In this document: positions 1 to 64,000 of the stretch, one piece after another
Numbering within the stretch: the stretch's first letter is position 1
How the letters are laid out: every line of letters starts with the position of its first letter
Source: Candidatus Woesearchaeota archaeon
Lineage (GTDB): Archaea; Nanobdellota; Nanobdellia; Woesearchaeales; JAFGLG01
Direction of reading: 5' to 3'
Length of the DNA: 64,000 nt
Assembly: GCA_016928155.1 (NCBI GenBank)
Contig: JAFGLG010000007.1
Span: forward strand, 184,973 to 248,972
Position numbers and translations under genes: made by a program
Notes under the pieces: model-generated
Database searches by the model: none
What the model saw: the letters and a program-made list of their open reading frames with translations, nothing else
Told to the model about the DNA's origin: nothing

Positions 1-18
1 ATTATCACCTTCGCATAA

Positions 19-681
19 TCATCTTCGCGCGAAACCCAATGCGATATCCGCATTCTGTATCTCAGGGCCGCCGCTCAGGTCACCTATCACATACCCATTG
101 GTGTTGCAGATGATACCTGATCTAATATATGGGTTGCCCATATTCACAGAACCTGTCTCGATCTCAAGCTTCAGGATCCCTGAGATAATATCCTTCTCTG
201 CAGCTGTGGCATCACGGTGGAGCAGGAGCCCTTTCCTGTTCATGGCAGCGCATGAGCCCACTGTCGGATGGCCTGCCACAGAACATGCCTTTATGGGGAT
301 GTCCAAGGCTTTCCTTATCCCGTCAATCTCCATCTCCGGATTCATTATGCATCCATGATCGTTCATGAGTATATTATTGCCGAGCGCAGTGTGCGTCGTG
401 CTTATGACCCTGTAATCTATCTTCAGCCTGTCAAGCATGGCAAGCTCCTCATCAAAGGCGATATCAGGGACAAGGAGGACCTTTGAGTTACCGACGACAA
501 AAACACCAACAAGATTGGTGCCTGCAATCGTGATCCGGCTGACAGGCACCTTGAGCACCTTATGCAGCAGCTTCATCTGCGAGTCAGGCACCTCATGCCC
601 AACAAGGCAGAAGCTGTCAGAGGCAAAGGCATACAGCCCGATGTTCGGGTTCCCGTTGAAATTCGTCATAGCAGTATTCAT
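19..681 (-). CDS. eif6: Translation initiation factor aIF6
   Basis: About 220 aa, the normal length for aIF6/eIF6, which binds the 50S subunit and prevents premature subunit joining. The pentein-type repeats typical of the family are visible, including TNFNGNPNIGLYA near the N-terminus and SVAGHPTVGSCA in the middle. The frame is open from a GTG at 690, but ATG at 681 or 669 is a likelier start because family members begin just before the TNFNG motif. It lies 19 nt downstream of scpA on the same strand. An AAGGTGAT ribosome-binding sequence after its stop suggests another gene follows to the left of the window. Confidence 0.93.
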   Translation of the reverse strand: MNTAMTNFNGNPNIGLYAFASDSFCLVGHEVPDSQMKLLHKVLKVPVSRITIAGTNLVGVFVVGNSKVLLVPDIAFDEELAMLDRLKIDYRVISTTHTALGNNILMNDHGCIMNPEMEIDGIRKALDIPIKACSVAGHPTVGSCAAMNRKGLLLHRDATAAEKDIISGILKLEIETGSVNMGNPYIRSGIICNTNGYVIGDLSGGPEIQNADIALGFARR

Positions 682-700
682 GGGGGTCACATTCTTTTGG

Positions 701-1423
701 TCAGATCTTCTCCATATTGAGGGTTATCTCTATCTCGCCGAAATGCTCCTTCTGCTCAAGGTCTATCTTCCTCGCATTGGTTAGATGGAGCATGGGGATG
801 AATGTATATATCTTGTCCTCTTTCTTGTCTGACTGCACAAGCTCTGTGAAGGTCAGCTTATCCTCCTTCTGCCGGCAAAGAAGCATGATCTTCTGCAGTA
901 TCTCCTCTATGAGCTTGCTGATGTCAGCCTTCTTCTCGGGGATCTCAAGCTCGATCTCAATATCTCTGAGGACTCTCCTGTTCTTGACCTCCAAAGCTTT
1001 CTCAAGCGCATTCACGAGATCATAGACAGAGACTTTCCTCTTCCTTGGCTGAGGTGTCCTCGGGATCAGCCTGAAATCCTCCGGCCTTTCTATAATCCGC
1101 TCCTCAATCAGATCAGGAATATCCTCATCATCTGTGTCCTCCTCATCCGGAGCGAACAGCTTGTCGAACTCAAGGATATCCTCCCCGAGAAATTTCTTGG
1201 ACTTTATCTTGAGCAGGATGGCGGCGGCAAGTATCACCTTTCCGGAAAGCTTGAGGTCAAGCTCCTTCATCTTGCGCACTGTATCAAGGAATTCCTTTGC
1301 AATGCTTGAGACATCAATGTCCCATGGATCCATGCCTTCATTGTTTATGATATCCAGGATTATCTGCTTCCAGGAGATCTCTTCCTCTTTCAGGATAGTA
1401 TTCATTATCTTTTCTTGTGTCAT
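701..1423 (-). CDS. scpA: Segregation and condensation protein A
   Basis: 240 aa kleisin-like ScpA, the partner of SMC in chromosome condensation. The N-terminal region carries the family pattern (WKQIILDIINNEGMDPWDID), followed by a helical segment, an acidic linker (around residues 85-105) and a C-terminal winged-helix part. No smc or scpB gene is present in this window, although scpA often sits next to smc in archaea. A TATA-like AT-rich box lies at about 1463-1475 on the minus strand and AGGAAG precedes the ATG. Confidence 0.9.
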   Translation of the reverse strand: MTQEKIMNTILKEEEISWKQIILDIINNEGMDPWDIDVSSIAKEFLDTVRKMKELDLKLSGKVILAAAILLKIKSKKFLGEDILEFDKLFAPDEEDTDDEDIPDLIEERIIERPEDFRLIPRTPQPRKRKVSVYDLVNALEKALEVKNRRVLRDIEIELEIPEKKADISKLIEEILQKIMLLCRQKEDKLTFTELVQSDKKEDKIYTFIPMLHLTNARKIDLEQKEHFGEIEITLNMEKI

Positions 1424-1589
1424 CTTCCTATCTCATCGTCTCTGATTTTATTTTATGCATAAATAATATAAAAATGTATACTAGTATATTAATGTGATTA
1501 ATCTGTTGTCTTATCTTTTATCAGAAATCTTCGCCTGACTTTATATAGATTATGAATAAATATGTAAATCATAAAAAAGAATCTGCAAA

Positions 1590-1880
1590 TCATAAACAAG
1601 AACCTAAGCCACTGTCAAACAAGCAATGGAGCTTTCTGGGCTTCTTGCGCTCAGCTTCAATCTCTTCCGGAGTCCTATGGCCATGGCCCTGGTGGTTGAT
1701 ATACTGCATCACATTGCTAACGACCGGAACCTGAAGCTCTCTTACATTGATATCTGTGTTGCTTTGGGCCCATCCCAACAGAAAATCAGAATATTCTTTT
1801 CTTGGATCTATATACGCATGAGGTACAGGTTCCCCATTCCCATAAATGGCATAGATTGGTCTTGTCTGTTGGTCTGGCAT
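1590..1880 (-). CDS. Hypothetical protein, 96 aa
   Basis: Not recognised. A soluble-looking 96 aa protein with no membrane segment and a charged C-terminal part containing RTPEEIEAERKKPRK. I accept it because AGAGGTCAT precedes the ATG and a TATA-like sequence (TTTATAAAG) lies about 50 nt upstream on the same strand, which predicts a short 5' leader. A 110 aa ORF on the opposite strand overlaps it but has no comparable signals. Confidence 0.5.
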   Translation of the reverse strand: MPDQQTRPIYAIYGNGEPVPHAYIDPRKEYSDFLLGWAQSNTDINVRELQVPVVSNVMQYINHQGHGHRTPEEIEAERKKPRKLHCLFDSGLGSCL

Positions 1881-2122
1881 GGATATGACCTCTGGGATTA
1901 TTCAGCAGTGGTTACTATAGTGTTTTTATACTTTATAAATCTTTTGTTATTTCAATAACAGATGCATCATCAAAGACAGCAGAAAGCAAAAAGGATATTA
2001 AATGATACAGAAATAATAAAGCAATAATACAACAAGAATCTAATAATATGACAATGACATAGCAAATAATATAAACCAATACCAAAATCGACAGCTTTTA
2101 AAGGGCCCGTGGTCTAGCGGTT

Positions 2123-2138
2123 ACACACGATGCTGCAA
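2123..2138 (+). other. D-loop intron of tRNA-Val
   Basis: A 16-nt insertion in the D-loop. The 4-bp helix GCGG (2117-2120) with CTGC (2133-2136) is flanked by bulges TTA (2121-2123) and AAA (2137-2139). Cutting between the second and third base of each bulge restores GTCT-AGCGGTTA-TGAC, a normal D-arm. Confidence 0.72.
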
Positions 2139-2155
2139 ATGACGTCACCCTTACA

Positions 2156-2170
2156 AGCAGATGCTGAGTG
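2156..2170 (+). other. Canonical 37/38 intron of tRNA-Val
   Basis: Fifteen nucleotides between A37 and A38. Bases C32-A35 (CTTA) pair with TGAG near the intron 3' end, flanked by bulges CA|A and TG|A. It is unusually short for an archaeal tRNA intron. Confidence 0.78.
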
Positions 2171-2192
2171 AGGTGAATGTCCCCAGTTCGAT

Positions 2193-2229
2193 AGCATCAA
2201 ACATGACAGCAGATGTTTCCTGCAGAAAA
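2193..2229 (+). other. T-loop intron of tRNA-Val (59/60)
   Basis: A 37-nt insertion in the T-loop. T54-C56 pair with GAA and G57 faces A, with 5' bulge AT|A and 3' bulge AA|C. The intron contains the hairpin AAACAT/ATGTTT. The position and length match the T-loop intron of tRNA-Lys in this window. Confidence 0.65.
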
Positions 2230-2266
2230 CCTGGGCGGGCCCATTTCATGTTCGTGAGACAACAAA

Positions 2267-2338
2267 GCGCTGGTAGTCCAGTGGTCAAGATTTGGCCTTG
2301 CCAAGGCTGAGACCCGGGTTCGAATCCCGGCCAGCGCA
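2267..2338 (+). tRNA. tRNA-Gly (anticodon GCC)
   Basis: A complete 72-nt uninterrupted cloverleaf. Acceptor GCGCTGG/CCAGCGC, anticodon loop TTGCCAA (GCC), T-arm CCGGG-TTCGAAT-CCCGG, A73. It lies 23 nt after tRNA-Val and may share its transcript. Confidence 0.95.
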
Positions 2339-2384
2339 TTTTTATTTCTTTTGTGTCTGATCCATGAAGCATATGAGAAATAAT

Positions 2385-3104
2385 TCAGATAAGGACGAAT
2401 CTCCTGTGGGCTTCTATGGCCAGCTTTTCAGAGTATTCCATCTGTGATATCAACCTATATATCTCTTCGTTCTTTATCCTTCTCAGGCTCCATTTGATCT
2501 TCTGCTCAACCTTATCCATGGGCTTGATCCTGACATATAGGTCAAGCACATCAAAGAAGCCGAGCACATCAGCATGATTCAGAACATCTGCAGCTGAATT
2601 CAGATCATACAATCTTGTGTATGCATCCTGCTTGGGGATCAGGTCTCCCTGCCGATTCCTTTCTCCTCCCTTCTCATGCCTGAGCACCAAGTGGGTAACA
2701 TCCATCATGAGCGGTATCGGGATATGCTGGCCAATCTTCCTCCTCAAGAGATTAGCAGAATTGCTTGCATGAATCTCCTTATGCATCATGTACCAAGAAT
2801 CATAGAATAATTTATCCCCTTCTGAATAATCCTCTTCCTTGTCCCTCTCATCTTCCCAGGCCCTCTCCCAGTCATGGCCGTAGGCTGCAATTAGAAGAGC
2901 ATCAGGGGGGTTCCGCCAAATCGTCCCGACCCATTCGACAACTGCAACTATATGGGGTGGGTCTATTGTGTGCATATTCTGATTATCAGGATCAATGATA
3001 CTCTCAATACCCTTCTTGTACTCAGGGTCATCATATCTGCTAAGTATGATATCACGGGCAATCTTCACATAGTCAGGCTTGTTCTGATCATAAGGGGTAT
3101 TCAT
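2385..3104 (-). CDS. HD-domain-like hydrolase, putative
   Basis: 239 aa with spaced histidines and aspartates that fit an HD-type metal phosphohydrolase fold: H in PPHIVAVVEW, HD in AAYGHDWERAW, H in KEIHASNSANLL and D in VLNHADVLGFFD. The substrate is unknown. A TATA-like AATATTTATTAAG lies about 29 nt before the ATG, which predicts leaderless transcription. Similarity beyond the HD pattern is not recognised, so only the broad class is offered. Confidence 0.6.
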   Translation of the reverse strand: MNTPYDQNKPDYVKIARDIILSRYDDPEYKKGIESIIDPDNQNMHTIDPPHIVAVVEWVGTIWRNPPDALLIAAYGHDWERAWEDERDKEEDYSEGDKLFYDSWYMMHKEIHASNSANLLRRKIGQHIPIPLMMDVTHLVLRHEKGGERNRQGDLIPKQDAYTRLYDLNSAADVLNHADVLGFFDVLDLYVRIKPMDKVEQKIKWSLRRIKNEEIYRLISQMEYSEKLAIEAHRRFVLI

Positions 3105-3318
3105 AACAAGGTGGGATTATCCCAACTTAATAAATATTATACTTATTCTATACCTATTTGCCTATTGCATCATAAATCTGAACATCTGGTATTAAGAATT
3201 TGCCCATTGCACAATCAATGATTTTGTTATCACATGTAAAGTTTATAAATTATAGTGGGTAAACTATTTAAATGGCCTATTATAGTGCTAGAATCCATGG
3301 GCCTGTAGCTTAGCCTGG

Positions 3319-3345
3319 AGCTGCGGCATGATGCTGCACGGGCAA
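3319..3345 (+). other. D-loop intron of tRNA-Ile
   Basis: A 27-nt insertion bounded by a BHB: GCCT (3313-3316) pairs with GGGC (3340-3343), bulges GG|A and AA|T. Its body is a 7-bp hairpin TGCGGCA-TGA-TGCTGCA (3322-3338). It shares GATGCTGCA with the D-loop intron of the nearby tRNA-Val, which hints at common descent. Confidence 0.72.
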
Positions 3346-3363
3346 TGGAGCACTGCTCTTATA

Positions 3364-3391
3364 TGGGCATGTTTCATACAGCTTCTAAGTG
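3364..3391 (+). other. Canonical 37/38 intron of tRNA-Ile
   Basis: 28 nt. CTTA (positions 32-35 of the tRNA) pairs perfectly with TAAG near the intron 3' end, flanked by two 3-nt bulges cut between the second and third base. Confidence 0.8.
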
Positions 3392-3461
3392 AAGCAGTGG
3401 TCGTGGGTTCAAATCCCGCCAGGCCCACTTTTTTCAAATAACCCACTCAACATGAATCAAG

Positions 3462-3917
3462 ATGAGATCAATCAAGAAGCTATTCGATGATGAGATCAGG
3501 GATATCACAAGCCTCGGAGGCTTCGCCTTCTATGCGATAATCACACTCTCATTCCTGCTTCTTGACCAGCATCTAATGTCGCTTTTCCTTGCCCTCGGTT
3601 TCCTGTTTTCACTGGGTGTCACCATCATCATCAGAGCAGTATGGTTCAGGAAAAGACCACAGAAACAGGAGTATTCAGACTGGATAGGGAAGCTTGACGC
3701 ATCATCATTCCCAAGCCTGCACTCCAACAGGGCGATCTTCCTGATGATAGCCTTGTCGAGATATTTCAATGAGGCATACATGACGATACTGCTTGCAGTC
3801 GTTGCTCTCCTGGTCTTATACTCAAGATCTCATATGAAGAAACATCATGTCTCAGATATTGTCGTCGGCGCATTGCTCGGGGCTGCAGAATATTATCTCC
3901 TTGTGATGGTATTCTGA
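3462..3917 (+). CDS. PAP2-family membrane phosphatase
   Basis: 151 aa with about four or five membrane segments. The three PAP2 phosphatase motifs are present in order: FRKRP (motif 1, around residue 62), PSLHSNRA (motif 2, around 84) and SRSHMKKHHVSD (motif 3, around 120). The family hydrolyses lipid pyrophosphates or phosphates such as polyprenyl pyrophosphate at the membrane. The exact substrate cannot be read from sequence. It starts 35 nt after tRNA-Ile. Confidence 0.85.
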   Translation: MRSIKKLFDDEIRDITSLGGFAFYAIITLSFLLLDQHLMSLFLALGFLFSLGVTIIIRAVWFRKRPQKQEYSDWIGKLDASSFPSLHSNRAIFLMIALSRYFNEAYMTILLAVVALLVLYSRSHMKKHHVSDIVVGALLGAAEYYLLVMVF

Positions 3918-3994
3918 TCCAGCGGGGCGTAGATGATAATACAGAAAATAGGAATCCGAAGAAATATTAATAGAAAAAAGAAAAAAACATCTGC

Positions 3995-4741
3995 TCATTT
4001 TTTCTTATTGTATGTCTCGAATGCCCTCAAGATCTCAAGCGGCAGAGCGAACACGACAGTATTGCTCTGGTCACTGCTGATGTCATTTATGCTCTGCAGT
4101 GTCCTCAAATGGAGAGCACCAGGGACCTTGCCGAGTGTTGCAGCAGCCTTTGCCAGATTATGCGCAGCAATAGCGTCGCCATCTGCCTTGATAATCACTG
4201 CTCTCTTCTCCCTCTCTGCCTCTGCCTCCTTGGCCATTGTCCTCTTCATCTGCTCAGGAAGCTCAATATGCTTAAGGTCAACGCTGTTCACCTTGATGCC
4301 CCATGGATCTGATGCTTTATCCACAATCATCTGGATCCTCTTGCTGATCTGATCCCTCTGGCTCAGGAGCTCATCAAGCATTACCTCACCGACGACATCC
4401 CTCATGGTGGTCTGTGCAAGCTGAGAGACAGCATATCCATAATCCTCCACCTGTATTATCGCATGCTTAGCATCTGAGACTTTGTAATAAAGCACAGCAT
4501 TGACCCTGACAGAGACATTATCCTTTGTCATGGCATCCTGGTCAGGCACATCAATTGTCCTTATCCTGATATCGACCCTTCTCCAGGTCTGGAATATCGG
4601 GATGACAATCCTCCATCCCGGGTTCATGATGCCGGAATACCTGCCAAGAGTGAACTTGACACCTCTCTCGTATTCGTTGACGACCTTGAGGCCTGTCAGA
4701 ATAAAGATTATAACAACAATCACCAAATATACCCAAATCAT
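3995..4741 (-). CDS. SPFH/band-7 (stomatin-like) membrane protein
   Basis: 248 aa. One N-terminal membrane segment (residues 2-18) is followed by the band-7 domain (VVNEYERGVKFTLGRYSG, then RTIDVPDQDAMTKDNVSVRV) and a coiled, charged C-terminal helix. Archaeal members scaffold membrane microdomains and often pair with an NfeD-type protease partner, which is not adjacent here. A strong ribosome-binding site (GGGGGTG) precedes the ATG. Confidence 0.9.
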   Translation of the reverse strand: MIWVYLVIVVIIFILTGLKVVNEYERGVKFTLGRYSGIMNPGWRIVIPIFQTWRRVDIRIRTIDVPDQDAMTKDNVSVRVNAVLYYKVSDAKHAIIQVEDYGYAVSQLAQTTMRDVVGEVMLDELLSQRDQISKRIQMIVDKASDPWGIKVNSVDLKHIELPEQMKRTMAKEAEAEREKRAVIIKADGDAIAAHNLAKAAATLGKVPGALHLRTLQSINDISSDQSNTVVFALPLEILRAFETYNKKK

Positions 4742-4791
4742 AAAAACACCCCCTTTAATGAGCCTGAAAAGCGAGATTCATTTAATAAATG

Positions 4792-5421
4792 TTACTGTTT
4801 CGGATATATGATGTATGAATACACCAGGGGGATGATGGCTGATGCAAGGATCGGCACAAGAATGAGCCAGACAACGTAATCTGGGAAAACCAATGCTGTG
4901 AGGATGATGACTGCTGAGATCTTGAACAATATTGCTCCGAGCCTATGGGTCTTATCCCAGACCTTGTCGCTGCTCAGGGTCCATGGGGTCCTGATGCCGA
5001 TGAACCAGTTGCGCTTTGATTTCTCCAACAAGATACCTGTGAAATAGAAGAGGATTGCCAGGGCAGGGATCATCGCAAGCGTCATGTTGAATTCCTTGCC
5101 GAGATTTGCCATTATGGTAAGTGCATAAATATATGCCATGAATATGATCATGAGCAGGATGAATGCATCAAAGTAAGACCTGAACTTCTTGATGTTATTC
5201 TTCAAAGGGTCAATCATTGGTAATATAAGAAATAAGATGAAGAGTGCTAAAGAAACAAATGGCATCAGGAACAGGCCCCAGAACTTTGACATGTAACCAT
5301 TGACTTCGCCTTGGGTATTCCAGTGGGAAGCGACCTGATCAGGCATCTTGGGATAGATAATGATACCCGCGATAAAAGGTATTATTATCATGATAATCAT
5401 TGCGATGCTTGTCTTTCTCAT
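4792..5421 (-). CDS. SdpI-like DUF1648 membrane protein
   Basis: 209 aa, about six membrane segments. It begins with the DUF1648 signature (IAGIIIYPKMPDQVASHWN, then GEVNGYMSKF), and the second half resembles SdpI (NWFIGIRTPWTLSSDKVWDKTHRLGA). SdpI in Bacillus gives immunity to the SdpC toxin; the archaeal role is unknown. No sdp-type toxin gene is nearby. Confidence 0.85.
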   Translation of the reverse strand: MRKTSIAMIIMIIIPFIAGIIIYPKMPDQVASHWNTQGEVNGYMSKFWGLFLMPFVSLALFILFLILPMIDPLKNNIKKFRSYFDAFILLMIIFMAYIYALTIMANLGKEFNMTLAMIPALAILFYFTGILLEKSKRNWFIGIRTPWTLSSDKVWDKTHRLGAILFKISAVIILTALVFPDYVVWLILVPILASAIIPLVYSYIIYPKQ

Positions 5422-5460
5422 GGATGGTAATCAATGGTTCTGTGTTAATAAATTTTATGT

Positions 5461-6204
5461 TCAGAGAAAGCCTGATATGAGTGCAAATATCATCAAAGCA
5501 GCGACAGAGCAGAACTCTATCTTCCTGAAGCTCCAGAAAAGCCGGACTATTGCTGAGATGATCCTTCTTGCATCATGGAATGAATTGAGTTTTGAGGTGC
5601 TCTGCCCAGTCCTTTTCCTGTACCTTATAGGGATCTCAGATATCCTGAATCCTTTCTCCAATGCTTTTATGGTCATCTCAGTCTCTATTGTGAAGCCCCT
5701 GCTCCTGAGGTCCAGGCTTCCTGCCACCTCTCCTGTAAAAATCCTGTAACCCGAGAGAATATCTGATATCCTGCACGGAAAACAGAATCTCATGCACAGG
5801 TTAATAATCCTGTTCCCGATAATGTGGAGATAGGAGAAACCTCCTGATCCGAAGCCGAACCTGTTGCCTATGACCATGTCTGCTTTCCCTTCAAGAACCG
5901 GCCTGATCAACCCATGTACGTCTCCTGCATGATAAGTGTCATCTGCATCAACCATGACATAAATATCTGCTTCAATTTTTTGCAGAGCATATCTGATGAC
6001 ATTGCCTTTGCCTCTTTTCCTTACACCAAAGACCTGCGCCCCACTTTGGCATGCAAGCTGTGCTGTCATGTCAGCTGAACCATTATCAAACACGCAGATC
6101 ATTGCCTTTGGTGCATCTCTTCTGAAATCAGCGATGACACTTCTTATTGTCTTCTCTTCATCAAGTGCAGGGATCAGGACAGCGATCCTCCTCTCATCTG
6201 CCAT
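5461..6204 (-). CDS. Glycosyltransferase family 2 (dolichol-phosphate sugar synthase-like)
   Basis: 247 aa. A GT-A fold is indicated by VLIPALDEEKTIRSVI at the N-terminus, DNGSAD near residue 40 and the metal-binding DADDTY at about 87. The C-terminal ETEMTIKALEKGFRISEIPIRY segment and a final hydrophobic helix match DPM1/DPG synthase-like enzymes, which charge a polyprenyl phosphate with a hexose on the cytoplasmic face. A PAP2 phosphatase and a GT4 enzyme lie in the same region. Confidence 0.88.
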   Translation of the reverse strand: MADERRIAVLIPALDEEKTIRSVIADFRRDAPKAMICVFDNGSADMTAQLACQSGAQVFGVRKRGKGNVIRYALQKIEADIYVMVDADDTYHAGDVHGLIRPVLEGKADMVIGNRFGFGSGGFSYLHIIGNRIINLCMRFCFPCRISDILSGYRIFTGEVAGSLDLRSRGFTIETEMTIKALEKGFRISEIPIRYRKRTGQSTSKLNSFHDARRIISAIVRLFWSFRKIEFCSVAALMIFALISGFL

Positions 6205-6294
6205 GAATCATAATAAAAAGAACATATTTATTATGCTTGTGCAGAAATCAATGGAGTCATTCCATGAATGACAGAAATTCTTCGGCGTCAATGA

Positions 6295-7023
6295 TCAGAA
6301 ACAGAACAGACCCAATATCTTCTTTTTCTTCGGCTTCTTCTCTGCCTGCTCTGCTTTCTTCACAGTCTTTTTGGCTGATTTCCCCTTTGCTTTCCTGACA
6401 TTCTTCGGATTCTTCGAATCCTTTTTCTGAGGTTTTGGTGAGATCTTCTGTTTAGGCCTGGAAGCGCTTTTTGCAGCAGCTTTCGGAGATGAGACCGGCT
6501 TCGCTTCTGCTGCCTCAAGCTTGAGCTCATTCTCAAGCTCTGAGATATTCTCCTGAAGCCTCTGGATTGTCTTCTCTGATTCCTGCTGTTCCATTATGGC
6601 ACCGCATTCGGTGCACTTGAAATTGGTCTCAAAAGCCGTGTCAAACGGGACCCTTATGCATATGTTCGGGCACAGATAGAAATTATCCTTATACCTTATC
6701 TCTTCCTCGAGCCTCTGCTGGAGCCTTTCCAGCTTCCTCTTCTTCATGTCATTGACGACATTCCTGACCCGATGCAGATTGAGTGTCCAGTATGAGATGT
6801 ACCACCCTTTCTTCTTGTCTTTCTTCTTATAATAATGAGCAAGATTGACCTCAAAAAGCTTATAGAGCATGTTCCGCAGCTCGTTGATATGCATGTTCAT
6901 CTTCTCTGCGATTATGAATTCAGAGATGTTCTTGCGGTTCTTCAGATAATCTACAACAGGAAGTGCCTGATCGCCGGCTATCTCGCGGACCGTATTATGC
7001 ACAAGAGATTTAGTGACCTTCAT
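6295..7023 (-). CDS. tfe: Transcription factor E with lysine-rich tail
   Basis: About 242 aa. The N-terminal winged helix (MKVTKSLVHNTVREIAG onward) and the C-terminal zinc ribbon (CPNIC near residue 129, CTEC near 151) identify TFE-alpha, which helps open promoters with TBP, TFB and RNAP. The frame stays open to 7071, but a TATA box (TTTATATATAAG, 7045-7056) lies inside that extension and about 28 nt before ATG 7023, so 7023 is the better start. After a coiled segment (about 157-180) there is an unusual Lys/Ala/Pro-rich tail of about 60 residues. Confidence 0.88.
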   Translation of the reverse strand: MKVTKSLVHNTVREIAGDQALPVVDYLKNRKNISEFIIAEKMNMHINELRNMLYKLFEVNLAHYYKKKDKKKGWYISYWTLNLHRVRNVVNDMKKRKLERLQQRLEEEIRYKDNFYLCPNICIRVPFDTAFETNFKCTECGAIMEQQESEKTIQRLQENISELENELKLEAAEAKPVSSPKAAAKSASRPKQKISPKPQKKDSKNPKNVRKAKGKSAKKTVKKAEQAEKKPKKKKILGLFCF

Positions 7024-7044
7024 AGTACTATCATTTAGTAGTAA

Positions 7045-7056
7045 CTTATATATAAA
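7045..7056 (-). promoter_or_regulatory. TATA box of tfe
   Basis: TTTATATATAAG on the minus strand, centred about 28 nt before ATG 7023. It decides the start of tfe and implies a leaderless transcript. Confidence 0.7.
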
Positions 7057-7223
7057 CCTTTCTATGTCCAATTTTGTAGTATCAGAATTATTACCCGTAA
7101 ATATTCTATAATAAGCAAAAATTTATCTTATTTTTGTCAGAAAAGGATAAAAAACTCCTTGAATAAGTGATAAAGAAGATATATTCATTATATCCTCAGG
7201 GTGTCTAAATATTTTGAGTTATT

Positions 7224-7270
7224 GTTAGGCACTAGGTTTATGTTGTTAGGCACTATTGTTAGGCACTATT
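7224..7270. repeat. Three 13-bp repeats before the GT4 gene
   Basis: GTTAGGCACTAGG at 7224, then GTTAGGCACTATT at 7245 and again at 7258. The last two are directly abutting; the first is separated by 8 nt. They lie between tfe and the GT4 gene. Confidence 0.8.
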
Positions 7271-7318
7271 AAAATGAAAATAACCCAAGAGTATACCCAC
7301 AATCCCAAAGAGGGAAAA

Positions 7319-8506
7319 ATGCGAGGAACAATAGAAAAAACAGGAAAGATAAGAAAGACAGGCAATAGTGGAGGCATTGGAAAAACAGAGAAGATAGGAA
7401 AAATAGTATATCTCTGCCCATACTATGGACAGATTGGTGGGATGCAGAAAGTAGCTCAAGTCATCCATGAAAGAGCAGGCATAGACTCCATGATGATCAC
7501 ATGTGACAGCAAATACCCCGCCAGCAAATCCTGCGAAACCAAATCAAAATCTGTTGTAAATCTAAGATCCTTCAGGATGTTCAGCTCACCGATATGCCCT
7601 ATGCTTCTTCCAGCGCTTTTCAGGCATGCGAAAAGGAATGATATTCTCCATGTGCATGTAGCGCAAGCTTTTTTTCCAGAGATGGCATGGATCTACAGCA
7701 AGATCACAAAGCATCTTTACATAGCCCACTTCCATATAGATGTCAAAAGATCAGGATTTTTCGGGATCATGATAGGGCTCTACAAAAAAATAATATTGCA
7801 AAAAGTGCTGGCTGGAGCAGCAAGAATAATAGTGCCGACAGCAGCTTATCAGAGATTCCTTGAGGATCACTACAGAATCCCAAAACAGAAGATAATTGTG
7901 ATACCGAACGGCACAGACATCTCTGAATTCATGCCAAGCCAGAGAAGAGGGAAGAGATTCCTCTTTGTAGGGAGGCTTGCCCACCAGAAGAACATCCCGC
8001 TCCTGCTTGACGCCTTCAAAGAATTCCAGATGATGCGGGAAGGATACAGACTTTCGCTCGTCGGATCAGGACGACTGGAAAGCGAACTAAAAGAGAAAGC
8101 AAGAAGAGAAGGCATACAAAATGTGGATTTCAAGGGAGAGATGAAAGGCAAGGAGCTCTGCGATGAATATCATGATGCTGATTATTTCATACTCACATCC
8201 CATGCAGAATCATTCGGCATTGTCTGCACAGAAGCAATGGCATCAGGACTGCCGATGGTGCTTGTCAGGCTCCCCGAGCTGGAGGAGGCGACAAAGAGGA
8301 ATGCATTATTCGCTGAACATGATGCCAAAAGCATCGCTGCTGCCATGATCAGGATCACAGACGACAGAGAACTATGCCGAGGACTTGTAGATAACGGCCT
8401 CAGGATAGCATCACAATATGACTGGAGTTCCATCCTGCCAGAATATGAAAAAGAATATGGAAGGCTGCATCAAGAGTTTTTTGAACATCCAAACCAGGCA
8501 CGATAA
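7319..8506 (+). CDS. Glycosyltransferase family 4
   Basis: 395 aa with a GT-B fold. The N-terminal half has YLCPYYGQIGGMQKVA; the C-terminal half has FVGRLAHQKNIPLLLDAF and the donor-binding ESFGIVCTEAMASGLPMV. GT4 enzymes transfer sugars from nucleotide donors to glycans or lipids. The frame extends up to 7256, but GAGGG lies 5 nt before ATG 7319, so I use that start. The first 30 residues are low-complexity Gly/Lys and may be partly untranslated. The 3' end overlaps the opposite-strand gene by 37 nt. Confidence 0.88.
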   Translation: MRGTIEKTGKIRKTGNSGGIGKTEKIGKIVYLCPYYGQIGGMQKVAQVIHERAGIDSMMITCDSKYPASKSCETKSKSVVNLRSFRMFSSPICPMLLPALFRHAKRNDILHVHVAQAFFPEMAWIYSKITKHLYIAHFHIDVKRSGFFGIMIGLYKKIILQKVLAGAARIIVPTAAYQRFLEDHYRIPKQKIIVIPNGTDISEFMPSQRRGKRFLFVGRLAHQKNIPLLLDAFKEFQMMREGYRLSLVGSGRLESELKEKARREGIQNVDFKGEMKGKELCDEYHDADYFILTSHAESFGIVCTEAMASGLPMVLVRLPELEEATKRNALFAEHDAKSIAAAMIRITDDRELCRGLVDNGLRIASQYDWSSILPEYEKEYGRLHQEFFEHPNQAR

Positions 8507-9129
8507 TTCTCATTCAGCTGGATATGCGCAGCCTGAAGAACGTTCGTATCAATTCCTGACCTGGCAAGCTCTTCCATGCCTGTCATTATGTATCCATGGG
8601 TCTCATCATCAAGCACGTCGGGATGATAACAGCCCCAAGTGAGAAGGCCTTGATGGATCCTAGCGATGACATCCACTGGCACTGAACAGACAATTTTCAT
8701 AGCTGCTTTCTTATAGTCAGGTCTGGTGTAGAAGAAAGCATGGGCGATCTCATGATCAAGGACATCGGGAGAGACTTCCCCATGGGTGCCGATCAGGTAG
8801 AAGCGCTTGTCACGCAAAGCCTCAAACTCCCCTAAAAGAAGCTTTTCCTTGTCTGATAAAGGATCAAAACGACCTGCATAGAAAGGGTCAAGTATGTGTG
8901 AGGGTATGTTGAATCCGAACCATTGCTCATGATAAGTGAATCTGCCTGTTGCCTTAGCAAGAGGAGAATGCTCCATATACCAATCTGTGAACTCTTCAAG
9001 GGAAAAGAATTTACCCCTGAAATGTGCAGAATCATGATGCTCCTGGAATCTCAGGAAAGTGGAAGAGAGCTCATACTGATCAGGAAAACTAAGGTGGAAT
9101 ATATCCCTCAGAATCTCATTGACTTCCAT
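8470..9129 (-). CDS. Hypothetical protein with HEXXH motif
   Basis: 219 aa, not assigned to a named family. The clearest feature is VLDHEIAHAFFY near residue 137, an HEXXH zinc-binding motif of the zincin metallopeptidase type, plus later acidic residues (DVLDDETH) that could supply a third ligand. It has no signal peptide, so it would be cytoplasmic. A TATA-like TTTTTTATATTCG lies about 29 nt before ATG 9129, which makes that start likelier than the in-frame ATG at 9144. Confidence 0.6.
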   Translation of the reverse strand: MEVNEILRDIFHLSFPDQYELSSTFLRFQEHHDSAHFRGKFFSLEEFTDWYMEHSPLAKATGRFTYHEQWFGFNIPSHILDPFYAGRFDPLSDKEKLLLGEFEALRDKRFYLIGTHGEVSPDVLDHEIAHAFFYTRPDYKKAAMKIVCSVPVDVIARIHQGLLTWGCYHPDVLDDETHGYIMTGMEELARSGIDTNVLQAAHIQLNENYRAWFGCSKNS

Positions 9130-9174
9130 CCAATACCTGATCATTATCGAATATAAAAAATTAATTGAAAAAAA

Positions 9175-9378
9175 TCACTTTTTCTTCTTATCGGCCTTCG
9201 GGTTGCACATCGGACAGCATGATGTGCCCAGCATAGCAAGCCCAGCAAGGACAAATGCGACAGTCCACCATCTTATGCCCCACATCGACCAGACCCCCAG
9301 GTCAACCAGCAAGAAAAGGACACCAAATATCAATAGAAGCCAGCCACCTAATTTTGCACATTTCTCACAGCACATCAT
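9175..9378 (-). CDS. Small two-helix membrane protein
   Basis: 67 aa. CEKC at the N-terminus, two hydrophobic helices (about 10-27 and 37-52), CCPMC before a lysine-rich tail. The paired cysteines at both ends could bind metal on the cytoplasmic side. No family is recognised. GAGGTGAG precedes ATG 9378, and three TATA-like repeats lie immediately upstream. Confidence 0.7.
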   Translation of the reverse strand: MMCCEKCAKLGGWLLLIFGVLFLLVDLGVWSMWGIRWWTVAFVLAGLAMLGTSCCPMCNPKADKKKK

Positions 9379-9381
9379 CTC

Positions 9382-9450
9382 ACCTCTTTTAATAAATCTG
9401 TACGCTTCTTTTTAATAAATCCATACACTTCTTTTTAATAAATCCATTAA
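9382..9450 (-). repeat. Triplicated promoter-like repeat
   Basis: Three copies of a roughly 24-bp unit that reads ATGGATTTATTAAAAAGAAG on the minus strand. Each carries TTTATTAAAA, a plausible TATA element. The copy nearest the gene has diverged so that it now contains the ribosome-binding site GAGGTGAG. Confidence 0.75.
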
Positions 9451-9594
9451 TTAACACAACTCCTGAACATTCATCTGTCACAGATAAATACCTGTGCTGG
9501 TTTAAAAATGTTATCAGAACCTCATCCCATACCGCAGTCCATGCCGGAAGTCTGCATCACAGGTAGATTTAAATATACAAGCCTAAAAAATGGG

Positions 9595-11100
9595 ATGATG
9601 CAAAAAGGGTTTGACACTGAACTGTATCTTGCACAACAGACCAAACGGATCATCGAAAGGGTCAACAGGTTTGAAAAACTGTATCTCGAGTTCGGCGGGA
9701 AACTGCTTTATGACTACCATGCGTCCAGGGTTCTCCCTGGCTACAAAGCGACCACCAAGATAGACCTCCTGAAAAAGCTCGGAGAAATAGAGATAATATA
9801 CTGCGTCGGCGCCAAGGATATCAATAAAGGCAGGATAAGGGGAGACTTCGGGCTGACATATGACAATCAGACCTTAAAAGACATCGCCGACCTTAAGGAG
9901 CTCGGTCTTGAGGTATCAGCAGTCGTCATAACAAGATACCAGGGAGAGCATTCAGCTGACAAATTCAAGAGGAGGCTGGAGAACCATGGGATCAGGGCTT
10001 ATTTCCACACAGAGATTGAAGGATACCCTCATGATATGGACAAAGTGATAAAGGGCTATGAGAGCCAGGAATATGTCCACACAAGACAAAAGCTTATCAT
10101 CGTGACAGGCGCCGGAGGAGGCTCAGGCAAGATGGCATTCTGCATGAGCCAGATCTACAACGAGAGACGACACGGCATCAAGACAGGCTTCTCCAAGTTC
10201 GAATCATTCCCGATATGGAACCTTCCGCTCGACCACCCGATAAATGTCGCATATGAGGCTGCGACAGCAGACCTGCTGGATGTGAACATGATAGACCCAT
10301 TCCACAAGGAAGCATACGGGATCGATTCTGTAAATTACAACAGGGACATAGAGAACTTCGACATACTGAAATCGATAATGGGCAGGATCACAGGCGCAAA
10401 AGATGCATTCGGGTTCAAGTCCCCAACTGATATGGGAGTCAATGCGCTCAAGGAAGGGATAACCGATGAAGAAGTCTGCAAGGAAGCAGCCAGACAGGAG
10501 ATAATAAGGAGATACTTCAGGTATCACAGAGAGAAGGTCGATGGGATCCAGAGCCAGGACACGCTGGACCAGATGGAGAAGATAATGGCAAAGGTCAATG
10601 TGAAGCCGGAAGACAGGCTGGTCGTGATTGCAGCAAGAGAGGCCCAACAAGAGGCAAAGCAGAGCGGCAAGGGGTACAAAGATGTCTATTGCGGGGCAGC
10701 AGTACAGCTCGAGGACGGCACAATCGTGAAGGGGAAGAACTCATCCCTCCTCCATGCGGAATCAGCTGCGATAATCAATGCAGTCAAGCACATGGCGAAG
10801 ATACCGGACAAGATCGACCTCCTGAGCCCTGAAATCATCAAGACGATCTCACACATGAAGAACCATCTCCTCAACAAGAAATCAAGCAGCCTAAATGTCG
10901 ATGAGACCCTTGTGGCCCTTGCAATAAGCTCAACAACGAACCCCACAGCAAAAGAGGCCCTCATGAGGCTCAAAGAGCTGCGCGGATGCGAGATGCATGT
11001 CACTCATATGCCAAAGCATGGAGATGAGGCAGGACTCATGAGGCTCAGCATGAACATCACTACAGACGCCAAGCTTTCCACCCTGTCAGGTTTTGACTGA
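9595..11100 (+). CDS. DUF1846 family protein
   Basis: About 501 aa. It matches the DUF1846 family in length and in MQKGFDTELYLAQQTKRI (N-terminus), IIVTGAGGGSGKMAFCMSQ (about 197-215) and the conserved MGVNALKEGITDEEVCKEA. The family is mostly bacterial (Firmicutes) and its function is unknown; the central GAGGGSGK resembles a nucleotide-binding loop. The frame is open from 9508, but TTTAAATATAC lies 25 nt before ATG 9595, so a leaderless start at 9595 or 9598 is preferred. Confidence 0.88.
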   Translation: MMQKGFDTELYLAQQTKRIIERVNRFEKLYLEFGGKLLYDYHASRVLPGYKATTKIDLLKKLGEIEIIYCVGAKDINKGRIRGDFGLTYDNQTLKDIADLKELGLEVSAVVITRYQGEHSADKFKRRLENHGIRAYFHTEIEGYPHDMDKVIKGYESQEYVHTRQKLIIVTGAGGGSGKMAFCMSQIYNERRHGIKTGFSKFESFPIWNLPLDHPINVAYEAATADLLDVNMIDPFHKEAYGIDSVNYNRDIENFDILKSIMGRITGAKDAFGFKSPTDMGVNALKEGITDEEVCKEAARQEIIRRYFRYHREKVDGIQSQDTLDQMEKIMAKVNVKPEDRLVVIAAREAQQEAKQSGKGYKDVYCGAAVQLEDGTIVKGKNSSLLHAESAAIINAVKHMAKIPDKIDLLSPEIIKTISHMKNHLLNKKSSSLNVDETLVALAISSTTNPTAKEALMRLKELRGCEMHVTHMPKHGDEAGLMRLSMNITTDAKLSTLSGFD

Positions 11101-11155
11101 TTCTTTCGGAATAAATTTCGAAATAAATATAAACTATCATCATATGATATCTTCA

Positions 11156-11635
11156 ATGCCGAAGATAAACCATTCAGTAAAGAAAGGGGTGAGTTTTGGA
11201 CTCACTTCAGGCATTGTAACAACACTGGGCCTGATGGTGGGGCTGAATTCAGGGACCCATGCGCGCAATGTCGTGCTTGGAGGGATCCTCATCATAGCAG
11301 TCGCAGATGCGATGTCAGATGCATTCGGGATACATATCTCTGAAGAGGCTGAGTTCCATCACACGCAAAAAGAGATATGGCAATCCACACTGGCCACTTT
11401 CATCTCAAAACTGATCCTTGCCTCGACATTTGCAGTGCCGATACTCCTGGCTGACCTGCAGATCGCTGTAATCATGAACATACTGTGGGGCTTCTTCCTG
11501 ATAATAATCATGAGCCTCTATATCGCCAAGCACCAGAAGATAAGCAAGTGGCATGTGCTCACCGAGCATATCTCAATCACTGCTCTGGTGATCGTGGTGA
11601 CATATTTTCTGGGTGCATGGGTAGCCACCTTATAA
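11156..11635 (+). CDS. VIT1/CCC1-like metal transporter
   Basis: About 159 aa with four or five membrane segments. KKGVSFGLTSGIVTTLGLMVGL at the start and the following VADAMSDAFGIHISEEAE helix resemble VIT/CCC1 iron-manganese transporters. The family exports or sequesters Fe2+ or Mn2+. A TATA-like aaatataaa lies about 27 nt before ATG 11156, so the upstream in-frame extension to 11093, which overlaps the end of the DUF1846 gene, is probably not translated. Confidence 0.8.
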   Translation: MPKINHSVKKGVSFGLTSGIVTTLGLMVGLNSGTHARNVVLGGILIIAVADAMSDAFGIHISEEAEFHHTQKEIWQSTLATFISKLILASTFAVPILLADLQIAVIMNILWGFFLIIIMSLYIAKHQKISKWHVLTEHISITALVIVVTYFLGAWVATL

Positions 11636-11766
11636 TATAAAACCCAAAGCTGAGTTCTCAGCCTTCAAAATGCCAAAATCTCAGTGGATATCCCGGCAAA
11701 TTTCAGCAATACTTATAAATCATATCTGATTATAAACTTGTATCATAATGATTGAGAGGGGCAGTC

Positions 11767-11826
11767 ATGAAAAAAAAGGGGGAAAGACAATTTTTCTTAG
11801 AATCACTGAGAGGTAGGTATAAATGA
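11767..11826 (+). CDS. Short leader ORF overlapping rpiB
   Basis: A 19-codon ORF, MKKKGERQFFLESLRGRYK, preceded by GAGAGGGG. Its stop overlaps the rpiB start in an ATGA arrangement (11823-11826), which points to translational coupling. It is too short to be recognised and may act only in cis. Confidence 0.45.
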   Translation: MKKKGERQFFLESLRGRYK

Positions 11827-12269
11827 AGGCTTTTCTTGGTGCAGACCATGGAGGCTTCAGGCTAAAAGAGAGGATCAAGGAACTCTTGACAGGCCAGAAA
11901 ATCAACTTTGAGGACTTAGGGCCATACTCGCACGATCCAGAAGACGACTATGTAGATTATGCAGTCAAGGTTGCAGAAATGGTCAGGAAAACAGAAGGAT
12001 CATTCGGCATACTAATCTGCAAGTCAGGGACAGGCATGGCATTAGCAGCGAACAAGATCAAAGGCATAAGAGCAGCCAAATGCACAGATGCCTATACTGC
12101 TAGGATGGCAAGGAGAGATGAGGATGCAAATGTCCTTGCACTCCGAAGCGAGAACACAAGCCCCAGACTGACCAAAAAGATCATCCTTACATTCCTTAAG
12201 ACAAAGCCAAGCGATGCAAAGAGACATAAACGGAGACTTGACAAGATAAAAAGGCTTGAAAAGAGTTGA
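11823..12269 (+). CDS. rpiB: Ribose-5-phosphate isomerase B
   Basis: 148 aa. RpiB/LacAB fold with GADHGGF at the N-terminus, the active-site CKSGTGMALAANK (about 66) and DAYTARMARRDEDANVLALRS. It interconverts ribose-5-phosphate and ribulose-5-phosphate. The C-terminus is Lys/Arg rich. First enzyme gene of a sugar-phosphate operon; GAGAGGTAGGT precedes the ATG. Confidence 0.93.
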   Translation: MKAFLGADHGGFRLKERIKELLTGQKINFEDLGPYSHDPEDDYVDYAVKVAEMVRKTEGSFGILICKSGTGMALAANKIKGIRAAKCTDAYTARMARRDEDANVLALRSENTSPRLTKKIILTFLKTKPSDAKRHKRRLDKIKRLEKS

Positions 12270-12312
12270 ATCAGACCTGAATAAAAAGATCCGGAACAAA
12301 AAGGCTTGAAAA

Positions 12313-12957
12313 ATGAAGGACAGACTATTGTTTTCAGTGATCGCCAAGGACCAGAAAGAGCTAGATGAATCCTTCAGGCAGATGAAGGACCACATCGACG
12401 CATTCCAGCTTGATATCATGGACGGAAAATGCGTCGAGAACACATCACTGGACTTCGATTTCGATATTCCTGAATCCGACGGCGTCCTTGAGGCTCACCT
12501 GATGGTGCAATACCCTCTCAGATGGCTTGACAAGCTGCCCGACAGAGTAAGCATAATCATATTCCACGTCGAATGCTCAGAAGACACAGAATATGTGATT
12601 GATAGAATCAGATCACGGGGCAAGAAAGCAGGCATAGCAATATGCCCCAGCACACACCTCAACACAATAGAGCCTTATCTCAGCAAAGTGGACCTTGTCC
12701 TCATAATGACAGTAAAGCCAGGAAGATACGGCTCCAAGTTCATCGAGGAGACACTCAGCAAAGTAAAGACACTGAGATCCAAGCATCCCGATCTCATCAT
12801 TGAAGTTGACGGGGGGATCGATCCAGAAACCCTCAGGCTTGCTAAGCAGGCAGGCGCAAACAGATTCATTTCAGGATCCTACCTGAAGAAATCAGACGAC
12901 AAAGCAAAAGCGGTCCAGGCTCTTCAGAGGATAATCAGGGGTGATACACATAATTGA
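12313..12957 (+). CDS. rpe: Ribulose-phosphate 3-epimerase
   Basis: 214 aa TIM barrel. Metal/active-site motifs seen: FQLDIMDGKCVENTS, EAHLMVQYPLRW, MTVKPGRYGSKFIEE and IEVDGGIDPETLRLAKQAGA. It converts ribulose-5-phosphate to xylulose-5-phosphate. The 5' flank repeats aaaaaggcttgaaaa from the rpiB 3' end. The 3' end overlaps tkt by 17 nt. Confidence 0.92.
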   Translation: MKDRLLFSVIAKDQKELDESFRQMKDHIDAFQLDIMDGKCVENTSLDFDFDIPESDGVLEAHLMVQYPLRWLDKLPDRVSIIIFHVECSEDTEYVIDRIRSRGKKAGIAICPSTHLNTIEPYLSKVDLVLIMTVKPGRYGSKFIEETLSKVKTLRSKHPDLIIEVDGGIDPETLRLAKQAGANRFISGSYLKKSDDKAKAVQALQRIIRGDTHN

Positions 12958-14788
12958 GAACAATCTACAGGAACTGGCGAAGTTGATACGATACTATATC
13001 CTCATCTCAACAACAGAAGCAGGAAGCGGGCATCCCAGCACATGCCTCTCTGCAGCTGATCTGATGACAAACCTGTTCTTTGACAGTCACCTGAAAGCAG
13101 ACCTGAACAGGCCAGGCAACCCAAACAATGACCGGATCATATTCTCAAAAGGGCATGCAGCGCCGCTTCTGTATTCGCTATATGCAGCAGCAGGCAAAGT
13201 CAGCGTAAAAGAACTGCTGAAGCTCAGGAAATTCAAGGGCCCGCTCGAAGGCCATCCGACACCTGCATTCAGATACACAGAAGCAGCAACAGGATCCCTC
13301 GGCCAGGGGCTCTCAATAGGCGTCGGCATGGCGCTAAATGCAAAATACCTGGACAAGCTCCCATACAAGACATTTGTGCTAATGGGGGACAGCGAGATGG
13401 CAGAAGGATCAGTATGGGAAGCAATGGCATTGGCATCCCATTATAAGCTGGACAATCTCATAGGCATAATCGATGTCAACAGGCTTGGGCAGAGAGGAGA
13501 GACATTATACGGCCACAGGATGAAGGAATACAAGAAGAAGGCTGCGAGCTTCGGATGGAAGCCGATCGTGATAGACGGGCACAACCCTGCCAAGATAAGC
13601 AAAGCCTTCAGGAAAGCCAGGAACTACACCGGAAAGCCAGTCATGATAATCGCGAAGACCATCAAAGGGAAAGGTGTCAGCTTCATAGAGGACAAAGAAG
13701 GATGGCATGGCAGAGCCCTCTCAAAGGATGAGCTCAAGCAAGCGCTTGAAGAGCTGGGACCAGTCAATCTCGAGATCATAGGGAAGGTCGAGATGCCTGA
13801 GAACCTCAAGCCTGACAGGACATTCAAGCCAAAGAAGGCTCCAAAAATGGTGTATAAAGAAAAAGAGCCTCTTGCCACCAGAAAGGCATATGGCCAGGCC
13901 CTTCTCAAGGCTGTTGAGAAATATCCTGACATCACAGTCCTTGATGCAGAGGTAAGCAATTCCACATATTCCTGCAAATTCAAGTATGAGTATCCGGAGC
14001 GCTTCTTCGAGATGTACATCGCAGAGCAGAACATGGCAGGAGCAGCACTCGGGCTCTCACTCAGGGGGAAGATACCATTTGTCTCGTCCTTTGCCGCATT
14101 CCTGACAAGGGCATATGACCAGATAAGGATGAGCCAATACTCAAAGGCCAACATCAAATTCGTGGGAAGCCATGCAGGAGTCTCTATAGGAGAAGATGGG
14201 GCATCGCAGATGGGGCTTGAGGACATCTCAATGTTCAGGTCAATCAACGGAAGCGTCATATTATACCCGTCAGATTCCATCTCGACAGAGAAGCTTGTAG
14301 AGGCAGCAGCCCGGCATAAAGGGAATGTGTACCTCAGGACCACAAGAGCAGACACGCCTGTGCTGTACAAGCCCAATGCAAATTTCAGGATAGGCGGATC
14401 AAAGACACTCAGGATAAGCAATAAAGACATGGTCACAGTGGTTGCAGCGGGGATAACACTCCACGAAGCCCTCGAGGCATACAAGGAATTCAGCCGCAGG
14501 AGAATAAAGATACGCGTGATCGATCTCTACAGCATCAAGCCGCTTGATGAAGAGACGCTAAAGAGGGCTGCCCGCAATACAGGGGCCATAATTGTGGTGG
14601 AGGACCATTACCCCGAGGGAGGGATAGGTGATGCAGTCAGGAGCGTTGTCGGCGACATATGCCCTGTGCACCATCTTGCAGTCAGCAGGCTCCCAAGATC
14701 AGGGAAACCCGGACAGCTCATGGATTATGAGGGCATATCCTCAAAAGCCATCATCAGGACAATCAGGAAGATCATAAAAAAAGGGTGA
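12941..14788 (+). CDS. tkt: Transketolase (single chain)
   Basis: 615 aa, full bacterial-like length, whereas many archaea split transketolase into two subunits. The N-terminal TPP domain has STTEAGSGHPSTCLS and GDSEMAEGSVWEA ... DVNRLGQ. The pyrimidine domain has EQNMAGAALGLSLRG. The C-terminal domain begins about residue 485. It starts with GTG at 12941 inside the rpe 3' end, which implies coupling. It transfers two-carbon units between xylulose-5-phosphate and aldose phosphates. Confidence 0.93.
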   Translation: MIHIIENNLQELAKLIRYYILISTTEAGSGHPSTCLSAADLMTNLFFDSHLKADLNRPGNPNNDRIIFSKGHAAPLLYSLYAAAGKVSVKELLKLRKFKGPLEGHPTPAFRYTEAATGSLGQGLSIGVGMALNAKYLDKLPYKTFVLMGDSEMAEGSVWEAMALASHYKLDNLIGIIDVNRLGQRGETLYGHRMKEYKKKAASFGWKPIVIDGHNPAKISKAFRKARNYTGKPVMIIAKTIKGKGVSFIEDKEGWHGRALSKDELKQALEELGPVNLEIIGKVEMPENLKPDRTFKPKKAPKMVYKEKEPLATRKAYGQALLKAVEKYPDITVLDAEVSNSTYSCKFKYEYPERFFEMYIAEQNMAGAALGLSLRGKIPFVSSFAAFLTRAYDQIRMSQYSKANIKFVGSHAGVSIGEDGASQMGLEDISMFRSINGSVILYPSDSISTEKLVEAAARHKGNVYLRTTRADTPVLYKPNANFRIGGSKTLRISNKDMVTVVAAGITLHEALEAYKEFSRRRIKIRVIDLYSIKPLDEETLKRAARNTGAIIVVEDHYPEGGIGDAVRSVVGDICPVHHLAVSRLPRSGKPGQLMDYEGISSKAIIRTIRKIIKKG

Positions 14789-14789
14789 T

Positions 14790-15602
14790 ATGATGAGAAT
14801 ATTCATTGATTCAGCAGAGATAGAAGAGATAAAGAAAGCGAAGAGCTACGGAGTCATGGACGGTGTCACAACAAACCCTTCACTCATAAAGAAAGCTGTT
14901 GAAGCGAGAAAGAAAGTCAACATGAGCAGATACATAAGCGAGCTGCTGAATGTGGCCAAGGGCACCCCTGTGAGCCTTGAAGTCATCGGGACCAACTACA
15001 AAGACATGGTTGCAGAAGGGAAATTCATCCATGAGAAATTCGACAAGGTAGCAGGGAATGTGTGCATCAAGATCCCGGTGAATCCATCCTTCTCACCAGC
15101 AGACACAAGGCATTTCCATGGGCTGAGAGCGACAAGGACACTGGTCAAAGCAGGGATCCCAGTCAATTCAACACTGATATTCACGCCAGAGCAGGCTTTG
15201 CTGGCAGCGAAAGCAGGAGCATCTTATGTGAGCCCTTTCGCAGGCCGTATCGATGACCACATCAGGCAGAAGAACAGAATGAGATTCGACAAGAGCGCTT
15301 ATTTCCCTGAAGAGGGTCTTGAGAAAGCGAAATTCAAGGATGACAACGGCATCGTATCAGGCATAGACCTCGTTGAGCAGTGCGCAGAGATACTTGGGTA
15401 TTATGACTTCCCAACCCAAGTGCTGGCAGCAAGCCTGAGGAACACAAGGCAGGTCAGGGAGGCAGCCCTTGTCGGCGCAGATGTGGCAACACTGCCCTTC
15501 GATGTCATAGAAAAGCTGCTTCATCATCACAAGACATTCGAAGGCATGCAGAAATTCACAAAAGACATAGTGCCGGAATACCAGAAACTGCTGAGGGGAT
15601 AA
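14790..15602 (+). CDS. tal: Transaldolase
   Basis: 270 aa TIM barrel of the TalC/MipB type. DGVTTNPSLIKKA near residue 24, the Schiff-base lysine in VCIKIPVNP (about 93), STLIFTPEQALLAAKAGASY and SPFAGRIDD are all present. It moves the dihydroxyacetone unit between sugar phosphates. Its start is one base after the tkt stop, with GGGTGAT as ribosome-binding site. It carries an insertion around residues 170-190 compared with the short fructose-6-phosphate aldolases. Confidence 0.92.
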   Translation: MMRIFIDSAEIEEIKKAKSYGVMDGVTTNPSLIKKAVEARKKVNMSRYISELLNVAKGTPVSLEVIGTNYKDMVAEGKFIHEKFDKVAGNVCIKIPVNPSFSPADTRHFHGLRATRTLVKAGIPVNSTLIFTPEQALLAAKAGASYVSPFAGRIDDHIRQKNRMRFDKSAYFPEEGLEKAKFKDDNGIVSGIDLVEQCAEILGYYDFPTQVLAASLRNTRQVREAALVGADVATLPFDVIEKLLHHHKTFEGMQKFTKDIVPEYQKLLRG

Positions 15603-15603
15603 G

Positions 15604-16494
15604 ATGGAAGAGAGATACCCGGATCTTGACGATGTTGTATTGGGCGCCCTCAATCTATTCACCCAGAAGAAGCTTCCCAGACTGACTCCGGGGAGATTCA
15701 GGCGACCGCTTGTGGTCGGGAGCGGCAATGCAGCTGTGACAGGGAAGATACTCTTCAGGGATCAGGATGCAGTGTTTGCAGATGAGAGCACATACCTGGA
15801 CAGGCTGAAGGCAGCAAAAGGAATAGACGGAGCCATACTGATATCAGCAAGCGGCGGAAAGCATGCACCGATAATCGCGAAAGAGCTCAGGAAGCGGAAG
15901 ATCATGACTGTGCTGATCACGAACAACAGGCATGCTGAAGCAAAGCCGTTAGTGGACAGATGCCTTGTCTATCCGAAACAGACAGAGCCATACACATACA
16001 ACACATCAACCTACATGGGCATGATGCTGTCATCTTCCAAGGAGGATCCAGGGAAGATATTGAGGCATATCAAGAAAAATATCGATCCAAAGATACCTAA
16101 AAACCTCTCAAAGTACAATGCATTTTTCATAATTGTCCCAGATGAGTTCGACGCTATCAGGGAGATGTTCCTGACAAAATTCAGCGAGCTGTTCGGACCG
16201 ATGGTCAATGGGAGGGTCTTCACACCTGAGCAGACAAAGCATGCAAAGACAGTCATCCCTTCCGGCAAGGAGCTGTTCATAAGCATCGGATATGACAATA
16301 AAAATTTTGGCACAAATAGGCTTGATCTTCCATTGCCAAAGGGTGCGGGGCACGCGACAGTGATGGCAGTCGGCTATTATGTCATAGGCAAGATACAGAA
16401 GCAGCACACACCATACTTCAAGCATTATATTGAAAAGTACTGCAGAGCCACATCCAAGGTCTTCGGGTCGACAATAAAACCGATTGTGGATTAG
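15604..16494 (+). CDS. SIS-domain sugar-phosphate isomerase-like protein
   Basis: 296 aa. AILISASGGKHAPIIAKELRKRK (residues about 77-99) is a SIS domain, followed by a second Rossmann-like half. The family includes phosphoglucose/phosphomannose isomerases and hexulose isomerases. Position as the last gene of the rpiB-rpe-tkt-tal cluster suggests it isomerises a hexose or pentose phosphate produced there, for example linking fructose-6-phosphate to another hexose phosphate. The substrate is an inference. GAGGGGATAAG precedes the ATG. Confidence 0.75.
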   Translation: MEERYPDLDDVVLGALNLFTQKKLPRLTPGRFRRPLVVGSGNAAVTGKILFRDQDAVFADESTYLDRLKAAKGIDGAILISASGGKHAPIIAKELRKRKIMTVLITNNRHAEAKPLVDRCLVYPKQTEPYTYNTSTYMGMMLSSSKEDPGKILRHIKKNIDPKIPKNLSKYNAFFIIVPDEFDAIREMFLTKFSELFGPMVNGRVFTPEQTKHAKTVIPSGKELFISIGYDNKNFGTNRLDLPLPKGAGHATVMAVGYYVIGKIQKQHTPYFKHYIEKYCRATSKVFGSTIKPIVD

Positions 16495-16513
16495 CAATGC
16501 TCCAGCTATGATG

Positions 16514-16656
16514 CCTTGGGATTGTGCTTTGGGATCATGCTCTGGGATAGTGTTTTGGGATCATGTCTCGAGGTTTAGTTTAGGGATCATGCCTTGAAAT
16601 GATGTCTTGAAATGATGCTTTGGGATCATGCATTAGGATGATGCCCTGGAATATGC
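16514..16656. repeat. Eleven 13-bp tandem repeats
   Basis: Eleven abutting, degenerate 13-bp units with consensus close to CTTTGGGATCATG, exactly 143 bp. The least conserved is the fifth unit. The array fills most of the space between the SIS gene and the superoxide reductase gene. Confidence 0.85.
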
Positions 16657-16710
16657 ATTACACGGCAAGGATAATAAATTTTCAGTGGGAAAAAGTTTGG
16701 GGGTGGAAAT

Positions 16711-17082
16711 ATGACAGAATTGAATGAGATATACAAATGCAATGTGTGCGGCAACATAGTTGAGGTAGTGCATGCCAGTGTGGGACAGCTTGTCTGCTGC
16801 GGGCAGCCGATGCAGAGACTCGAGCCAAACACAGTTGATGCATCCGGGGAGAAGCATGTTCCTGTTTTAGAGAAGACAGAAAAAGGCATCAGGGTCAGGA
16901 TAGGGTCAGTGGCCCATCCGATGGAAGCTGCACATTACATCGAGTTCATCGAGGTGTTATCTGAAGGGAAAGTCTACAGGAAATATCTCAAGCCAGGCGA
17001 TGCTCCAGAAGCAGAATTCGGGATCTCTCAAGCCGATTTCGCAAGAGAATACTGCAACCTGCATGGATTATGGAAAAGCTGA
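16711..17082 (+). CDS. dfx: Superoxide reductase (desulfoferrodoxin)
   Basis: 123 aa. The N-terminal desulforedoxin iron site is present (CNVC near residue 10, CC near 29), and the SOR domain has the ligand histidines in GEKHVP, AHPMEAAHYIEF and the YCNLHGLW Cys/His pair. It reduces superoxide to peroxide without making oxygen, as in anaerobes. GGGGGTGG precedes the ATG. It overlaps the DNA glycosylase gene by 13 nt, so the two oxidative-damage functions are likely co-translated. Confidence 0.95.
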   Translation: MTELNEIYKCNVCGNIVEVVHASVGQLVCCGQPMQRLEPNTVDASGEKHVPVLEKTEKGIRVRIGSVAHPMEAAHYIEFIEVLSEGKVYRKYLKPGDAPEAEFGISQADFAREYCNLHGLWKS

Positions 17083-17696
17083 TCAGGAAGATAAATGAAC
17101 TGAAAAAAACAGGGATATCCAATCTGATAGGCAGACGGCTGAAAGAGTTTGAAAGCACAGGCAGGAAGAAGACTGACTGGCTGTTCAGCGAGATGTGCTT
17201 CTGCATGCTCACTGCAAACTTCAGTGCAGAGCGGGGGATGCATATCCAGCAGAAACTCGGGGATAAGGTCTGTACCCTGCCTGAGAGAAAGATCGCAGAT
17301 GAGCTGAAAAAATCAGGTCACAGATTCCCAAATACAAGAGCGAGATACATATCGGCTGCGAGCAAAAAGCGTGAGATGATATTCAAGGCGCTTGATTCAA
17401 TCAGAGATGAGAAAGAGAAACGGGAATGGATAGTGAGGAATGTCAAGGGCCTTGGCTACAAGGAAGCATCCCATTTCCTGCGCAACATAGGATACAAGAA
17501 TCTAGCAATAATAGATTTCCACATAGTCGATGTGCTTGCAGATCATGGGATTGCCAAGAGACCCAAAACCATGACAAAAGCAAGATACCTGGAAATCGAG
17601 GGAAAGCTCCAGGAACTGGGCAAAAAGACAGGGATGAACATGGCAGAGCTTGACCTCTATCTTTGGTATCTGGAGACAGGGAAAGTCCTGAAATAA
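17070..17696 (+). CDS. ogg: 8-oxoguanine DNA glycosylase/AP lyase (Ogg2-type)
   Basis: 208 aa, the usual length for archaeal Ogg2. The helix-hairpin-helix with catalytic lysine (VKGLGYKEASHFLRNIGY) is followed by the catalytic aspartate in LAIIDFHIVDVL. It removes oxidised guanine and cleaves the abasic site. It overlaps dfx, consistent with a joint response to oxidative stress. Confidence 0.92.
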   Translation: MEKLIRKINELKKTGISNLIGRRLKEFESTGRKKTDWLFSEMCFCMLTANFSAERGMHIQQKLGDKVCTLPERKIADELKKSGHRFPNTRARYISAASKKREMIFKALDSIRDEKEKREWIVRNVKGLGYKEASHFLRNIGYKNLAIIDFHIVDVLADHGIAKRPKTMTKARYLEIEGKLQELGKKTGMNMAELDLYLWYLETGKVLK

Positions 17697-17847
17697 CAAA
17701 GACATTCCCAACCTATCTACATCAATCTCAATCCGCATAGATAGTCCATATACATTAGTCCATATAGATATCTCTGGCCAAAAACAAGTTTGTTCTGCAA
17801 CCCTGATAAACCCACCCCCACAGAACTCCAGTGCATCCTGATAGAGT

Positions 17848-17912
17848 CGATAAATAAGGGCGATAACTAAGGACGATAAATAAGGGCGATAAATAAAATC
17901 GATAAGCTTATA
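17848..17912. repeat. Five 13-bp tandem repeats running into a TATA box
   Basis: CGATAAATAAGGG (17848), CGATAACTAAGGA, CGATAAATAAGGG, CGATAAATAAAAT and CGATAAGCTTATA (17900-17912). The last unit has become part of the TATA box of the downstream micro-operon. Before the array, 17697-17847 shows nothing I can assign. Confidence 0.85.
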
Positions 17913-17916
17913 TATA
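17904..17916 (+). promoter_or_regulatory. TATA box of the micropeptide operon
   Basis: agcttatatatag lies about 25-30 nt upstream of the nested hairpin at 17938-17989, so transcription should begin close to the 5' side of that structure and give a leader of roughly 70 nt. Confidence 0.6.
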
Positions 17917-17937
17917 GAGACATACATGGGGCGCTCA

Positions 17938-17989
17938 ATGGGCATCATCACATGATCGGTCAAAAGACCGATCTGACTTCACTGCCCAT
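17938..17989 (+). promoter_or_regulatory. Structured 5' leader (nested hairpins)
   Basis: Outer stem ATGGGCA (17938-17944) with TGCCCAT (17983-17989) encloses a perfect 8-bp stem-loop GATCGGTC-AAAA-GACCGATC (17954-17973). It ends 4 nt before the ribosome-binding site GGAGGTG (17993-17999). The shape suggests an RNA regulatory element or a stabilising leader; no known riboswitch class is recognised. Confidence 0.6.
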
Positions 17990-18006
17990 GACGGAGGTGC
18001 AACATA

Positions 18007-18099
18007 ATGTATAACGACGAAGATGGCGATGATCAGGACTATGATGATTCTGACTATGATGACTCAGATGATTCAGGCAAAGATGAGGATGATTTTTAA
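18007..18099 (+). CDS. Acidic micropeptide, 30 aa
   Basis: Thirty codons from ATG to TAA, with about half the residues Asp or Glu and only one Lys (begins MYNDEDGDDQDYDDSDYDD). GGAGGTG lies 7 nt before the ATG, one of the strongest ribosome-binding sites in the window. It is followed 18 nt later by a basic micropeptide. No family is recognised. An acidic, disordered peptide could bind a cation or a basic partner. Confidence 0.55.
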   Translation: MYNDEDGDDQDYDDSDYDDSDDSGKDEDDF

Positions 18100-18117
18100 T
18101 CCAAAAGGAGGTTGAAA

Positions 18118-18159
18118 ATGGCAAAAAAGAAAGCACCAGCAGTCAAAAAGAAAAAATAA
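18118..18159 (+). CDS. Basic micropeptide, 13 aa
   Basis: MAKKKAPAVKKKK, preceded by AGGAGG at the expected 6-nt spacing. The composition mirrors a histone-like tail and is opposite in charge to the acidic peptide upstream. The near-consensus ribosome-binding site is the main support; 13 codons alone would be weak evidence. A T-rich stretch (18174-18190) follows and may terminate the transcript. Confidence 0.5.
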   Translation: MAKKKAPAVKKKK

Positions 18160-18242
18160 ATATTCCTATTCTCTATTTTTTAATTTTTTTCTGATTTTCC
18201 ATAAGAACCAGCTTGGTTCATATTAGCCCACATCTAATAAGC

Positions 18243-18255
18243 AGATTTAAATACT
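18243..18255 (+). promoter_or_regulatory. TATA box before the Thr leader ORF
   Basis: agatttaaatact is centred about 28 nt before ATG 18276, the spacing seen for leaderless genes throughout this window. Confidence 0.55.
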
Positions 18256-18275
18256 AGAAGAAACACTATACCTGG

Positions 18276-18308
18276 ATGGCATCTAAAAAAACTACGACAA
18301 CGAACTGA
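18276..18308 (+). CDS. Threonine-rich leader peptide before thrS
   Basis: MASKKTTTTN followed by TGA. Four consecutive Thr codons (ACT ACG ACA ACG) occur in a 10-codon ORF with a TATA box at leaderless spacing, 51 nt or 81 nt before the two candidate starts of threonyl-tRNA synthetase. This resembles bacterial amino-acid leader peptides that sense charged tRNA. The role is inferred from position and composition only. A second TATA box and a T-run lie between it and thrS. Confidence 0.45.
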   Translation: MASKKTTTTN

Positions 18309-18329
18309 TTCTCATAGGCCATAACCTTT

Positions 18330-18345
18330 TTAAATATATATAAAT
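18330..18345 (+). promoter_or_regulatory. TATA box directly before thrS
   Basis: A tttaaatatatataaa element that would start transcription at about 18360-18365. Thus thrS may have two promoters, one passing through the Thr leader ORF. Confidence 0.55.
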
Positions 18346-18389
18346 ACTAATAATAAAATATGACTACCAAAATCAACAAAGGTGATATC

Positions 18390-20321
18390 ATGAGTGATAT
18401 GATCAAGAAAAGCGATATGATCAAGATCAAGTTCCCGGACGGTTCACATAAGGAATTCAAGAAAGGCATAACCCCCAAAGAGATAGTCGATGGCATAGGG
18501 CCAAGGCTTGCAAAGGATGCATTGATAGCCCAAGTTGATGACAAACTGGTTGATCTCTCCCATAAAATAATGAAAAGCTGCCAGCTCAAGATACTGACAT
18601 CCAAGGATCCTCAAGGATTAGATGCATTCAGGCATTCCAGCGCACACCTCCTAGCGCAGGCAGTCACTGAACTCTATCCAGAGACTGAACCTACAATAGG
18701 GCCAGTGGTTGAAGAAGGATTCTATTATGATTTTGACAGGGATGAGCCTTTCAGGCCAGAAGACATAAAGAAGATAGAGGAAAAGATGAATGAGATCATC
18801 AAGAGGGATATCCCTCTCGAGAGGCTTGAGCTCACAAAGGCAGAAGCCCTCAAGATGTTCAAGGACAACAAGTACAAGAAAGAGCTCATACATGAATTCG
18901 GTGAGCCCCTTTCTGCATACAAGCAGGGGGATTTTGCTGACTTATGCAGGGGGCCTCATGTGCCGAGCACAGGAAAACTGAAAGCAGTAAAAGTCACGAA
19001 GATTGCAGGAGCATACTGGAGAGGGGATGCCAAGAACAAGATGCTCCAGAGAGTCTATGGCATAAGCTTTGCCTCAAAGGATGAGATGAAAGACCATCTC
19101 AAGATGATAGAAGAGGCTGAGAAGAGGGACCACAGGAAGATAGGGAAAGAGCTGGAGCTCTTCAGCTTCAGCGAGATGGCACCAGGCTTCCCTTTCTTCC
19201 ACGACAAGGGCACATTCATATTCGGCCAGCTGACAGATTTCATGCTTGAAGAGATGAGGAAAAGGCACTACGAGATAAACAAGACACCATTGATACTCAA
19301 CAAACAGCTCTGGCTTCAGTCAGGGCATTGGGACCATTATAAGGAGAACATGTACTTCACCAAGATCGATGAGACTGAGAATGCTGTCAAGCCAATGAAC
19401 TGCCCAGGAAACCTACTTGTATACAAGACCAAGATACATTCATACCGTGAACTTCCTCTCAAGGCAGGGGAGTTCGGGCTTGTGCACAGGCATGAGCTAT
19501 CAGGCGTGCTTTCCGGCCTATTCAGGGTGAGGGCATTCACACAGGATGATGCGCACATATTCTGCGAAGAGGAACAGCTCCAGGAGTCCATACTCGAGCT
19601 GATAGAGCTTTGCGACCATGTCTACAGGACATTCGGGTTCCAGTATGAGGTAGAGCTGAGCACAAAGCCTGAGAAAGCGATGGGCTCAAAGGAGATATGG
19701 GACAAGGCAGAAGGTGCACTGAAGCAAGCGCTTGAGACAAAGAAGATGAAATTCAAGATAAATGAGGGGGACGGCGCATTCTACGGGCCGAAGATTGATT
19801 TCCACCTCAAAGATGCCATCGGAAGGAGATGGCAGTGCGGCACAATACAAGTGGATTTCTCGATGCCAGAGAAATTCGACCTCACATATGAAGGAAAAGA
19901 CGGACAGAAGCACAGGCCAGTCATGGTGCACAGGGCAATATATGGCAGCTTTGAGAGATTCATAGGCATACTGGTGGAGCATTATGCAGGAAAATTCCCA
20001 TTATGGCTGAGTCCGAACCAGGTTGCAGTGCTCACAGTCGCTGACAGGCACAATGAGTATGCAGACAAAGTATATGAAGAGCTGTTCAATGCAGGCCTGC
20101 GTGCAGAGAAGGATTACAGGAAAGAATCCATACCAAAAAAGGTCCGCGACAACCAGCTCAGGCAGTTCAACTACATCCTTGTTGTCGGCGACAAAGAAGC
20201 TGAGAATAAGACCGTGAATGTCAGGACAAGGGACAATGTGGTGCATGGGGAGAAGAAGACAGAGGTGCTCCTGAAAGAGCTGCTCAAGGAGATATCTGGC
20301 AGAGGCAATCCAAGCCCATAG
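18390..20321 (+). CDS. thrS: Threonyl-tRNA synthetase, bacterial type
   Basis: About 643 aa with TGS domain (1-65), the editing domain signature HSSAHLLAQAV (about 85), class II catalytic motifs (MNCPGN zinc/motif region, HRHELSG motif 2, HRAIYGSFERFIGIL motif 3) and the anticodon-binding domain (PNQVAVLTV onward). The editing domain is the bacterial/eukaryotic kind, not the DTD-like N2 domain of most archaeal enzymes. AAAGGTGAT precedes ATG 18390; the frame is also open from ATG 18360, which starts with two Thr codons. Confidence 0.95.
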   Translation: MSDMIKKSDMIKIKFPDGSHKEFKKGITPKEIVDGIGPRLAKDALIAQVDDKLVDLSHKIMKSCQLKILTSKDPQGLDAFRHSSAHLLAQAVTELYPETEPTIGPVVEEGFYYDFDRDEPFRPEDIKKIEEKMNEIIKRDIPLERLELTKAEALKMFKDNKYKKELIHEFGEPLSAYKQGDFADLCRGPHVPSTGKLKAVKVTKIAGAYWRGDAKNKMLQRVYGISFASKDEMKDHLKMIEEAEKRDHRKIGKELELFSFSEMAPGFPFFHDKGTFIFGQLTDFMLEEMRKRHYEINKTPLILNKQLWLQSGHWDHYKENMYFTKIDETENAVKPMNCPGNLLVYKTKIHSYRELPLKAGEFGLVHRHELSGVLSGLFRVRAFTQDDAHIFCEEEQLQESILELIELCDHVYRTFGFQYEVELSTKPEKAMGSKEIWDKAEGALKQALETKKMKFKINEGDGAFYGPKIDFHLKDAIGRRWQCGTIQVDFSMPEKFDLTYEGKDGQKHRPVMVHRAIYGSFERFIGILVEHYAGKFPLWLSPNQVAVLTVADRHNEYADKVYEELFNAGLRAEKDYRKESIPKKVRDNQLRQFNYILVVGDKEAENKTVNVRTRDNVVHGEKKTEVLLKELLKEISGRGNPSP

Positions 20322-20438
20322 GCAATTCTCTGGACATTCGGTGCATTCAATGAAGATACTGATGACAATGAATAACAATGACGATATTAATGACAATAAC
20401 CCCGGATTTCAAAAATTTGCCGATACTGCTGTCTTGCC

Positions 20439-22163
20439 CTAGAACCCTATCTTCCCCATTTTCTTTGCCGGATCAACATGCTTATGGAAGAAAGCTATCC
20501 TGCTAAGGTAATCCTGCACAATCAGCATGAGAAGGAACAGCATCGTGAAATAGATGAGCATCAGCAAGAAATTCGCGAAGATGCTGACAGAGGCATCTGC
20601 GAAGAGCATCGACTGCTTGAGGAGGGTCTCACTCACCACAAACGGATTATACTGGGCCAGAGAGATCATCCAGCCAGGCATGCTCTCAAGCGGCAATACA
20701 GTGTTGGAGAAGAATATAAAGAAGCTGGCAAGGATGATTGATGCAAGGGTATTGGTTTCCTGAGACTGGAAGACAAGCCCCAGAAGCATCCCGATGAGTA
20801 TGAACACGCCGATGATGAGGACCAATGCACCGAATGTCCAGAGAACATTCATCACATGTATCCTGAAAGAGAAGATGGCTATTGTGAGGAAGATTGTCAG
20901 CTGTATCATCAGGAGAATGAAGTTGGTGATGAATGTGCCTATATTGAACAGCAGCGGCCTTGTCGGTGTAAGATAATTCCTCACATAAGCCTGCCCTTTC
21001 TTCTCGCCCATCACCATTGTCGAGGAAAGGAGTATGCCTGTGATGACCACAATCAGGACAAGCAGTGTCGGCAGAATATTCGAGAAGTGCGATTTTCCTG
21101 TCGATACAGGCTTGATTATGGTATTTATGGGATTAACTATCTGCGTCGCGTTCCTGACTGCGATTCCGCTGATCCTCGCGTCAATGTCTGTGAATGAAGC
21201 CTTCAGATCATTGATATAGCCCTGCGTCTCATCAAGCTTTGTTTTGACATCCGCTAAGCCGGCTGAAAGGTCTGTCCTGTATCTGGATATCATATCCATC
21301 TTGGCCTTTGTAGCATCAAGCTTTGCGCTGAACTGGCTGAGGATGCCGGGGATCTTGTTCCTCAAGGTCATCTCATCTGCGCCAGTGATGTTGAACATCT
21401 GCTCGATGTCGCTCTTGATCTTGTCCAGCTCTGCTTCCTGATCATCCTTCTGGGTCTGGTTCAGGCTGGTCTTGTCAACAAGGCTCTTCGCTTCCTGGAC
21501 AGCATCGAGGCCAAGCTTCTTGACAGTATCAATCCTCTGCTGCAGCCTGTTGATATCAAATTCATCCTTGTTGAAGCCGACATCTATTGACTGGAAATCT
21601 GCTGTGAACTTGTCATTCTTCTGCTTCACTAGATTGTTGTTGTTCTCGATGTTCTTGAGGATCTCCTTGTCCTTTTTCAGGGACTCCTGGGTGAAAGAAA
21701 GCTTCTCAAGGAGTTCAGAGGTGAGGTCCCTGCTGATCTCACTCTCCTGGGCCCCTATCTTGTCCCCTATCATATCAAGAACCACATAAATCAGGCTCAC
21801 CTTCGAGTAATCAACATAGAATATTATGTCGTTTGAGCAGTTCGGGCCTATAGCAAACTCAGACGGCAGGATAAGGCATATCTGATTCGTGCCATCCTTC
21901 AGATTATCGACGCATTCTTCCTCTGAAGAATATTTTATTGTGCTCACCTGGTTATCATTCATTTTCTGGATGAGCCCAGAGCTGAGATCCGTATAATTGT
22001 CAGCATATATGCCGACCCGGAGGCTGAAGCTTGAAGTGTTTGAAAAAGCCAGTCCGAGAAGGCCGACCAGGAAAAGCGGGGCAAGGAATATGACAATCGC
22101 GCTCTTGCGAGTCCTTGTCAGGCCTCTGAAGTTCTTCTCGATTATCTTGATAATCTTCCTCAT
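20439..22163 (-). CDS. ABC-2 type transporter permease with large external domain
   Basis: 574 aa. One membrane segment near residues 20-42, a large external region with predicted coiled coil (about 140-335, repeated DATKAKMD / KLDETQGY-like heptads), then about five membrane segments from 365 to the end. This is the ABC-2 exporter architecture. Its ATPase partner is encoded just upstream on the same strand (22319-23287). The substrate is unknown. The 155-nt gap between them holds a 20-bp direct repeat. Confidence 0.85.
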   Translation of the reverse strand: MRKIIKIIEKNFRGLTRTRKSAIVIFLAPLFLVGLLGLAFSNTSSFSLRVGIYADNYTDLSSGLIQKMNDNQVSTIKYSSEEECVDNLKDGTNQICLILPSEFAIGPNCSNDIIFYVDYSKVSLIYVVLDMIGDKIGAQESEISRDLTSELLEKLSFTQESLKKDKEILKNIENNNNLVKQKNDKFTADFQSIDVGFNKDEFDINRLQQRIDTVKKLGLDAVQEAKSLVDKTSLNQTQKDDQEAELDKIKSDIEQMFNITGADEMTLRNKIPGILSQFSAKLDATKAKMDMISRYRTDLSAGLADVKTKLDETQGYINDLKASFTDIDARISGIAVRNATQIVNPINTIIKPVSTGKSHFSNILPTLLVLIVVITGILLSSTMVMGEKKGQAYVRNYLTPTRPLLFNIGTFITNFILLMIQLTIFLTIAIFSFRIHVMNVLWTFGALVLIIGVFILIGMLLGLVFQSQETNTLASIILASFFIFFSNTVLPLESMPGWMISLAQYNPFVVSETLLKQSMLFADASVSIFANFLLMLIYFTMLFLLMLIVQDYLSRIAFFHKHVDPAKKMGKIGF

Positions 22164-22232
22164 AGCTTCATCCTCTCTGTTTCATAAGCAGTTTCATGAG
22201 CATCATCCATTGCGACTGCTGTGATTTCGGTG

Positions 22233-22280
22233 ATTGTCATGATATAATATTGTTTGATATATTGTCATGACATAATATTG
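22233..22280. repeat. 20-bp direct repeat between ABC genes
   Basis: ATTGTCATGATATAATATTG (22233-22252) and ATTGTCATGACATAATATTG (22261-22280), differing at one base. Each includes a TCATGA palindrome and an AT-rich core that could act as a promoter or operator for the permease. Confidence 0.6.
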
Positions 22281-22318
22281 TCATGATGCAATCATAATAT
22301 AATAACATTTATCCTTGG

Positions 22319-23287
22319 CTATCTCTCTCCCCTGTTTATCAGGTTGGTGAAAATCTTCTCAATAGAGACCTTCACAATATGCAGGTTGAGCAGCTTCTCA
22401 TTATGCGTCTCGATGGTATGCAGCACATCATGCAGTATGGATTCAGAATCCTTTGTATAAATGATTATCTTATGGCCCTCATCTTTCATACTGACAATCC
22501 CTTTCCCTGCTTTGCCGGTGTGTATGTGCTTAATCAGCCTGTCATATTTTCCAGGGGCGCTCTCAATATGTATCTCTTCAAATGTTCCGAACTTCTTCTT
22601 GACATCCTCCACAGAACCTATGATGGCAATCTTCTTGTCATGAAGGACGCATATCCTGTCGCAGAACTCTTCCAGCTCTTCGATGAAATGGGAAGCCACA
22701 ATGATTGTGGTCCCGGTGGCATTTATCTTCTTTATCAGGCTCCACATCTGGTCCCTCAGGACAGGATCAAGGTCAGCGGTCGGCTCGTCAAGCAGAAGGA
22801 CATCAGGGTCATTGACAATGGCACAGGAGATATCAAGCCTCTTCTGCATGCCTCCAGAAAGGTCCTTGGCAGCAGTATTCCTTTCCCTGTCGAGCGCTGT
22901 CAGCTTCAGTGCAGTAGTGATATTGTTCTTTATGACATTAGGCGCAAGGCCGAACATCGTGGCAAAATAGTCAAGGTTCTCCTCCACTGTGAGATAAGGA
23001 TAGAAGCTGGGGTCCTGTGTGGCGAAACCGAATATCTTCTTAGCAAGATTCATATGCTTCGACACTTCAGTGTAATGCTCAGATTTGGGATGCTTGAAGA
23101 GCACCTTGCCGGTGTCAGGCCCTATTATGCCTGTGATAATGTTCATTAGGGTGGACTTCCCTGCACCGCTCATGCCGATCACACCAAAAATCTCACCCGG
23201 TTCTATATCCAAGGAGAGATTCTTCAGAACCTCTTTCTGGCCATATGTCTTAGAGACATTCTCAACCATCAAAAGCGCTTTCCCCAT
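22319..23287 (-). CDS. ABC transporter ATP-binding protein
   Basis: 322 aa. Walker A GMSGAGKST (about 37), Q-loop TQDPSFYPYLTV, signature LSGGMQKR, Walker B DVLLLDEPTADLDP and the H-loop ASHFIEE are all present, so it should be an active ATPase. The C-terminal 90 residues resemble the extension of ABC-2 (DrrA-like) ATPases. A TATA-like AAATTAAAAAG lies about 30 nt before the ATG. It pairs with the permease at 20439-22163. Confidence 0.9.
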   Translation of the reverse strand: MGKALLMVENVSKTYGQKEVLKNLSLDIEPGEIFGVIGMSGAGKSTLMNIITGIIGPDTGKVLFKHPKSEHYTEVSKHMNLAKKIFGFATQDPSFYPYLTVEENLDYFATMFGLAPNVIKNNITTALKLTALDRERNTAAKDLSGGMQKRLDISCAIVNDPDVLLLDEPTADLDPVLRDQMWSLIKKINATGTTIIVASHFIEELEEFCDRICVLHDKKIAIIGSVEDVKKKFGTFEEIHIESAPGKYDRLIKHIHTGKAGKGIVSMKDEGHKIIIYTKDSESILHDVLHTIETHNEKLLNLHIVKVSIEKIFTNLINRGER

Positions 23288-23392
23288 TTTTAAATCAAAA
23301 TAGGGGTGGCTTTTTAATTTTTACTGTTGCGTGAATACTACTGTCAAGTGTTAAGAACTATTTAAATATCTATTTTTAAAGGAAAAATCCTA

Positions 23393-25954
23393 ATGGCAGA
23401 GCTGAAAAGGACCCTCAGTTTCAGGGTCATACTCTTTGTAAGCATAGCTTCGATCATCGGCACAGGTGTATTCTTCCTGCCGGCAATGGGTCTCAAATAT
23501 TCCGGCCCCATGTCAATAATAGCGTGGGTAATCCTCATAGCAGTCTCGATATACATATCGATGATGTTCTCAGAATTGAGCTCGATGTTCCCCAAGGCAG
23601 GAGCGACATACGAGTATACCAAGCAGGCATTCGGCAGATTCTCCTCATTCCTCGTCGGCTGGATAATGTTCATAACCTCCTCTGTGACCATAGCCATCCT
23701 TGCAGTCGGAGCGATACAATACCTCATGCCATACGGATCGAACCTGATAAAGATGATCATCTGCCTGTTCTTCCTTTTCGCATTCAACTATGTCTGCTAC
23801 AAAGGGATGCAGACCAGCGCAATGATGATGGTCGCATTCTCGATAATCACCCTGGGAGTGCTCGGGATCGTCATACTCCCCGGATTATTCAAGGCAGATA
23901 TCAGCGCTTTCACGCCTTTCTGGGTATTCCCGACATCATCAATCTTCCTCACGCTCTTCTTCATCCTCGAGACATTCTTCGGCTGGGATTCAGCAAGCCA
24001 GCTCGCAGAAGAGGTGAAAGATGCCGAGAAAGTGATGCCAAAAGCCCTCATCTACGGCACCTTCATCACAGGAATCTTAGTGCTGGCCCTTGTAGTCGTG
24101 ATGATAACAAGCGGGCACTGGCAGGATATAGCAGAATCAGGCGCACCCCTGTCATACCTTGCATCAAGACATCTCGGCCAGTTGGGACATTATATCATAA
24201 CAATGGGGACGTACCTCTCCCTGCTGGGGACCCTGGCAATAATGGTCATCACATCACCCCGTCTTGTCTATGCACTGACACGGGACAGGCTTTTCCTGCC
24301 GAAGTTCAGGAAGATCCATCCAGTCTATCACACACCCCATTATGCCATACTCTTCCAGGCCATAGTGAGCTGCTTCTTCATAATACTGGCTTTCGGGTCA
24401 TATGACCTGCTGCTGAACCTCATGATCCCCCTTGATCTGTTCACCTACTGCTTCCTGTTCCTCAGCCTATTCATGCTGAGATTCAAGATGCCAAATGCAA
24501 ACAGGCCCTACAAGGCCCCTTTCGGAAAGATGATGTCCCTGCTGCTTGTCGGATTCAATATAGCACTGGTGGTCGTGTGGCTGCTTCTCGAGCAGAATGC
24601 ACCCGGGATAATGAAGCTCCTGGGCTCGATAGTCTTCATAGGATTCCCGATATATTTCCTCCTTGAGATGTACTACAACCCCAAGACAATAAGAAATGTG
24701 AACAATTACCTTGCTGAATACACCCTCTGGACAGAGAGGATATATTTCCCGATAGGAGTGAGGAAAGAGATAATAAAGATACTTGGAGAGCTGAAGAACA
24801 AGGTCATCCTCGAATTCGGATGCTCTGTCGGGACTCTCACCCAGCACCTTGCTGAAGAGGTGGGCAAGAAGGGCAGGGTGTATGCTACAGACCTCAGCGA
24901 GAACCACCTCCTGCTTGCCCAGAACAGGATGAACAAGCGGGGGCACAGCCATGTCCATCTTATGCATGACGAGAAGCATGACCACAGGATACACCCCAAA
25001 GTGCCCCATGTGGATGCAGTCGTCTCCATGGGCGTGATAGGGTACATACAGGATGTCAAGAATGTGCTGAAGGACATGAATGAAAGGATGGAAGTGGGAA
25101 GCAGCTACTGCATAGTCGATTATGACAAGTATTTCCATCTCATCCCGAACATCGAATGGCTCTCAAATGACACAGAGATAATAAGGCTCTTCCACAATTC
25201 AGGGTTCACATGCCATGTCGAGAGGAAAACAGGCATATTCTGGCAGTACATATACATATATGGGAAGAAGTTCAAGAACATAAGCGAAGTGAAAGCCGAG
25301 AAGGAGCTGAAGGTCTATAACTATGTATATGAGATAAACCAGGGCATATTCAACCAGGGGAAGATCTTCGTCGACAGGAAGCACATGGATATCGGGGACG
25401 GCCTGGACTATGTGAGCGCGCAGTTCAGGATGAAGAGCAGGGCGATAAAGAACTACTTCTTGGAGAGCTATATAAACTCCAGGACACTCATGCCTGAGCA
25501 GTTCAGGGTCACGCTCTACAAAGGGAGGGAGGCAGCTCTCGACAATGAGGTCATGTTCAGGAAAAACAAGGTTTTCACCATGGGCAAGGGTGACCAAGAG
25601 CCCCAGGAGATGGAGGTGCCGAAAGACGTGCATGATGTGTTCTCCGCAATCCTCAAGATAAAGAGAGAGAGGCTGGAAACAGGCAAGAGATTCGCCATCA
25701 ATGTCTTCCTTAACAATGATGTCTCTGACTTCACATTCACTGTACGGAAGAAGGCATTCACTGTATTCGAGGACATAGCCATGGACGCCTATGTGCTTGA
25801 TGTCGATTTCAAGCGGGACCTGCTGCCTGATGTCAGGAGGATGGAGCTGTTCATCGGCGATACGCCTGGCAATGACATAATGATGGCGAAGCTGAGGCTG
25901 AAGAACCACATGTGGCCGGTCAAGGTGATTGTGCAGGGAGAAACAGGATTATGA
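23393..25954 (+). CDS. Fusion: APC amino-acid permease, SAM methyltransferase, C-terminal domain
   Basis: 853 aa in one uninterrupted frame. Residues 1-430 form an APC-superfamily permease (ASIIGTGVFFLPA first helix, about 12 membrane segments). Residues about 445-620 form a class I SAM methyltransferase (VILEFGCSVGTLTQHLAEEV, then YATDLSENHLLLAQ). Residues about 640-853 form a soluble domain rich in beta patterns that I do not recognise with confidence, possibly DUF3108-like. ACTATTTAAATATC lies about 30 nt before the ATG. No internal stop, ribosome-binding site or frameshift is seen at the joins. Confidence 0.82.
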   Translation: MAELKRTLSFRVILFVSIASIIGTGVFFLPAMGLKYSGPMSIIAWVILIAVSIYISMMFSELSSMFPKAGATYEYTKQAFGRFSSFLVGWIMFITSSVTIAILAVGAIQYLMPYGSNLIKMIICLFFLFAFNYVCYKGMQTSAMMMVAFSIITLGVLGIVILPGLFKADISAFTPFWVFPTSSIFLTLFFILETFFGWDSASQLAEEVKDAEKVMPKALIYGTFITGILVLALVVVMITSGHWQDIAESGAPLSYLASRHLGQLGHYIITMGTYLSLLGTLAIMVITSPRLVYALTRDRLFLPKFRKIHPVYHTPHYAILFQAIVSCFFIILAFGSYDLLLNLMIPLDLFTYCFLFLSLFMLRFKMPNANRPYKAPFGKMMSLLLVGFNIALVVVWLLLEQNAPGIMKLLGSIVFIGFPIYFLLEMYYNPKTIRNVNNYLAEYTLWTERIYFPIGVRKEIIKILGELKNKVILEFGCSVGTLTQHLAEEVGKKGRVYATDLSENHLLLAQNRMNKRGHSHVHLMHDEKHDHRIHPKVPHVDAVVSMGVIGYIQDVKNVLKDMNERMEVGSSYCIVDYDKYFHLIPNIEWLSNDTEIIRLFHNSGFTCHVERKTGIFWQYIYIYGKKFKNISEVKAEKELKVYNYVYEINQGIFNQGKIFVDRKHMDIGDGLDYVSAQFRMKSRAIKNYFLESYINSRTLMPEQFRVTLYKGREAALDNEVMFRKNKVFTMGKGDQEPQEMEVPKDVHDVFSAILKIKRERLETGKRFAINVFLNNDVSDFTFTVRKKAFTVFEDIAMDAYVLDVDFKRDLLPDVRRMELFIGDTPGNDIMMAKLRLKNHMWPVKVIVQGETGL

Positions 25955-26030
25955 TAAAATAGTATCATGATAGAATAGTATTGTGATAAAATAGTATCAT
26001 GATTAAAAAGGATTATGATTAAAAGGTATA
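25951..26030. repeat. Five 16-bp tandem repeats over the fusion gene stop
   Basis: Units ATGATAAAATAGTATC, ATGATAGAATAGTATT, GTGATAAAATAGTATC, ATGATTAAAAAGGATT, ATGATTAAAAGGTATA. The first unit contains the stop codon of the fusion gene. A second short repeat (gacaataaaataagaaaa twice) follows at about 26040-26080. Confidence 0.8.
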
Positions 26031-26102
26031 ATAAATACAATAAGACAATAAAATAAGAAAAAGACAATAAAATAAGAAAATAATAAGCTATCCCGCGAAC
26101 CC

Positions 26103-26588
26103 TTACTTAAGCCTGGCCTCAATCATGCAGACCTGCTTGGAATTGTCCCCTGTGAACAATGTCAGAGCACTTCTTCGGGTCATCCTCCATTCACCATCAC
26201 CGCAGTCAATGAAATACCTGTAGTTCTGCGATATCTCAGCAGGGTTCCAGTGGAGCGTGAACATCTGGTTCGGCTCCCCGCTCTTGAACACGAGCTTCCA
26301 TTCCTTGACAGGCTTTGTGAAAGTCGGATATTTCTTGAACCACTTGCTGTACTTCTCCCCGTCTTCCTTGAAGAAAAGGCCCACACCACCTTCGAAATAC
26401 TCATCCTTCTGGAAATCAAAACCATCTACAAAACCATTATTCACGCCGAATTCGGCAGTGTATGTCATGCCATCGTGGCTTGCATGAATCTGTATCTCCC
26501 CCCTGTGGTACGGCTTGTACGGGAAAGCGGCTGCAACCAAAGAGACTGTCAAGACCATGCTGAATAGAATCAACACCAGCTTTTTCAT
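26103..26588 (-). CDS. Secreted protein of unknown function
   Basis: 161 aa with a clear signal peptide (MKKLVLILFSMVLTVSLVAA) and no other membrane segment, so it is exported. The mature part resembles the next gene upstream: both have a YTAEFGVNN/NYATFGVSH strand, a W.L/LKY strand (EWKLVF, EFRLKY), a ...LHWNPAEISQNYRYFIDC / LTWNTGELTSNFHYYISC strand and C-terminal C. The open frame extends to 26651, but GGGGGTGC precedes ATG 26588. Function is unknown. Confidence 0.75.
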   Translation of the reverse strand: MKKLVLILFSMVLTVSLVAAAFPYKPYHRGEIQIHASHDGMTYTAEFGVNNGFVDGFDFQKDEYFEGGVGLFFKEDGEKYSKWFKKYPTFTKPVKEWKLVFKSGEPNQMFTLHWNPAEISQNYRYFIDCGDGEWRMTRRSALTLFTGDNSKQVCMIEARLK

Positions 26589-26750
26589 TATAGCACCCCC
26601 AAATTTATTTTGATACTGGAAATCCCAAATCAGAAAAGGATATATAAACATTTGCCTATTGCGCTACATCATTATTTAAATGCCCAAATACCACTAATGT
26701 CGGACAAAAGAATGCCGGAACCGCCTAACAAAAAGTAAAAAAATAAAAAT

Positions 26751-27215
26751 TTATGTCATGCCCATCGTAATCGTGCATGCAAAATCTCCATCTGTGCCTG
26801 AATTTATTATCAGCCAGTTCTTCATCTTCATATTGAAGACCCTGCCGTTGTAATACTCGGGGCAGCTGATATAATAATGGAAATTTGATGTGAGCTCTCC
26901 GGTATTCCATGTCAGCACAGCCTGTGGGCCGGCGCCATTGTACTTCAGCCTGAACTCCTTTGTCTGGTACAGTGTTGTTGGAGCCTTCATTATCCATGTG
27001 TTCCAGTTGCTTCCCAGATCCTTCAGGAAAAGCTTCCCGTTCTTCGGCAGATCAATGCCTGCATCATACCCGTCGGTATAAAGATGCGAGACACCGAATG
27101 TCGCATAGTTAATATTGCCACCTTCATACACACTCAGGGTTGTAGAGCTGTGAAGAGCCAAAGCAACAGAAGCGGCCAGCACAGCACCCAACAACAATGC
27201 AAAAAACTTTTTCAT
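26751..27215 (-). CDS. Secreted protein, paralogue of its neighbour
   Basis: 154 aa with signal peptide MKKFFALLLGAVLAASVALA. It aligns over its length with the 26103-26588 product, including the Trp-rich strand and Cys before the C-terminus, so the two arose by duplication. GAGGTGAT precedes ATG 27215 and CTTAAATA lies about 50 nt upstream. Each has its own promoter region. Nothing indicates a catalytic role. Confidence 0.75.
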   Translation of the reverse strand: MKKFFALLLGAVLAASVALALHSSTTLSVYEGGNINYATFGVSHLYTDGYDAGIDLPKNGKLFLKDLGSNWNTWIMKAPTTLYQTKEFRLKYNGAGPQAVLTWNTGELTSNFHYYISCPEYYNGRVFNMKMKNWLIINSGTDGDFACTITMGMT

Positions 27216-27520
27216 GATATCACCTCTTGAAATTCTCTGCATCAACCCATCTCTGCTGTATTTAAGCTTTTGGGTCATATATCAGAGGATGTCTGCTGGG
27301 TATTTAAGAGCCTGATGACTACTGTGTTTAGACGAATATTGGACAGGGCTGTGTCGTCAAGAGGAAAGACAACAGTCTGATCCCATCCATTTCGCGGCTG
27401 AGGATTGATGGTCGGGACCTATAGGATAAGATGTGTGATGAAAATGCATGACAAGTACTGATTATGCATCTAATATTTGACAGATCTATTTGATATATAG
27501 CAAGAAGATAGCTAATCTGT
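27216..27520. other. Intergenic region without a recognised gene
   Basis: Between the secreted protein gene and rps7. It holds the promoter of the secreted gene (CTTAAATA on the minus strand near 27265) and a second TATTTAAGAG near 27300. The rest, including the downstream side of rps7, shows no convincing ORF, tRNA or hairpin. Confidence 0.5.
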
Positions 27521-28120
27521 TTATCTTGCGCCGTCTGCCTGTCGCTCGACCTCGAGCTTCTTCGAGATGGCGTTGGACTTCGCATCACTGCTGTATGCCC
27601 AGATGATCTCATCAGCGAGGCACTCCTGAATACGCTTCTTTGAGTTGAAAGACTTCTGGAAAGCGCCCTGCGTCATGAGCCTCAAAGCAAGATCTATCCT
27701 CCTCTGCGGAGAGCACTCGACAGCCTTAGGATACCTCGCCCCACCATATTCTATTGTGATTATCTCCTCTCTCTGTGAGGCATTCTCAACAGCACCCACA
27801 AGAACCTCTACCGGATTCTTCTTCAGCCTCTGTTCAATGAGCCTGAAAGAGTCAAGCGCTATCTGGAAAGCCTTGTTGCCCTTCCCTGTCTTTGTCCCGG
27901 AAGTCAGCTTGTGCTTCTTGGACTTGTGGCCCGGGATCATTATCTTGTTGATGAATCTCTCGACGATGGTCAGCTTTGACTTGCGGAACATGGTACCTAT
28001 ATGCCTCCCTGAAGTCTTAGGGACAATCCTCGGCTTGAGAGTGACATATCTCTGGAGGCCCATGTCGCCTACCACTATGCCCTCTGTGCTCCATTTGTTG
28101 AATATCTTTATATCATCCAT
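27521..28120 (-). CDS. rps7: Ribosomal protein uS7
   Basis: 199 aa archaeal S7. Recognised by KLTIVERFINKIMIPGHKSKKH, NPVEVLVGAVENASQREEIITIEYGG and the C-terminal ECLADEIIWAYSSDAKSNAISKK. It binds the 3' domain of 16S rRNA. Last gene of the RNAP-S12-S7 cluster; a TATA-like sequence near 28170 suggests its own promoter. Confidence 0.96.
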   Translation of the reverse strand: MDDIKIFNKWSTEGIVVGDMGLQRYVTLKPRIVPKTSGRHIGTMFRKSKLTIVERFINKIMIPGHKSKKHKLTSGTKTGKGNKAFQIALDSFRLIEQRLKKNPVEVLVGAVENASQREEIITIEYGGARYPKAVECSPQRRIDLALRLMTQGAFQKSFNSKKRIQECLADEIIWAYSSDAKSNAISKKLEVERQADGAR

Positions 28121-28204
28121 CTTATCATCTGCACCACAATAATCTATCCCATAATGATAATCGTCATGATAATAAATATGACCTATCTGATAAATCTGCT
28201 CTCT

Positions 28205-28642
28205 CTATTTCCTTGCCTTCTCTATCCTTCCTTTCAATAATGCATCCAAGCTCTGATCATTGACCTTGATGACACACCATCTGACACCAGGGATATCCCC
28301 TTTAGCCCTGCCCATCTTGCCGCCTATGCATTCGATCATGACCTCGTCGTGCTCATCAATGAGCTTTGTGGCCCCATCGCCTGGACAGAATGCAGTGACC
28401 TGCTTGCCGTTCTTGATCAGCTGGACCCTCACGCACTTCCGCATGGCGGAGTTAGGCTGCTTTGCCTCAAGCTGAATCTTCTCAAGGACAATCCCTTTTG
28501 CCTGGGAGCTGCCTTCCAAAGGATCAGACTTCTCCTTCAGGTTCAATATTCTCCTGACAAAGTACTTGTTGTTCCATTTAAAAGTGCTCCTTCTCTCCCT
28601 GAGCTTCTTTCCAGCATTCATCCCCCTTGATTTCTTTGTCAT
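28205..28642 (-). CDS. rps12: Ribosomal protein uS12
   Basis: 145 aa. The decoding-centre loops are present ([29 protein letters not shown]). The frame is open from 28702, but TATATAAAGG (about 28663-28673) lies 26 nt before ATG 28642, so the leaderless start at 28642 is preferred and gives the standard [15 protein letters not shown]-terminus. Confidence 0.96.
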
Positions 28643-28725
28643 AGTAATCCAGATTTTTTTGGGTCCTTTATATAGTTTTCCTGTTATTATTATACAATTC
28701 AAGGCTTAAAAAAGGCAGGCCCAGC

Positions 28726-29145
28726 TTATATAACCTTTATCTCCTCAAGTTCAAAAAATCTCTTGACAATTGATTCAGTGTTGCGCAGATTCTGGGCATT
28801 CCTGCCAATAAGCAAGCCCTTTGTATTTGTATCAGCTCCATTGATGGTCAAAATACCACCTTCAAACCTGAAACCAGTTATTTTAAGCGGGAAAACCAGA
28901 TTAGAGATGAATTTGTTCATTTCTGGGTCAAACTCGACAATCCTAATCTTCTTCTTGAGCAAATCCTCAATCTTCTTTATATTGATGCCTTTCTTGCCGA
29001 TGGCCTTGCCTATATTATTAGGCATGACAACAAAGACAACACGCTCAAGCTTATCGATGAAGCAATCCTTGAGCTTAGCACGCGTAAGTGTCTCAAAGAG
29101 CTCCATGTACTTCATGAGGTTCATGTCGTATTTTATCCTGGTCAA
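28726..29145 (-). CDS. nusA: NusA-like KH-domain protein
   Basis: 139 aa, the short archaeal NusA with two KH domains and no S1 domain. VVMPNNIGKAIGKKGINIKKIEDLL holds a GXXG-type KH loop and LLIGRNAQNLRNTE a second. It is encoded 9 nt after L30e in the conserved RNAP-L30e-NusA-S12-S7 order. It is thought to bind nascent RNA and act with RNAP. Confidence 0.93.
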   Translation of the reverse strand: MTRIKYDMNLMKYMELFETLTRAKLKDCFIDKLERVVFVVMPNNIGKAIGKKGINIKKIEDLLKKKIRIVEFDPEMNKFISNLVFPLKITGFRFEGGILTINGADTNTKGLLIGRNAQNLRNTESIVKRFFELEEIKVI

Positions 29146-29154
29146 TTTAGATCC

Positions 29155-29421
29155 CTACTTCAGAACGCCAAGAACAGAAATAGCATGCCTTCTCTTGCAC
29201 ATCGCACCAAGCTCATCATTCGTGGCATCCACCTTCTCAATCCTGAACTCACTTATCCCCTGATACCTCTTGAGCTCTGAAAGAGTCGAATCTGCCGCAT
29301 TGCTTGCTACAAGGACCCTGTCGATCCTGCCAAGCTTGATGCTCTTGATGGTCTTCTCAGTGCCCATGATCGCCTTTCCTGATTCCATCATTTTCAACAA
29401 TTCAGATCCTTTCATTTTCAT
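29155..29421 (-). CDS. rpl30e: Ribosomal protein eL30
   Basis: 88 aa, slightly short but complete L7Ae/L30e fold: GKAIMGTEKTIKSIKLG, VLVASNAADSTLSEL and ATNDELGAMCKRRHAISVLGVLK. A TATA-like AAAATTTAAATC lies 22 to 28 nt before the two candidate starts (29421, 29415), so L30e-NusA may be transcribed separately from rpoA2. Confidence 0.95.
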   Translation of the reverse strand: MKMKGSELLKMMESGKAIMGTEKTIKSIKLGRIDRVLVASNAADSTLSELKRYQGISEFRIEKVDATNDELGAMCKRRHAISVLGVLK

Positions 29422-29482
29422 CCCTGCATAACAATTGATTTAAATTTTTTATCCTGCTGCCGCACCATATATCACTGATACA

Positions 29483-30607
29483 TCACTTGAACTTGGTCAC
29501 AAGCTCAGGAAGGCCTGTACCCAGCGGGATAGGCTGGTTGAGCATAACATTCTCAACAACGCTTGTCAGCTCATCCTTCTCCCCGACAAGAGCAGCATTG
29601 ATTATATGCCTAATAGGCGTCTCGAAAGAGGCCCTTGCCAGCACACTGGACTTGTCCCTCACAACACCATACCTGGTGATGCCCTTGATGCTCCCTGTCA
29701 GGCACATGGTGTCTGCGACAAGCATGATGTGCCTTATGTCCACATTCAGGCCCTGCCCCTCAATGACCTTGTAGACCTCATTGATGACCGACTGCCTTGC
29801 AGCCTCTATACCCAGTATCTTCGCTATCTCAAGCACATCATTGGTGGTGGTCCTCTGCGAATCGACGCAGTCGATGTTCAGGACCTCCTTGAGATTGCTT
29901 CCTGCAGTTATTATCACGAACTCCTTGCCTCTCTTCACAGGGAGGACCTGGCTGATGCCCTTGACACCTTTGATGTGTATCTCCTTGAGCCTCTCCTTTA
30001 TCTTATAGATCTCATTGAGGTTCCCTTCCTTCTCCTTGACCTTTATCCTTATGATATCGCCGTCAAGCTTCACAGAGAACTCCTTGTAGGTCTTGTCAAG
30101 CATCTTGGAGACATCCTGGCTTGAAAGCTCATAATCCCCAAGCTTCCTGATGTTGAGCCTCACCTCAATCTCATTCTCCGCCATGTTGACGATGAACTCA
30201 GAGGTGACCTCTTTCAGTGTGGTCTCCTTGATCATGAGGGCATATTTCTTTATGTTATCGCTTGTGGCATCAGTGAAATAGATCTCCATCATAGGGGTGC
30301 TTATCTTCTTCCTGCCGTCGAGAATCTCGATTATCCTCGGCAGTCCCATGGTGACATTCATCTCTGCGACACCGGCGAAGTGGAATGTGTTCAGTGTCAT
30401 CTGGGTGCCTGGCTCGCCGATGGACTCGGCAGCCACAAGACCGACAGCCTCGCCGGCCTGCACCTTGGACCCATCGTATTCCTTCACTATCCTGTCGCAT
30501 ATCTTCCTCAGCCTGGCTGCAGGTATCTTTTCAGGAACATATTTCCGGATCTCGTCTATGACAGAAAGCGGGAGCTTGTCCTTGTATTCCTCAAGTATCT
30601 TATCCAT
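29483..30607 (-). CDS. rpoA2: RNA polymerase subunit A''
   Basis: 374 aa, the C-terminal part of the largest subunit. [40 protein letters not shown] is the bridge/trigger-loop region, split below here for the clearest part: [21 protein letters not shown] 30607 is one base after the rpoA1 stop; the frame extends to 30634 inside rpoA1, but [11 protein letters not shown] is the usual start. Confidence 0.97.
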
Positions 30608-30608
30608 C

Positions 30609-33230
30609 TTAAGCGCCCTCCATCTCCTGCTCAACGATCTTTTTCACATTGATCTTGCCGCCCTCGCTCTTCGATACATCCATGGAATCCTCTCCATACC
30701 TGAACTGGATGATCCTGTTGGAAGCTTCCCTCACAGTATCATCATACTCCACCTTCAGATCCTGCAGGGCATTGGCGAGACGCCTATAAAGATAACCTGA
30801 CTTGGGAGTCCTCAGCGCAGTGTCCATCAGGCTGTCCCTCCCTGTCATTGCCTGGAAGAAAAACTCATGCGGCTTCAGGCCGTCCCTGAAACCCTTCTTG
30901 ATGAAACCATGGGCATCAGGTCCGAGATCATCCTTCCTGAAACTGGGAAGAGTCCTTCCTGTGTAGCCCCTGTTGATCCTGCTGCCCCTGAGAGCCTGCT
31001 GTCCTACACAAGCAGCCATCTGAGCCATGTTAAGCGGGCTCCCTTTTGCACCGGACTCTGACATGACCAGACTCCCGGTATGCTTGGTCGTGTATTCAGA
31101 CACCAGCCTTCCTGTAGTGTTCCTTGCCTTGTTGAGGACCTCAAGTATCTTGAGCTCAAGCGTATCACTGATGCTCTTTCCAGGGAAAGGCTCCAAAGTG
31201 CCGTCATAGAATGACCTGATGAACTCATCGACCTTCCCGAAAGCCTCTTCCCTTGTCTCCTCTATCTTCTGGGCAGCTTCCTTGCTGACATCGCTGTCTG
31301 ATATAGAGCAGGTGAATCCGAGCTCGAATAGCACCTCGATGCCAAGCTTGAATATCTTGCCGATATACTCCACCATCCTGTCCTGGCCATACCTCTTATG
31401 GAGGTTCCTCAGGAGCAATCCCTGGCCTTCGCCGAGATTTGCCTTGTCCATGACCCCCTCAATGAGCTGGCCTTTCCTGATCGTGACATAATAATTGCCC
31501 CTGTCCTTCTTGGAGATCTTGTCCTCCATCCCGGGCTTGAACTTCTTTGTGTATCCTGTATAATTGAAATCATCCGGCAGGATCACAGAAAATATCTCCT
31601 TGCCGCTCACCATCTTCTTGTCAGGCAGCTTTGAGAAGTCATCGACGCCGGCATTCGCAAGCATCCTGACAGCCTTCCATTTAGGGACCTCGAACCAGTC
31701 CTGGGTCAGCAGATAGTTGCCTGATATGGCGTCCTGGGTGCAGCCGATTATGCTCAGGCCGAACCTCGGCGAGATGAGCTGGGTCTGGACCTCCATGAGG
31801 ATCTCAGCCTCTGCACGCGCCTCCTCTGTCTGCGGCACGTGGAGGTTCATCTCATCACCGTCGAAATCAGCATTGTAAGGCGTGCATACAAGAGGATTCA
31901 GCCTGAATGTCTTGTAGGGCAGTATCCTCGCCCTATGGCACATCATGGACATCCTGTGCAGCGAGGGTTGCCTGTTGAATATGCAGACATCCCCATCCAT
32001 GAGATGCCTCTCGACGACAAAACCTGGCTGAAGCTCTTCCAGCAGCTGCTCCTTGGTCTCATCTGTGATCTTCTTCTTCCTGCCGTCCGGCCTCACTATA
32101 TAATTGGATCCCGGATACGCAGCCGGCCCCCTCTCGATAAATCCTTTCAGATACTGCATGTTCCATGTGTTGACCACTTCAGGAACAGTTAGTTTCATGG
32201 CGACAGACTTAGGAATCCCGACCTCATTAAGCTTGATCCTCGGATCAGGCGATATGACTGTCCTTGCAGAGAAATTTGTCCTCTTGCCTGCAAGATTGTG
32301 CCTTATCCTCCCCTCTTTTGACTTGATCCTCTCTGTCAGTCCCTTGAGGGGTTGGCCTGACCTGTGCCTTGCCGGCGGGAGCTGCGGGACATTATTGTCG
32401 AAGAATGTAGTGACATGATATTGCAGCAGATCCCAAAGGTCCTCGATTATGATCTCCGGAGCTCCTGCATTTATGTTCTCGAAAAGCCTCTGGTTGATCC
32501 TGACGATATCACCAAGCTTGTGGGTGAGGTCGTCCTCTGACCTCTCGCCAGATTCAAGAGTGATGGAAGGCCTCATAGTGACAGGAGGGATAGGCAGCAC
32601 TGTAAGCACGACCCATTCAGGCCTCATCATCTGCGGGTTGATGCCGAATACAGGGAGATCCTCATCAGGTATCTTCTCCAGCCTGGACCTTATCTCTATA
32701 GGTGTTATCCTCTTCTCATTCTCGAGGAAGATGGTCGGCTTTTCAAGAGTTATCTTCTGCTGCCTTGCCTTGCAATAAGGGCATTTGTTGATTGTCTTCA
32801 TCGATGCGATGATCTCCTTGATCTTGCTCCTCCTGGCCTCCGGGCCGTATTCCTCGTCTATCTGTTCAAGGGTCTCGGCATTCTTGTCTATCTTGTTCTT
32901 GGGTATAAGTATCCTGCCGCACTCCTTGCATGTGCACCTCAGCAGATTTAGGATTATATCGACGAACTTAATGTGGATCACAGGCCTGGCCAGCTCGATA
33001 TAGCCGAAGTGGCCTATGCATTCCTTGAGCTTAGAACCGCAGGTCTTGCATTTGAGCCCAGGGTCGATGACTCCGAGCCTAATGTCCATCAGGCCTCCGT
33101 CGACCGGATAGCCTTCCTTGTCATAGAGCTCAGGAGTCACTATCTTGGCAGAAGCCATCTTCTTGACCATCTTAGGTGAAAAAATGCCGAAAACAATGCT
33201 TTCGATCTTCTTATGAACATAGTCTTCCAT
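30609..33230 (-). CDS. rpoA1: RNA polymerase subunit A'
   Basis: 873 aa. The catalytic metal motif [15 protein letters not shown] is present, as are the N-terminal zinc site ([16 protein letters not shown]) and a second CTCKECG. It forms the clamp and active centre. Eight nucleotides separate it from rpoB1 and one from rpoA2, so the operon is tightly packed. Confidence 0.98.
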
Positions 33231-33238
33231 CTGATCAC

Positions 33239-35041
33239 CTAGTATTTGTTCTTGAGCATCAGCTTAGGATAGATGCCCAGGGATTTCAATTCATCCAGTA
33301 TTAGCTTGAAAGCGTACGAGACCTCAATCTTGTTGACCTCGGTGCTGTCGCCGCACACTGTGCAGTGGCTTTCATTCTTGAACTCATTGTAGATAGCGAT
33401 GATGCCGCACTTCTCGCATACAGGGACAATGGTCCTGTCGCTGTCGAACCTCTCCTTAAGGAGCAAAGAAGCGCCGTGCGCGACAAAGGTGTCCTTCTCC
33501 ATCTCACCAAGCCTCAGGCCTCCTTCCTTCGCCCTGCCTTCTGTAGGCTGCCTTGTGAGAAGCTGGATAGGCCCTCTTGCCCTTGCATGCAGCTTGTTCG
33601 CCACCATGTGCTTGAGCTTCAGATAATACATGCTCCCGATATATATCTTGGCCTCAAGGATCTCGCCAGTGATGCCGTTGTACATGCATTCAGTGCCGTC
33701 TTCCCTGAAACCCATCGCCAAGAGGTCTTTCCTCAGGTCGCTGACCTTCTCTGCAGAGAAGGTGGTGCCGTCGATATACCTCCCGATGAGAGATCCTGTC
33801 TTCCCGGTGACAAGCTCTATCAGGTGTGAGATGGTCATCCTAGAAGGGATACCATGCGGAGAGAAAATGATGTCCGGGGTCATGCCGCTTGCTGAGAAAG
33901 GGAGATCTGTCGGCGGGACTATGAGCCCGATGACGCCTTTCTGGCCGTGCCTGGATGTGAACTTGTCGCCGACCTCTGGGATCCTCTGGTCCCTCACCCT
34001 CACTTCGACAAGCTTGTTGCCTTCCTCATTCTCTGTTATCATGACAAAATCGACTGTGCCGCCTTCGCTGTGCTTCACTGTAGTGGAAGATTCCCTCCTT
34101 ATATTCGAGGTCAGCGAGTATTCCTCGACATCGCTCAGGAACCTGGGGGGACTTGTCTTGCCGATGATGACGTCCCCTTCCTCAATGACCGCTTCAGGGG
34201 AGATGATGCCATCGTCCTCAAGGAACCTGTAGTCCCTTTCGCTCTTGTAGCCCCTGACCTCCTTGTCGGGGATGCAGACCTCGTCAGTCAGGCCTCCTGC
34301 ATACCTCATCTCCTCAGCCACTGCAGGCCGGTAATATGTCGACCTGCCAAGGCCTCTCTCTATGGAAGCCTTGTTGATGATGATGGAATCCTCCATATTG
34401 TACCCTTTGTATGACATGACAGCCACGACCACATTCTGCCCGTTCGGATGCTTGTCATATTTCGCGATATCATAGGTCACTGTCGATGTTATAGGTATCT
34501 GCGGCGTGTGCAGGATATTCACATCCATATCCATCCTTATCAGATAGTTCGCAGCGTAGAAGCCGAGGGCCTGTTTCTGGTTCTTGCCCCCCATGGCTAT
34601 CCTGATAGCCTGCGAATAATTGGCATAAGGGACAAGCGATGTGACGATCCCGAACATTGTGACAGGATCAATCTCGAGATGCGTATTGTCCTTCGTGAGC
34701 CCGGCTGATGTGTATGCGATCAGCGCGTTCTCCTCCTCAGAAGCGTCGAGGTATTCTATGACCCCCTGCTTGACAAGGTCAGAGAAGGATATCTCGTTTT
34801 TCCTCAGCTGATCGACATGCTTGTCCAGGAGGAGACCCTGGCCATCTTTCACGACGATAAGCGGCCTCCTGACCCTTCCCTTGGAATTCTCTATCCAGAC
34901 ATCCTTAGTGGTCTGGTCAAGATGGATGTTGCAGTTGATAGATATGAGGCCTTTCCTCCTGTCCTCGATGACCTGCTGCACAAAGCCTTTCGGCTCCTCG
35001 ATGGTGCCTATGAATTTGCCGTTAAGGAATACATCAGACAT
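33239..35041 (-). CDS. rpoB1: RNA polymerase subunit B'
   Basis: 600 aa, the C-terminal half of the second-largest subunit. GDKFTSRHGQKGVIG and the SHLIELVTGKTGSL hybrid-binding region are clear, and a C-terminal zinc ribbon (CEKCG ... CTVCG) is present. The B subunit is split into B' and B'' as in methanogens, haloarchaea and several DPANN. Confidence 0.98.
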   Translation of the reverse strand: MSDVFLNGKFIGTIEEPKGFVQQVIEDRRKGLISINCNIHLDQTTKDVWIENSKGRVRRPLIVVKDGQGLLLDKHVDQLRKNEISFSDLVKQGVIEYLDASEEENALIAYTSAGLTKDNTHLEIDPVTMFGIVTSLVPYANYSQAIRIAMGGKNQKQALGFYAANYLIRMDMDVNILHTPQIPITSTVTYDIAKYDKHPNGQNVVVAVMSYKGYNMEDSIIINKASIERGLGRSTYYRPAVAEEMRYAGGLTDEVCIPDKEVRGYKSERDYRFLEDDGIISPEAVIEEGDVIIGKTSPPRFLSDVEEYSLTSNIRRESSTTVKHSEGGTVDFVMITENEEGNKLVEVRVRDQRIPEVGDKFTSRHGQKGVIGLIVPPTDLPFSASGMTPDIIFSPHGIPSRMTISHLIELVTGKTGSLIGRYIDGTTFSAEKVSDLRKDLLAMGFREDGTECMYNGITGEILEAKIYIGSMYYLKLKHMVANKLHARARGPIQLLTRQPTEGRAKEGGLRLGEMEKDTFVAHGASLLLKERFDSDRTIVPVCEKCGIIAIYNEFKNESHCTVCGDSTEVNKIEVSYAFKLILDELKSLGIYPKLMLKNKY

Positions 35042-35045
35042 TTTA

Positions 35046-36539
35046 TCACCTTAAAGTCTTGAGACCGTAATTCTTGAGGTTCAGCACGAGATCCTCCTCC
35101 GGGAGAGCCTCTGTGACAGACGAGAGCAGGGCAAGGTTCTTCCTCAGGCCGATGTTGGTGCCTTCAGGAGTCTCTGAAACGCACAGCTTGCCATAATGTG
35201 TGGGATGCAGCGCCCTTGCCTCAAAATTCTCCTGCGATGCCGAAAGCGGGCTGACGACCCTCTGCAGATGAGAGAGTGTCTCGAGGAAGTTCAGCCTCTG
35301 GATCCTCTGGCTGATGCCTTTCCTGTTCCCGACCCATGCGCCTGTAGCCATGGAGCTGTATATCCTCGATGTCAGCAGGTTGTCCCTGATTATGACCTTT
35401 ATCGACGGGAACTTGCCCCTCTTGACTATCCTCTGGAAATTATAGAGCAGGTCGCCTATGAGGACCCTCAGGTTCACCCTGATGAGGTCGGCAAGAAGAT
35501 CGCCTGAAAGCTTCAGCCTCTTGTTCATGTAATGATCCTTGTCGTCGAGATGGAGCTCGCCGTTGGACACCTTGATGTATTTCCTGACAAGCTTGCACAG
35601 GTTGTGCGCCTTGAACAGCCTGTCCTTCTCTGTTATGCCCAGGTGAGGGAGCAGGTATTTGTCGATGATCTCCTTGATCCTCTCCACCCTGATATCCTTG
35701 GACTGGGTGATGCCTGACTTCTTGGCGATATAATCCAGGGCCTCTTCTTCAGTCTTGATATTGACGAACTCATACAGGTTGATGAAGATCTCGTCCATCT
35801 GGTCCTCTCCGGCGATGGCCTTCATGATGTCCTCATCCTTGAGGAGGCCCAATGCCTTGAGCATGACAACGATGGGGATCCTCTTGACCCTGGTGAATGT
35901 TATGTAGATTATGCCATCCTTGAGCTCTTCAATCGTGTGCGGTATCTTGTACGAGCCCTGCTCTGCAAAGATCTTGCCGACATACTTGCTTAGGCCAATC
36001 GTGGCCTCTTCGACAAGCATCCTGTTAGGCGCAAGGTCCTCTATATTGACAAGGACTTTCTCAGTGCCGTTGATTATGAAATACCCTCCCGGATCATCAG
36101 GGTCCTCCCCATTCTTGATGAGGTCTTCCCGGCTCAGGCCGTGCAGGTGGCAGAACCTCGACTTGAGCATCATCGGGAGGTTGCCTATCTGGGTCTTCAG
36201 CGAATCCCTCTGCACACCATTGATGTGGGCAGAGACCTCTATGAAGATCGGGGCAGCATAGGTTATCTTCCTGAGCCTCGCCTCAATAGGGTAGATCACC
36301 CGTTTGGAGCCGTCAGCCTCAGTGATCTCAGGCTTCGAGATCCAGATCTTGTCGAGCCTTATCTTGAACTCGTCGACATTATGGGGGATGATTGTCGGCT
36401 CAATCTCCTTGTTCTCCTCAATGATGTTCTGGAGCTCTTTCTCGATGAGATTGTTGAATGATTCGATGTTAGAATTGACGAATCCGGTCTCCTCGAAATA
36501 TTTCTTCAGAACAACCTTTGAAGCCTTATGATCATACAT
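35046..36539 (-). CDS. rpoB2: RNA polymerase subunit B''
   Basis: 497 aa, the N-terminal half of subunit B. Conserved protrusion and fork regions are seen (FIINGTEKVLVNIEDLAPNR, RALHPTHYGKLCVSETPEG). Start ATG 36539 gives MYDHKASKVVLKKYFEE and overlaps the rpoH stop by 8 nt. The longer frame to 36593 lies inside rpoH and is not needed. Confidence 0.97.
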   Translation of the reverse strand: MYDHKASKVVLKKYFEETGFVNSNIESFNNLIEKELQNIIEENKEIEPTIIPHNVDEFKIRLDKIWISKPEITEADGSKRVIYPIEARLRKITYAAPIFIEVSAHINGVQRDSLKTQIGNLPMMLKSRFCHLHGLSREDLIKNGEDPDDPGGYFIINGTEKVLVNIEDLAPNRMLVEEATIGLSKYVGKIFAEQGSYKIPHTIEELKDGIIYITFTRVKRIPIVVMLKALGLLKDEDIMKAIAGEDQMDEIFINLYEFVNIKTEEEALDYIAKKSGITQSKDIRVERIKEIIDKYLLPHLGITEKDRLFKAHNLCKLVRKYIKVSNGELHLDDKDHYMNKRLKLSGDLLADLIRVNLRVLIGDLLYNFQRIVKRGKFPSIKVIIRDNLLTSRIYSSMATGAWVGNRKGISQRIQRLNFLETLSHLQRVVSPLSASQENFEARALHPTHYGKLCVSETPEGTNIGLRKNLALLSSVTEALPEEDLVLNLKNYGLKTLR

Positions 36540-36774
36540 CTGTGACCACCCTGTAATATTTTGAGACGCCTGCTGTGGGGCTTGATCTCTCAATCATAAT
36601 GATGTCCCCTTCTTCAGGCTTCAGGTCAGCTATCGCGGGGTCGCTCTTGAATATCTTTGGGAGCCCTTTTGAAGTCACTTGATAAGTCTCATACAATGCT
36701 TTGGACTCAGTCTTATTGAGCTTGGTGTGTTTGGGCACCAGGTTATGTGTCTTGATATCAAATTTTTCTTTCAT
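36532..36774 (-). CDS. rpoH: RNA polymerase subunit H (Rpo5)
   Basis: 80 aa, normal for archaeal RpoH. LVPKHTKLNKTESKALYETYQV and the DPAIADLKPEEGDIIMIERSS segment match. It heads the RNAP operon, 45 nt downstream of tRNA-Lys; no clear TATA box lies in that gap, so the tRNAs and operon may share a transcript. Confidence 0.95.
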   Translation of the reverse strand: MKEKFDIKTHNLVPKHTKLNKTESKALYETYQVTSKGLPKIFKSDPAIADLKPEEGDIIMIERSSPTAGVSKYYRVVTDV

Positions 36775-36832
36775 TTTGACTCACAAGCTTTGTTTTTGCC
36801 CATATCATCAGCGAAATATGGGCCGGACGGGA

Positions 36833-36869
36833 CTTCCTAAACCACTTTTTTGAAATTTTTAGTGGCCTT
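36833..36869 (-). other. T-loop intron of tRNA-Lys (59/60)
   Basis: 37 nt, the same length and position as the T-loop intron of tRNA-Val. Contains a CCACT/AGTGG hairpin. The central helix is 3 bp plus a G-A pair. Confidence 0.65.
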
Positions 36870-36891
36870 TTCGGACCCGCGACCACCTGAT

Positions 36892-36919
36892 TCCCTCAAT
36901 TTCGCCTTATTACGAAATT
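36892..36919 (-). other. Canonical 37/38 intron of tRNA-Lys
   Basis: 28 nt. CTTT (32-35) pairs with GAGG (two G-U pairs), bulges TA|A and GA|A, and the intron body is a perfect 7-bp hairpin. Confidence 0.72.
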
Positions 36920-36966
36920 TAAAAGTCAGGTGCTCTACCAGGCTGAGCTACCGGCCCAAATTTAAA

Positions 36967-37059
36967 CGCCCTGGCCGGGATTTTCGTTTCTTGATCGAAT
37001 TCGAACCCGGGTCGAAGCCTCGACAGGGCCTCATGATGGACCGACTACACTACCAGGGC
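36967..37059 (-). tRNA. tRNA-Asp (anticodon GUC) with T-loop intron
   Basis: Acceptor GCCCTGG/CCAGGGC, G73, anticodon loop CTGTCGA, T-stem CCGGG/CCCGG. A 19-nt intron (36981-36999) sits at 59/60 with a perfect 4-bp central helix TTCG/CGAA and 3-nt bulges AA|T and AA|T; removal gives the textbook T-loop TTCGAAT. There is no intron in the anticodon loop. It lies 9 nt upstream of tRNA-Lys. Confidence 0.88.
36981..36999 (-). other. T-loop intron of tRNA-Asp (59/60)
   Basis: 19 nt. The clearest T-loop BHB in the window: TTCG pairs with CGAA between two 3-nt bulges. Confidence 0.78.
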
Positions 37060-37295
37060 ATTTTATCTAAATAAGGCAAAACTTCGGCCTTTCGACTAAA
37101 AAGCGATATTTCCAGCTTTAGAAGTCAAAAGAACCTTTTATGGCCATAACTGCTCCAAATTTCTTTTATTTTTAAATGTTATGTTTTTTGCTTTTATTGA
37201 TTTAAAAATCATTTTTGATCAGTACTTCACCACATTTATCATTATTATGTAGTAACTATAGAAATATTTATAAAAACTTCCTAAAGCCCATGCTC

Positions 37296-37994
37296 ATGGC
37301 ACTTGAGGAGGACATTGCATCCATTCTGAAGCATAAGAAGGTCTATGTTGGTGTCGATATCATGATCCTCTGCTGTGCTGAGCCTTCTAAATATATTGCA
37401 AACTCCCTGAATGCCGGATCAGGATTAGTTAGGCACCATAAATGCCCGGGATTCGACAAAAATCGGGAAACAGTGCTCAACCATAGGATAAGCAAGCTCC
37501 TGATTAATTTTGACGCGCAAGGCAGGATGATGATGGATGGTTACAGCCACTACAGCCTCATTGAAGACAGATCCGGGATAGAATTCTATGGTCCTTCAGA
37601 TTCTCGCATAGAGGGTGCAGTCCAAATCGGTTTCCATCCGACAAATGGAATTGCCATGATAGGTGTGCCTGGCGGAGCCCTCTCACTTAGCCCAGGCCTA
37701 TCAGGCCAGGGTTCATTTGTCAAAGCAACCATAGGAGGCATGCTGATATATGAGGACAGGGCGCTGATGAGAAGCAAGCTAGTGAAGCTGGAGAGATACC
37801 CCACAGATGTTGTCGTCAGAGAAAAGGGATGCACCCATATGCTCCCCGGCTTGCAGCGAGGACCCTTCAGCAAATCCCAGACAGATCAGGCCTGGATGGC
37901 AGGGATTGATGAGCTGGCAGGATATGTCTCTATGCTGGAAGCAGACCATAAGATTAGGCTCCAGAGAACTGCAGTCGATTACATCCGCTTTTAG
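37296..37994 (+). CDS. Hypothetical protein, about 232 aa
   Basis: Not recognised. Soluble, no signal peptide. A Gly-rich centre (GMAMIGVPGG-like: GIAMIGVPGGALSLSPG) and several Cys. The frame is open from 37215, but a TATA-like aatatttataaaa lies 27 nt before ATG 37296 (21 nt before ATG 37290), so the first 25 residues are probably not translated. It is transcribed away from the tRNA-Asp/Lys cluster. Confidence 0.55.
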   Translation: MALEEDIASILKHKKVYVGVDIMILCCAEPSKYIANSLNAGSGLVRHHKCPGFDKNRETVLNHRISKLLINFDAQGRMMMDGYSHYSLIEDRSGIEFYGPSDSRIEGAVQIGFHPTNGIAMIGVPGGALSLSPGLSGQGSFVKATIGGMLIYEDRALMRSKLVKLERYPTDVVVREKGCTHMLPGLQRGPFSKSQTDQAWMAGIDELAGYVSMLEADHKIRLQRTAVDYIRF

Positions 37995-38047
37995 TCCCAA
38001 CCTCTAGTTCGCAAACTTTTTTATATCCACAAATGATTCTTCTGATA

Positions 38048-38650
38048 ATGAAACTGCTTATCGCAACAACAAACAAGAGCAAGTTCGAGAGATATAAGCT
38101 CCTGCTCTCACAGTTCATGGATGCTGAGATAAGCTCACTGCTGGATTATGGAGTCATCGATAATGTCGAAGAGGATGGGGCCAACGGCGCAGAGAACGCC
38201 CACAAGAAAGCCCTCGCCTACATGCAGGAGCTCTGCATCCCGACGCTGGCGATCGATGAGGAGCTCTATCTGGATTTTCTCCCTGCAGACAGGCAACCCG
38301 GGATGAATGTCAGACGTGTAAACGGGAAGAGGCTTTCAGACGATGAGATGATCGGGCATTATGGCAGGCTCATCGACAATGCGCTGCCTGAGAAGAGGAA
38401 AGGATGCTTCATACACAACATCTGCCTTGTGCTGCCGAACGGAGAGTCTTTCCATGCAAGATGGAAGCATGATGGCCTCTATTTCAGGACATCCCCTCCT
38501 GGGCCGAGGCTTCAAGGATACCCCTTCGCATATTTTGTATACGACAAGAACTCCGGGAAATCAAGGGCGGAATTCAGCGATGACGACTGGATAAGGAATG
38601 ATGCAGAACTGATCGAAGTGCTGCGCAAGCTTTTCATAAGGGCATTCTGA
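38048..38650 (+). CDS. Ham1-like NTP pyrophosphatase, divergent
   Basis: 200 aa. MKLLIATTNKSKFERYKLLL and NGAENAHKKALAYMQE match the Ham1/RdgB fold that removes dITP and XTP. The usual ADDSGL active-site segment reads AIDEELYLDF here, so the substrate range may differ. Tttttatatcc lies 25 nt before ATG 38048, making it leaderless; the in-frame ATG at 38033 is less likely. Confidence 0.7.
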   Translation: MKLLIATTNKSKFERYKLLLSQFMDAEISSLLDYGVIDNVEEDGANGAENAHKKALAYMQELCIPTLAIDEELYLDFLPADRQPGMNVRRVNGKRLSDDEMIGHYGRLIDNALPEKRKGCFIHNICLVLPNGESFHARWKHDGLYFRTSPPGPRLQGYPFAYFVYDKNSGKSRAEFSDDDWIRNDAELIEVLRKLFIRAF

Positions 38651-38664
38651 ATGGATTCGGGAAT

Positions 38665-39603
38665 TCATGATGCCTTTCTTGCATGGATCAGATGATTCGG
38701 CTGGTTGTGATGATACCTCTGGCAGACCGGCCTGAATCCCATGCCAATCCCATACCCAGCATCTGACAAGCCTTTAGCCACTGCCAGATTGACGAGCTGC
38801 TTCGCTGCTATGGCCACCCTTGACAGATAAAATTCTGATCCATCATAGCCCGACCCGCCAGGATCCCTGCCAAGCTCTTTGCCATCAAAGATGAAAGACC
38901 TGAAATCACCTTGCAGCAACCTGAGAAGATTCCCAGTCTGCAGGCCATCAAGCCCGCAATTCTGCTGTGTCAGGCCGATAATGACATCCTCCCCTGCTAA
39001 TTTCTCAAGAGCTGAAAGGGAGAGCAATATTTCGTGAGGCTGCCTGAGTTCTGCAAACCTCAATGCCCAATAAGCAAGATTCCTGGGGCTCTTGAGAGAT
39101 ATGAGCACAGAGTGCCTCATCCTCAGATCAGGGAAAAAAGCCTTGCTCTCGCCAGAGATAACTCTTTCCAGGTCTGCATTATGAAAAAATATATTTCCAT
39201 AGCCAAGAAAGTCAGAAGCGTGGTCATAATGATCATATGCATGGAATTCTGCCTGAGGACTCCTCTCTGCAATCCTTTTAAGATAAGCATCTCCAGTATG
39301 AGACCCGAAATCCAGGACCAAGGAAGAGTTGTCAAGGGCGTTCAGGAGATTATCAGGCCTGCCATCAGGATCCATTCCAGAGACAATGCCTCTGAAAGCT
39401 TCTTCCACTCTGTCTACATGAGTGATTGTCTCCTTGTAGATGTCATGCTGGGGTGTGCAGTCATCAATCTGATCCAGGTCTGCCAGGCAATATGTCCTGA
39501 AAACAGACAGATCCCTTGCAACAGGCATGACAACTGAAGAAGACAGAGAGCCGTACCTTTCAAGGAAACCTAATGTGGAATGTATTGAACTATGCAGGTC
39601 CAT
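38665..39603 (-). CDS. Putative SAM methyltransferase-like protein
   Basis: About 312 aa. LVLDFGSHTGDAYLKRIAE (about 95) followed by EFHAYDHYDHAS resembles motifs I and II of a class I SAM methyltransferase; the rest is unfamiliar. A TATA-like AAATAATAAAC lies 28 nt before ATG 39603, which is a better start than the TTG at 39645. The target is unknown. Confidence 0.5.
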   Translation of the reverse strand: MDLHSSIHSTLGFLERYGSLSSSVVMPVARDLSVFRTYCLADLDQIDDCTPQHDIYKETITHVDRVEEAFRGIVSGMDPDGRPDNLLNALDNSSLVLDFGSHTGDAYLKRIAERSPQAEFHAYDHYDHASDFLGYGNIFFHNADLERVISGESKAFFPDLRMRHSVLISLKSPRNLAYWALRFAELRQPHEILLSLSALEKLAGEDVIIGLTQQNCGLDGLQTGNLLRLLQGDFRSFIFDGKELGRDPGGSGYDGSEFYLSRVAIAAKQLVNLAVAKGLSDAGYGIGMGFRPVCQRYHHNQPNHLIHARKAS

Positions 39604-39748
39604 AAAAGGGGGGTGATGTGACAGGTTTATTATTTTTCTGGTCAAATCACGCCGAAATAAAAATCCCTGCCCAATAAATATAAAAACCTCTGCAGATACC
39701 TATCTGATGATAATTATTTGATGATAATTATCTGTTCGGGGGTGCACC

Positions 39749-40867
39749 ATGAGCCTAGATGTGATTGTCCTAGTAAAGCCAGAAGCATACCAAAGACTGG
39801 ATGTCAAGGCTGCTGAAGGCTATTTCAAGGCTGAGCAGAGAGTATTATCTGCGCTGAAAGAAGGCCTGATTGAGCGGGGCATAGAACAGATTGCAGGCCT
39901 TACCGGGTTCTCAGACCAGAACCTGCCGGCCGAGTCACCAGCAAGAACTGTGATAGAGCTTGATGACATCAATTTTGTCTTATCGACAAGTGTGAGGAGG
40001 ACAAACCCCCAATACCAGAAAGCGATGGACAAGATAACAGGATTCCTAGAGGTCCTCGCAAATGACTGGAAAAAGGGCATAAGGAAAGACAATGTCAGGA
40101 CCTATGATGGCAAGCCTTTTGTCGAGTGGGATTATCTCATGCAGAATGTCCTTTTCTATACTTCCAGGGTGACAGGACTCGGGGTGCAGACCCAGATCGA
40201 GAGCATCAGCGCACCTTCCCAATATGATGAGCCTCTTGACAGGCTGGCTGTCCCTGTCGCGCTCATGAGAGACTTTGACATCAGGAGACCAGGCACTGCA
40301 GAGCTGTGGTACAGGGGCAGGAGATTCTATGACGATGTCGAGAATGCTTCTGTGAAGCCTGTGAAGAAAGAGCTGGCCCGGAAATCCAAGGTTACTCTCG
40401 ACGAGATGCCTCCTGAGACGCAGAAATACTGGGAACAGCTGGGCGCTTACCTGTTCACTGTGCAGAGCATCCCCTCCCCAAGACGACAACCAGGAAAAGT
40501 GCATGACAGGCTTTTCCTGATACCAGAAAAATCAAAGCCGAAGGGAAGCACAGCACTCCCCCTGATACACGACCCTGATAATTACACTGCGCTTCTTGAG
40601 GAGTACAGGCCAGGAATCCAGACCGCATTGAAGAGATGGAAGAACCTGGAGGGCAATATCGGAGAGATTGTGACCTTCTATTATGGGATAGAAGATGAGG
40701 CGAAGGTCGCAGAGCAGTTCCCTTACCTGCCTGAATACAGCGTGAAGCGCGACGGCAGCAAGACATTTGTCTCAATACAGGCATTATACGACCGCATCAT
40801 GGCCCTGGAACAGGACTACACAAAGAACAGGCTGCTCAGGAGACATACGCAGTCGCCGATAGTCTGA
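39749..40867 (+). CDS. Hypothetical protein, 372 aa
   Basis: Not recognised. Soluble, mixed alpha/beta composition, no signal peptide or membrane segment. GGGGGTGC precedes the ATG and aataaatataaaa lies about 70 nt upstream, so a leader of about 45 nt is expected. The leader holds TGATGATAATTAT twice (39705, 39719). Confidence 0.6.
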   Translation: MSLDVIVLVKPEAYQRLDVKAAEGYFKAEQRVLSALKEGLIERGIEQIAGLTGFSDQNLPAESPARTVIELDDINFVLSTSVRRTNPQYQKAMDKITGFLEVLANDWKKGIRKDNVRTYDGKPFVEWDYLMQNVLFYTSRVTGLGVQTQIESISAPSQYDEPLDRLAVPVALMRDFDIRRPGTAELWYRGRRFYDDVENASVKPVKKELARKSKVTLDEMPPETQKYWEQLGAYLFTVQSIPSPRRQPGKVHDRLFLIPEKSKPKGSTALPLIHDPDNYTALLEEYRPGIQTALKRWKNLEGNIGEIVTFYYGIEDEAKVAEQFPYLPEYSVKRDGSKTFVSIQALYDRIMALEQDYTKNRLLRRHTQSPIV

Positions 40868-40910
40868 CCTGGAAAGGATAATCATCCAGATTGTACCCTT
40901 GATCCAGATT

Positions 40911-41438
40911 TCAGATTGTGCTGTTGAAGCCGAAATGATATTTCCAGTTAGAATCCACGTCCTCAAGGCCGCAGCCATCATCAATGCCGCCTTCGGCAAG
41001 GGCGTTGTACCACTCTTTCCTGTTGCTTTCAGAATTCATCAGGACAGTCCTGCACTTATCCCCATCTACTATAGTGCCCCCTGTCATGCATCTGTCATTA
41101 AGGACAAAGCAGGGTATCTTGTCCTCGCAGAAATCCCATTTCCCTTCTGAGATCTTATCGTTCTTGATCTGGTTCCTGTTCCAGTCAAGGCTGTGATAAG
41201 TCATGCAGAAATCCATGATCGACCCAAAATCCTTTATATTGTCGCACAAGGATTCGCAATTGTCAATAGCCTTCTCCTGGGTCTGTCTCACATCATACTC
41301 AGTGGAAGCTCCCTGCATCTTGGTAGTGCTCTTCTCTGTGAACCTGAAGAAAAGATTGAGGACAACCAAAGAGATAATCAACAATAGGAATAGCCCAAAT
41401 ATCATTGTCAGTGATTTTTCACCCTTTTTCAAAGACAT
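40911..41438 (-). CDS. Pilin-like membrane-anchored Cys-rich protein
   Basis: 175 aa. MSLKKGEKSLTMIFGLFLLLIISLVVL is a Lys-rich stub followed by one hydrophobic helix, as in class III signal peptides of archaeal pilins. The external part has eight cysteines, likely disulfide bonded. TTTTATAAATCC lies 27 nt before ATG 41438, which is preferred to the ATG at 41444. Function unknown. Confidence 0.6.
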   Translation of the reverse strand: MSLKKGEKSLTMIFGLFLLLIISLVVLNLFFRFTEKSTTKMQGASTEYDVRQTQEKAIDNCESLCDNIKDFGSIMDFCMTYHSLDWNRNQIKNDKISEGKWDFCEDKIPCFVLNDRCMTGGTIVDGDKCRTVLMNSESNRKEWYNALAEGGIDDGCGLEDVDSNWKYHFGFNSTI

Positions 41439-41523
41439 GGCCATGCAAAGAGGGAAAGGATTTATAAAATAGATTGTTTTGAATGCCTATTTTGGCAATC
41501 TCATTTAGAGTGATAGAGATGCA

Positions 41524-41874
41524 CTACCCAATATAATTCTCAGGGTGCTCGTAAATATACTGTCTTGACACACCAATCTCGACCACCTTGCTATCCTCTG
41601 CGGACGGCTTCGCATAAAATGCGCTTATGACAATCACTGGAGAGTAGCCTTTGCATAGGGTGTTGTTCCTGTCAGGTGCGCAGTGAGAGCAGTCGCCCCA
41701 GCCTTCTGGCTTCACATTTGCCGGAAGGCGGTCATGCTCAGAGCACTGCCTGATGCACATAATGACTTCATCTAAAGAACTGGTCACATCAGTTGTGGTG
41801 CATATCTCTGCAAGCTCTGCTGTCTGTGGCAACTTGAGATCAGGTAAGCATAGCTTATATTTATATGTTATCAT
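41524..41874 (-). CDS. Hypothetical Cys-rich protein, possibly truncated
   Basis: 116 aa, eight cysteines (CIRQC, CSHC), no export signal. A TATA-like ATATAAATATAAG lies inside the first codons, so the ATG at 41874 may not be used and translation could begin at TTG 41832. It may be the remnant of a larger secreted protein whose N-terminus is lost. Confidence 0.4.
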   Translation of the reverse strand: MITYKYKLCLPDLKLPQTAELAEICTTTDVTSSLDEVIMCIRQCSEHDRLPANVKPEGWGDCSHCAPDRNNTLCKGYSPVIVISAFYAKPSAEDSKVVEIGVSRQYIYEHPENYIG

Positions 41875-42056
41875 ACTTTATCATATATTAGGACACAAAA
41901 TAGGAATACTGGTTGGAATATCGTGTCTGGTTGGGATATCATGTTTTGTAGGAAGATCAGGTAATCATCAGGTGATCATTTATCAGCTGAAACCAATGCC
42001 CTGATCCAGCCTTGATTTAAGAAAGATATATAAATCAACGCCCAATAAAGTGCTCT

Positions 42057-42620
42057 ATGGAACAAAAATTCATCATATTGTTGCCATGCATTTTTCTGAT
42101 TGCAGTTATCATTGCCGGCTGCGGGCATTCCGGGGATCGGGATGTGGAGCAGCCTGCTCTCCCTGATGAAGGACCCGGAGCTTATGATGCACCTGGGGCC
42201 GAACCTGAGCCAGACACAGGGACAGCAGAGGCTGATGAAACAGAATCAACAGAACCAGAAGAGCCTGCTGCTGATATTGAAGTGAGACTGACAAAAGAGA
42301 AGACCATGATCCCGTCTAAGCTGACCATCAGCAAAGGCACAACTGTCCGGTTCTTCAATGAAGAGGAGAAATATAATCATAACCTGATAATACATCTTGC
42401 GGATGTGAAAGTGACGTCGAAAGATGACATAGTGATCCAGAGCGGAAATTTCGGGCCGGGAGAAACATGGGAATTCGAGTTCGAAGAGTCAGGCATCTAC
42501 ACTATCAAGGACATCTACTCAGGCACAATGAGAGGCGAGATAACAGCAGAGGTTGTCGCCGGGGGATTCATGGAGCTCTACAATTCAGCAGAAGAGATCA
42601 GCAAGGTCTTTGTCAGATAA
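42057..42620 (+). CDS. Lipoprotein with cupredoxin-like domain
   Basis: 187 aa. Lipobox IIAGCG (cleavage before Cys 22), an acidic Glu/Pro/Asp linker (about 25-75), then a cupredoxin-like fold (residues 80-170: LTISKGTTVRFFNEE, YNHNLIIH, GETWEFEFEESGIYTIKD). Only one His set is present and the usual Cys-His-Met copper loop reads GIYTIKDIYSGTMRG, so copper binding is doubtful. TATATAAATC lies 28 nt before the ATG. Confidence 0.75.
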   Translation: MEQKFIILLPCIFLIAVIIAGCGHSGDRDVEQPALPDEGPGAYDAPGAEPEPDTGTAEADETESTEPEEPAADIEVRLTKEKTMIPSKLTISKGTTVRFFNEEEKYNHNLIIHLADVKVTSKDDIVIQSGNFGPGETWEFEFEESGIYTIKDIYSGTMRGEITAEVVAGGFMELYNSAEEISKVFVR

Positions 42621-42656
42621 ACCATCTAAACCCCAAAATTATCAAAATTATCTTAA

Positions 42657-43388
42657 CTATCTCCTCATCATATCCCATATGGCTTCCCCAATAGCCTGCC
42701 TCGTTTCTCTGCAAAGCTTGACTGCAGTATCTTTACTATCATCTTGTGGATGGAGTGCCGGAAGTATCCTGAGATGGATTGTGCCAGGAGTGACATCCAG
42801 GCTTTTTTTAGGAAGTATGCCTGCTGCCCCGTATGAAGCAACAGGGATTATTGCCAGACCTGCCCTTGCTGCAAGATTGAAGGCTCCCATCCTGAAATCA
42901 CTCATGGAATAATCTCTTGAGGAGCTTCTGGTGCCTTCAGGGAACATCACGAGATAATATGATTCAGGATCCGGGTCCTCCCCCATCCGGCGCACTGCGT
43001 CTTCAAGACTGCTGTAAGCCTGGCGTGGATTTGACCTGTCTATGATCGGCATCCCTACAGCATGCATCCCCTGCCCAAAAATTGGGATGTGAAATAGCTC
43101 CTTCTTTGTGCCGAAATACTTCCTTCCAGGAAACATGAGGAGAGCAGGGATGTCAAGCAGAGAAGTGTGGTTCTGGCAGATGATGCCAGGTCCGCGGACG
43201 AGATCATCAATCCCATCAACCTCAACATGCACACGGAGCATATCAAGGACCCTCTTTGAGAAAGTGAAGGCATGCTCATACACATCCTGCGGTGTGACAC
43301 CCTCTTTGAAGGAATCAGATCTGATTCTTGCGACAGCATCAATAACATAGTATGCAGCCATAGCGGCCTGATAAGTCTTCTTGAGCAT
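42657..43388 (-). CDS. plsC: 1-acyl-glycerol-3-phosphate acyltransferase (PlsC) family
   Basis: 243 aa. The acyltransferase block I is NHTSLLD (HX4D), block III is FPEGTRS and a PLsC-typical IIPVASYG follows. In bacteria the enzyme adds the second fatty acyl chain to glycerol-3-phosphate. Archaeal membranes use ether-linked isoprenoids, so here it may act on another lipid or headgroup or reflect gene transfer. A hydrophobic N-terminal helix is present. Confidence 0.87.
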   Translation of the reverse strand: MLKKTYQAAMAAYYVIDAVARIRSDSFKEGVTPQDVYEHAFTFSKRVLDMLRVHVEVDGIDDLVRGPGIICQNHTSLLDIPALLMFPGRKYFGTKKELFHIPIFGQGMHAVGMPIIDRSNPRQAYSSLEDAVRRMGEDPDPESYYLVMFPEGTRSSSRDYSMSDFRMGAFNLAARAGLAIIPVASYGAAGILPKKSLDVTPGTIHLRILPALHPQDDSKDTAVKLCRETRQAIGEAIWDMMRR

Positions 43389-43503
43389 AATGCGGGGTAA
43401 AGAATGAGATATTTATGCTTTGCTATTGGTCTGATCAACATGGTTATAAGAAGATAAAGAAATCATTGCCTTTTCCTGCTTTTCATCGAGAAAAGCACAA
43501 GAG

Positions 43504-44004
43504 TCATTTTATCATATCTGCGACTGCTGCGCTCATTGAAGCAGGGAAGGTCACAATGATTACTCTCTTGACTGCAAGGATCCAGTCAGTGCTCCAAGGG
43601 GCCCTCTGGATAAGGGTCAACAATATAGCGACGACAAAAAATGAGAACACATATGTGAAGATGACCCTCTTGAGGAATTCTTTCCAATGGTCACCCATCT
43701 TGTTCTTATAATAATTGTAATAGACAAATGAAGCAATGAACATCAATGAGATTGCCAGAAAACCTGTGATATTCCTCAAAGGCAATGATGCTGCAAGATT
43801 CCAGACCTCTTCTGTTAAACCAACCGGAATCGCTAATATCGAAGCCCCTATCATGACCTGCAGCATATCCTTAGGCCTGAACCTGATCATCAACGGAGTG
43901 ATGAACTTATGCAGTATGTGACCTTTTTCATCACGGACTGTGACAACCTCCTTGAACTGGTTGCCGGCCATGACAACTTCTTTCTTAATCTTGGTTTTTC
44001 TCAT
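43504..44004 (-). CDS. DUF2391 family membrane protein
   Basis: 166 aa. DMLQVMIGASILAIPVGLTEEVWNL is the family signature, with about four membrane segments. The function of the family is unknown. It is encoded 4 nt downstream of the Kazal-like lipoprotein gene on the same strand, and GTGATATC precedes the ATG. Confidence 0.82.
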   Translation of the reverse strand: MRKTKIKKEVVMAGNQFKEVVTVRDEKGHILHKFITPLMIRFRPKDMLQVMIGASILAIPVGLTEEVWNLAASLPLRNITGFLAISLMFIASFVYYNYYKNKMGDHWKEFLKRVIFTYVFSFFVVAILLTLIQRAPWSTDWILAVKRVIIVTFPASMSAAVADMIK

Positions 44005-44008
44005 GATA

Positions 44009-44650
44009 TCACTGGTTCAGTGCCACATAAAGCATGAATTGGCCGCTGTCTTTTGACAGCTTCCCGCTAGTGATCTCTTTGCTCACCTTGGTAAAATGAC
44101 CAGAGGAGCATGCTCCTTTCACATACCATTCAACAGACCGAATGCTGCAAGCCTCACAAGGGTTCTGATAATCCAATCCGCCAGAACCGCAAACCTTATC
44201 TTCCTCACCTTCACATATCTCTGGCCTTGGAGAAGTGCAGTAATAAACAGGAACAACACCCTCTGATATGAGGACTTCAAAATCCTTGATAGGCCGCTGT
44301 TTGAGCTCATTCCACTCATTGTCAATAATGGCCTGGATGACCCCACCATTCTGGATGACAACATCCATTATGTGAGGTGTGATGACCTGCGCGACCACCT
44401 GACCAGACCTATCACCATAGCCGGCGTGGGAGGAATCGAAAGAGAAAATGAAAAGGAAGCAGTTGTCGCATCCCAAGACCTTTGATTCCTCCAAGACCAG
44501 ATCCTGCCCATCAAACCCGTATGTCTGGCTGCCCAAAACATAAAGTCTTGCCTTTTCCCTGCTGTCATCCAAGCTGTAGCTTCTCGGTACCGGGGCACAT
44601 GCTGCCAAGACGAGTGAGCATATAATAATGCAGATCGCCAAAGACCTCAT
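44009..44650 (-). CDS. Lipoprotein with Kazal-like domain
   Basis: 213 aa. Lipobox LVLAAC. After an unfamiliar beta-rich region, residues about 138-183 show a Kazal-type cysteine pattern: CTSPRPEICEGEEDKVCGS, then DYQNPCEAC and a final GAC. Kazal domains inhibit serine proteases and are uncommon in archaea. An anchored protease inhibitor on the cell surface is a plausible inference. Confidence 0.7.
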   Translation of the reverse strand: MRSLAICIIICSLVLAACAPVPRSYSLDDSREKARLYVLGSQTYGFDGQDLVLEESKVLGCDNCFLFIFSFDSSHAGYGDRSGQVVAQVITPHIMDVVIQNGGVIQAIIDNEWNELKQRPIKDFEVLISEGVVPVYYCTSPRPEICEGEEDKVCGSGGLDYQNPCEACSIRSVEWYVKGACSSGHFTKVSKEITSGKLSKDSGQFMLYVALNQ

Positions 44651-44653
44651 CTT

Positions 44654-44869
44654 CTATCTCCTTAATGCAGAACCAACAATAGCTGCTGCCGTGACAATAC
44701 CTGCTGTCATCACAACTGTGTTACCAGCCACATTACCTAATCCGGCCCATCTTGCACCTATCTTGACCATCCACACCGTAAGCATGAAGTACACGATGCC
44801 CAAGAGTATCATGAAGACAGACGCAAGAAGTGTCACACCGATACCCTTCATAGTATCAACAAACGACAT
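44654..44869 (-). CDS. Small membrane protein, 71 aa
   Basis: Two hydrophobic helices (about 10-33 and 44-66). GAGGTGATC precedes ATG 44869, and TTATATAAATAAC lies about 38 nt upstream, so the in-frame extension to 44965 spans the promoter and is not translated. Likely first gene of an operon with the Kazal-like lipoprotein and DUF2391 genes. Unknown family. Confidence 0.6.
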   Translation of the reverse strand: MSFVDTMKGIGVTLLASVFMILLGIVYFMLTVWMVKIGARWAGLGNVAGNTVVMTAGIVTAAAIVGSALRR

Positions 44870-44985
44870 ATAGATCACCTCAAAAGCATCTAGGAACCGG
44901 TTATTTATATAATTGACCCAAATCATCCAATAAATTGAGAGAATATTTATAAATTCTGACTGCAAACAATGATCTGGGAGTCGAT

Positions 44986-46029
44986 ATGAGCCAATATATT
45001 TTCAAATATGCACTAGCATTGCTCAGCATAATATTCATAGGCCTTGTTGACTTTTATTCCGGGTATCTGATCGGTTTCTCAATCTTCTATCTCATCCCCA
45101 TCATATTCATCGCCCTGAATCATGGCAGGAACAAATCCACAGCATCAGCAATATTCGCAGCTTTTGTCTGGGGTGTGGCAGAATTCTATCACCCGGAGGT
45201 GCCCATAGCTTACACAATATGGAACTCCTTTGTGCGATTGGCCATATTCATCATTATATCCCTGACTGTGAACCGACTCAAGGAGAATATCGAGAATGAG
45301 AAGAAGCAGAAAGAGAAGCTTGACGAGCTCAACAAGCTGAAGAACAAATTCCTGGGCATAGCAGCACATGACCTGCGAAATCCTATGGGTATCATCAAAA
45401 TGTATTCAGCCATCTTGCTGAGCAAGGATATCAAGAGTCTCACTGAGGAGCAGAGAAGGTTCATAAAAACAATAGATGAGCAAAGCAATTTCACGCTCAG
45501 GCTCGTAGATGACCTCCTGGACTATTCGAAGATCGAAGCCGGCAAGATAGATCTTCAGCTGGCAGAGCAGGATTATGCAGAGATGCTGACCGGCATCGTC
45601 AGCCTTAACAAGACATTTGCCGGAATCAAAAAGATCGAGCTAAACCTGGACATCAAAGATAAGCTGCCCCATATCATGATCGACAAGAGCAAGATCAATC
45701 AAGTCCTAAACAATCTGGTGATGAATGCCATAAACTATTCAAATGAGAACACCAAGATAATCATTGTAGTGGAAAAGCAGAAAAATTCGGTCTTGACCAA
45801 TGTCATTGACCAGGGCGCCGGGATACACAAGAAGGACCTCAAGACCATATTCGAAGAATTCGTCAGCGGAAAGAACCAGACAAGGACCATAGAGAAAAGC
45901 ACAGGCCTCGGCCTTGCAATTGCCAAGAAGATAATCGAAAGCCACAATGGAAAAATAGGTGTCAAGAGCAGTCCTGGCAAGGGGTCAACCTTCTATTTCA
46001 CATTACCAATAAAAGAGCATTCAAACTGA
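44986..46029 (+). CDS. Membrane sensor histidine kinase
   Basis: 347 aa. N-terminal membrane sensor (about four helices, residues 5-95), a coiled linker, phosphoacceptor H in [10 protein letters not shown] (about 127), N-box [11 protein letters not shown]1 DQGAGI and G2 [11 protein letters not shown]. It should autophosphorylate on His. No response regulator gene is nearby, so it is an orphan kinase. Its 3' end is 3 nt from the convergent ABC permease gene. Confidence 0.9.
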
Positions 46030-46032
46030 TAC

Positions 46033-47295
46033 TCATTCATATCTCAGCGCATCAACCGGCCTCAGCTTAGAGGCCCTGTACGCGGGTATGACCCCTGCTA
46101 TTACACCAATGACTATCGAGAATGCAAATGCGAATATCAAGAGCTCTGGGGACAATGCTGTTGAGCTGAACATCCTCGTAAAACCTCCTCCGGGGCCGCC
46201 ACCATTTGACACCCCTGAGACCAATAAGCTTATGTAACCTGATGCGACTGAACCGAGAATCACACCCCCGAGACCGCCGACAAAGCCGATCATACCAGAG
46301 TTTATCAGGAAAATCATCAATATATCCCTGTTCTTCGCTCCTATGGCTTTCATCACACCAATCTCCTTTGTCTTCTCAAGGACTGAAGTGAACATGGTAT
46401 TAGAGATGCCGACTGCACCGACAACCAATGAGATGGCAGCAATGGCGCCTAAGAATATGGACATGGTGTTGAGTGTCTCAGATATGGTGCTCCTGAGATT
46501 AGCAGACGATAAAATGCTGAAATCCTTGTCGTCAGCCTTCAATATCCCCCTTGACAGCATCAGTTTCTTCTCTATAGCGGCCTCTGTCTCATTCACCTTA
46601 TCGACGTCGGCAACCTTGACAGTTATAGAGCTCACTTCATCATCCTCGATGTCATCAAGCATATCCCTTGCCGGATTTAGGGGGATTATAACTGCATTAT
46701 CATTATATCCCTCCTTCAATATGCCGACGACCTTGAAGATCTTACCTTCCAAGGCAATCTGCCTGTTCAGCTGGACTTCCTTATCAAAGAAAGTGGTGGC
46801 TCTCCTATGGCCCAGTACGACCGAATAGGCATCTCCCTGAGTGAGATATCTCCCGGATCCAAGCTCATCAGTGGTCATATCCTTCCAGACAACAGTATCG
46901 ACACCTGTGACAGTCACATCTCCTGTCTCCCCCAGGTATTTCATCTTTGCACTGCCTGAAACCTGCCCCATGACAATCTTCACATTCGGAATGGTTCTAA
47001 TCGCCAAAATATCCTTCTCTGTAAGAGGATCCTGATCAGTGCCTGATGCTACCCCAAAATTCCCGCCCGGCCCCCTGAATCCGCTTGCCCTGGAAAAACC
47101 AGGAGAGATGGTCAAAAGATCAGCGCCGAGATCACTGAAGCGGGATTCAAGATTCTGCTTAGCACCCTGGCTCACTGATACGATCGAGACCACAGCGGCA
47201 ATGCCGATGATAATGCCTATTATGGTAAGCCAACTCCTGAGCTTACTATGAGCCAGGATGTTCCATGCAAGTTGGACTATCTTCCTGAGCCTCAT
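46033..47295 (-). CDS. MacB/FtsX-type ABC permease
   Basis: 420 aa. N-terminal helix, periplasmic-like MacB domain (about 45-250) and three C-terminal helices typical of FtsX-like permeases, with the conserved TKEIGVMKAIGA loop near 310. A Gly/Pro-rich GGGPGGGF loop is present near the end. It overlaps the upstream gene by 4 nt (ATGA), so translation is coupled with the ATPase and accessory genes. Confidence 0.9.
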   Translation of the reverse strand: MRLRKIVQLAWNILAHSKLRSWLTIIGIIIGIAAVVSIVSVSQGAKQNLESRFSDLGADLLTISPGFSRASGFRGPGGNFGVASGTDQDPLTEKDILAIRTIPNVKIVMGQVSGSAKMKYLGETGDVTVTGVDTVVWKDMTTDELGSGRYLTQGDAYSVVLGHRRATTFFDKEVQLNRQIALEGKIFKVVGILKEGYNDNAVIIPLNPARDMLDDIEDDEVSSITVKVADVDKVNETEAAIEKKLMLSRGILKADDKDFSILSSANLRSTISETLNTMSIFLGAIAAISLVVGAVGISNTMFTSVLEKTKEIGVMKAIGAKNRDILMIFLINSGMIGFVGGLGGVILGSVASGYISLLVSGVSNGGGPGGGFTRMFSSTALSPELLIFAFAFSIVIGVIAGVIPAYRASKLRPVDALRYE

Positions 47296-48278
47296 CGTTT
47301 CTTCTTCCTGGCCTCCTCCTCTTCCTTAAGCAGCCTTCTTTCCCTGATCCAGGAAATGCCTTTCCAGACGATGAACAAAGCTGCGATGATGATGAGCCAG
47401 AACCACCATTGCTGATAGATAGAGGTCTGTGTTGCCGTCGTCATCCCCCTCTGGCTGAAATTCTGCCTGGACATTCCGTTCGGCAGGGTTCCATTGAAAG
47501 AGTAATCTGCAGCAGGGTAAGACACCTCTTTTGTGACGCTCCTGCGTTCACCGAAAAGATCAGTATAATCTATCTGCACCCTCAACATACTGCCTTCAGC
47601 GCCTCTCCTGCGGTTGATCCCGAAACCTACCATAGTATAATCCCCATTCTCAAGATTGCCGACCATCTGACCATCAGTTCCATCCACTGTGAAATCAGGC
47701 TGTTCGGGGATCCTCACAATAACCGAATATGCGACATTCTTTCCGACATTGGCGATTGCGATAGATGCCTCATCATCACTGACCTCCTGGATCACCATGT
47801 CAAAATCAGTCTGGGCATCTGCCAATGTTATGTCAAACTCCTTATAGAGCCAATGATTCTCCTTGCCGTCGATGCTGTATTCAAGCTTCAGTTCATTGGT
47901 GCCCTTGACAGCATCCTTATCAACCCTGACCTTGTATTCGAGGATAACCGGTCTTCCGGGGATGAGGCTCCCAAACTCCCTTACAGAATTTTCATTAGAA
48001 TCCAATGAGAAAGGATATTCCGGCGCAAGCCTGAAAATTGCATCCTGTGTAACCTCAGATCCCACATTCTCTGCCTGTATCCAGACCGTGACATACTCAC
48101 CCGGATTAACAGGATATGGCTCATACTTGAGCTTGCTGATCTGGATATGCGACAGAGAATCACCGGAACGGAATGTCTTGAATGTCGTGAAGTTTATCTC
48201 GAGCTCTGCAGCCGAGGAGAAACCAACAGCTATCAGCATAATAAACACAAAGAACAATACGAAACCAGCCTTCTTCAT
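47292..48278 (-). CDS. Membrane-anchored accessory protein with CARDB/NEW3-like domains
   Basis: 328 aa. Signal peptide (1-23), two or three beta-sandwich repeats of the COG1361/CARDB type (NPGEYVTVWIQAENVGSE, then DEASIAIANVGKN), one C-terminal membrane helix (about 290-310) and a basic tail. It sits between the ATPase and permease genes with 4-nt overlaps on both sides, which implies a surface component of the same exporter. Confidence 0.8.
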   Translation of the reverse strand: MKKAGFVLFFVFIMLIAVGFSSAAELEINFTTFKTFRSGDSLSHIQISKLKYEPYPVNPGEYVTVWIQAENVGSEVTQDAIFRLAPEYPFSLDSNENSVREFGSLIPGRPVILEYKVRVDKDAVKGTNELKLEYSIDGKENHWLYKEFDITLADAQTDFDMVIQEVSDDEASIAIANVGKNVAYSVIVRIPEQPDFTVDGTDGQMVGNLENGDYTMVGFGINRRRGAEGSMLRVQIDYTDLFGERRSVTKEVSYPAADYSFNGTLPNGMSRQNFSQRGMTTATQTSIYQQWWFWLIIIAALFIVWKGISWIRERRLLKEEEEARKKKR

Positions 48279-48979
48279 TTTCTCACCTTTTCAGTGTCTT
48301 TAATGATAATCCCATCCCTCAAGTAAATAACCCTCTTCGCATATCTTATAAGATGAAGATCATGGGTGACGAGGATTATTGTCTTATTCTCCTCGACATT
48401 CAGCTTATGGAGGAAATCCATGACATACTTCCCTGTCTTTGAATCGAGATTCCCTGTCGGCTCGTCGGCAAGCACGACATCAGGATCATTTGCCAGAGCC
48501 CTTGATATCGCGACTCTCTGCTGCTGCCCTCCACTCAGCTCATTCGGCCTATGATGCAGCCTGTCGCCGAGGCCCAAAGAAGCGAGCAATTCCCTGGCCC
48601 TTCTCCTAGCAAGGGCGGATGGCTTTTCAATGAATTCCATGGGGAGCATGGTGTTATCAAGTGCGCTCAATGTAGGGATGAGATTGAACTGCTGGAAGAT
48701 GAAACCTATTGTCTTGCCCCTCAGCACTGCAAGAGAAGACTCGCTCATCCTGGCAACATTCTTATCATTCAGGAATATCGCACCGGTTGATGGGACATCC
48801 AATGCACCTACAAGATTCATCATTGTAGACTTGCCAGAACCGCTCGGACCGGTAATCGCCACAAACTCACCCTTGTCGATCTTGAGGTTGATATCTTTCA
48901 GAACTGTAAGCTTTCCGGCCTTGCCCATGTCATAGGTCTTGGTCACATCCTGCAATTCAATAAGAGTCTGGCCACTCAT
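48275..48979 (-). CDS. ABC ATPase, MacB/LolD type
   Basis: 234 aa. Walker A GPSGSGKST (about 42), Q-loop IFQQFNLIPTL, signature LSGGQQQRVAIARAL-like (SGGQQQRVAISRAL), Walker B DVVLADEPTGNLD and H-loop VTHDLHL. With the permease and accessory protein it forms a MacB-type mechanotransmission exporter. Confidence 0.94.
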   Translation of the reverse strand: MSGQTLIELQDVTKTYDMGKAGKLTVLKDINLKIDKGEFVAITGPSGSGKSTMMNLVGALDVPSTGAIFLNDKNVARMSESSLAVLRGKTIGFIFQQFNLIPTLSALDNTMLPMEFIEKPSALARRRARELLASLGLGDRLHHRPNELSGGQQQRVAISRALANDPDVVLADEPTGNLDSKTGKYVMDFLHKLNVEENKTIILVTHDLHLIRYAKRVIYLRDGIIIKDTEKVRK

Positions 48980-49038
48980 ATGCCTTAAAAATCAAGAACA
49001 ATTTATAAATAAGATGGAGGGAAAGTGCATATCTGGAT

Positions 49039-49317
49039 TCAATGCTTGCTTGTGATGTCCTTGCTCTCCATGAACAGGTAATCCTTGAGCTCTTTAGAGA
49101 AATTTGCATCATTCTGCCTGATCCACTCAATCAGCATGGCAGCATGCTCCTTTTCCTCATCTGCATTATGGATAAGGATCTTCTTTAGATTCTCATCGGT
49201 GCATGCATCTGCCCGCTGGTTGTAATAATCAACAGCCTGCATCTCTTCTCTCAATGAGTCGATAGCACGTTTCATATCCAATGTCTTTGCTGAAACCTTA
49301 TTCCTTTCTTCTTCCAT
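49039..49317 (-). CDS. Encapsulated-ferritin-like protein (EncFtn)
   Basis: 92 aa. AIDSLREEMQAVDYYNQRAD, LKKILIHNADEEKEHAAMLIEW and NDANFSKELKDYLF closely match the encapsulated ferritins of bacteria, including the EE..H diiron ligands. These make annular ferroxidases loaded into encapsulin shells. The C-terminus is short (MESKDITSKH) and lacks an obvious encapsulin-targeting peptide, and no encapsulin gene is near. AGAGGTG precedes ATG 49317; the GTG at 49326 lies within that site. Confidence 0.82.
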   Translation of the reverse strand: MEEERNKVSAKTLDMKRAIDSLREEMQAVDYYNQRADACTDENLKKILIHNADEEKEHAAMLIEWIRQNDANFSKELKDYLFMESKDITSKH

Positions 49318-49457
49318 AATAAACACCTCTTAAGGGTCTTATCATGCTTTATTTTTAAAGTTTTACCAGAAAAATGATACACCAATTCTTCAAAGCTATC
49401 AAGCTTAGTCAAATCTACAGAGATTATTTATAAGAATAAATCAAAATTAGTCTATTC

Positions 49458-49946
49458 TTATGAATAAGTTGAAATAATATTCATGACTAGATCTTGTGCA
49501 GAAACAGGATTTTCACTTTCTACCTGGAAGGTGTAATACCCTGCTCTCCATAAGTATAGTGGGTCTTTATTGATTCTGTTTATTTTGGTTATGTCTTTCC
49601 CATTTAGTTGCACAATTTCATCTGAATAATATGCATCCATCTCAGCGAGGTTCTCTTTCATTTTATCATAACATGGATTATTCTCAGGACATTCCATTAT
49701 CCATAAATTGGTGTTGCCAGAATCAAATTTGAAAAAATTCATTTGGGTATTACCATAAAAATGTTTTAGGGTGCTTATATCCGAATTCATTTCCGAATAG
49801 CTTATTTGGTCCCACTGTTTAGAATGCGTAGGCACTAAATACTCCAATTGACCTTGAATTGTTGTGTCTGGATGAACTTTTTCAACACTGCACCCTAAGA
49901 TAAATAATGATCCAACAACAAATAGGAACAAAATAACAGGTTTCAT
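49458..49946 (-). CDS. Lipoprotein of unknown function
   Basis: 162 aa with lipobox LFILGC. The mature part has four Cys and no recognised domain. AAAGAGGTG precedes the ATG. The gene looks more AT-rich than its neighbours, which could mean recent transfer, though I have not measured this. Confidence 0.6.
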   Translation of the reverse strand: MKPVILFLFVVGSLFILGCSVEKVHPDTTIQGQLEYLVPTHSKQWDQISYSEMNSDISTLKHFYGNTQMNFFKFDSGNTNLWIMECPENNPCYDKMKENLAEMDAYYSDEIVQLNGKDITKINRINKDPLYLWRAGYYTFQVESENPVSAQDLVMNIISTYS

Positions 49947-50051
49947 CCAAACACCTCTTTAAGTATGATATGAAGGTCAAAATGAAGCTTTGTTTTTAAA
50001 TGTTATTCAGAAATACGGGACCCCATGAAGATAAATATCCCCGCCCCCGGA

Positions 50052-50100
50052 ATTTCAGGAAACCAAGCAGGTGCATCTCTGCTTCTCGCTTGGCTCAGCA
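50052..50100 (-). other. T-loop intron of tRNA-Tyr (59/60)
   Basis: 49 nt, with a perfect 4-bp central helix TTCA/TGAA between two 3-nt bulges. Confidence 0.75.
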
Positions 50101-50122
50101 TTTGAACCAGGAACCTTTCGGT

Positions 50123-50173
50123 ATCAGCTGGCTGTGGGTCATCCATTCCCGAACGGGATTGTCACACAGAACG
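50123..50173 (-). other. Anticodon-loop intron of tRNA-Tyr
   Basis: About 51 nt between G37 and A38, placed by the conserved stem and loop. CTGT (32-35) can pair with ACAG, but that leaves ten bases before the 3' stem, so the exact processing path is uncertain. Confidence 0.55.
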
Positions 50174-50247
50174 CTACAGCCGAACGCTCTAGCCGTTGAG
50201 CTAGGCGGGGATTGTGAGCAGATTTTTTCTAAAATCTTCGAAAAATA

Positions 50248-50349
50248 CCCTCCAGATCATCGCAAATACTGGGCTTGAGCCGCAAGGCGAAACCCATGAT
50301 GATGCCAGCTGACATCTCAGCTGCGCGTTAGCCGTTGAGCTAGGCAGGG
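50248..50349 (-). pseudogene. Degenerate tRNA-like copy beside tRNA-Tyr
   Basis: CCCTGCCTAGCTCAACGGCT differs from the first 20 bases of the adjacent tRNA-Tyr at one position. After that it diverges: a CAGCTGA-GATG-TCAGCTG hairpin stands where the anticodon arm should be, a GGGTTT/AAGCCC hairpin follows, and the 3' acceptor strand is only partly complementary. A TATA-like TTTATAA lies directly before it. It could be a decayed tandem duplicate or a half-gene. Confidence 0.45.
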
Positions 50350-50454
50350 TGCTTATAAAGAGGAAATGACTCCTTTTTAAATATTGTGGCTCAGAATCGG
50401 GTGATTTATATATCTTGGATGCGTATATATAGGCAGGTGGTTTCAGGGTGGAAT

Positions 50455-50664
50455 ATGGCAAGGACATTCAACTGCAAGAAATGCAAGAATTTCTGTGAAC
50501 CCGAAGTGAAGGCTGCATGCATATTGAGAGGGAAGTGCGAGAGATACACTCCAGTCAGCAAAATAGGGCCAAGGCTCATCTTCCTTGATGGGATAGACTT
50601 CCATGAAAGGATGAACAAGGACAACGAGATCACAAAGGACAAGAAAGAGATCCTGCTGGCTTAG
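50455..50664 (+). CDS. Small Cys-rich (zinc finger-like) protein
   Basis: 69 aa. MARTFNCKKCKNFCEPEVKAACILRGKC has five cysteines that could bind zinc. The frame is open from 50386, but GCGTATATATAGG lies about 28 nt before ATG 50455, so that start is preferred. It converges on the zinc-ribbon gene with a 4-nt overlap. Confidence 0.65.
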   Translation: MARTFNCKKCKNFCEPEVKAACILRGKCERYTPVSKIGPRLIFLDGIDFHERMNKDNEITKDKKEILLA

Positions 50665-50810
50665 ATGCCCGCCCTTCCCTCGACAGTTATCCCGCGCGGC
50701 CTTATCTTATGCGACTTTCCGCACTTCGGACAGATGGTCTCGTTCCAATCCTGATCCAGCGGATACCCACAGTTTTCGCATCTCCTCTGCTTGCCTTTCT
50801 TTATCAGCAT
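50661..50810 (-). CDS. Zinc-ribbon protein, 49 aa
   Basis: A short ORF, MLIKKGKQRRCENCGYPLDQ at the N-terminus, then CPKCGKSHKIRPRG. Two CXXC pairs give a zinc ribbon, with a basic surround that suggests RNA or DNA contact. The start lies one base after the stop of the upstream lipoprotein gene. Confidence 0.65.
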   Translation of the reverse strand: MLIKKGKQRRCENCGYPLDQDWNETICPKCGKSHKIRPRGITVEGRAGI

Positions 50811-50811
50811 C

Positions 50812-51186
50812 TTAATTCGTCCTTATGTATACAAGATCAACATCATCGATGATATGATCATCCAAGCTGCACACAACACTGAACTCTTCCCCTTCAGGGA
50901 CCGTGATATGGGCAAGCTGATTCTGCGTCGAGTACCAGCCTGGCTGGAAATCCACAACCCCATGACCCTCATCCTTCAGAACCTGCTTTGCCAGATCCTG
51001 ATCCTTCGTATTGAACCTGACAAGGACCTTGCCAGGGGTGAAATCGATGCCCGGTTTAAGGGACTGCAGACCCTTCTCGCATGACGACGATGATCTGCCT
51101 GAAAAAACCGAATCAGATGAATGCGTCGAAGCGTCGGGACTGCATCCGGCCAGCAGCAAAACAACGATAAAAATGAAGCATCTCAT
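50812..51186 (-). CDS. Lipoprotein with protease-prodomain-like fold
   Basis: 124 aa. Lipobox LLLAGC, a Ser-rich stretch, then PGKVLVRFNTKDQDLAKQVLKDEG, which resembles the N-terminal prodomain of fervidolysin-type subtilases. No protease domain follows, so it might act as a stand-alone inhibitor or chaperone. It lies 4 nt downstream of the large NEW3-type protein gene. Confidence 0.6.
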   Translation of the reverse strand: MRCFIFIVVLLLAGCSPDASTHSSDSVFSGRSSSSCEKGLQSLKPGIDFTPGKVLVRFNTKDQDLAKQVLKDEGHGVVDFQPGWYSTQNQLAHITVPEGEEFSVVCSLDDHIIDDVDLVYIRTN

Positions 51187-51190
51187 GATC

Positions 51191-52660
51191 TCAGCTCTCG
51201 ATGCTCAATGGATTCGAATATGATTTCAGAACCTTGTCGCCGTCCCTATACTTGACAAGCACAGGCTCGAGCCTGATGTTGCCGATTATGCTCAGCTTAG
51301 GCCTGATCTCATAGACCAGCAGCCTCTCCTCATAAGGATCAAGTATGTCAAACTTCCACTCCACAATCCTTCCCTCCTTTGCATGTGAATAGGTCTTGTC
51401 AGGCTTGACTACTCCGGGGCTTTCCGAAAGCTCGATGCTGACTAGCTCATTCACACGGTCTATGACCCTTACATCCTCAAAGGGCTTGTTCCTCCTGTTT
51501 TTTAAGATAATCATGACTTTCACAGACGAGACAGCGCCTCCCTGCCTCGAGATCTCATGCGCATTCTTTATGACGATGACAGGATCCTTCATCATGAAAT
51601 AGAACAGAAAGACAAGCAGCAGCACAACGAGCACAACAGCTGGGATCAAGTAAGATGTGGTGACTGTGAGTGTGGCGGTCTCATTCGGCTTGAGAGTCAG
51701 CTCCCATTCATATGCCTCGACGCTATTCTTTTCCACGATAGAAGAAGACGGATCAGTCCTGGTGAATATCTTCCTGAATCCCGGGGTGACATAGCTGACC
51801 TTCTCTGTCTTCTCTATATTGCCATTGTTCTTCACAGTTATGACAGTCGAATGTGAGACGATCCCTTTCTCAGACTCGCTCCTGAGCTCGAAGCTCGGCA
51901 GGAAAGGCAGCACTTCCATCAATATTGATTCCTCCGAGACGGTCTTATTGAGATAAAAAGCTGATGCAGTCACAAGGATCTTCTGAGGCATGACATCCTC
52001 AAAGTCAAAAGTGTACTCGACAGTCTTCTGGCCATCCGGACCCAGCTCGATATAGGATTCCTTGCTGAAAAGGTCGCTCCGGAGCTCCACAAGCAGATTG
52101 GGCATGTGCAATGCATTGTTGTTCTTCAGGCTTATCTTAACCGAAAACTTCTTGGATGTATCGATGAAACCAGGAGAAGATATCGATAGGGTCACATTCG
52201 GATCATATTTCGGGGATTCCCTGAAGACCCTGACATTGAGCAGGATTTCGCTCTTCTCACCTGTAACAGAGGACTCAAGCCCGATGATCAGCTTATGGAT
52301 GCCGAGACTGATGTTGCCATTGGAATTGAGCTTGAGGATAAACTCCTTGGTCTCGTCCGGCTTCAATGTGATGCCTGTTGTCATGAAATACACAGGATCT
52401 GTCATGGGGCTGAACTTGCCTATGTAGTCAGTCACGAAATAGAAATCAAGGTCCTCCTCCTTGGCAGTAGGATTGTAGACAGACATGCTGAAAAGGGCTT
52501 CTTCCCCCTGCATGATTGAATCCTTTATCGGGGTGAATTCTATCCTGACCTCCCCGCCGCTGGAGGCATGAGGCGAGATTATCACCTGTGCAGATGCAGA
52601 GAACAGAGCACATAACAATGTACAGAACAAAATTATCAGCAACCCCTTTTTTGGCATCAT
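51191..52660 (-). CDS. Secreted multi-domain protein with C-terminal membrane anchor region
   Basis: 489 aa. Signal peptide (1-24), several NEW3/COG1470-type beta-sandwich repeats (about 30-330), a membrane helix near 340-362 (SYLIPAVVLVVLLLVFLFYF) and a further 125-residue domain. The topology implies an outer surface part and an inner part. Its role is unknown; related proteins support S-layer or glycan interactions. GGTGATATG precedes the start. Confidence 0.75.
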   Translation of the reverse strand: MMPKKGLLIILFCTLLCALFSASAQVIISPHASSGGEVRIEFTPIKDSIMQGEEALFSMSVYNPTAKEEDLDFYFVTDYIGKFSPMTDPVYFMTTGITLKPDETKEFILKLNSNGNISLGIHKLIIGLESSVTGEKSEILLNVRVFRESPKYDPNVTLSISSPGFIDTSKKFSVKISLKNNNALHMPNLLVELRSDLFSKESYIELGPDGQKTVEYTFDFEDVMPQKILVTASAFYLNKTVSEESILMEVLPFLPSFELRSESEKGIVSHSTVITVKNNGNIEKTEKVSYVTPGFRKIFTRTDPSSSIVEKNSVEAYEWELTLKPNETATLTVTTSYLIPAVVLVVLLLVFLFYFMMKDPVIVIKNAHEISRQGGAVSSVKVMIILKNRRNKPFEDVRVIDRVNELVSIELSESPGVVKPDKTYSHAKEGRIVEWKFDILDPYEERLLVYEIRPKLSIIGNIRLEPVLVKYRDGDKVLKSYSNPLSIES

Positions 52661-52739
52661 ATCACCTGTATAAATATCTCCCTAATATCAAAGACTGACC
52701 TCATCAAAACTAACATTCCCTAATATATAAACTTTTTTG

Positions 52740-54242
52740 CTATAAGAGGCTCCTGCCAGTCATCTCCTTTGGCTTAGGGAGCCCCATGAGATGGAGCATT
52801 GTCGGGGTTATATCACTTATGCCCCCCTTTTTCAAGGAGGCCTTATGGCTGAATCTCCCTGAAACCAGGATAAAAGGCACATCATTCATGGTATGGGTGG
52901 TCTGATGTGGGCCTGACATCTCTTCTGCATTGCCGTGGTCTGCTGTGACAATTATTGTCCCATCCAGTGATAAAATCTCACCCACGACCTTCTTCAGGCA
53001 GATATCCAAGGTTTCCACTGCCTCAATGGCTGCTTTGAGGGAGCCTGTATGGCCCACCATATCTGCATTGGCATAGTTCATCACAATGACATCATATCTC
53101 TTCTTCCTTATCTCCCTGATGACCCTGTCTGTGGTCAGGTATGCGGACATCTCAGGCTTCTGGTCATAAGTGGTGACTTTCGGGCTGGGTATGATTATCC
53201 TGTCCTCCCCGGGCCAGGCCTTCTGCCTCTGCCCGTCGAAGAAGAATGTGACATGGACGAATTTCTCTGTCTCGGCAATCTTCAGCTGCCTGAAGCCTTT
53301 TTTTGAGATGAATTCTGAGAATGTGTTCCTCAGCTCTATCTGAGGTATGATAACCGGGAGCCTGAACTTATCATCATACTCGCACATGCAGTAATATTCC
53401 ACATCAACTTTCTTCCTCCTGAAATCGTCAAACCTGCTGTCGACAAAAGCATGAGTGAGCTGCCGCGCCCTGTCTGAGCGGAAATTGAAGAAGATGATGG
53501 TGTCATTGTCCCTGATGCCCCTGAACCCGTCAATAAACCCCGGCTCTATGAACTCATCAGTGATTCCTCTGTTATATGAATCCTGTATGGCCTCAATCGG
53601 ATCTGCAAACATCTTCCCTTTGAGACTGACAAGGCAGTCATAGGCTTTTTTCTCGCGCTTCCATCTCCTGTCCCTGTCCATCGAATAGAACCTGCCCATT
53701 ATCGTGGATATCTTGGCGTCTATCCTGTTCTTCCTGATGAAATCCATGAGCTGCCCCATATATCTGATCCCTGATGTTGTCCGGGTATCCCTCCCATCCA
53801 TGAAGCAGTGGATGCAGATATTTCTGACATTGAGCTTCTTTGCCTGCTTCAATATCGCAAAAAGATGGGTGATGTGGGAGTGGACTCCGCCGTCTGACAA
53901 TAAGCCCATGAGATGTAGTGTGCCTTTGGTCTCTCTCAAGGCCCTGTTAAGCACCCTGTTCCTGAAGAATGAGCCGTCCTTGATTGCATTGGAGATGCGG
54001 GTCATGTCCTGATAGACAATCCTACCCGCTCCGATATTGAGATGATTCACCTCAGAGTTGCCTATGAATCCTCTCGGCAGTCCCACAGCCTCTCCTGCGG
54101 CTGCAAGATACCTGTTCGGATATTTTTTGAACAGGGAACTGATGAAAGGAGCTTTTGCCAGGGCAATCGCATTGTCCTTCCTTGCAGACCTGTGGCCGAA
54201 ACCGTCAAGGATGACAAGCATCAATGGATTCCTGAGTTTCAT
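52740..54242 (-). CDS. gpmI: 2,3-bisphosphoglycerate-independent phosphoglycerate mutase
   Basis: About 500 aa, bacterial-type iPGM. The Mn2+ sites and catalytic Ser are visible: LVILDGFGHR, GNSEVNHLNIGAGR, CFMDGRDTR, NYANADMVGHTG and ITADHGNAEEM. It interconverts 3- and 2-phosphoglycerate. The frame extends to ATG 54263, overlapping the enolase stop by 7 nt; ATG 54242 follows GGTGGGAG and gives the usual N-terminus. Both glycolytic genes lie in one operon. Confidence 0.94.
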   Translation of the reverse strand: MKLRNPLMLVILDGFGHRSARKDNAIALAKAPFISSLFKKYPNRYLAAAGEAVGLPRGFIGNSEVNHLNIGAGRIVYQDMTRISNAIKDGSFFRNRVLNRALRETKGTLHLMGLLSDGGVHSHITHLFAILKQAKKLNVRNICIHCFMDGRDTRTTSGIRYMGQLMDFIRKNRIDAKISTIMGRFYSMDRDRRWKREKKAYDCLVSLKGKMFADPIEAIQDSYNRGITDEFIEPGFIDGFRGIRDNDTIIFFNFRSDRARQLTHAFVDSRFDDFRRKKVDVEYYCMCEYDDKFRLPVIIPQIELRNTFSEFISKKGFRQLKIAETEKFVHVTFFFDGQRQKAWPGEDRIIIPSPKVTTYDQKPEMSAYLTTDRVIREIRKKRYDVIVMNYANADMVGHTGSLKAAIEAVETLDICLKKVVGEILSLDGTIIVTADHGNAEEMSGPHQTTHTMNDVPFILVSGRFSHKASLKKGGISDITPTMLHLMGLPKPKEMTGRSLL

Positions 54243-54256
54243 ATCTCCCACCACTT

Positions 54257-55507
54257 TCACCATTTGGCATATTTTGCATTCGCTCCGAGCTGCTCCTCAA
54301 TCCTGATGAGCCTGTTGTACTTCGCAGTCCTCTCACCGCGGCAGGGAGCGCCGAGCTTGATCTGGCCGCAACCGAGGCCTGCTGCCAGGTCAGCGATGAA
54401 TGTATCTTCAGTCTCGCCGCTCCTATGGCTGACCATAACCTTCCACTTCGCCTTAGCAGCCATCCTCGCTGATTCCAGGGCCTCGCTAAGGGTGCCTATC
54501 TGGTTGACCTTGAGCAGCAATGCATTGCATAGCCTGTTGTCGATAGCCATCTTCACCCTGTGGGGATTGGAGACAGTGAGGTCGTCGCCGACAATCTGAA
54601 TATTCGTCTTCTTCATAAGGGCCTGGAATGGCGGGAAATCATCCTGGTCAAAAGGGTCCTCTATCGATATCACAGGATACTGCTTCGCAAGGCGCAGGTA
54701 GAGATTCAGCATCTGGATAGAGTTATACTGCTTGTCCATCTTGTAGATGCCTCCTGCATAGAACTCTGAAGCCGCTATATCCATCGCTATCCTGACCTCT
54801 TTCGAATACCCGTTCTCTGCGATGGCGTTGTCAATCATGCGCAACGCTTCTTCTGGATCCTCGATCGGAGGCGCAAAGCCGCCTTCGTCGCCGACATTTA
54901 TTGCATTCCTTCCATACTTCATCTGGATAATGCTCTTGAGGGTGTGATATATCTCAGACACGGCCTGCACGCCCTCGCTGAAGCTCCTTGTCTTGACAGG
55001 GCATATCATGAACTCCTGGAAAGGCAGCTTGTTCCCTGCGTGCTTCCCGCCGTTGATTATGTTGCAGAAAGGCACCGGAAGCATCACCTTCTTCGAGCCA
55101 GAAAGCCTGTTGAGATATGAATAAAGGGGCTTGCCTGAGGCATTGGCAGCGCACACAGCACCGGCCATCGAGACACCAAGCATGGCATTCGCGCCGAGCT
55201 TGGACTTGTTCTTGGTATCATCAAGGTCTATCATCACCTTGTCTATCCTCTCCTGCTTCCTCACGTCGAGACCCTTGAGCTTCTTGGAGATCTTTTCGAC
55301 ATTGGCAATGGCCTTGAGCACACCATTACCATGGAATTTCCGGTTATGATCCCTGAGCTCATGCGCCTCATAGACACCTGTGCTGGCGCCGCTTGGCACA
55401 GCAGCCCTGCCCACAGACTTGCTGCAGAGAACATCGACCTCAATGGTGGGATTTCCTCTGGAATCAAGAATCTCGCGCGCTAAAATCCTCTTTATCCTGA
55501 ATGGCAT
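54257..55507 (-). CDS. eno: Enolase
   Basis: 416 aa. ARQILDSRGNPT-type N-terminus (AREILDSRGNPTIEVDV), SGASTGVYEAHELRD, GDEGGFAPP, SIEDPFDQDD, GDDLTVSNP and the SHRSGETEDTFIADLA catalytic loop are all present. It converts 2-phosphoglycerate to PEP directly after GpmI, and the two are co-encoded. Confidence 0.97.
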   Translation of the reverse strand: MPFRIKRILAREILDSRGNPTIEVDVLCSKSVGRAAVPSGASTGVYEAHELRDHNRKFHGNGVLKAIANVEKISKKLKGLDVRKQERIDKVMIDLDDTKNKSKLGANAMLGVSMAGAVCAANASGKPLYSYLNRLSGSKKVMLPVPFCNIINGGKHAGNKLPFQEFMICPVKTRSFSEGVQAVSEIYHTLKSIIQMKYGRNAINVGDEGGFAPPIEDPEEALRMIDNAIAENGYSKEVRIAMDIAASEFYAGGIYKMDKQYNSIQMLNLYLRLAKQYPVISIEDPFDQDDFPPFQALMKKTNIQIVGDDLTVSNPHRVKMAIDNRLCNALLLKVNQIGTLSEALESARMAAKAKWKVMVSHRSGETEDTFIADLAAGLGCGQIKLGAPCRGERTAKYNRLIRIEEQLGANAKYAKW

Positions 55508-55680
55508 GAACTCACCCCTTTTTAGCCATTTGTTTCTGGAATCTCAATAATTTCTATATGAAAAATATTTTACCACTATTATAAATAATTATTGGGGGTT
55601 AAATTAGGAGCTCATAGTAGTAAATATATTGGTGAAATTTATAAATATATGCGGATTCCTCAAAAATCGGCCTATCCAAA

Positions 55681-56442
55681 ATGGTACAATTCCTAAGCCA
55701 AAAGCAAGAATATCTGGACAATTTCAGGAAGTCAGTAATAAGATCCTATTCAAGCCCTGAGGAGGTCAGACTCTATCAGGAAGAGCTTGAAAGAGGACTT
55801 TCCAGGACTGAAAAAGCAGCCTGCAGAAGATATCTCAAACCAGGAGATGCAGTGCTTGATATAGGGTGCGGAGCAGGAAGAGAAGCTATGCAGATCACAG
55901 ATATCTGCTCGAGACTTGACTGCATCGACCTCTCTTTTCCCATGGCAGCAGCTGCCAGGAATAATCTTGACGGGAGAGCGACAGTCCTGAACTGCGACTG
56001 CACAAGCCTGCCCTATGCCGACGGATCATATGACGCAGTGCTGATGTTCAACAAGGTACTGAGCCTTGTCCCCGGCAAAGAAGGGAGGATGAAAGCGCTG
56101 GCTGAAGCAAACAGGGTCCTCAAGCCCGACGGCTATCTGATAGCTGAAGTTGTCGAGGCGAATTTCACTGAGTCACTGCTGAGACCGATCAGCCCCATAC
56201 TGTTCTTCGATTTCCAGGTAGGCGACAAGATAATAAACAGCATGCACTACAGGACGACCTCGACAGGGATATATGTCCATTCCTTCACAGGCAACGAGAT
56301 CCTGAGCGCAACTTCAGGTGCAGGTTTCAGGTTCGAGAGGAGACTTGAATCAATCCTCGACTGGCTTATGGGAACAGAGAGTGTCCTGGTATTCCGGAAA
56401 ATGCATGATAACCACCAGAAAATGAATGAGAACCAGCGATAA
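55681..56442 (+). CDS. Class I SAM-dependent methyltransferase
   Basis: 253 aa. VLDIGCGAGREAMQI (motif I, about 59), LDCIDLSFPMAAAAR (motif II), YDAVLMFNKVLSLVPG and LKPDGYLIAEV (post motif). The substrate is unknown. A TATA-like aaatttataaatat lies about 35 nt before the ATG. It is transcribed away from the glycolytic operon. Confidence 0.9.
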   Translation: MVQFLSQKQEYLDNFRKSVIRSYSSPEEVRLYQEELERGLSRTEKAACRRYLKPGDAVLDIGCGAGREAMQITDICSRLDCIDLSFPMAAAARNNLDGRATVLNCDCTSLPYADGSYDAVLMFNKVLSLVPGKEGRMKALAEANRVLKPDGYLIAEVVEANFTESLLRPISPILFFDFQVGDKIINSMHYRTTSTGIYVHSFTGNEILSATSGAGFRFERRLESILDWLMGTESVLVFRKMHDNHQKMNENQR

Positions 56443-56484
56443 TAACCCTCATTAGGGGCGGTCGCAATCATCAGCACCATCGCG

Positions 56485-57249
56485 CTATCCTATATACTCC
56501 ATCTCTTTCCCTTCCTTCATGCCCTTGATCCTGTTCAGGCCCTTGATCTTCCTCATCTCATTCTCAATCTCCTTTATCTCCTTGTTGAGCTCGCTGAGAT
56601 TCAGGCCTAAAGAGAGCTTCTTGTTGAGTATCTTCATGACTTCCCTCGCTCCCTTGATGCCGAGATACATGGGGTGGCCGTAGGTCTCTGCAAGGAGAGC
56701 GATTGCGTCGATACCCTGTCTCTCTGCGAGCCCTATCAGGAGCCCTGTGACGCCGACAATCGGGCCTATCTTGCCATAGCTCTTGGGATTGAGTGAGGTG
56801 GATCTGCAGTACTTATCCAGTATCCTTTTGCTGTTCGCAGTCGCGAAAACCACGGGGCTCCTGGGCACTGTGGGGAGGCCGATGCCGCCCATAGTGATGA
56901 TCTCTGTGCAGCCCATCCTCTTCAGCATGTCGATTATGGTCTCGCTGAACTCATAGCTTGATTCCTCATTCACAGGCTGGACATCCCCTGCGAGGAACAG
57001 GAAGTCCCTGCCCTTTATCCTCTTGTGGTATATCTCTATCGAGGGAAGCTCGACGAGATTCTCCTCATTTATGTAGACAGACGGAGGGAATGAATGAGAG
57101 ACAAGGTCGATGACCTTCCTCGCCTCAAGCTTGTCGACTATGAAATCTATGGTTATCTTGCCGACATTGCCTATGCCGGGCAGGCCCTCGATAAGCACCG
57201 GCCTGCTCAATTTCGGGAAATCCCTGACCTTCTGAAGCTTCCATGTCAT
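56485..57249 (-). CDS. PAC2-family proteasome assembly chaperone-like protein
   Basis: 254 aa. RPVLIEGLPGIGNVGKITIDF near the N-terminus and GCTEIITMGGIGLPT, then GKIGPIVGVTGLLIGLAERQG match the PAC2/PbaB family. It overlaps the nop10 stop by 4 nt in the conserved archaeal L44e-S27e-aIF2a-Nop10-PAC2 order. Confidence 0.92.
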   Translation of the reverse strand: MTWKLQKVRDFPKLSRPVLIEGLPGIGNVGKITIDFIVDKLEARKVIDLVSHSFPPSVYINEENLVELPSIEIYHKRIKGRDFLFLAGDVQPVNEESSYEFSETIIDMLKRMGCTEIITMGGIGLPTVPRSPVVFATANSKRILDKYCRSTSLNPKSYGKIGPIVGVTGLLIGLAERQGIDAIALLAETYGHPMYLGIKGAREVMKILNKKLSLGLNLSELNKEIKEIENEMRKIKGLNRIKGMKEGKEMEYIG

Positions 57250-57422
57250 AAGAACCCCCTCTGCTTCAGCTCCGGCTCCTTGACTTTCCTGCGATAGCGC
57301 CCGTAAGCGTCCTCAGGGCTGTACTTCGGCGGCCTGGGTGTGACAGCCTTCGAACCGCAAGAGCAGGTCTCAGACATGGTGTAAGCGCCGCATCCTGTGC
57401 ACTTGAGTATGTGTCTTGCCAT
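57246..57422 (-). CDS. nop10: H/ACA RNP component Nop10
   Basis: 58 aa. CTGCGAYTMSETCSCGSK zinc ribbon and TPRPPKYSPEDAYGRYRRKVK are standard. It supports Cbf5 in pseudouridine synthesis. ATG 57422 (MARHILKC) is the family start; the frame also opens at 57431, within the end of aIF2a. Confidence 0.96.
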   Translation of the reverse strand: MARHILKCTGCGAYTMSETCSCGSKAVTPRPPKYSPEDAYGRYRRKVKEPELKQRGFL

Positions 57423-57427
57423 GACAA

Positions 57428-58210
57428 TCAAGCCTTGACCTTGCGCTCAAAGACGAATTCTCCACCTTTCTTGACGAGGTATTTCTCGATGGCTGACGTG
57501 GAATGACCAAGGACTTTCTCAGCCTCCTTGTAGTTAGAATGGGTGACTGTGATGCCGAACCTGCCGCCGCCCGCATACCTGATCGAGGTGTGGTCGTCAA
57601 GCCCTTTCTTCGCAGCCTCCTTTATTATGCTCAGCCCGTCTGGATCATATGACCTGAGCTTCAATGTGCCTGTTATCGTGACCTGAGGCGGCTTTATCCT
57701 CTGCTTTATGAGAGGGATGAGCACGTCGAGGACCTTCCTGTCAATGCCATACCTGTCAAGAGCCTTCTCGTCGTAGATCGCTTCCTCGAAGGCGTCATGG
57801 AGACTGTCCACGGATTTGTATATCCTCGGTGTTATCTCATCATAGAGCTTATTGAAGTCCTTCTTGAGCTCCTTTGCCGCGAATTCTATTATCTTCTCTG
57901 ACTTCTGCTCGAGCTTGATCTGGTTAGACTTGAAGCGCTTCTCTGACTCATTGACCCTCCTGAGCGAGAGGTCAATATGGTTCCTCTCATGGTCTATCCT
58001 GAGTATCTTGCAGATGACTGTCTTGCCCTCCTTGACAAAATCGCCGAGATTCCTTATCCTTCCAGGGCTCACTTCAGAGATGTGTATCATGCCCTGCCTC
58101 TCGTATTCATGGATATTGCAGAAAACAGAATGATGGTACACTTTCGTGACTGTGCAAAGGACTAATTCTCCTTCCTCGGGAAGACCTTCCCTTTTCCTAA
58201 GCAAAGCCAT
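57428..58210 (-). CDS. Translation initiation factor aIF2 alpha subunit
   Basis: 260 aa. N-terminal S1 domain (GELVLCTVTKVYHHSVFCNIHEY, HISEVSPGRIRNLGDFVKEG), helical middle domain and C-terminal alpha/beta domain (VTITGTLKLRSYDPDGLSIIKEA). It binds initiator tRNA with the beta and gamma subunits. Confidence 0.96.
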   Translation of the reverse strand: MALLRKREGLPEEGELVLCTVTKVYHHSVFCNIHEYERQGMIHISEVSPGRIRNLGDFVKEGKTVICKILRIDHERNHIDLSLRRVNESEKRFKSNQIKLEQKSEKIIEFAAKELKKDFNKLYDEITPRIYKSVDSLHDAFEEAIYDEKALDRYGIDRKVLDVLIPLIKQRIKPPQVTITGTLKLRSYDPDGLSIIKEAAKKGLDDHTSIRYAGGGRFGITVTHSNYKEAEKVLGHSTSAIEKYLVKKGGEFVFERKVKA

Positions 58211-58222
58211 TTTTGAGAATTA

Positions 58223-58396
58223 TCATTCAAGAACTTCAAGGATCCTGGCCTTGACCCTCGCCTTTCCGCCGCCGGATTCAGCGAGGATTTTGCCACAAAC
58301 TAAGCAAGCTATGTTCGTGGCAGACTTACCGAATATGATCTGCTCATTCTTGCATTTTGGACATCTTACTTTTATGAACTTGCTTGTAGGCTCCAT
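58223..58396 (-). CDS. rps27e: Ribosomal protein eS27
   Basis: 57 aa, found between eL44 and aIF2a where the conserved operon order predicts it. MEPTSKFIKVRCPKCKNEQI followed by CLVCGKIL gives the four-cysteine zinc ribbon, and the C-terminus is GGKARVKARILEVLE. It starts one base after the eL44 stop codon. Confidence 0.93.
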   Translation of the reverse strand: MEPTSKFIKVRCPKCKNEQIIFGKSATNIACLVCGKILAESGGGKARVKARILEVLE

Positions 58397-58397
58397 C

Positions 58398-58706
58398 TTA
58401 GACGAACTCCACCCTCTTTGACCTGATGCCCTTCCTCTGGCTTGTCATCTTCTTGCACTCCTTGCATTCATACCTGAAGTCTGTCTTCTTGGTCTGCTTC
58501 TTGCCGTATCTCTTCCATTTGGTGAGGGCACCTTTGGAAAGCTTTCCGAGATTGCCTGAACCTCTTGCCCTGCCCCTCTTCCTCATCCTCTGCTTGGCCC
58601 CTTTTGTCAGAGAACTGGGACTCTTCTTCTTATTCTGGGCAATCTTCTGATCTGTATGCTTCCTGCAAAAAGGACAATATCTCATCTTGTGCTTTGGCAT
58701 CTTCAT
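58398..58706 (-). CDS. rpl44e: Ribosomal protein eL44
   Basis: 102 aa. MKMPKHKMRYCPFCRKHTDQ, LTKGAKQRMRKRGRARGSGN and CKECKKMTSQRKGIRSKRVEF are diagnostic; two CXXC pairs bind zinc. TTTTTTATATAACC lies about 30 nt before the start and drives the five-gene operon. Confidence 0.96.
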   Translation of the reverse strand: MKMPKHKMRYCPFCRKHTDQKIAQNKKKSPSSLTKGAKQRMRKRGRARGSGNLGKLSKGALTKWKRYGKKQTKKTDFRYECKECKKMTSQRKGIRSKRVEFV

Positions 58707-58850
58707 CTAAATCACTGGTCTGCGAAAATTAGAGGTTATATAAAAAACTTGTGTTTATAAACAAGTTTCTGACGGATAAATAGGATTTATAGAGAATTTC
58801 AGGTAAAATTCAGGTTTATAATCTTTATTATGGGTTGAAAAAATGTTATT

Positions 58851-59675
58851 TTAGCTGTTTGAGACTAATTCTGCCCTTCTCTTCTCAATCAAAACATTTG
58901 CCAGAATCTCAGGAATATTGGCCATGTCATCAGGGGAGAATGGACCATATTCTTCCAGCTCCAGACCCACAAACTTGGGCACGTGCTGGAGGAACCTCAA
59001 TGTGATGAAAGCATCCTCTTTCGGTTCTCCTGACATCCCTTCAGGCTGTGCTCCGGATCCGGCAGTCGGCATCCGGCCAGCCACAGGATCACGCACAGCT
59101 CCGGAAGAGCTGCCGGAGTCAGGAATATAATCACCGAGTGTATCCTCATCATCCTTCTCAGGTGCAGGTGTGATCTCCCTGAATATCTCAGAGAGCTTCT
59201 TCTCATCCCTGAGCCTCTCCTTCTGGTCAAAATAATTCTCAGTCTCATGGATGGACTCCTTCACTTCCCTCACTTCGATAAGCTTCTGGATTATCTCGGT
59301 CCTGAACAGAAGCAGAGTGTTGACGACAGAATCAAACAGCTGCCTCTCCTGGGGAAGGAGCGAGCCTGTGTCGATGAGCTTGGAGCCTGTCTTGGCCTTG
59401 TCAGCAGCCATCGACAGCACCTTCTTCTCTCTCCGGTCATACAATTCCCTCAGTATACGCCTGATATTGAAGAGCTGCTTCTGGGCTTTCTCCTTCTCGC
59501 CGAATGAGAATAGGTCTTCCTGGACATCATCTGCCATCATCTTCTCCTTGTCCTTCAGGTAATCAACGACATCCTTGAAGAATTCCCTGTCGAGCTTCTG
59601 GAGCTCTACCCTGGACTTCTCTCTCCTCAGAAGATCAAACAATGTCTCATAAGTGATAACAATATCCTTCTGCAT
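58851..59675 (-). CDS. GINS complex subunit (Gins15/Gins51-like)
   Basis: 274 aa. TYETLFDLLRREKSRVELQKL and the following helices form the GINS A-domain; residues about 165-215 are a disordered acidic and Gly/Ser linker; ITLRFLQHVPKFVGLELEEYG is the B-domain. A-domain first, then B-domain, is the Gins51 order. It activates MCM in replication. AAAAGGGGG precedes the ATG. Confidence 0.88.
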   Translation of the reverse strand: MQKDIVITYETLFDLLRREKSRVELQKLDREFFKDVVDYLKDKEKMMADDVQEDLFSFGEKEKAQKQLFNIRRILRELYDRREKKVLSMAADKAKTGSKLIDTGSLLPQERQLFDSVVNTLLLFRTEIIQKLIEVREVKESIHETENYFDQKERLRDEKKLSEIFREITPAPEKDDEDTLGDYIPDSGSSSGAVRDPVAGRMPTAGSGAQPEGMSGEPKEDAFITLRFLQHVPKFVGLELEEYGPFSPDDMANIPEILANVLIEKRRAELVSNS

Positions 59676-59832
59676 GATAACCCCCTTTTACCCTCAATAC
59701 AAATCTTATCGGTGTATAATAAATTTTGCGTTCCAGCAAACATATTACTGGGAAGCATGACCCCAGATGAGGAAACATTTAAATATAAATATGTATTAAT
59801 TTAGGATAAATTTATAATAAATTGTGATATTT

Positions 59833-60099
59833 ATGTCAAGACTTATCAGCAAGCATGCACCGACACTCAGGACAATCAAGATGGTAGAGAAGACAATGGA
59901 GGAGATGGACAGCATATTCTCAATTGCTGATCTCAAGAAGAGATTGCCAAAACAGGTGAACCACAACACACTGATTGAGATACTTGAATACCTGGAAGAG
60001 AGCCGGAAGATCCATGTATGTGTCAAAGGAATCACATGGATATACAATGACAGCCCGAAGATGAAGGAGGCTTTAAGGAAAGCCAAACGACATATCTAA
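59833..60099 (+). CDS. Small winged-helix-like protein
   Basis: 88 aa. Residues about 25-75 fit a winged helix (FSIADLKKRLPKQVNHNTLIEILEYLEE, then KIHVCVKGITWIYN). It could bind DNA. A TATA-like aaatttataataaa lies about 21 nt before ATG 59833. It is encoded just upstream of the broken toxin gene. Confidence 0.6.
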   Translation: MSRLISKHAPTLRTIKMVEKTMEEMDSIFSIADLKKRLPKQVNHNTLIEILEYLEESRKIHVCVKGITWIYNDSPKMKEALRKAKRHI

Positions 60100-60157
60100 A
60101 AATTCTTCAGTAATCCTCAGTGAGGATTCAAGTTCTATCTCCTGAATATGACAAAGC

Positions 60158-60411
60158 ATGACAATCCATGTAGATTATGTTGATGAGGCTGAGATAAAAT
60201 TTGATTCACTGAGGGTAATGTGATAGCAAAGAAGAAGATCCCCTATAAATATGTGGTCAAATATAATGTCAATAACCTTTCCAGAGTGAAACTGGCAAAT
60301 TTCTGGAGAAAGATATATACCCTCACAGATAATGATGGAGAGATTATTGTGCTTATTGTTGATATACTCAACCATGAGGAATACAACAAGGTTTTTGGAT
60401 ATAGAAATTAG
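60158..60411 (+). pseudogene. RelE/YafQ-type toxin remnant, frameshifted
   Basis: The 3' two thirds (KKKIPYKYVVKYNVNNL, then FWRKIYTL and ILNHEEYNKVFGYRN) match the C-terminal part of RelE-like mRNA interferases. The N-terminal part (MTIHVDYVDEAEIKFDSL) is in another frame and ends at TGA 60221, so a frameshift and probably a deletion have inactivated it. The upstream winged-helix gene may have been its partner, though typical antitoxin features are not clear. Confidence 0.5.
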
Positions 60412-60456
60412 GTGTTTTACTAGTATTATCCTTTTCCTTGCTAATTCTGTGGCAGG

Positions 60457-60524
60457 AAAATTCAAGGGATAAAACCTTTCTTATCCAGATTTGCAAATCT
60501 GGCGAGAGGACCTTCTTGAATTTT
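60457..60524. repeat. Nested inverted-repeat element
   Basis: Outer arms AAAATTCAAG (60457-60466) and CTTGAATTTT (60515-60524) enclose a hairpin GGATAA/TTATCC (60467-60486) and an 18-bp perfect palindrome CCAGATTTGCAAATCTGG (60485-60502). It could be a structured RNA, a terminator or a small mobile-element end. No target-site duplication is evident. Confidence 0.7.
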
Positions 60525-60637
60525 CAATGAAATGAAGGAAGCAGGGCAAAGGATCAATGAGAACTACTTACTCAAATCTATTTCTATCCAGTCATTAATC
60601 ATCAAGAAAAAGTAAGAAAAAAAGGAAAAAAATTTCC

Positions 60638-63046
60638 TTATTCTGTTGTTGGCGCGCTGACAGTGATGTCAGACATGCTGGTTCCGCTGACCCACATCTC
60701 GTCTCCACTCAAGGTATAGCCGTCATAGTCACCAAGGACAGTTGTGGCTCTCCTTGTGTCATCTGCTTCCCATCCTGCAACGATCAGGCCGACCTTGCCG
60801 CCGTTCTCAACAAGCTTCATGATGGCTGAGTTCTCTGGAATACCAGAATCAGCTCCACATGCCGGGTATGATAGACCCAACAGGCTTGCAGTGACCTTGT
60901 TGACGCAGCTACCACCGACTGAGATCACATTCTGTGCTGTTGCGCTTGCGATCTCTGAGGCCAATTTAGCAGCTCCAACCTCAATCTTGGTGACTGATGT
61001 TGCAGCAGTGCCCTCGATGGTTGATGACGTAACCTTACCAGCTGTCACAAAGACCTGAGCGACCCTGTACTCTTCTGGGTGCCAGATCTCTATGGTCTTC
61101 TGGTCATCATCTGTGTCATACTCCCATTCCATACCATAGTTGTATGTCACACCATGCTTTATCTTATTGCTGGCGTCAGATTTGGCTTTCTCGTCCCATT
61201 CTACTCCTTCTGCACCCATAACTGTCTTGTTTAGGGTGGCATCCATCTCTGTGCCGTCCCATGTGAATTTGACAACGATAGAGTCTGGTCCAGCCTCATT
61301 ATACTCGTCGCTGCCTCTCACACTGATCTGGGTTGCATCTGACAGGTTGATGTATCCATTGTACCTGGTCCATACGTGGTCCATCTGTACTCCGACAATG
61401 GTGAAGTTCTCTGCTGCTTCATTGATGGCATTGAAGGTAATTGTCTGGCCATCCAGTGTGTATGTTCCTGCTGTTCCAGAGTATGACCATTCATACTTCT
61501 CCATGGAACCCTGCTCCTTCAATTGCAGAACCTTCTTGTCGTCGTCTATTCCAGTGAACTGGAAGATCCTTGTCTTCTCCATGTCATCATTGTTGACGAT
61601 GAAATAGTCGTCTTCAGTTATTATTCCCGGGTCAGTCACCAAGGCATTCGGGTCAGTCTCGTCGTATTCACCAAACTCGAAACCACCATCATAATACACA
61701 AGCGGGATGCTGTACGAATCTCCCATCTTGTTGGTGAATTTCAGGTCATACTGCTCATCACCATTTGGCACGAACTCGATCTCCTCAGAGTCCATTCCCT
61801 CCAGGCCTTCAAAGATGAAATCAAAGCCATGCAGGAGGAAATAGCCTTCTTCGCCTTCCCTGTCATCTGCTTCTTCACTCATTGAGCCGCCTACAGGCAC
61901 ATAGAGATCCTCACCAGCTGTATAGTTGAAGTATAAGCTGGCAATCTTGACTTCCTCACCATTACTGCAGTTGACTAATGCATCAACCTCAGTCTCGATG
62001 TCCAGTGAGTCATCTCCTACCTTGATGTTTCCTCCACCTGCAGCCTGAGTGTCTGAATCAGTGATCTCTACACTGTTGGCTCCTAGATAGAACTCAACCA
62101 GGTCACCGCCGGTTGTCTCACCCGCTTCGTTAGGCAAAATCTCCCTGATGCCTATCTGTGTACCATCAGTCAAGGTATATGTGTCGCTCTCTTCCAGGCC
62201 CTTTGTGACTTCGCCATTGATGTTGAACTTGACTGAACCATCACCATCGTTTGCTGTGTCAGAGACAATGATTGCCTTGACTTCATAATCTGTCCCTGAA
62301 ATGGTGTATGTCTTGGTCTCTCCTTCCTCAATGGTGTCCATTGTTGAGCCGCCCATCAATTCCAAGGTTATATCATGGTCGTCATTGCATGTGGCCTCGA
62401 TGATGACATATTCCTTGCCGAACAGCGTGATTGAAGCGTCTTCAATCTCGTCAATCGTTGTACCTCGATTATCGTCTACGTCGGTTTCACCCTCCAGATG
62501 CGGAGTGAAAGTGACTGTATACTCATAGACCAAGGCGCCATCTTCAGCCAGCAGATACCAGCCTGCGACTTCATCATCATCCTCATTGTCTATAGTCCAC
62601 AAGACAGTTGCATCAGGCAGATACAAGTCTTCTGTATATGTGTGGGTGCCGTACTGATTCCTGATCGATCCGCCAGACAATGCTTCTAGCTCATTATCAT
62701 CGATTGCAGAAATCACCTCCTTGACATTCTCTCCGAGTGTCAGATCATCACTTGCATCTGATACCTGGAAGCTGTCACCGAACACAACAACTGACGATCC
62801 GCCGCCTGTTCCTGTGGTTGTCTTCATGCTGAACTGAAGCCCTGTCGCAACGTCGATTGCGCCGACAATATCATCAGCCTTCGCATCGTCGCCGACCACG
62901 ATCACACCATTGAACACGCCATTCGCAACGAACGGGGCCGGGTAATCCGCCAAGTCAGCTGCCATTGCGCCCAACATGGTTGCTCCCAACATTGAAGCAC
63001 CTACGCCCAGCGCAACGATTCTTTTTACTGTTTTCTTAACTTCCAT
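60638..63046 (-). CDS. S-layer protein
   Basis: 802 aa. N-terminal region MEVKKTVKRIVALGVGASML with a signal peptide, then ANGVFNGVIVVGDDAKADDIVGA (S_layer_N-type), a long acidic beta-rich middle and C-terminal S_layer_C-like end (YTLSGDEMWVSGTSMSDITVSA). It resembles the methanogen-type surface layer proteins. The chain is very acidic and has many Asn-X-Ser/Thr sites. AGGAGGTG precedes the ATG, and a long leader lies upstream. It is expected to be one of the most abundant proteins. Confidence 0.9.
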   Translation of the reverse strand: MEVKKTVKRIVALGVGASMLGATMLGAMAADLADYPAPFVANGVFNGVIVVGDDAKADDIVGAIDVATGLQFSMKTTTGTGGGSSVVVFGDSFQVSDASDDLTLGENVKEVISAIDDNELEALSGGSIRNQYGTHTYTEDLYLPDATVLWTIDNEDDDEVAGWYLLAEDGALVYEYTVTFTPHLEGETDVDDNRGTTIDEIEDASITLFGKEYVIIEATCNDDHDITLELMGGSTMDTIEEGETKTYTISGTDYEVKAIIVSDTANDGDGSVKFNINGEVTKGLEESDTYTLTDGTQIGIREILPNEAGETTGGDLVEFYLGANSVEITDSDTQAAGGGNIKVGDDSLDIETEVDALVNCSNGEEVKIASLYFNYTAGEDLYVPVGGSMSEEADDREGEEGYFLLHGFDFIFEGLEGMDSEEIEFVPNGDEQYDLKFTNKMGDSYSIPLVYYDGGFEFGEYDETDPNALVTDPGIITEDDYFIVNNDDMEKTRIFQFTGIDDDKKVLQLKEQGSMEKYEWSYSGTAGTYTLDGQTITFNAINEAAENFTIVGVQMDHVWTRYNGYINLSDATQISVRGSDEYNEAGPDSIVVKFTWDGTEMDATLNKTVMGAEGVEWDEKAKSDASNKIKHGVTYNYGMEWEYDTDDDQKTIEIWHPEEYRVAQVFVTAGKVTSSTIEGTAATSVTKIEVGAAKLASEIASATAQNVISVGGSCVNKVTASLLGLSYPACGADSGIPENSAIMKLVENGGKVGLIVAGWEADDTRRATTVLGDYDGYTLSGDEMWVSGTSMSDITVSAPTTE

Positions 63047-63246
63047 CTAAACACCTCCTGTGTTTAAACTCTTTTTTTTAGCTATCTTAACCAAATGCAC
63101 AAACCTTTGGCCTGTGCTATGCGAAACCAGCTGGTAGTGCACTAACATTCTCTCTCAACCCATTACACATAACAGGTATCAAGGGAACTGCCACTAATGA
63201 TGGTTACTGATTCCACGACTTGAAAATCAAGGGAATCTTTTATAAA
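63047..63246 (-). promoter_or_regulatory. Promoter and long 5' leader of the S-layer gene
   Basis: CTTTATAAAAG (about 63237-63246 on the minus strand) is the best TATA box; it would start transcription near 63216 and give a leader of about 170 nt, far longer than others in this window. The leader ends in AGGAGGTG. Between 63247 and 63490 I see nothing certain. Confidence 0.55.
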
Positions 63247-63501
63247 GTTTTTCCCAGGGTCAATGACTTTTTTGGGACATGGTAAAATGCAAGGCGTATA
63301 AGGTCTGAAAAACGGGCTCTCAGACTTTCATTACTCTTGGATAGAAAAAATATGGCAAGGAAGCGAGGTATATGATAATATGAATAAACCATCCTGTGTC
63401 ACACCCACAGCAGTAATTCTGATCTTATCAGGTAGGTCCACTTGAAATAATTTTTTCACTACTCTAAAATAGAACACAATCGAACATATGAAAAAAAGAA
63501 A

Positions 63502-63511
63502 CTTTTTAAAT
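63502..63511 (+). promoter_or_regulatory. TATA box of the pilin-like gene
   Basis: ctttttaaat, about 60 nt before ATG 63570; AGGGGAG (63559-63565) is the ribosome-binding site. A short leader of about 35 nt is expected. Confidence 0.5.
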
Positions 63512-63569
63512 CAGAGGAGAATTTGCTTTAATAATATTGTGTTTGCAATATTGTGATTAGGGGAGATTG

Positions 63570-64000
63570 ATGGGAAAAAGAGGCCAGATAACAGTATTTA
63601 TAATAGCAGGATTGATACTCCTCATCGCGTTCTCTATTATTATATATATCACAGTCATCAGACAGGAGTCTGAGTTTGAGACCGGAAAAGCAGAGACAAT
63701 AGAGAAAGCGCCGATAGAAGTCAGGCCGGTAAGCTCTTTCATCACAGACTGCATAGAATCAGTCGGCAAGGATGGCCTGCGCAAGCTCGGGATGCAAGGT
63801 GGATACATAAGCCTCGAAGAAGCAGGCATAATATCAAACCCTGACCCTACATCAGGCAAAGCATTGAAGTTCTATCCTGACTATGAATTCGAGATCCCTT
63901 ATTGGTGGCACCTGAGCTCGCCGAACTCATGCTCAGGCGGATGCGAGTTCGACACCCAGAGGCCCCCGCTCTACGGGCCCAACTCTATCCAGATACAGCT
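63570..64000 (+). CDS. Pilin-like membrane-anchored protein (3' end missing)
   Basis: Partial, at least 143 codons and open at the window edge. MGKRGQITVFIIAGLILLIA is a Lys/Arg-Gly-Gln class III-like signal segment, a pattern common in DPANN surface proteins. The rest is extracellular with pairs of cysteines (ITDCIES, SCSGGCEF). The function is unknown. Confidence 0.7.
   Translation, partial: MGKRGQITVFIIAGLILLIAFSIIIYITVIRQESEFETGKAETIEKAPIEVRPVSSFITDCIESVGKDGLRKLGMQGGYISLEEAGIISNPDPTSGKALKFYPDYEFEIPYWWHLSSPNSCSGGCEFDTQRPPLYGPNSIQIQ

Follow-up and report, generated by a model that had tools for sequence, protein, structure and literature searches.

Archaeal tRNA genes interrupted by three bulge-helix-bulge (BHB) introns have been described previously (PMC8450103, PMC4090602). 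The tRNAPro (UGG) gene of Pyrobaculum islandicum carries introns at positions 25/26, 37/38 and 56/57 (PMC4090602), and published values are 0.84 introns per tRNA gene for Thermoproteales, 0.21 for archaea, and 71 introns in 46 tRNA genes for Pyrobaculum calidifontis (PMC8450103). Among DPANN archaea, multi-intron or non-canonical tRNA introns are found in ARMAN-1, ARMAN-2 and Nanoarchaeum equitans (PMC4033280, PMC6379350), and the tRNAIle (UAU) gene of the eukaryote Cyanidioschyzon merolae has three BHB introns, in the D-, anticodon and T-arms (PMC9602550). In archaea, multiple and non-canonical introns have been tied to splicing endonucleases (EndAs) of broad specificity, namely the (alpha-beta)2 and epsilon2 forms with CSL or ASL loops (PMC6379350, PMC4033280). 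In a limited literature search, we came across no publication dealing with Woesearchaeota tRNA introns, although earlier reports may exist.

Here, we analyzed a 64-kb stretch of DNA (the window; positions 184,973–248,972 of contig C7) from a Woesearchaeota genome of 1.48 Mb in 17 contigs, estimated to be 99.7% complete, and identified a tRNAVal (UAC) gene with three introns at window positions 2103–2243 on the plus strand. As in Pyrobaculum and other Thermoproteales, one of its BHB introns is canonical and two are non-canonical, and excision by EndA is proposed; however, the insertion sites (20a/21, 37/38 and 59/60) differ from those of P. islandicum, and only one EndA gene, with no CSL-like insertion, was detected, whereas the crenarchaeal enzyme is (alpha-beta)2 with a CSL. 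The three arms affected are the same as in C. merolae, in which the introns lie at 12/13, 37/38 and 53/54 and the endonuclease is of the Sen type (PMC9602550). In contrast to the broad enzymes of ARMAN-1 and ARMAN-2 (epsilon2) and N. equitans ((alpha-beta)2), the EndA found here is a lone alpha-type protein.

The gene spans 141 nt, with the anticodon TAC at 2152–2154, and a candidate TATA box (TATAAA, 2070–2075, plus strand) is predicted 28–33 nt upstream. Neither ARAGORN nor Rfam recognized it when given the raw window, and the unspliced sequence of 2103–2243 yielded no ARAGORN call. Excision of 16, 15 and 37 nt restored a normal 73-nt tRNA, as is expected of archaeal BHB tRNA introns: ARAGORN annotated it as tRNAVal (tac), and all of its stems were intact. 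An intron-aware tRNA finder written for this analysis, which leaves intron lengths free and considers introns in the D-, anticodon and T-loops only, recovered the gene with a score of 38.0.

Each intron was checked against the geometry of a 3-nt bulge, a 4-bp helix and a 3-nt bulge. All three conform to it, with BHB motifs at both junctions, and the central (H) helices form 4/4, 4/4 and 3/4 pairs, respectively. Intron 1 (16 nt, ACACACGATGCTGCAA; 2123–2138, plus strand) is inserted in the D-loop at position 20a/21, where GCGG pairs with CTGC over 4 bp between the bulges TT/A and AA/A, and its h' helix has 2 bp. Intron 2 (15 nt, AGCAGATGCTGAGTG; 2156–2170, plus strand) occupies the canonical position 37/38, with an H helix of CTTA and TGAG, the bulges CA/A and TG/A, and a 2-bp h' helix (GC with GC) closed by the loop AGAT. 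Intron 3 (37 nt; 2193–2229, plus strand) lies in the T-loop at position 59/60; its H helix (TTCG with AGAA) contains one G·A mismatch, the bulges are AT/A and AA/C, and the h' helix consists of GCA paired with TGC plus AAACAT paired with ATGTTT.

The initial annotation had given the mature T-loop as TTCGAAC, which corresponds to splicing of intron 3 at 57/58 or 58/59. Worked out by hand, these registers form fewer H pairs than 59/60, for which 3/4 was computed, and the mature T-loop is thus revised to TTCGATC, matching that of an intronless relative (L175). The suggestion that introns of 15–16 nt are among the shortest able to form a BHB was likewise mistaken as a claim of rarity, as archaeal tRNA introns range from 11 to 129 nt with a median of 15 nt (PMC3218864). 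Group I introns were considered and rejected, given that these introns measure 15–37 nt, whereas the catalytic core of that class alone takes up some 200 nt or more; Rfam detected no group I intron match in the window. Introns 1 and 2 have the sequence GATGCTG in common, and GATGCTGCA occurs both in intron 1 and in the D-loop intron of the tRNAIle (UAU) gene 1 kb downstream. These shared sequences point to intron transposition among the tRNAVal introns and the tRNAIle D-loop intron as a possibility.

A pattern search of 117 genomes of the same order, followed by application of the intron-aware finder to the 40 stretches taken from it, provided 33 further tRNAVal (UAC) genes. Fourteen of these have no intron, 12 have one, 6 have two, and a single gene has three (L150, in genome G084 of another family). 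Within the three loops scanned by the finder, introns were located at 20a/21 in 4 genes (L150, L163, L168 and L171), at 37/38 in 13 and at 59/60 in 10, all matching the sites in the present gene, and position 59/60 is also used in approximately 12 further tRNA genes in the present genome. Among 21 T-loop introns, position 57 and its partner in the intron form G57-C in 10, G57-U in 1 and A57-U in 7, with 3 non-pairs (Fisher p = 2.5e-4 for the paired C/T cells, with relatedness ignored). The H helix of the D-loop intron also covaries, GCGG occurring with CTGC or CCGT and GTGG with CCAT or CCAC. On the strength of these shared sites and covarying H helices, 20a/21, 37/38 and 59/60 are predicted to be recurrent splice sites in this order.

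The exons, the BHB geometry, the sites in relatives and the ARAGORN call after splicing confirm, at the sequence level, the initial annotation of three BHB introns in one tRNAVal gene at 2103–2243. Its view that such a gene is remarkable for a DPANN archaeon holds less well: the three introns are real, but multi-intron tRNAs are known in Nanoarchaeum and ARMAN (PMC4033280), and G084 also has three in its tRNAVal. With three-intron archaeal tRNAs, the same arms in C. merolae and the 15-nt median length all precedented, the gene is of a known kind.

Two explanations that dispense with splicing were weighed. A finder with free intron lengths has many degrees of freedom and might assemble a tRNA from anything; yet no match scoring at least 38 occurred on either strand of 12 Markov-shuffled 64-kb windows, in which the best score was 30, and up to 65 of the 73 positions in the mature exons agree with intronless tRNAVal (UAC) genes from genomes of the same order, which makes a chance assembly exceedingly improbable. 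Decay into a tRNAVal pseudogene that has acquired insertions would fit both the presence of three insertions and the failure of standard tools to recognize the locus. This reading is nonetheless very unlikely, considering that every stem is preserved after splicing, that the insertions fall exactly at the sites used in relatives and have BHB geometry, and that a TATA-like box is in place. Moreover, a pattern search allowing 2 mismatches found no second tRNAVal (UAC) gene in the genome, the only isoacceptors being CAC and GAC (L001 and L013). Because this search gave no other UAC gene, the three-intron gene is probably essential.

Introns are also abundant in the other tRNA genes. The six tRNA genes in the window contain 10 introns: apart from the three in tRNAVal and none in tRNAGly, tRNAIle (UAU; 3299–3427, plus strand) has a D-loop intron of approximately 25–27 nt and a 28-nt intron at 37/38; tRNALys (UUU; 36819–36957, minus strand) has a 28-nt intron at 37/38 and a 37-nt T-loop intron; tRNAAsp (GUC; 36967–37059, minus strand), whose ends are placed differently by ARAGORN, has a 19-nt T-loop intron; and tRNATyr (GUA; 50038–50210, minus strand), missed by both ARAGORN and Rfam, has a 51-nt intron at 37/38 and a 49-nt T-loop intron. 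Compared with the six genes present, ARAGORN and Rfam (at its gathering cut-off) detected two each, and such crowding of introns explains why tRNA genes are overlooked by standard tools in genomes of this kind. Genome-wide, we counted approximately 38 introns in approximately 35 recovered tRNA genes, 6 of which are intronless, with about 16 introns being non-canonical; this is our own partial tally, which leaves out genes hidden from the search and includes two hand-read genes (tRNAAla (CGC), L008; tRNAThr (UGU), L015) and two partly resolved ones (tRNASer, L020; tRNAArg (UCG), L021). The tRNA intron density of this lineage is thus similar to that of Thermoproteales. In other parts of the genome, several introns of the anticodon loop form only 3/4 H pairs, so not every intron is predicted to be a strict canonical BHB.

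Several other loci have unusual features. The partly resolved tRNAArg gene (C7:123381–123438, minus strand) has an insertion of approximately 34 nt just past an intact D-arm, near position 25/26. The tRNAVal (GAC) gene (C2:177117–177219; L013, 1501–1603) carries C rather than U at position 33, in the loop TCGACAC; the 16-nt motif with C33 occurs in about 9 other genomes of the order, including in an uninterrupted gene (L115) as well as in L133 and L140, and T33 forms occur in a few genomes. Three tRNA genes with long variable arms, G73 and T-loop introns (L241, C5:166300–166413, plus strand; L242, C7:104248–104362, minus strand; L024, C7:30146–30259, plus strand) have anticodon loops reading GAA, GAT and GAT, respectively, despite the presence of normal tRNAPhe (GAA) and tRNAIle (GAT) genes. 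An orphan 3′ half of a related tRNA (L243, C10:4423–4496, minus strand) has a T-loop intron of its own; the pattern search found no 5′ half for it, and it may be either a remnant or part of a split tRNA. In the window, a match to the raiA-hairpin at 31040–31078 (minus strand), ending GGUGCAAAAGGGA, scored below the threshold (23.9 versus 43.7 bits) and is probably due to chance.

A search of the genome with PF01974 and PF02778 identified a single EndA gene (C17:107834–108325), encoding a protein of 174 aa with PF02778 at residues 3–69 and PF01974 at residues 80–166. In the alignment, this protein retains the conserved Tyr, His and Lys motifs (RVYDRG, EDH and STKK). Its nearest sequence relatives come from Woesearchaeota and Nanoarchaeota MAGs, in agreement with the DPANN host suspected from the outset; some of these records are titled as other archaea or even bacteria, which we take to be a matter of MAG labelling. 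The EndA has no insertion resembling the CSL (crenarchaeal specificity loop): YGTKLANGKIQLSLLEALYL lacks the approximately 10 additional residues expected in the N-terminal domain between the motifs YG and LSL.EALYL, where the longer Archaeoglobus fulgidus chain 3p1y (315 versus 305 aa) has extra residues, 3p1y being read here as a CSL-grafted protein from its chain length and PMC6379350. A single gene for about 175 aa, with both domains, the catalytic Tyr, His and Lys and no detected beta gene, is characteristic of alpha4-type EndA, a narrow enzyme by the published scheme (PMC6379350), and the protein probably acts as an alpha4 homotetramer. The gene for RtcB is present on contig C6, so that an endonuclease and a ligase for BHB introns are both encoded.

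A competing possibility is that the introns are real but that a divergent beta subunit escaped the Pfam models, giving a broad (alpha-beta)2 enzyme as in N. equitans. Among PDB entries, the EndA indeed matches the N. equitans catalytic subunit (3iey_A) best, and the enzyme of that species is classed as (alpha-beta)2 and broad (PMC6379350). However, neither PF01974 nor PF02778 detected a beta subunit in the genome at E ≤ 10; a weak second PF02778 match lies inside a CysRS/NUDIX locus and was discarded. A survey of 195 genomes from the phylum gave one PF01974 match in most and two in some, and when 14 of the two-match genomes were searched again, most second matches proved weak and lay in unrelated frames of other lengths. 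One genome (G034) has two full-strength EndA copies, another (G036) has an incomplete second piece lying where a contig begins, and in G171 and G190 a second gene adjoins EndA. The 156-aa, beta-like second protein of G171 (a genome of family f104) matches NEQ261 (3iey_B) and PAE0789 (2zyz_A) in phmmer searches and lacks the catalytic Tyr, His and Lys motifs in the alignment, which shows that beta-like genes are detectable by the search used. Beta subunits do diverge, and because the second gene of G190 scored only E = 0.057, a divergent beta in the present genome is possible; on balance, we consider a hidden beta subunit unlikely.

We therefore return to splicing by the detected enzyme. The introns had initially been expected to fall if no broad-specificity endonuclease was present, and one alpha-type EndA with neither a beta subunit nor a CSL-like insertion is nominally that situation. 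We judge the introns not to be refuted, since each of them has the canonical 3-4-3 geometry said to be cut by narrow enzymes, and the introns studied closely could in principle be cleaved by a narrow alpha4-type EndA. The likeliest way to reconcile such an enzyme with the intron load is for the majority of introns to be canonical BHBs, albeit at unusual positions.

The gene is very probably a member of the archaeal class with BHB tRNA introns, its three introns being spliced by EndA and RtcB. A single 141-nt precursor would be transcribed and would form three BHB motifs, at 20a/21 in the D-loop, at 37/38 and at 59/60 in the T-loop, each with a 4-bp exon-intron helix and 3-nt bulges. EndA, encoded by the single detected gene and probably an alpha4 homotetramer, would cleave every motif at its two bulges, and the exons would be joined by RtcB into tRNAVal (UAC) with the T-loop TTCGATC. 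The sequence itself shows the exons, where the introns lie and their BHB geometry, the recurrence of these sites in relatives, the covariation and the presence of the EndA and RtcB genes; transcription, cleavage, ligation, the order of splicing and the homotetrameric state are what we infer. Counting against it are the G·A mismatch in the T-loop H helix and the short h' helices (2 bp) of introns 1 and 2. The energy of the proposed fold with three BHB motifs also lies 12 kcal/mol above the free minimum (−40.4 versus −52.8 kcal/mol), although a nearest-neighbour model of unbound RNA does not settle the question.

The unexpected part of this finding is the enzyme, as an intron density of the Thermoproteales type occurs alongside one alpha-type EndA. 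We tentatively suggest that a lone alpha-type EndA without CSL or ASL loops or a beta subunit may support roughly as many introns as there are tRNA genes, with many at non-canonical sites (in the D-loop, T-loop or elsewhere) and some with imperfect BHBs, in which case intron proliferation would need neither a broad (alpha-beta)2 nor an epsilon2 enzyme. Against the accepted link between broad-specificity EndA and multiple or non-canonical introns, this genome raises the question of how a tRNA set of this kind is processed by an EndA that seems to consist of alpha subunits only.

Follow-up and report, generated by a model that had tools for sequence, protein, structure and literature searches.

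The stretch of woesearchaeal DNA analysed here (64,000 nt; hereafter the window) holds six intact tRNA genes, which were recognized by eye and with a scan for T-arms: tRNA-Val(TAC), tRNA-Gly(GCC), tRNA-Ile(TAT), tRNA-Lys(TTT), tRNA-Asp(GTC), and tRNA-Tyr(GTA). Four of these genes (Lys, Asp, Tyr, and Val) carry an insert between positions 59 and 60 of the T-loop, and each insert can be folded into a bulge-helix-bulge (BHB) motif by pairing of its 3' end with bases 54-57 of the T-loop. A preceding sequence-only reading of the window had proposed this recurrence at exactly 59/60, perfect central helices in the Asp and Tyr genes with three base pairs plus a G-A pair in Lys and Val, and a conserved T-loop that itself supplies the 5' strand of the helix; gene parsing, the T-arm scan, and the BHB parses bear out these points, with coordinates that fit. 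Its remark that any T-loop could host such an intron stands as well, given that UUCR at positions 54-57 is nearly universal.

The tRNA-Lys(TTT) gene (36819-36957, minus strand), which in relatives occupies the same place upstream of rpoH-rpoB, contains a 28-nt intron at 37/38 (36892-36919) and a 37-nt intron at 59/60 (36833-36869) with the central helix TCCG/AGGA (three base pairs plus G-A) and the 3' bulge AG/T, the slash marking the predicted cut. Next to it lies the tRNA-Asp(GTC) gene (36967-37059, minus strand), whose single intron at 59/60 (19 nt, 36981-36999) forms the helix TTCG/CGAA with the 3' bulge AA/T; ARAGORN misreads this gene as a 75-nt tRNA at 36986-37060. The tRNA-Tyr(GTA) gene (50038-50210, minus strand) possesses a 49-nt intron at 59/60 (50052-50100; helix TTCA/TGAA) and a 51-nt intron at 37/38 (50123-50173), for which sequence comparison found a homologue in the Tyr intron of locus L205 (score 17). 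Three inserts are present in the tRNA-Val(TAC) gene (2103-2243, plus strand): a D-loop of 24 nt (2116-2139), compared with the usual 7-11 nt here, that holds an insert with approximate ends, a 15-nt intron at 37/38 (2156-2170), and a 37-nt intron at 59/60 (2193-2229) with the helix TTCG/AGAA (three base pairs plus G-A) and C at position 60. The T-loops of the remaining two genes, Gly-GCC (2267-2338) and Ile-TAT (3299-3427), are ordinary; the Ile gene (plus strand) has a D-loop insert and a 37/38 intron. Only two of the six window tRNAs exceed the Rfam cut-off and ARAGORN likewise finds two; the Tyr-GTA and Val-TAC genes were missed by both.

The genome from which the window derives (the source genome; 1.48 Mb, 99.7% complete) was surveyed by combining 30 loci from a search with RF00005 with loci from pattern searches, all of which were interpreted visually and by means of a parser able to place introns at three sites (the D-loop, 37/38, and 59/60). 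This parser was written because ARAGORN, which has no model of D-loop introns, assigned wrong isotypes after excision to several genes with such introns (Asp was called His, and Glu was called Phe). Thirty-nine tRNA genes were identified in this way, a list that is incomplete, since it lacks Met as well as several Leu, Ser, Gln, Arg, and Pro isoacceptors. A 59/60 intron is present in 18 of the 39: Lys-TTT, Asp, Tyr, Val-TAC, His, Ala-TGC, Ala-GGC, Arg-TCT, Arg-GCG, Cys, Leu-GAG, Gly-TCC, Glu-TTC, Ile-GAT, and four odd genes of class II. The idea that only the four window genes are affected is thereby ruled out and, as the survey of this genome and its relatives suggested by the sequence-only reading revealed, the site is used far beyond them.

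From the source genome and its relatives, we catalogued 178 distinct introns at 59/60, for which T[T/C]C[A/G]A after a G, a full T-stem and acceptor, at least three of four helix pairs, and a parser score of at least 17.9 were demanded. Three weak parses and an ambiguous one among 154 were dropped before counting, as were later all those scoring below 17.9; Asp and Lys are over-represented in the catalogue because 80 loci had been chosen beside rpoB. The introns are 11-94 nt long and display the geometry expected of a BHB motif, in which a central helix of about 4 bp, built from the exon as 5' strand and the 3' end of the intron, is flanked by two 3-nt bulges: four pairs are formed in 149 of the 178 and three in the other 29 (the scan itself required at least three), and the 3' bulge reads AG/T in 128. 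Furthermore, position 57 covaries with the sixth-last intron base. Among the 173 introns in which the other three helix pairs are formed, G57 is combined with C at intron position -6 in 43 cases and A57 in none of 102 (Fisher p = 4.9e-22), an absence that is informative because the scan would have let an A.C mismatch through; the trend has the same direction when Asp introns or Lys introns are considered separately. At least three consecutive pairs are formed by the intron bases beside the bulges in 42 of the 178, compared with 10 expected from shuffles. Removal of the introns restores tRNAs that ARAGORN (with its intron option) recognizes, 168 of 178 after excision versus 15 before, a gain favoured by the parser's own selection for restored tRNAs; the anticodon called by ARAGORN agrees with that of the parser in 111 of 178. 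Geometry, covariation, and recovery by ARAGORN are what a spliced BHB intron would predict. Group I introns were considered and rejected in view of the lengths of 11-94 nt and the lack of a group I match in the window.

Introns of this type are widespread in the order. The pattern GGTTCRAAN{10,40}RARTCCCG has matches in 35 of 60 genomes sampled from the order, and its long form in 19 of 60. A stricter T-loop motif was found in 75 of 147 genomes overall (61 of 103 within the order, 14 of 44 in the other orders of the class), and its reversed control matched 3 of the 147; this comparison, together with the covariation of position 57, leads us to reject chance inserts. A short T-loop pattern discriminates weakly in the source genome, with 303 places (100 of them among the matches listed) versus 283 for the control. 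The Asp-Lys pair upstream of rpoH-rpoB was followed through the 80 best named loci retrieved with the window rpoB'' as the query; most of these are labelled Woesearchaeota, the rest mainly Nanoarchaeota, Nanoarchaeia, or DPANN, and one carries the label Aminicenantes and is presumably misbinned. A 59/60 intron is present in 41 of 50 parsed Asp genes and in 20 of 40 parsed Lys genes; neither gene was obtained at 18 of the 80 loci. The introns at these orthologous sites are mostly dissimilar in sequence, which points either to fast turnover or to many origins.

The putative machinery for the removal of such introns is encoded in most of these genomes. A PF01974 (EndA) gene occurs once per genome in all 20 genomes searched; PF02778 lies in the same gene, with one further weak match in genome G015. 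The EndA protein of the source genome (174 aa) has as its nearest PDB entry the alpha chain of the Nanoarchaeum equitans enzyme (3iey_A; 8e-38), followed by 5x89 and 1a79, the last of which we take to be the M. jannaschii enzyme. It also matches 3iey_B (the beta chain, NEQ261) at 2.9e-16, so that a comparable second subunit would probably not have escaped detection. To judge from gene content, the enzyme looks homomeric. An RtcB gene was detected in 17 of the 20 genomes, and the source genome thus has both EndA and RtcB. RtcB was not found in G004, G006, and G011, which do have EndA; an assembly gap, a divergent ligase, or loss may be responsible. EndA types are treated in PMC6379350 and PMC12397907. 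Relaxed BHB motifs are linked to EndA of the (alpha-beta)2 or epsilon2 type in the account given by PMC6379350, and the single EndA gene counts, on that account, against the interpretation that we prefer below.

Relatedness among the introns was assessed by an all-against-all comparison of their interiors (the final six bases being trimmed off), for which dinucleotide shuffles served as the reference. At a score of at least 16, the T-loop introns yielded 12 pairs from different isotypes and five from the same isotype, with 0.0 expected; the 12 pairs stem from about four families, are not independent, and include one between the odd class II genes L027 and L029. At a score of at least 12, 29 pairs of T-loop introns were observed versus 3.2 expected, among many thousand comparisons. 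The introns at 37/38 gave three same-isotype pairs and no different-isotype pair at a score of at least 16, and those of the D-loop three and one, respectively; two different-isotype pairs connect D-loop with T-loop introns, the T-loop intron of L120, which is of ambiguous length, being similar to the D-loops of L188 and L106. The comparison suggested by the sequence-only reading has hence uncovered homologous T-loop introns across isotypes, and its view that the introns spread by a common mechanism finds support in some families. It finds none in the four window introns, no pair of which reached a score of 14, so that their shared origin is unsupported and recurrence at one position is not in itself proof of common descent. 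An independent origin of these four is possible, and most introns in the collection have no detectable common sequence.

The most prominent family, F1, has a consensus of about TATCCCRGAGGG...ATCCCTCNGGATTTGRGAG and a length of about 39 nt. A search of 352 genomes with its pattern, which demanded AA before the element and would thus miss copies in other contexts, yielded 21 copies distributed over 11 genomes; G169 has four of them, and G233 and G042 have three apiece. All 21 stand directly after TTCRAA or TCCGAA and are followed by T; the reversed pattern found none. In every copy, the 3' end before the bulge is U-G-R-R. Sixteen host genes were typed firmly and represent eight amino acids: Phe-GAA (4), Lys-TTT (3), Ala-GGC (2), Glu (2), Gly (2), Met (1), Leu-CAG (1), and Ser-TGA (1). 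One more host (L286), with a poor 5' acceptor strand, was typed by eye only as Phe-GAA, and four of the 21 (L277, L278, L280, L283) have no isotype assigned. Two copies in G169, residing in Gly-TCC and Ser-TGA genes, are one base apart, and the bases upstream of TTCRAA differ between the two hosts; in the Ser gene (L289), these bases are the end of a further intron of about 97 nt at 53/54, and ARAGORN calls Ser-TGA once both introns are excised. The three Lys genes with F1 (L232, L244, L246) lie at the conserved place beside rpoB, which indicates that the intron moved there and not the gene. Outside the 21 copies, the intron of L303 (Arg-TCT) is significantly F1-like (18.5 versus 10.5) and that of L304 (Arg-TCG) is borderline (13 versus 11); two further candidates, L305 (Trp) and L306 (Arg-CCT), scored below the best shuffle and were not counted.

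A second family, F2, has six copies in five of 352 genomes: in the source genome it occupies Arg-GCG, and in the other four the host is Glu-TTC or Glu-CTC. The Ser-TGA gene of G292 (L307) contains a relative of F2 whose similarity is significant (score 20 versus 11.5 for the best shuffle). Arg-GCG is the only gene of the source genome whose intron belongs to a family clearly common to other isotypes: compared with F2, the introns of its Arg-TCT and Cys-GCA genes scored a non-significant 10 and 12 (best of 2000 shuffles, 11.5 and 12), and the two score 14 with each other (0.1 expected over all pairs of T-loop introns). Introns are also shared between Gly-CCC and Asp in G015 (score 24.5) and between a Gly-GCC gene (typed by eye) and the neighbouring Ile-TAT gene in G010 (score 27). 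In one case, the similarity crosses positions: the 53/54 intron of the Ser-TGA gene L289 in G169 resembles the 59/60 intron of the Gly-CCC gene L111 in G007 (33 versus 15.5 for the best of 2000 shuffles). Together, these similarities are good evidence that some families were copied between tRNA genes.

Judged from the sequences, the 59/60 inserts are thus very probably archaeal BHB tRNA introns, some of which appear to have been copied from T-loop to T-loop. In the precursor, bases 54-57 (UUCR, or UCCR in some Lys tRNAs) would pair with a run of four intron bases, which is separated from the 3' splice site by two further bases; the T-stem would serve as the outer helix, and the intron would often form an inner hairpin. 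EndA is predicted to cleave each bulge 3' to its second base, between base 59 and the intron and between the intron and base 60, and RtcB would join the exons. Any intron ending in U/C-G-A/G-A/G plus two bases could then be spliced from almost any tRNA; the U-G-R-R of F1, for instance, can pair, with wobbles, to UUCA, UUCG, and UCCG, so that a single intron may be acceptable to nearly all of them. Since every T-loop offers nearly the same half-site, repeated colonisation would be expected. Some introns (F1, F2, and others) would have been copied whole between T-loops and in one case between 53/54 and 59/60, and most of the others would have diverged beyond recognition or arisen separately.

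An alternative history is that of independent insertions only, in which chance duplication or slippage at T-loops is retained whenever the new 3' end pairs with UUCR and nothing is ever copied. Most intron pairs are indeed no more alike than shuffles, the window introns contain no pair at a score of 14, and lengths range from 11 to 94 nt; however, F1 and F2 are long and closely similar across amino acids, even within the single genome G169, and independent insertion without copying is therefore decidedly unlikely. While F1 refutes it as the sole process, most single introns may have arisen in this manner. Very improbable in our view is a scenario of remoulding, namely gene duplication followed by a change of tRNA identity with the intron staying in place. 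The Glu isoacceptors of G045 (L126, L140) and the class II pair L027/L029 do share introns and look like gene duplicates, but the acceptor and T-stems of the F1 hosts differ (GGGCCGG/GCGAG in Lys, GCGTCGG/CCGGG in Gly, GCCGCTG/GCGCG in Met), and the Lys genes with F1 sit at the Asp-Lys-rpoH-rpoB locus, where the Lys genes of other relatives have either no T-loop intron or unrelated ones; on these grounds, we reject remoulding as a general explanation. That the inserts are retained in mature RNA, or that the genes are pseudogenes, is scarcely credible: a truncated class II copy (L056) does exist, but position 57 covaries with the intron, and the affected genes are the sole copies found of the Asp, Lys-TTT, Tyr, Cys, and Glu tRNAs in a genome that is 99.7% complete. 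On both counts, pseudogenes were rejected.

If copying between T-loops is accepted as the preferred reading, its route may have been one of the following two or another. Ectopic recombination or gene conversion between T-arms at the DNA level, with TTCRAA and TCC(C) as microhomology, is a realistic candidate to which we would lend somewhat less than even credence; it accords with the flanks of the 21 F1 copies, which are short and present in most tRNA genes, and PMC4090602 places the transposition in Thermoproteales at the DNA level. Speaking against it, exon bases outside TTCRAA vary between hosts (mostly G53-C61, yet A53-U61 in the Phe genes L269 and L271), so that the converted tracts would need nearly the precision of the intron. 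Rather doubtful is the notion that the T-loop introns are tiny non-coding mobile elements of about 35-50 nt that move intron-precisely, perhaps by pairing in trans with the T-loop of another tRNA and being spliced in by EndA and RtcB, with subsequent fixation in DNA through reverse transcription or recombination.

Sugahara (2008) and Fujishima (2010) reportedly described multiple-intron tRNAs and tRNA-intron transposition in Thermoproteales. Position 59/60 is listed as a non-canonical intron site together with 20/21, 25/26, 53/54, and others in PMC4090602, which names Crenarchaeota and Nanoarchaeota as rich sources of such introns, and transposition in Thermoproteales is covered there and in PMC4033280. 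Our findings resemble the Thermoproteales system in that non-canonical BHB introns occur, up to three per gene, and that similar introns are found across isotypes, there taken as transposition (PMC4033280, PMC4090602, PMC8450103), and also at different positions (L289 versus L111). They differ in the host lineage, in a single EndA gene (20 of 20 genomes) instead of an alpha-beta pair forming an (alpha-beta)2 enzyme, in the heavy use of 59/60, and in one family of about 39 nt spread over eight amino-acid identities. With archaeal 59/60 introns in general they have position and motif in common; the passages of PMC4090602 on such introns mention neither Woesearchaeota nor T-loop intron families. 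The Asgard archaea Atabeyarchaeia and Freyarchaeia, with introns in 92-95% of their tRNA genes, often at non-canonical positions, provide another intron-rich set outside Thermoproteales, but belong to a different lineage, and transposition is not discussed in the pertinent part of PMC11291895. Intron gain in a tRNA gene has likewise been described for the tRNA-Thr of Caldiarchaeum, there through a mobile element and in connection with a 1.8-kb stretch whose predicted product is a recombinase (PMC3293823). Group I introns in rRNA, those of Woesearchaeota included, are the subject of PMC6125680. A literature search, weak on subscription journals, found no published account of T-loop introns of Woesearchaeota. 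As far as these sources go, the position and, in Thermoproteales, tRNA-intron transposition were already known; the woesearchaeal setting, the single family in eight amino-acid identities, and the copy across positions appear to be new. The system is ordinary in kind, consisting of BHB introns, and seems unusual in extent.

If correct, our interpretation would extend large-scale tRNA-intron transposition beyond Thermoproteales to a large uncultured DPANN lineage with an apparently one-gene splicing endonuclease, and F1, with its 21 copies in 11 genomes, some near-identical within one genome, would offer a compact system for studying archaeal tRNA intron gain. There are consequences for annotation as well. 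tRNAscan-SE 2.0 is described as accommodating non-canonical introns by means of BHB models drawn from Crenarchaeota plus Euryarchaeota, and from Thaumarchaeota (PMC8450103). Over 60 genomes, RF00005 matches at E <= 0.001 number 6-42 per genome; the single-contig, 100% complete genome G009 has only 13 at this cut-off, the rest probably being hidden by introns. As standard tools miss these intron-bearing tRNAs, the seeming absence of a tRNA from such a genome should not be taken as a sign of gene loss or host dependence.

Several unusual genes were noticed in the course of this work. Class II tRNA-like genes with a long variable arm and a 59/60 intron occur in the source genome (L024, L027, L029, L051) and in relatives (L092, L112, L115, L146, L147, L160, L168, L299, L311); they mostly have G73, and their anticodon loops (GAT, GAA, GAC, GCC) are not those of Ser or Leu. 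They look like extra genes, since ordinary Ile-GAT (L003) and Phe-GAA (L009) genes are also present in the source genome; Nev-tRNA or allo-tRNA come to mind as possible counterparts. Truncated class II copies without D-arm and anticodon arm lie just upstream of L027 and at L056 (contig C10 of the source genome, G000, around 4432-4560, minus strand), the latter with an intact T-loop BHB. By eye, an extra insert is seen near positions 25-27 in Ser-GGA (L020) and Arg-TCG (L021) of the same genome, and the 37/38 intron of its tRNA-Trp gene (L017) contains ATGATG- and CTGA-like motifs, presumably as in box C/D guide RNAs. Two His-GTG genes (L007, L023) coexist in the source genome, one intronless with a mismatched acceptor stem and the other with a 59/60 intron.
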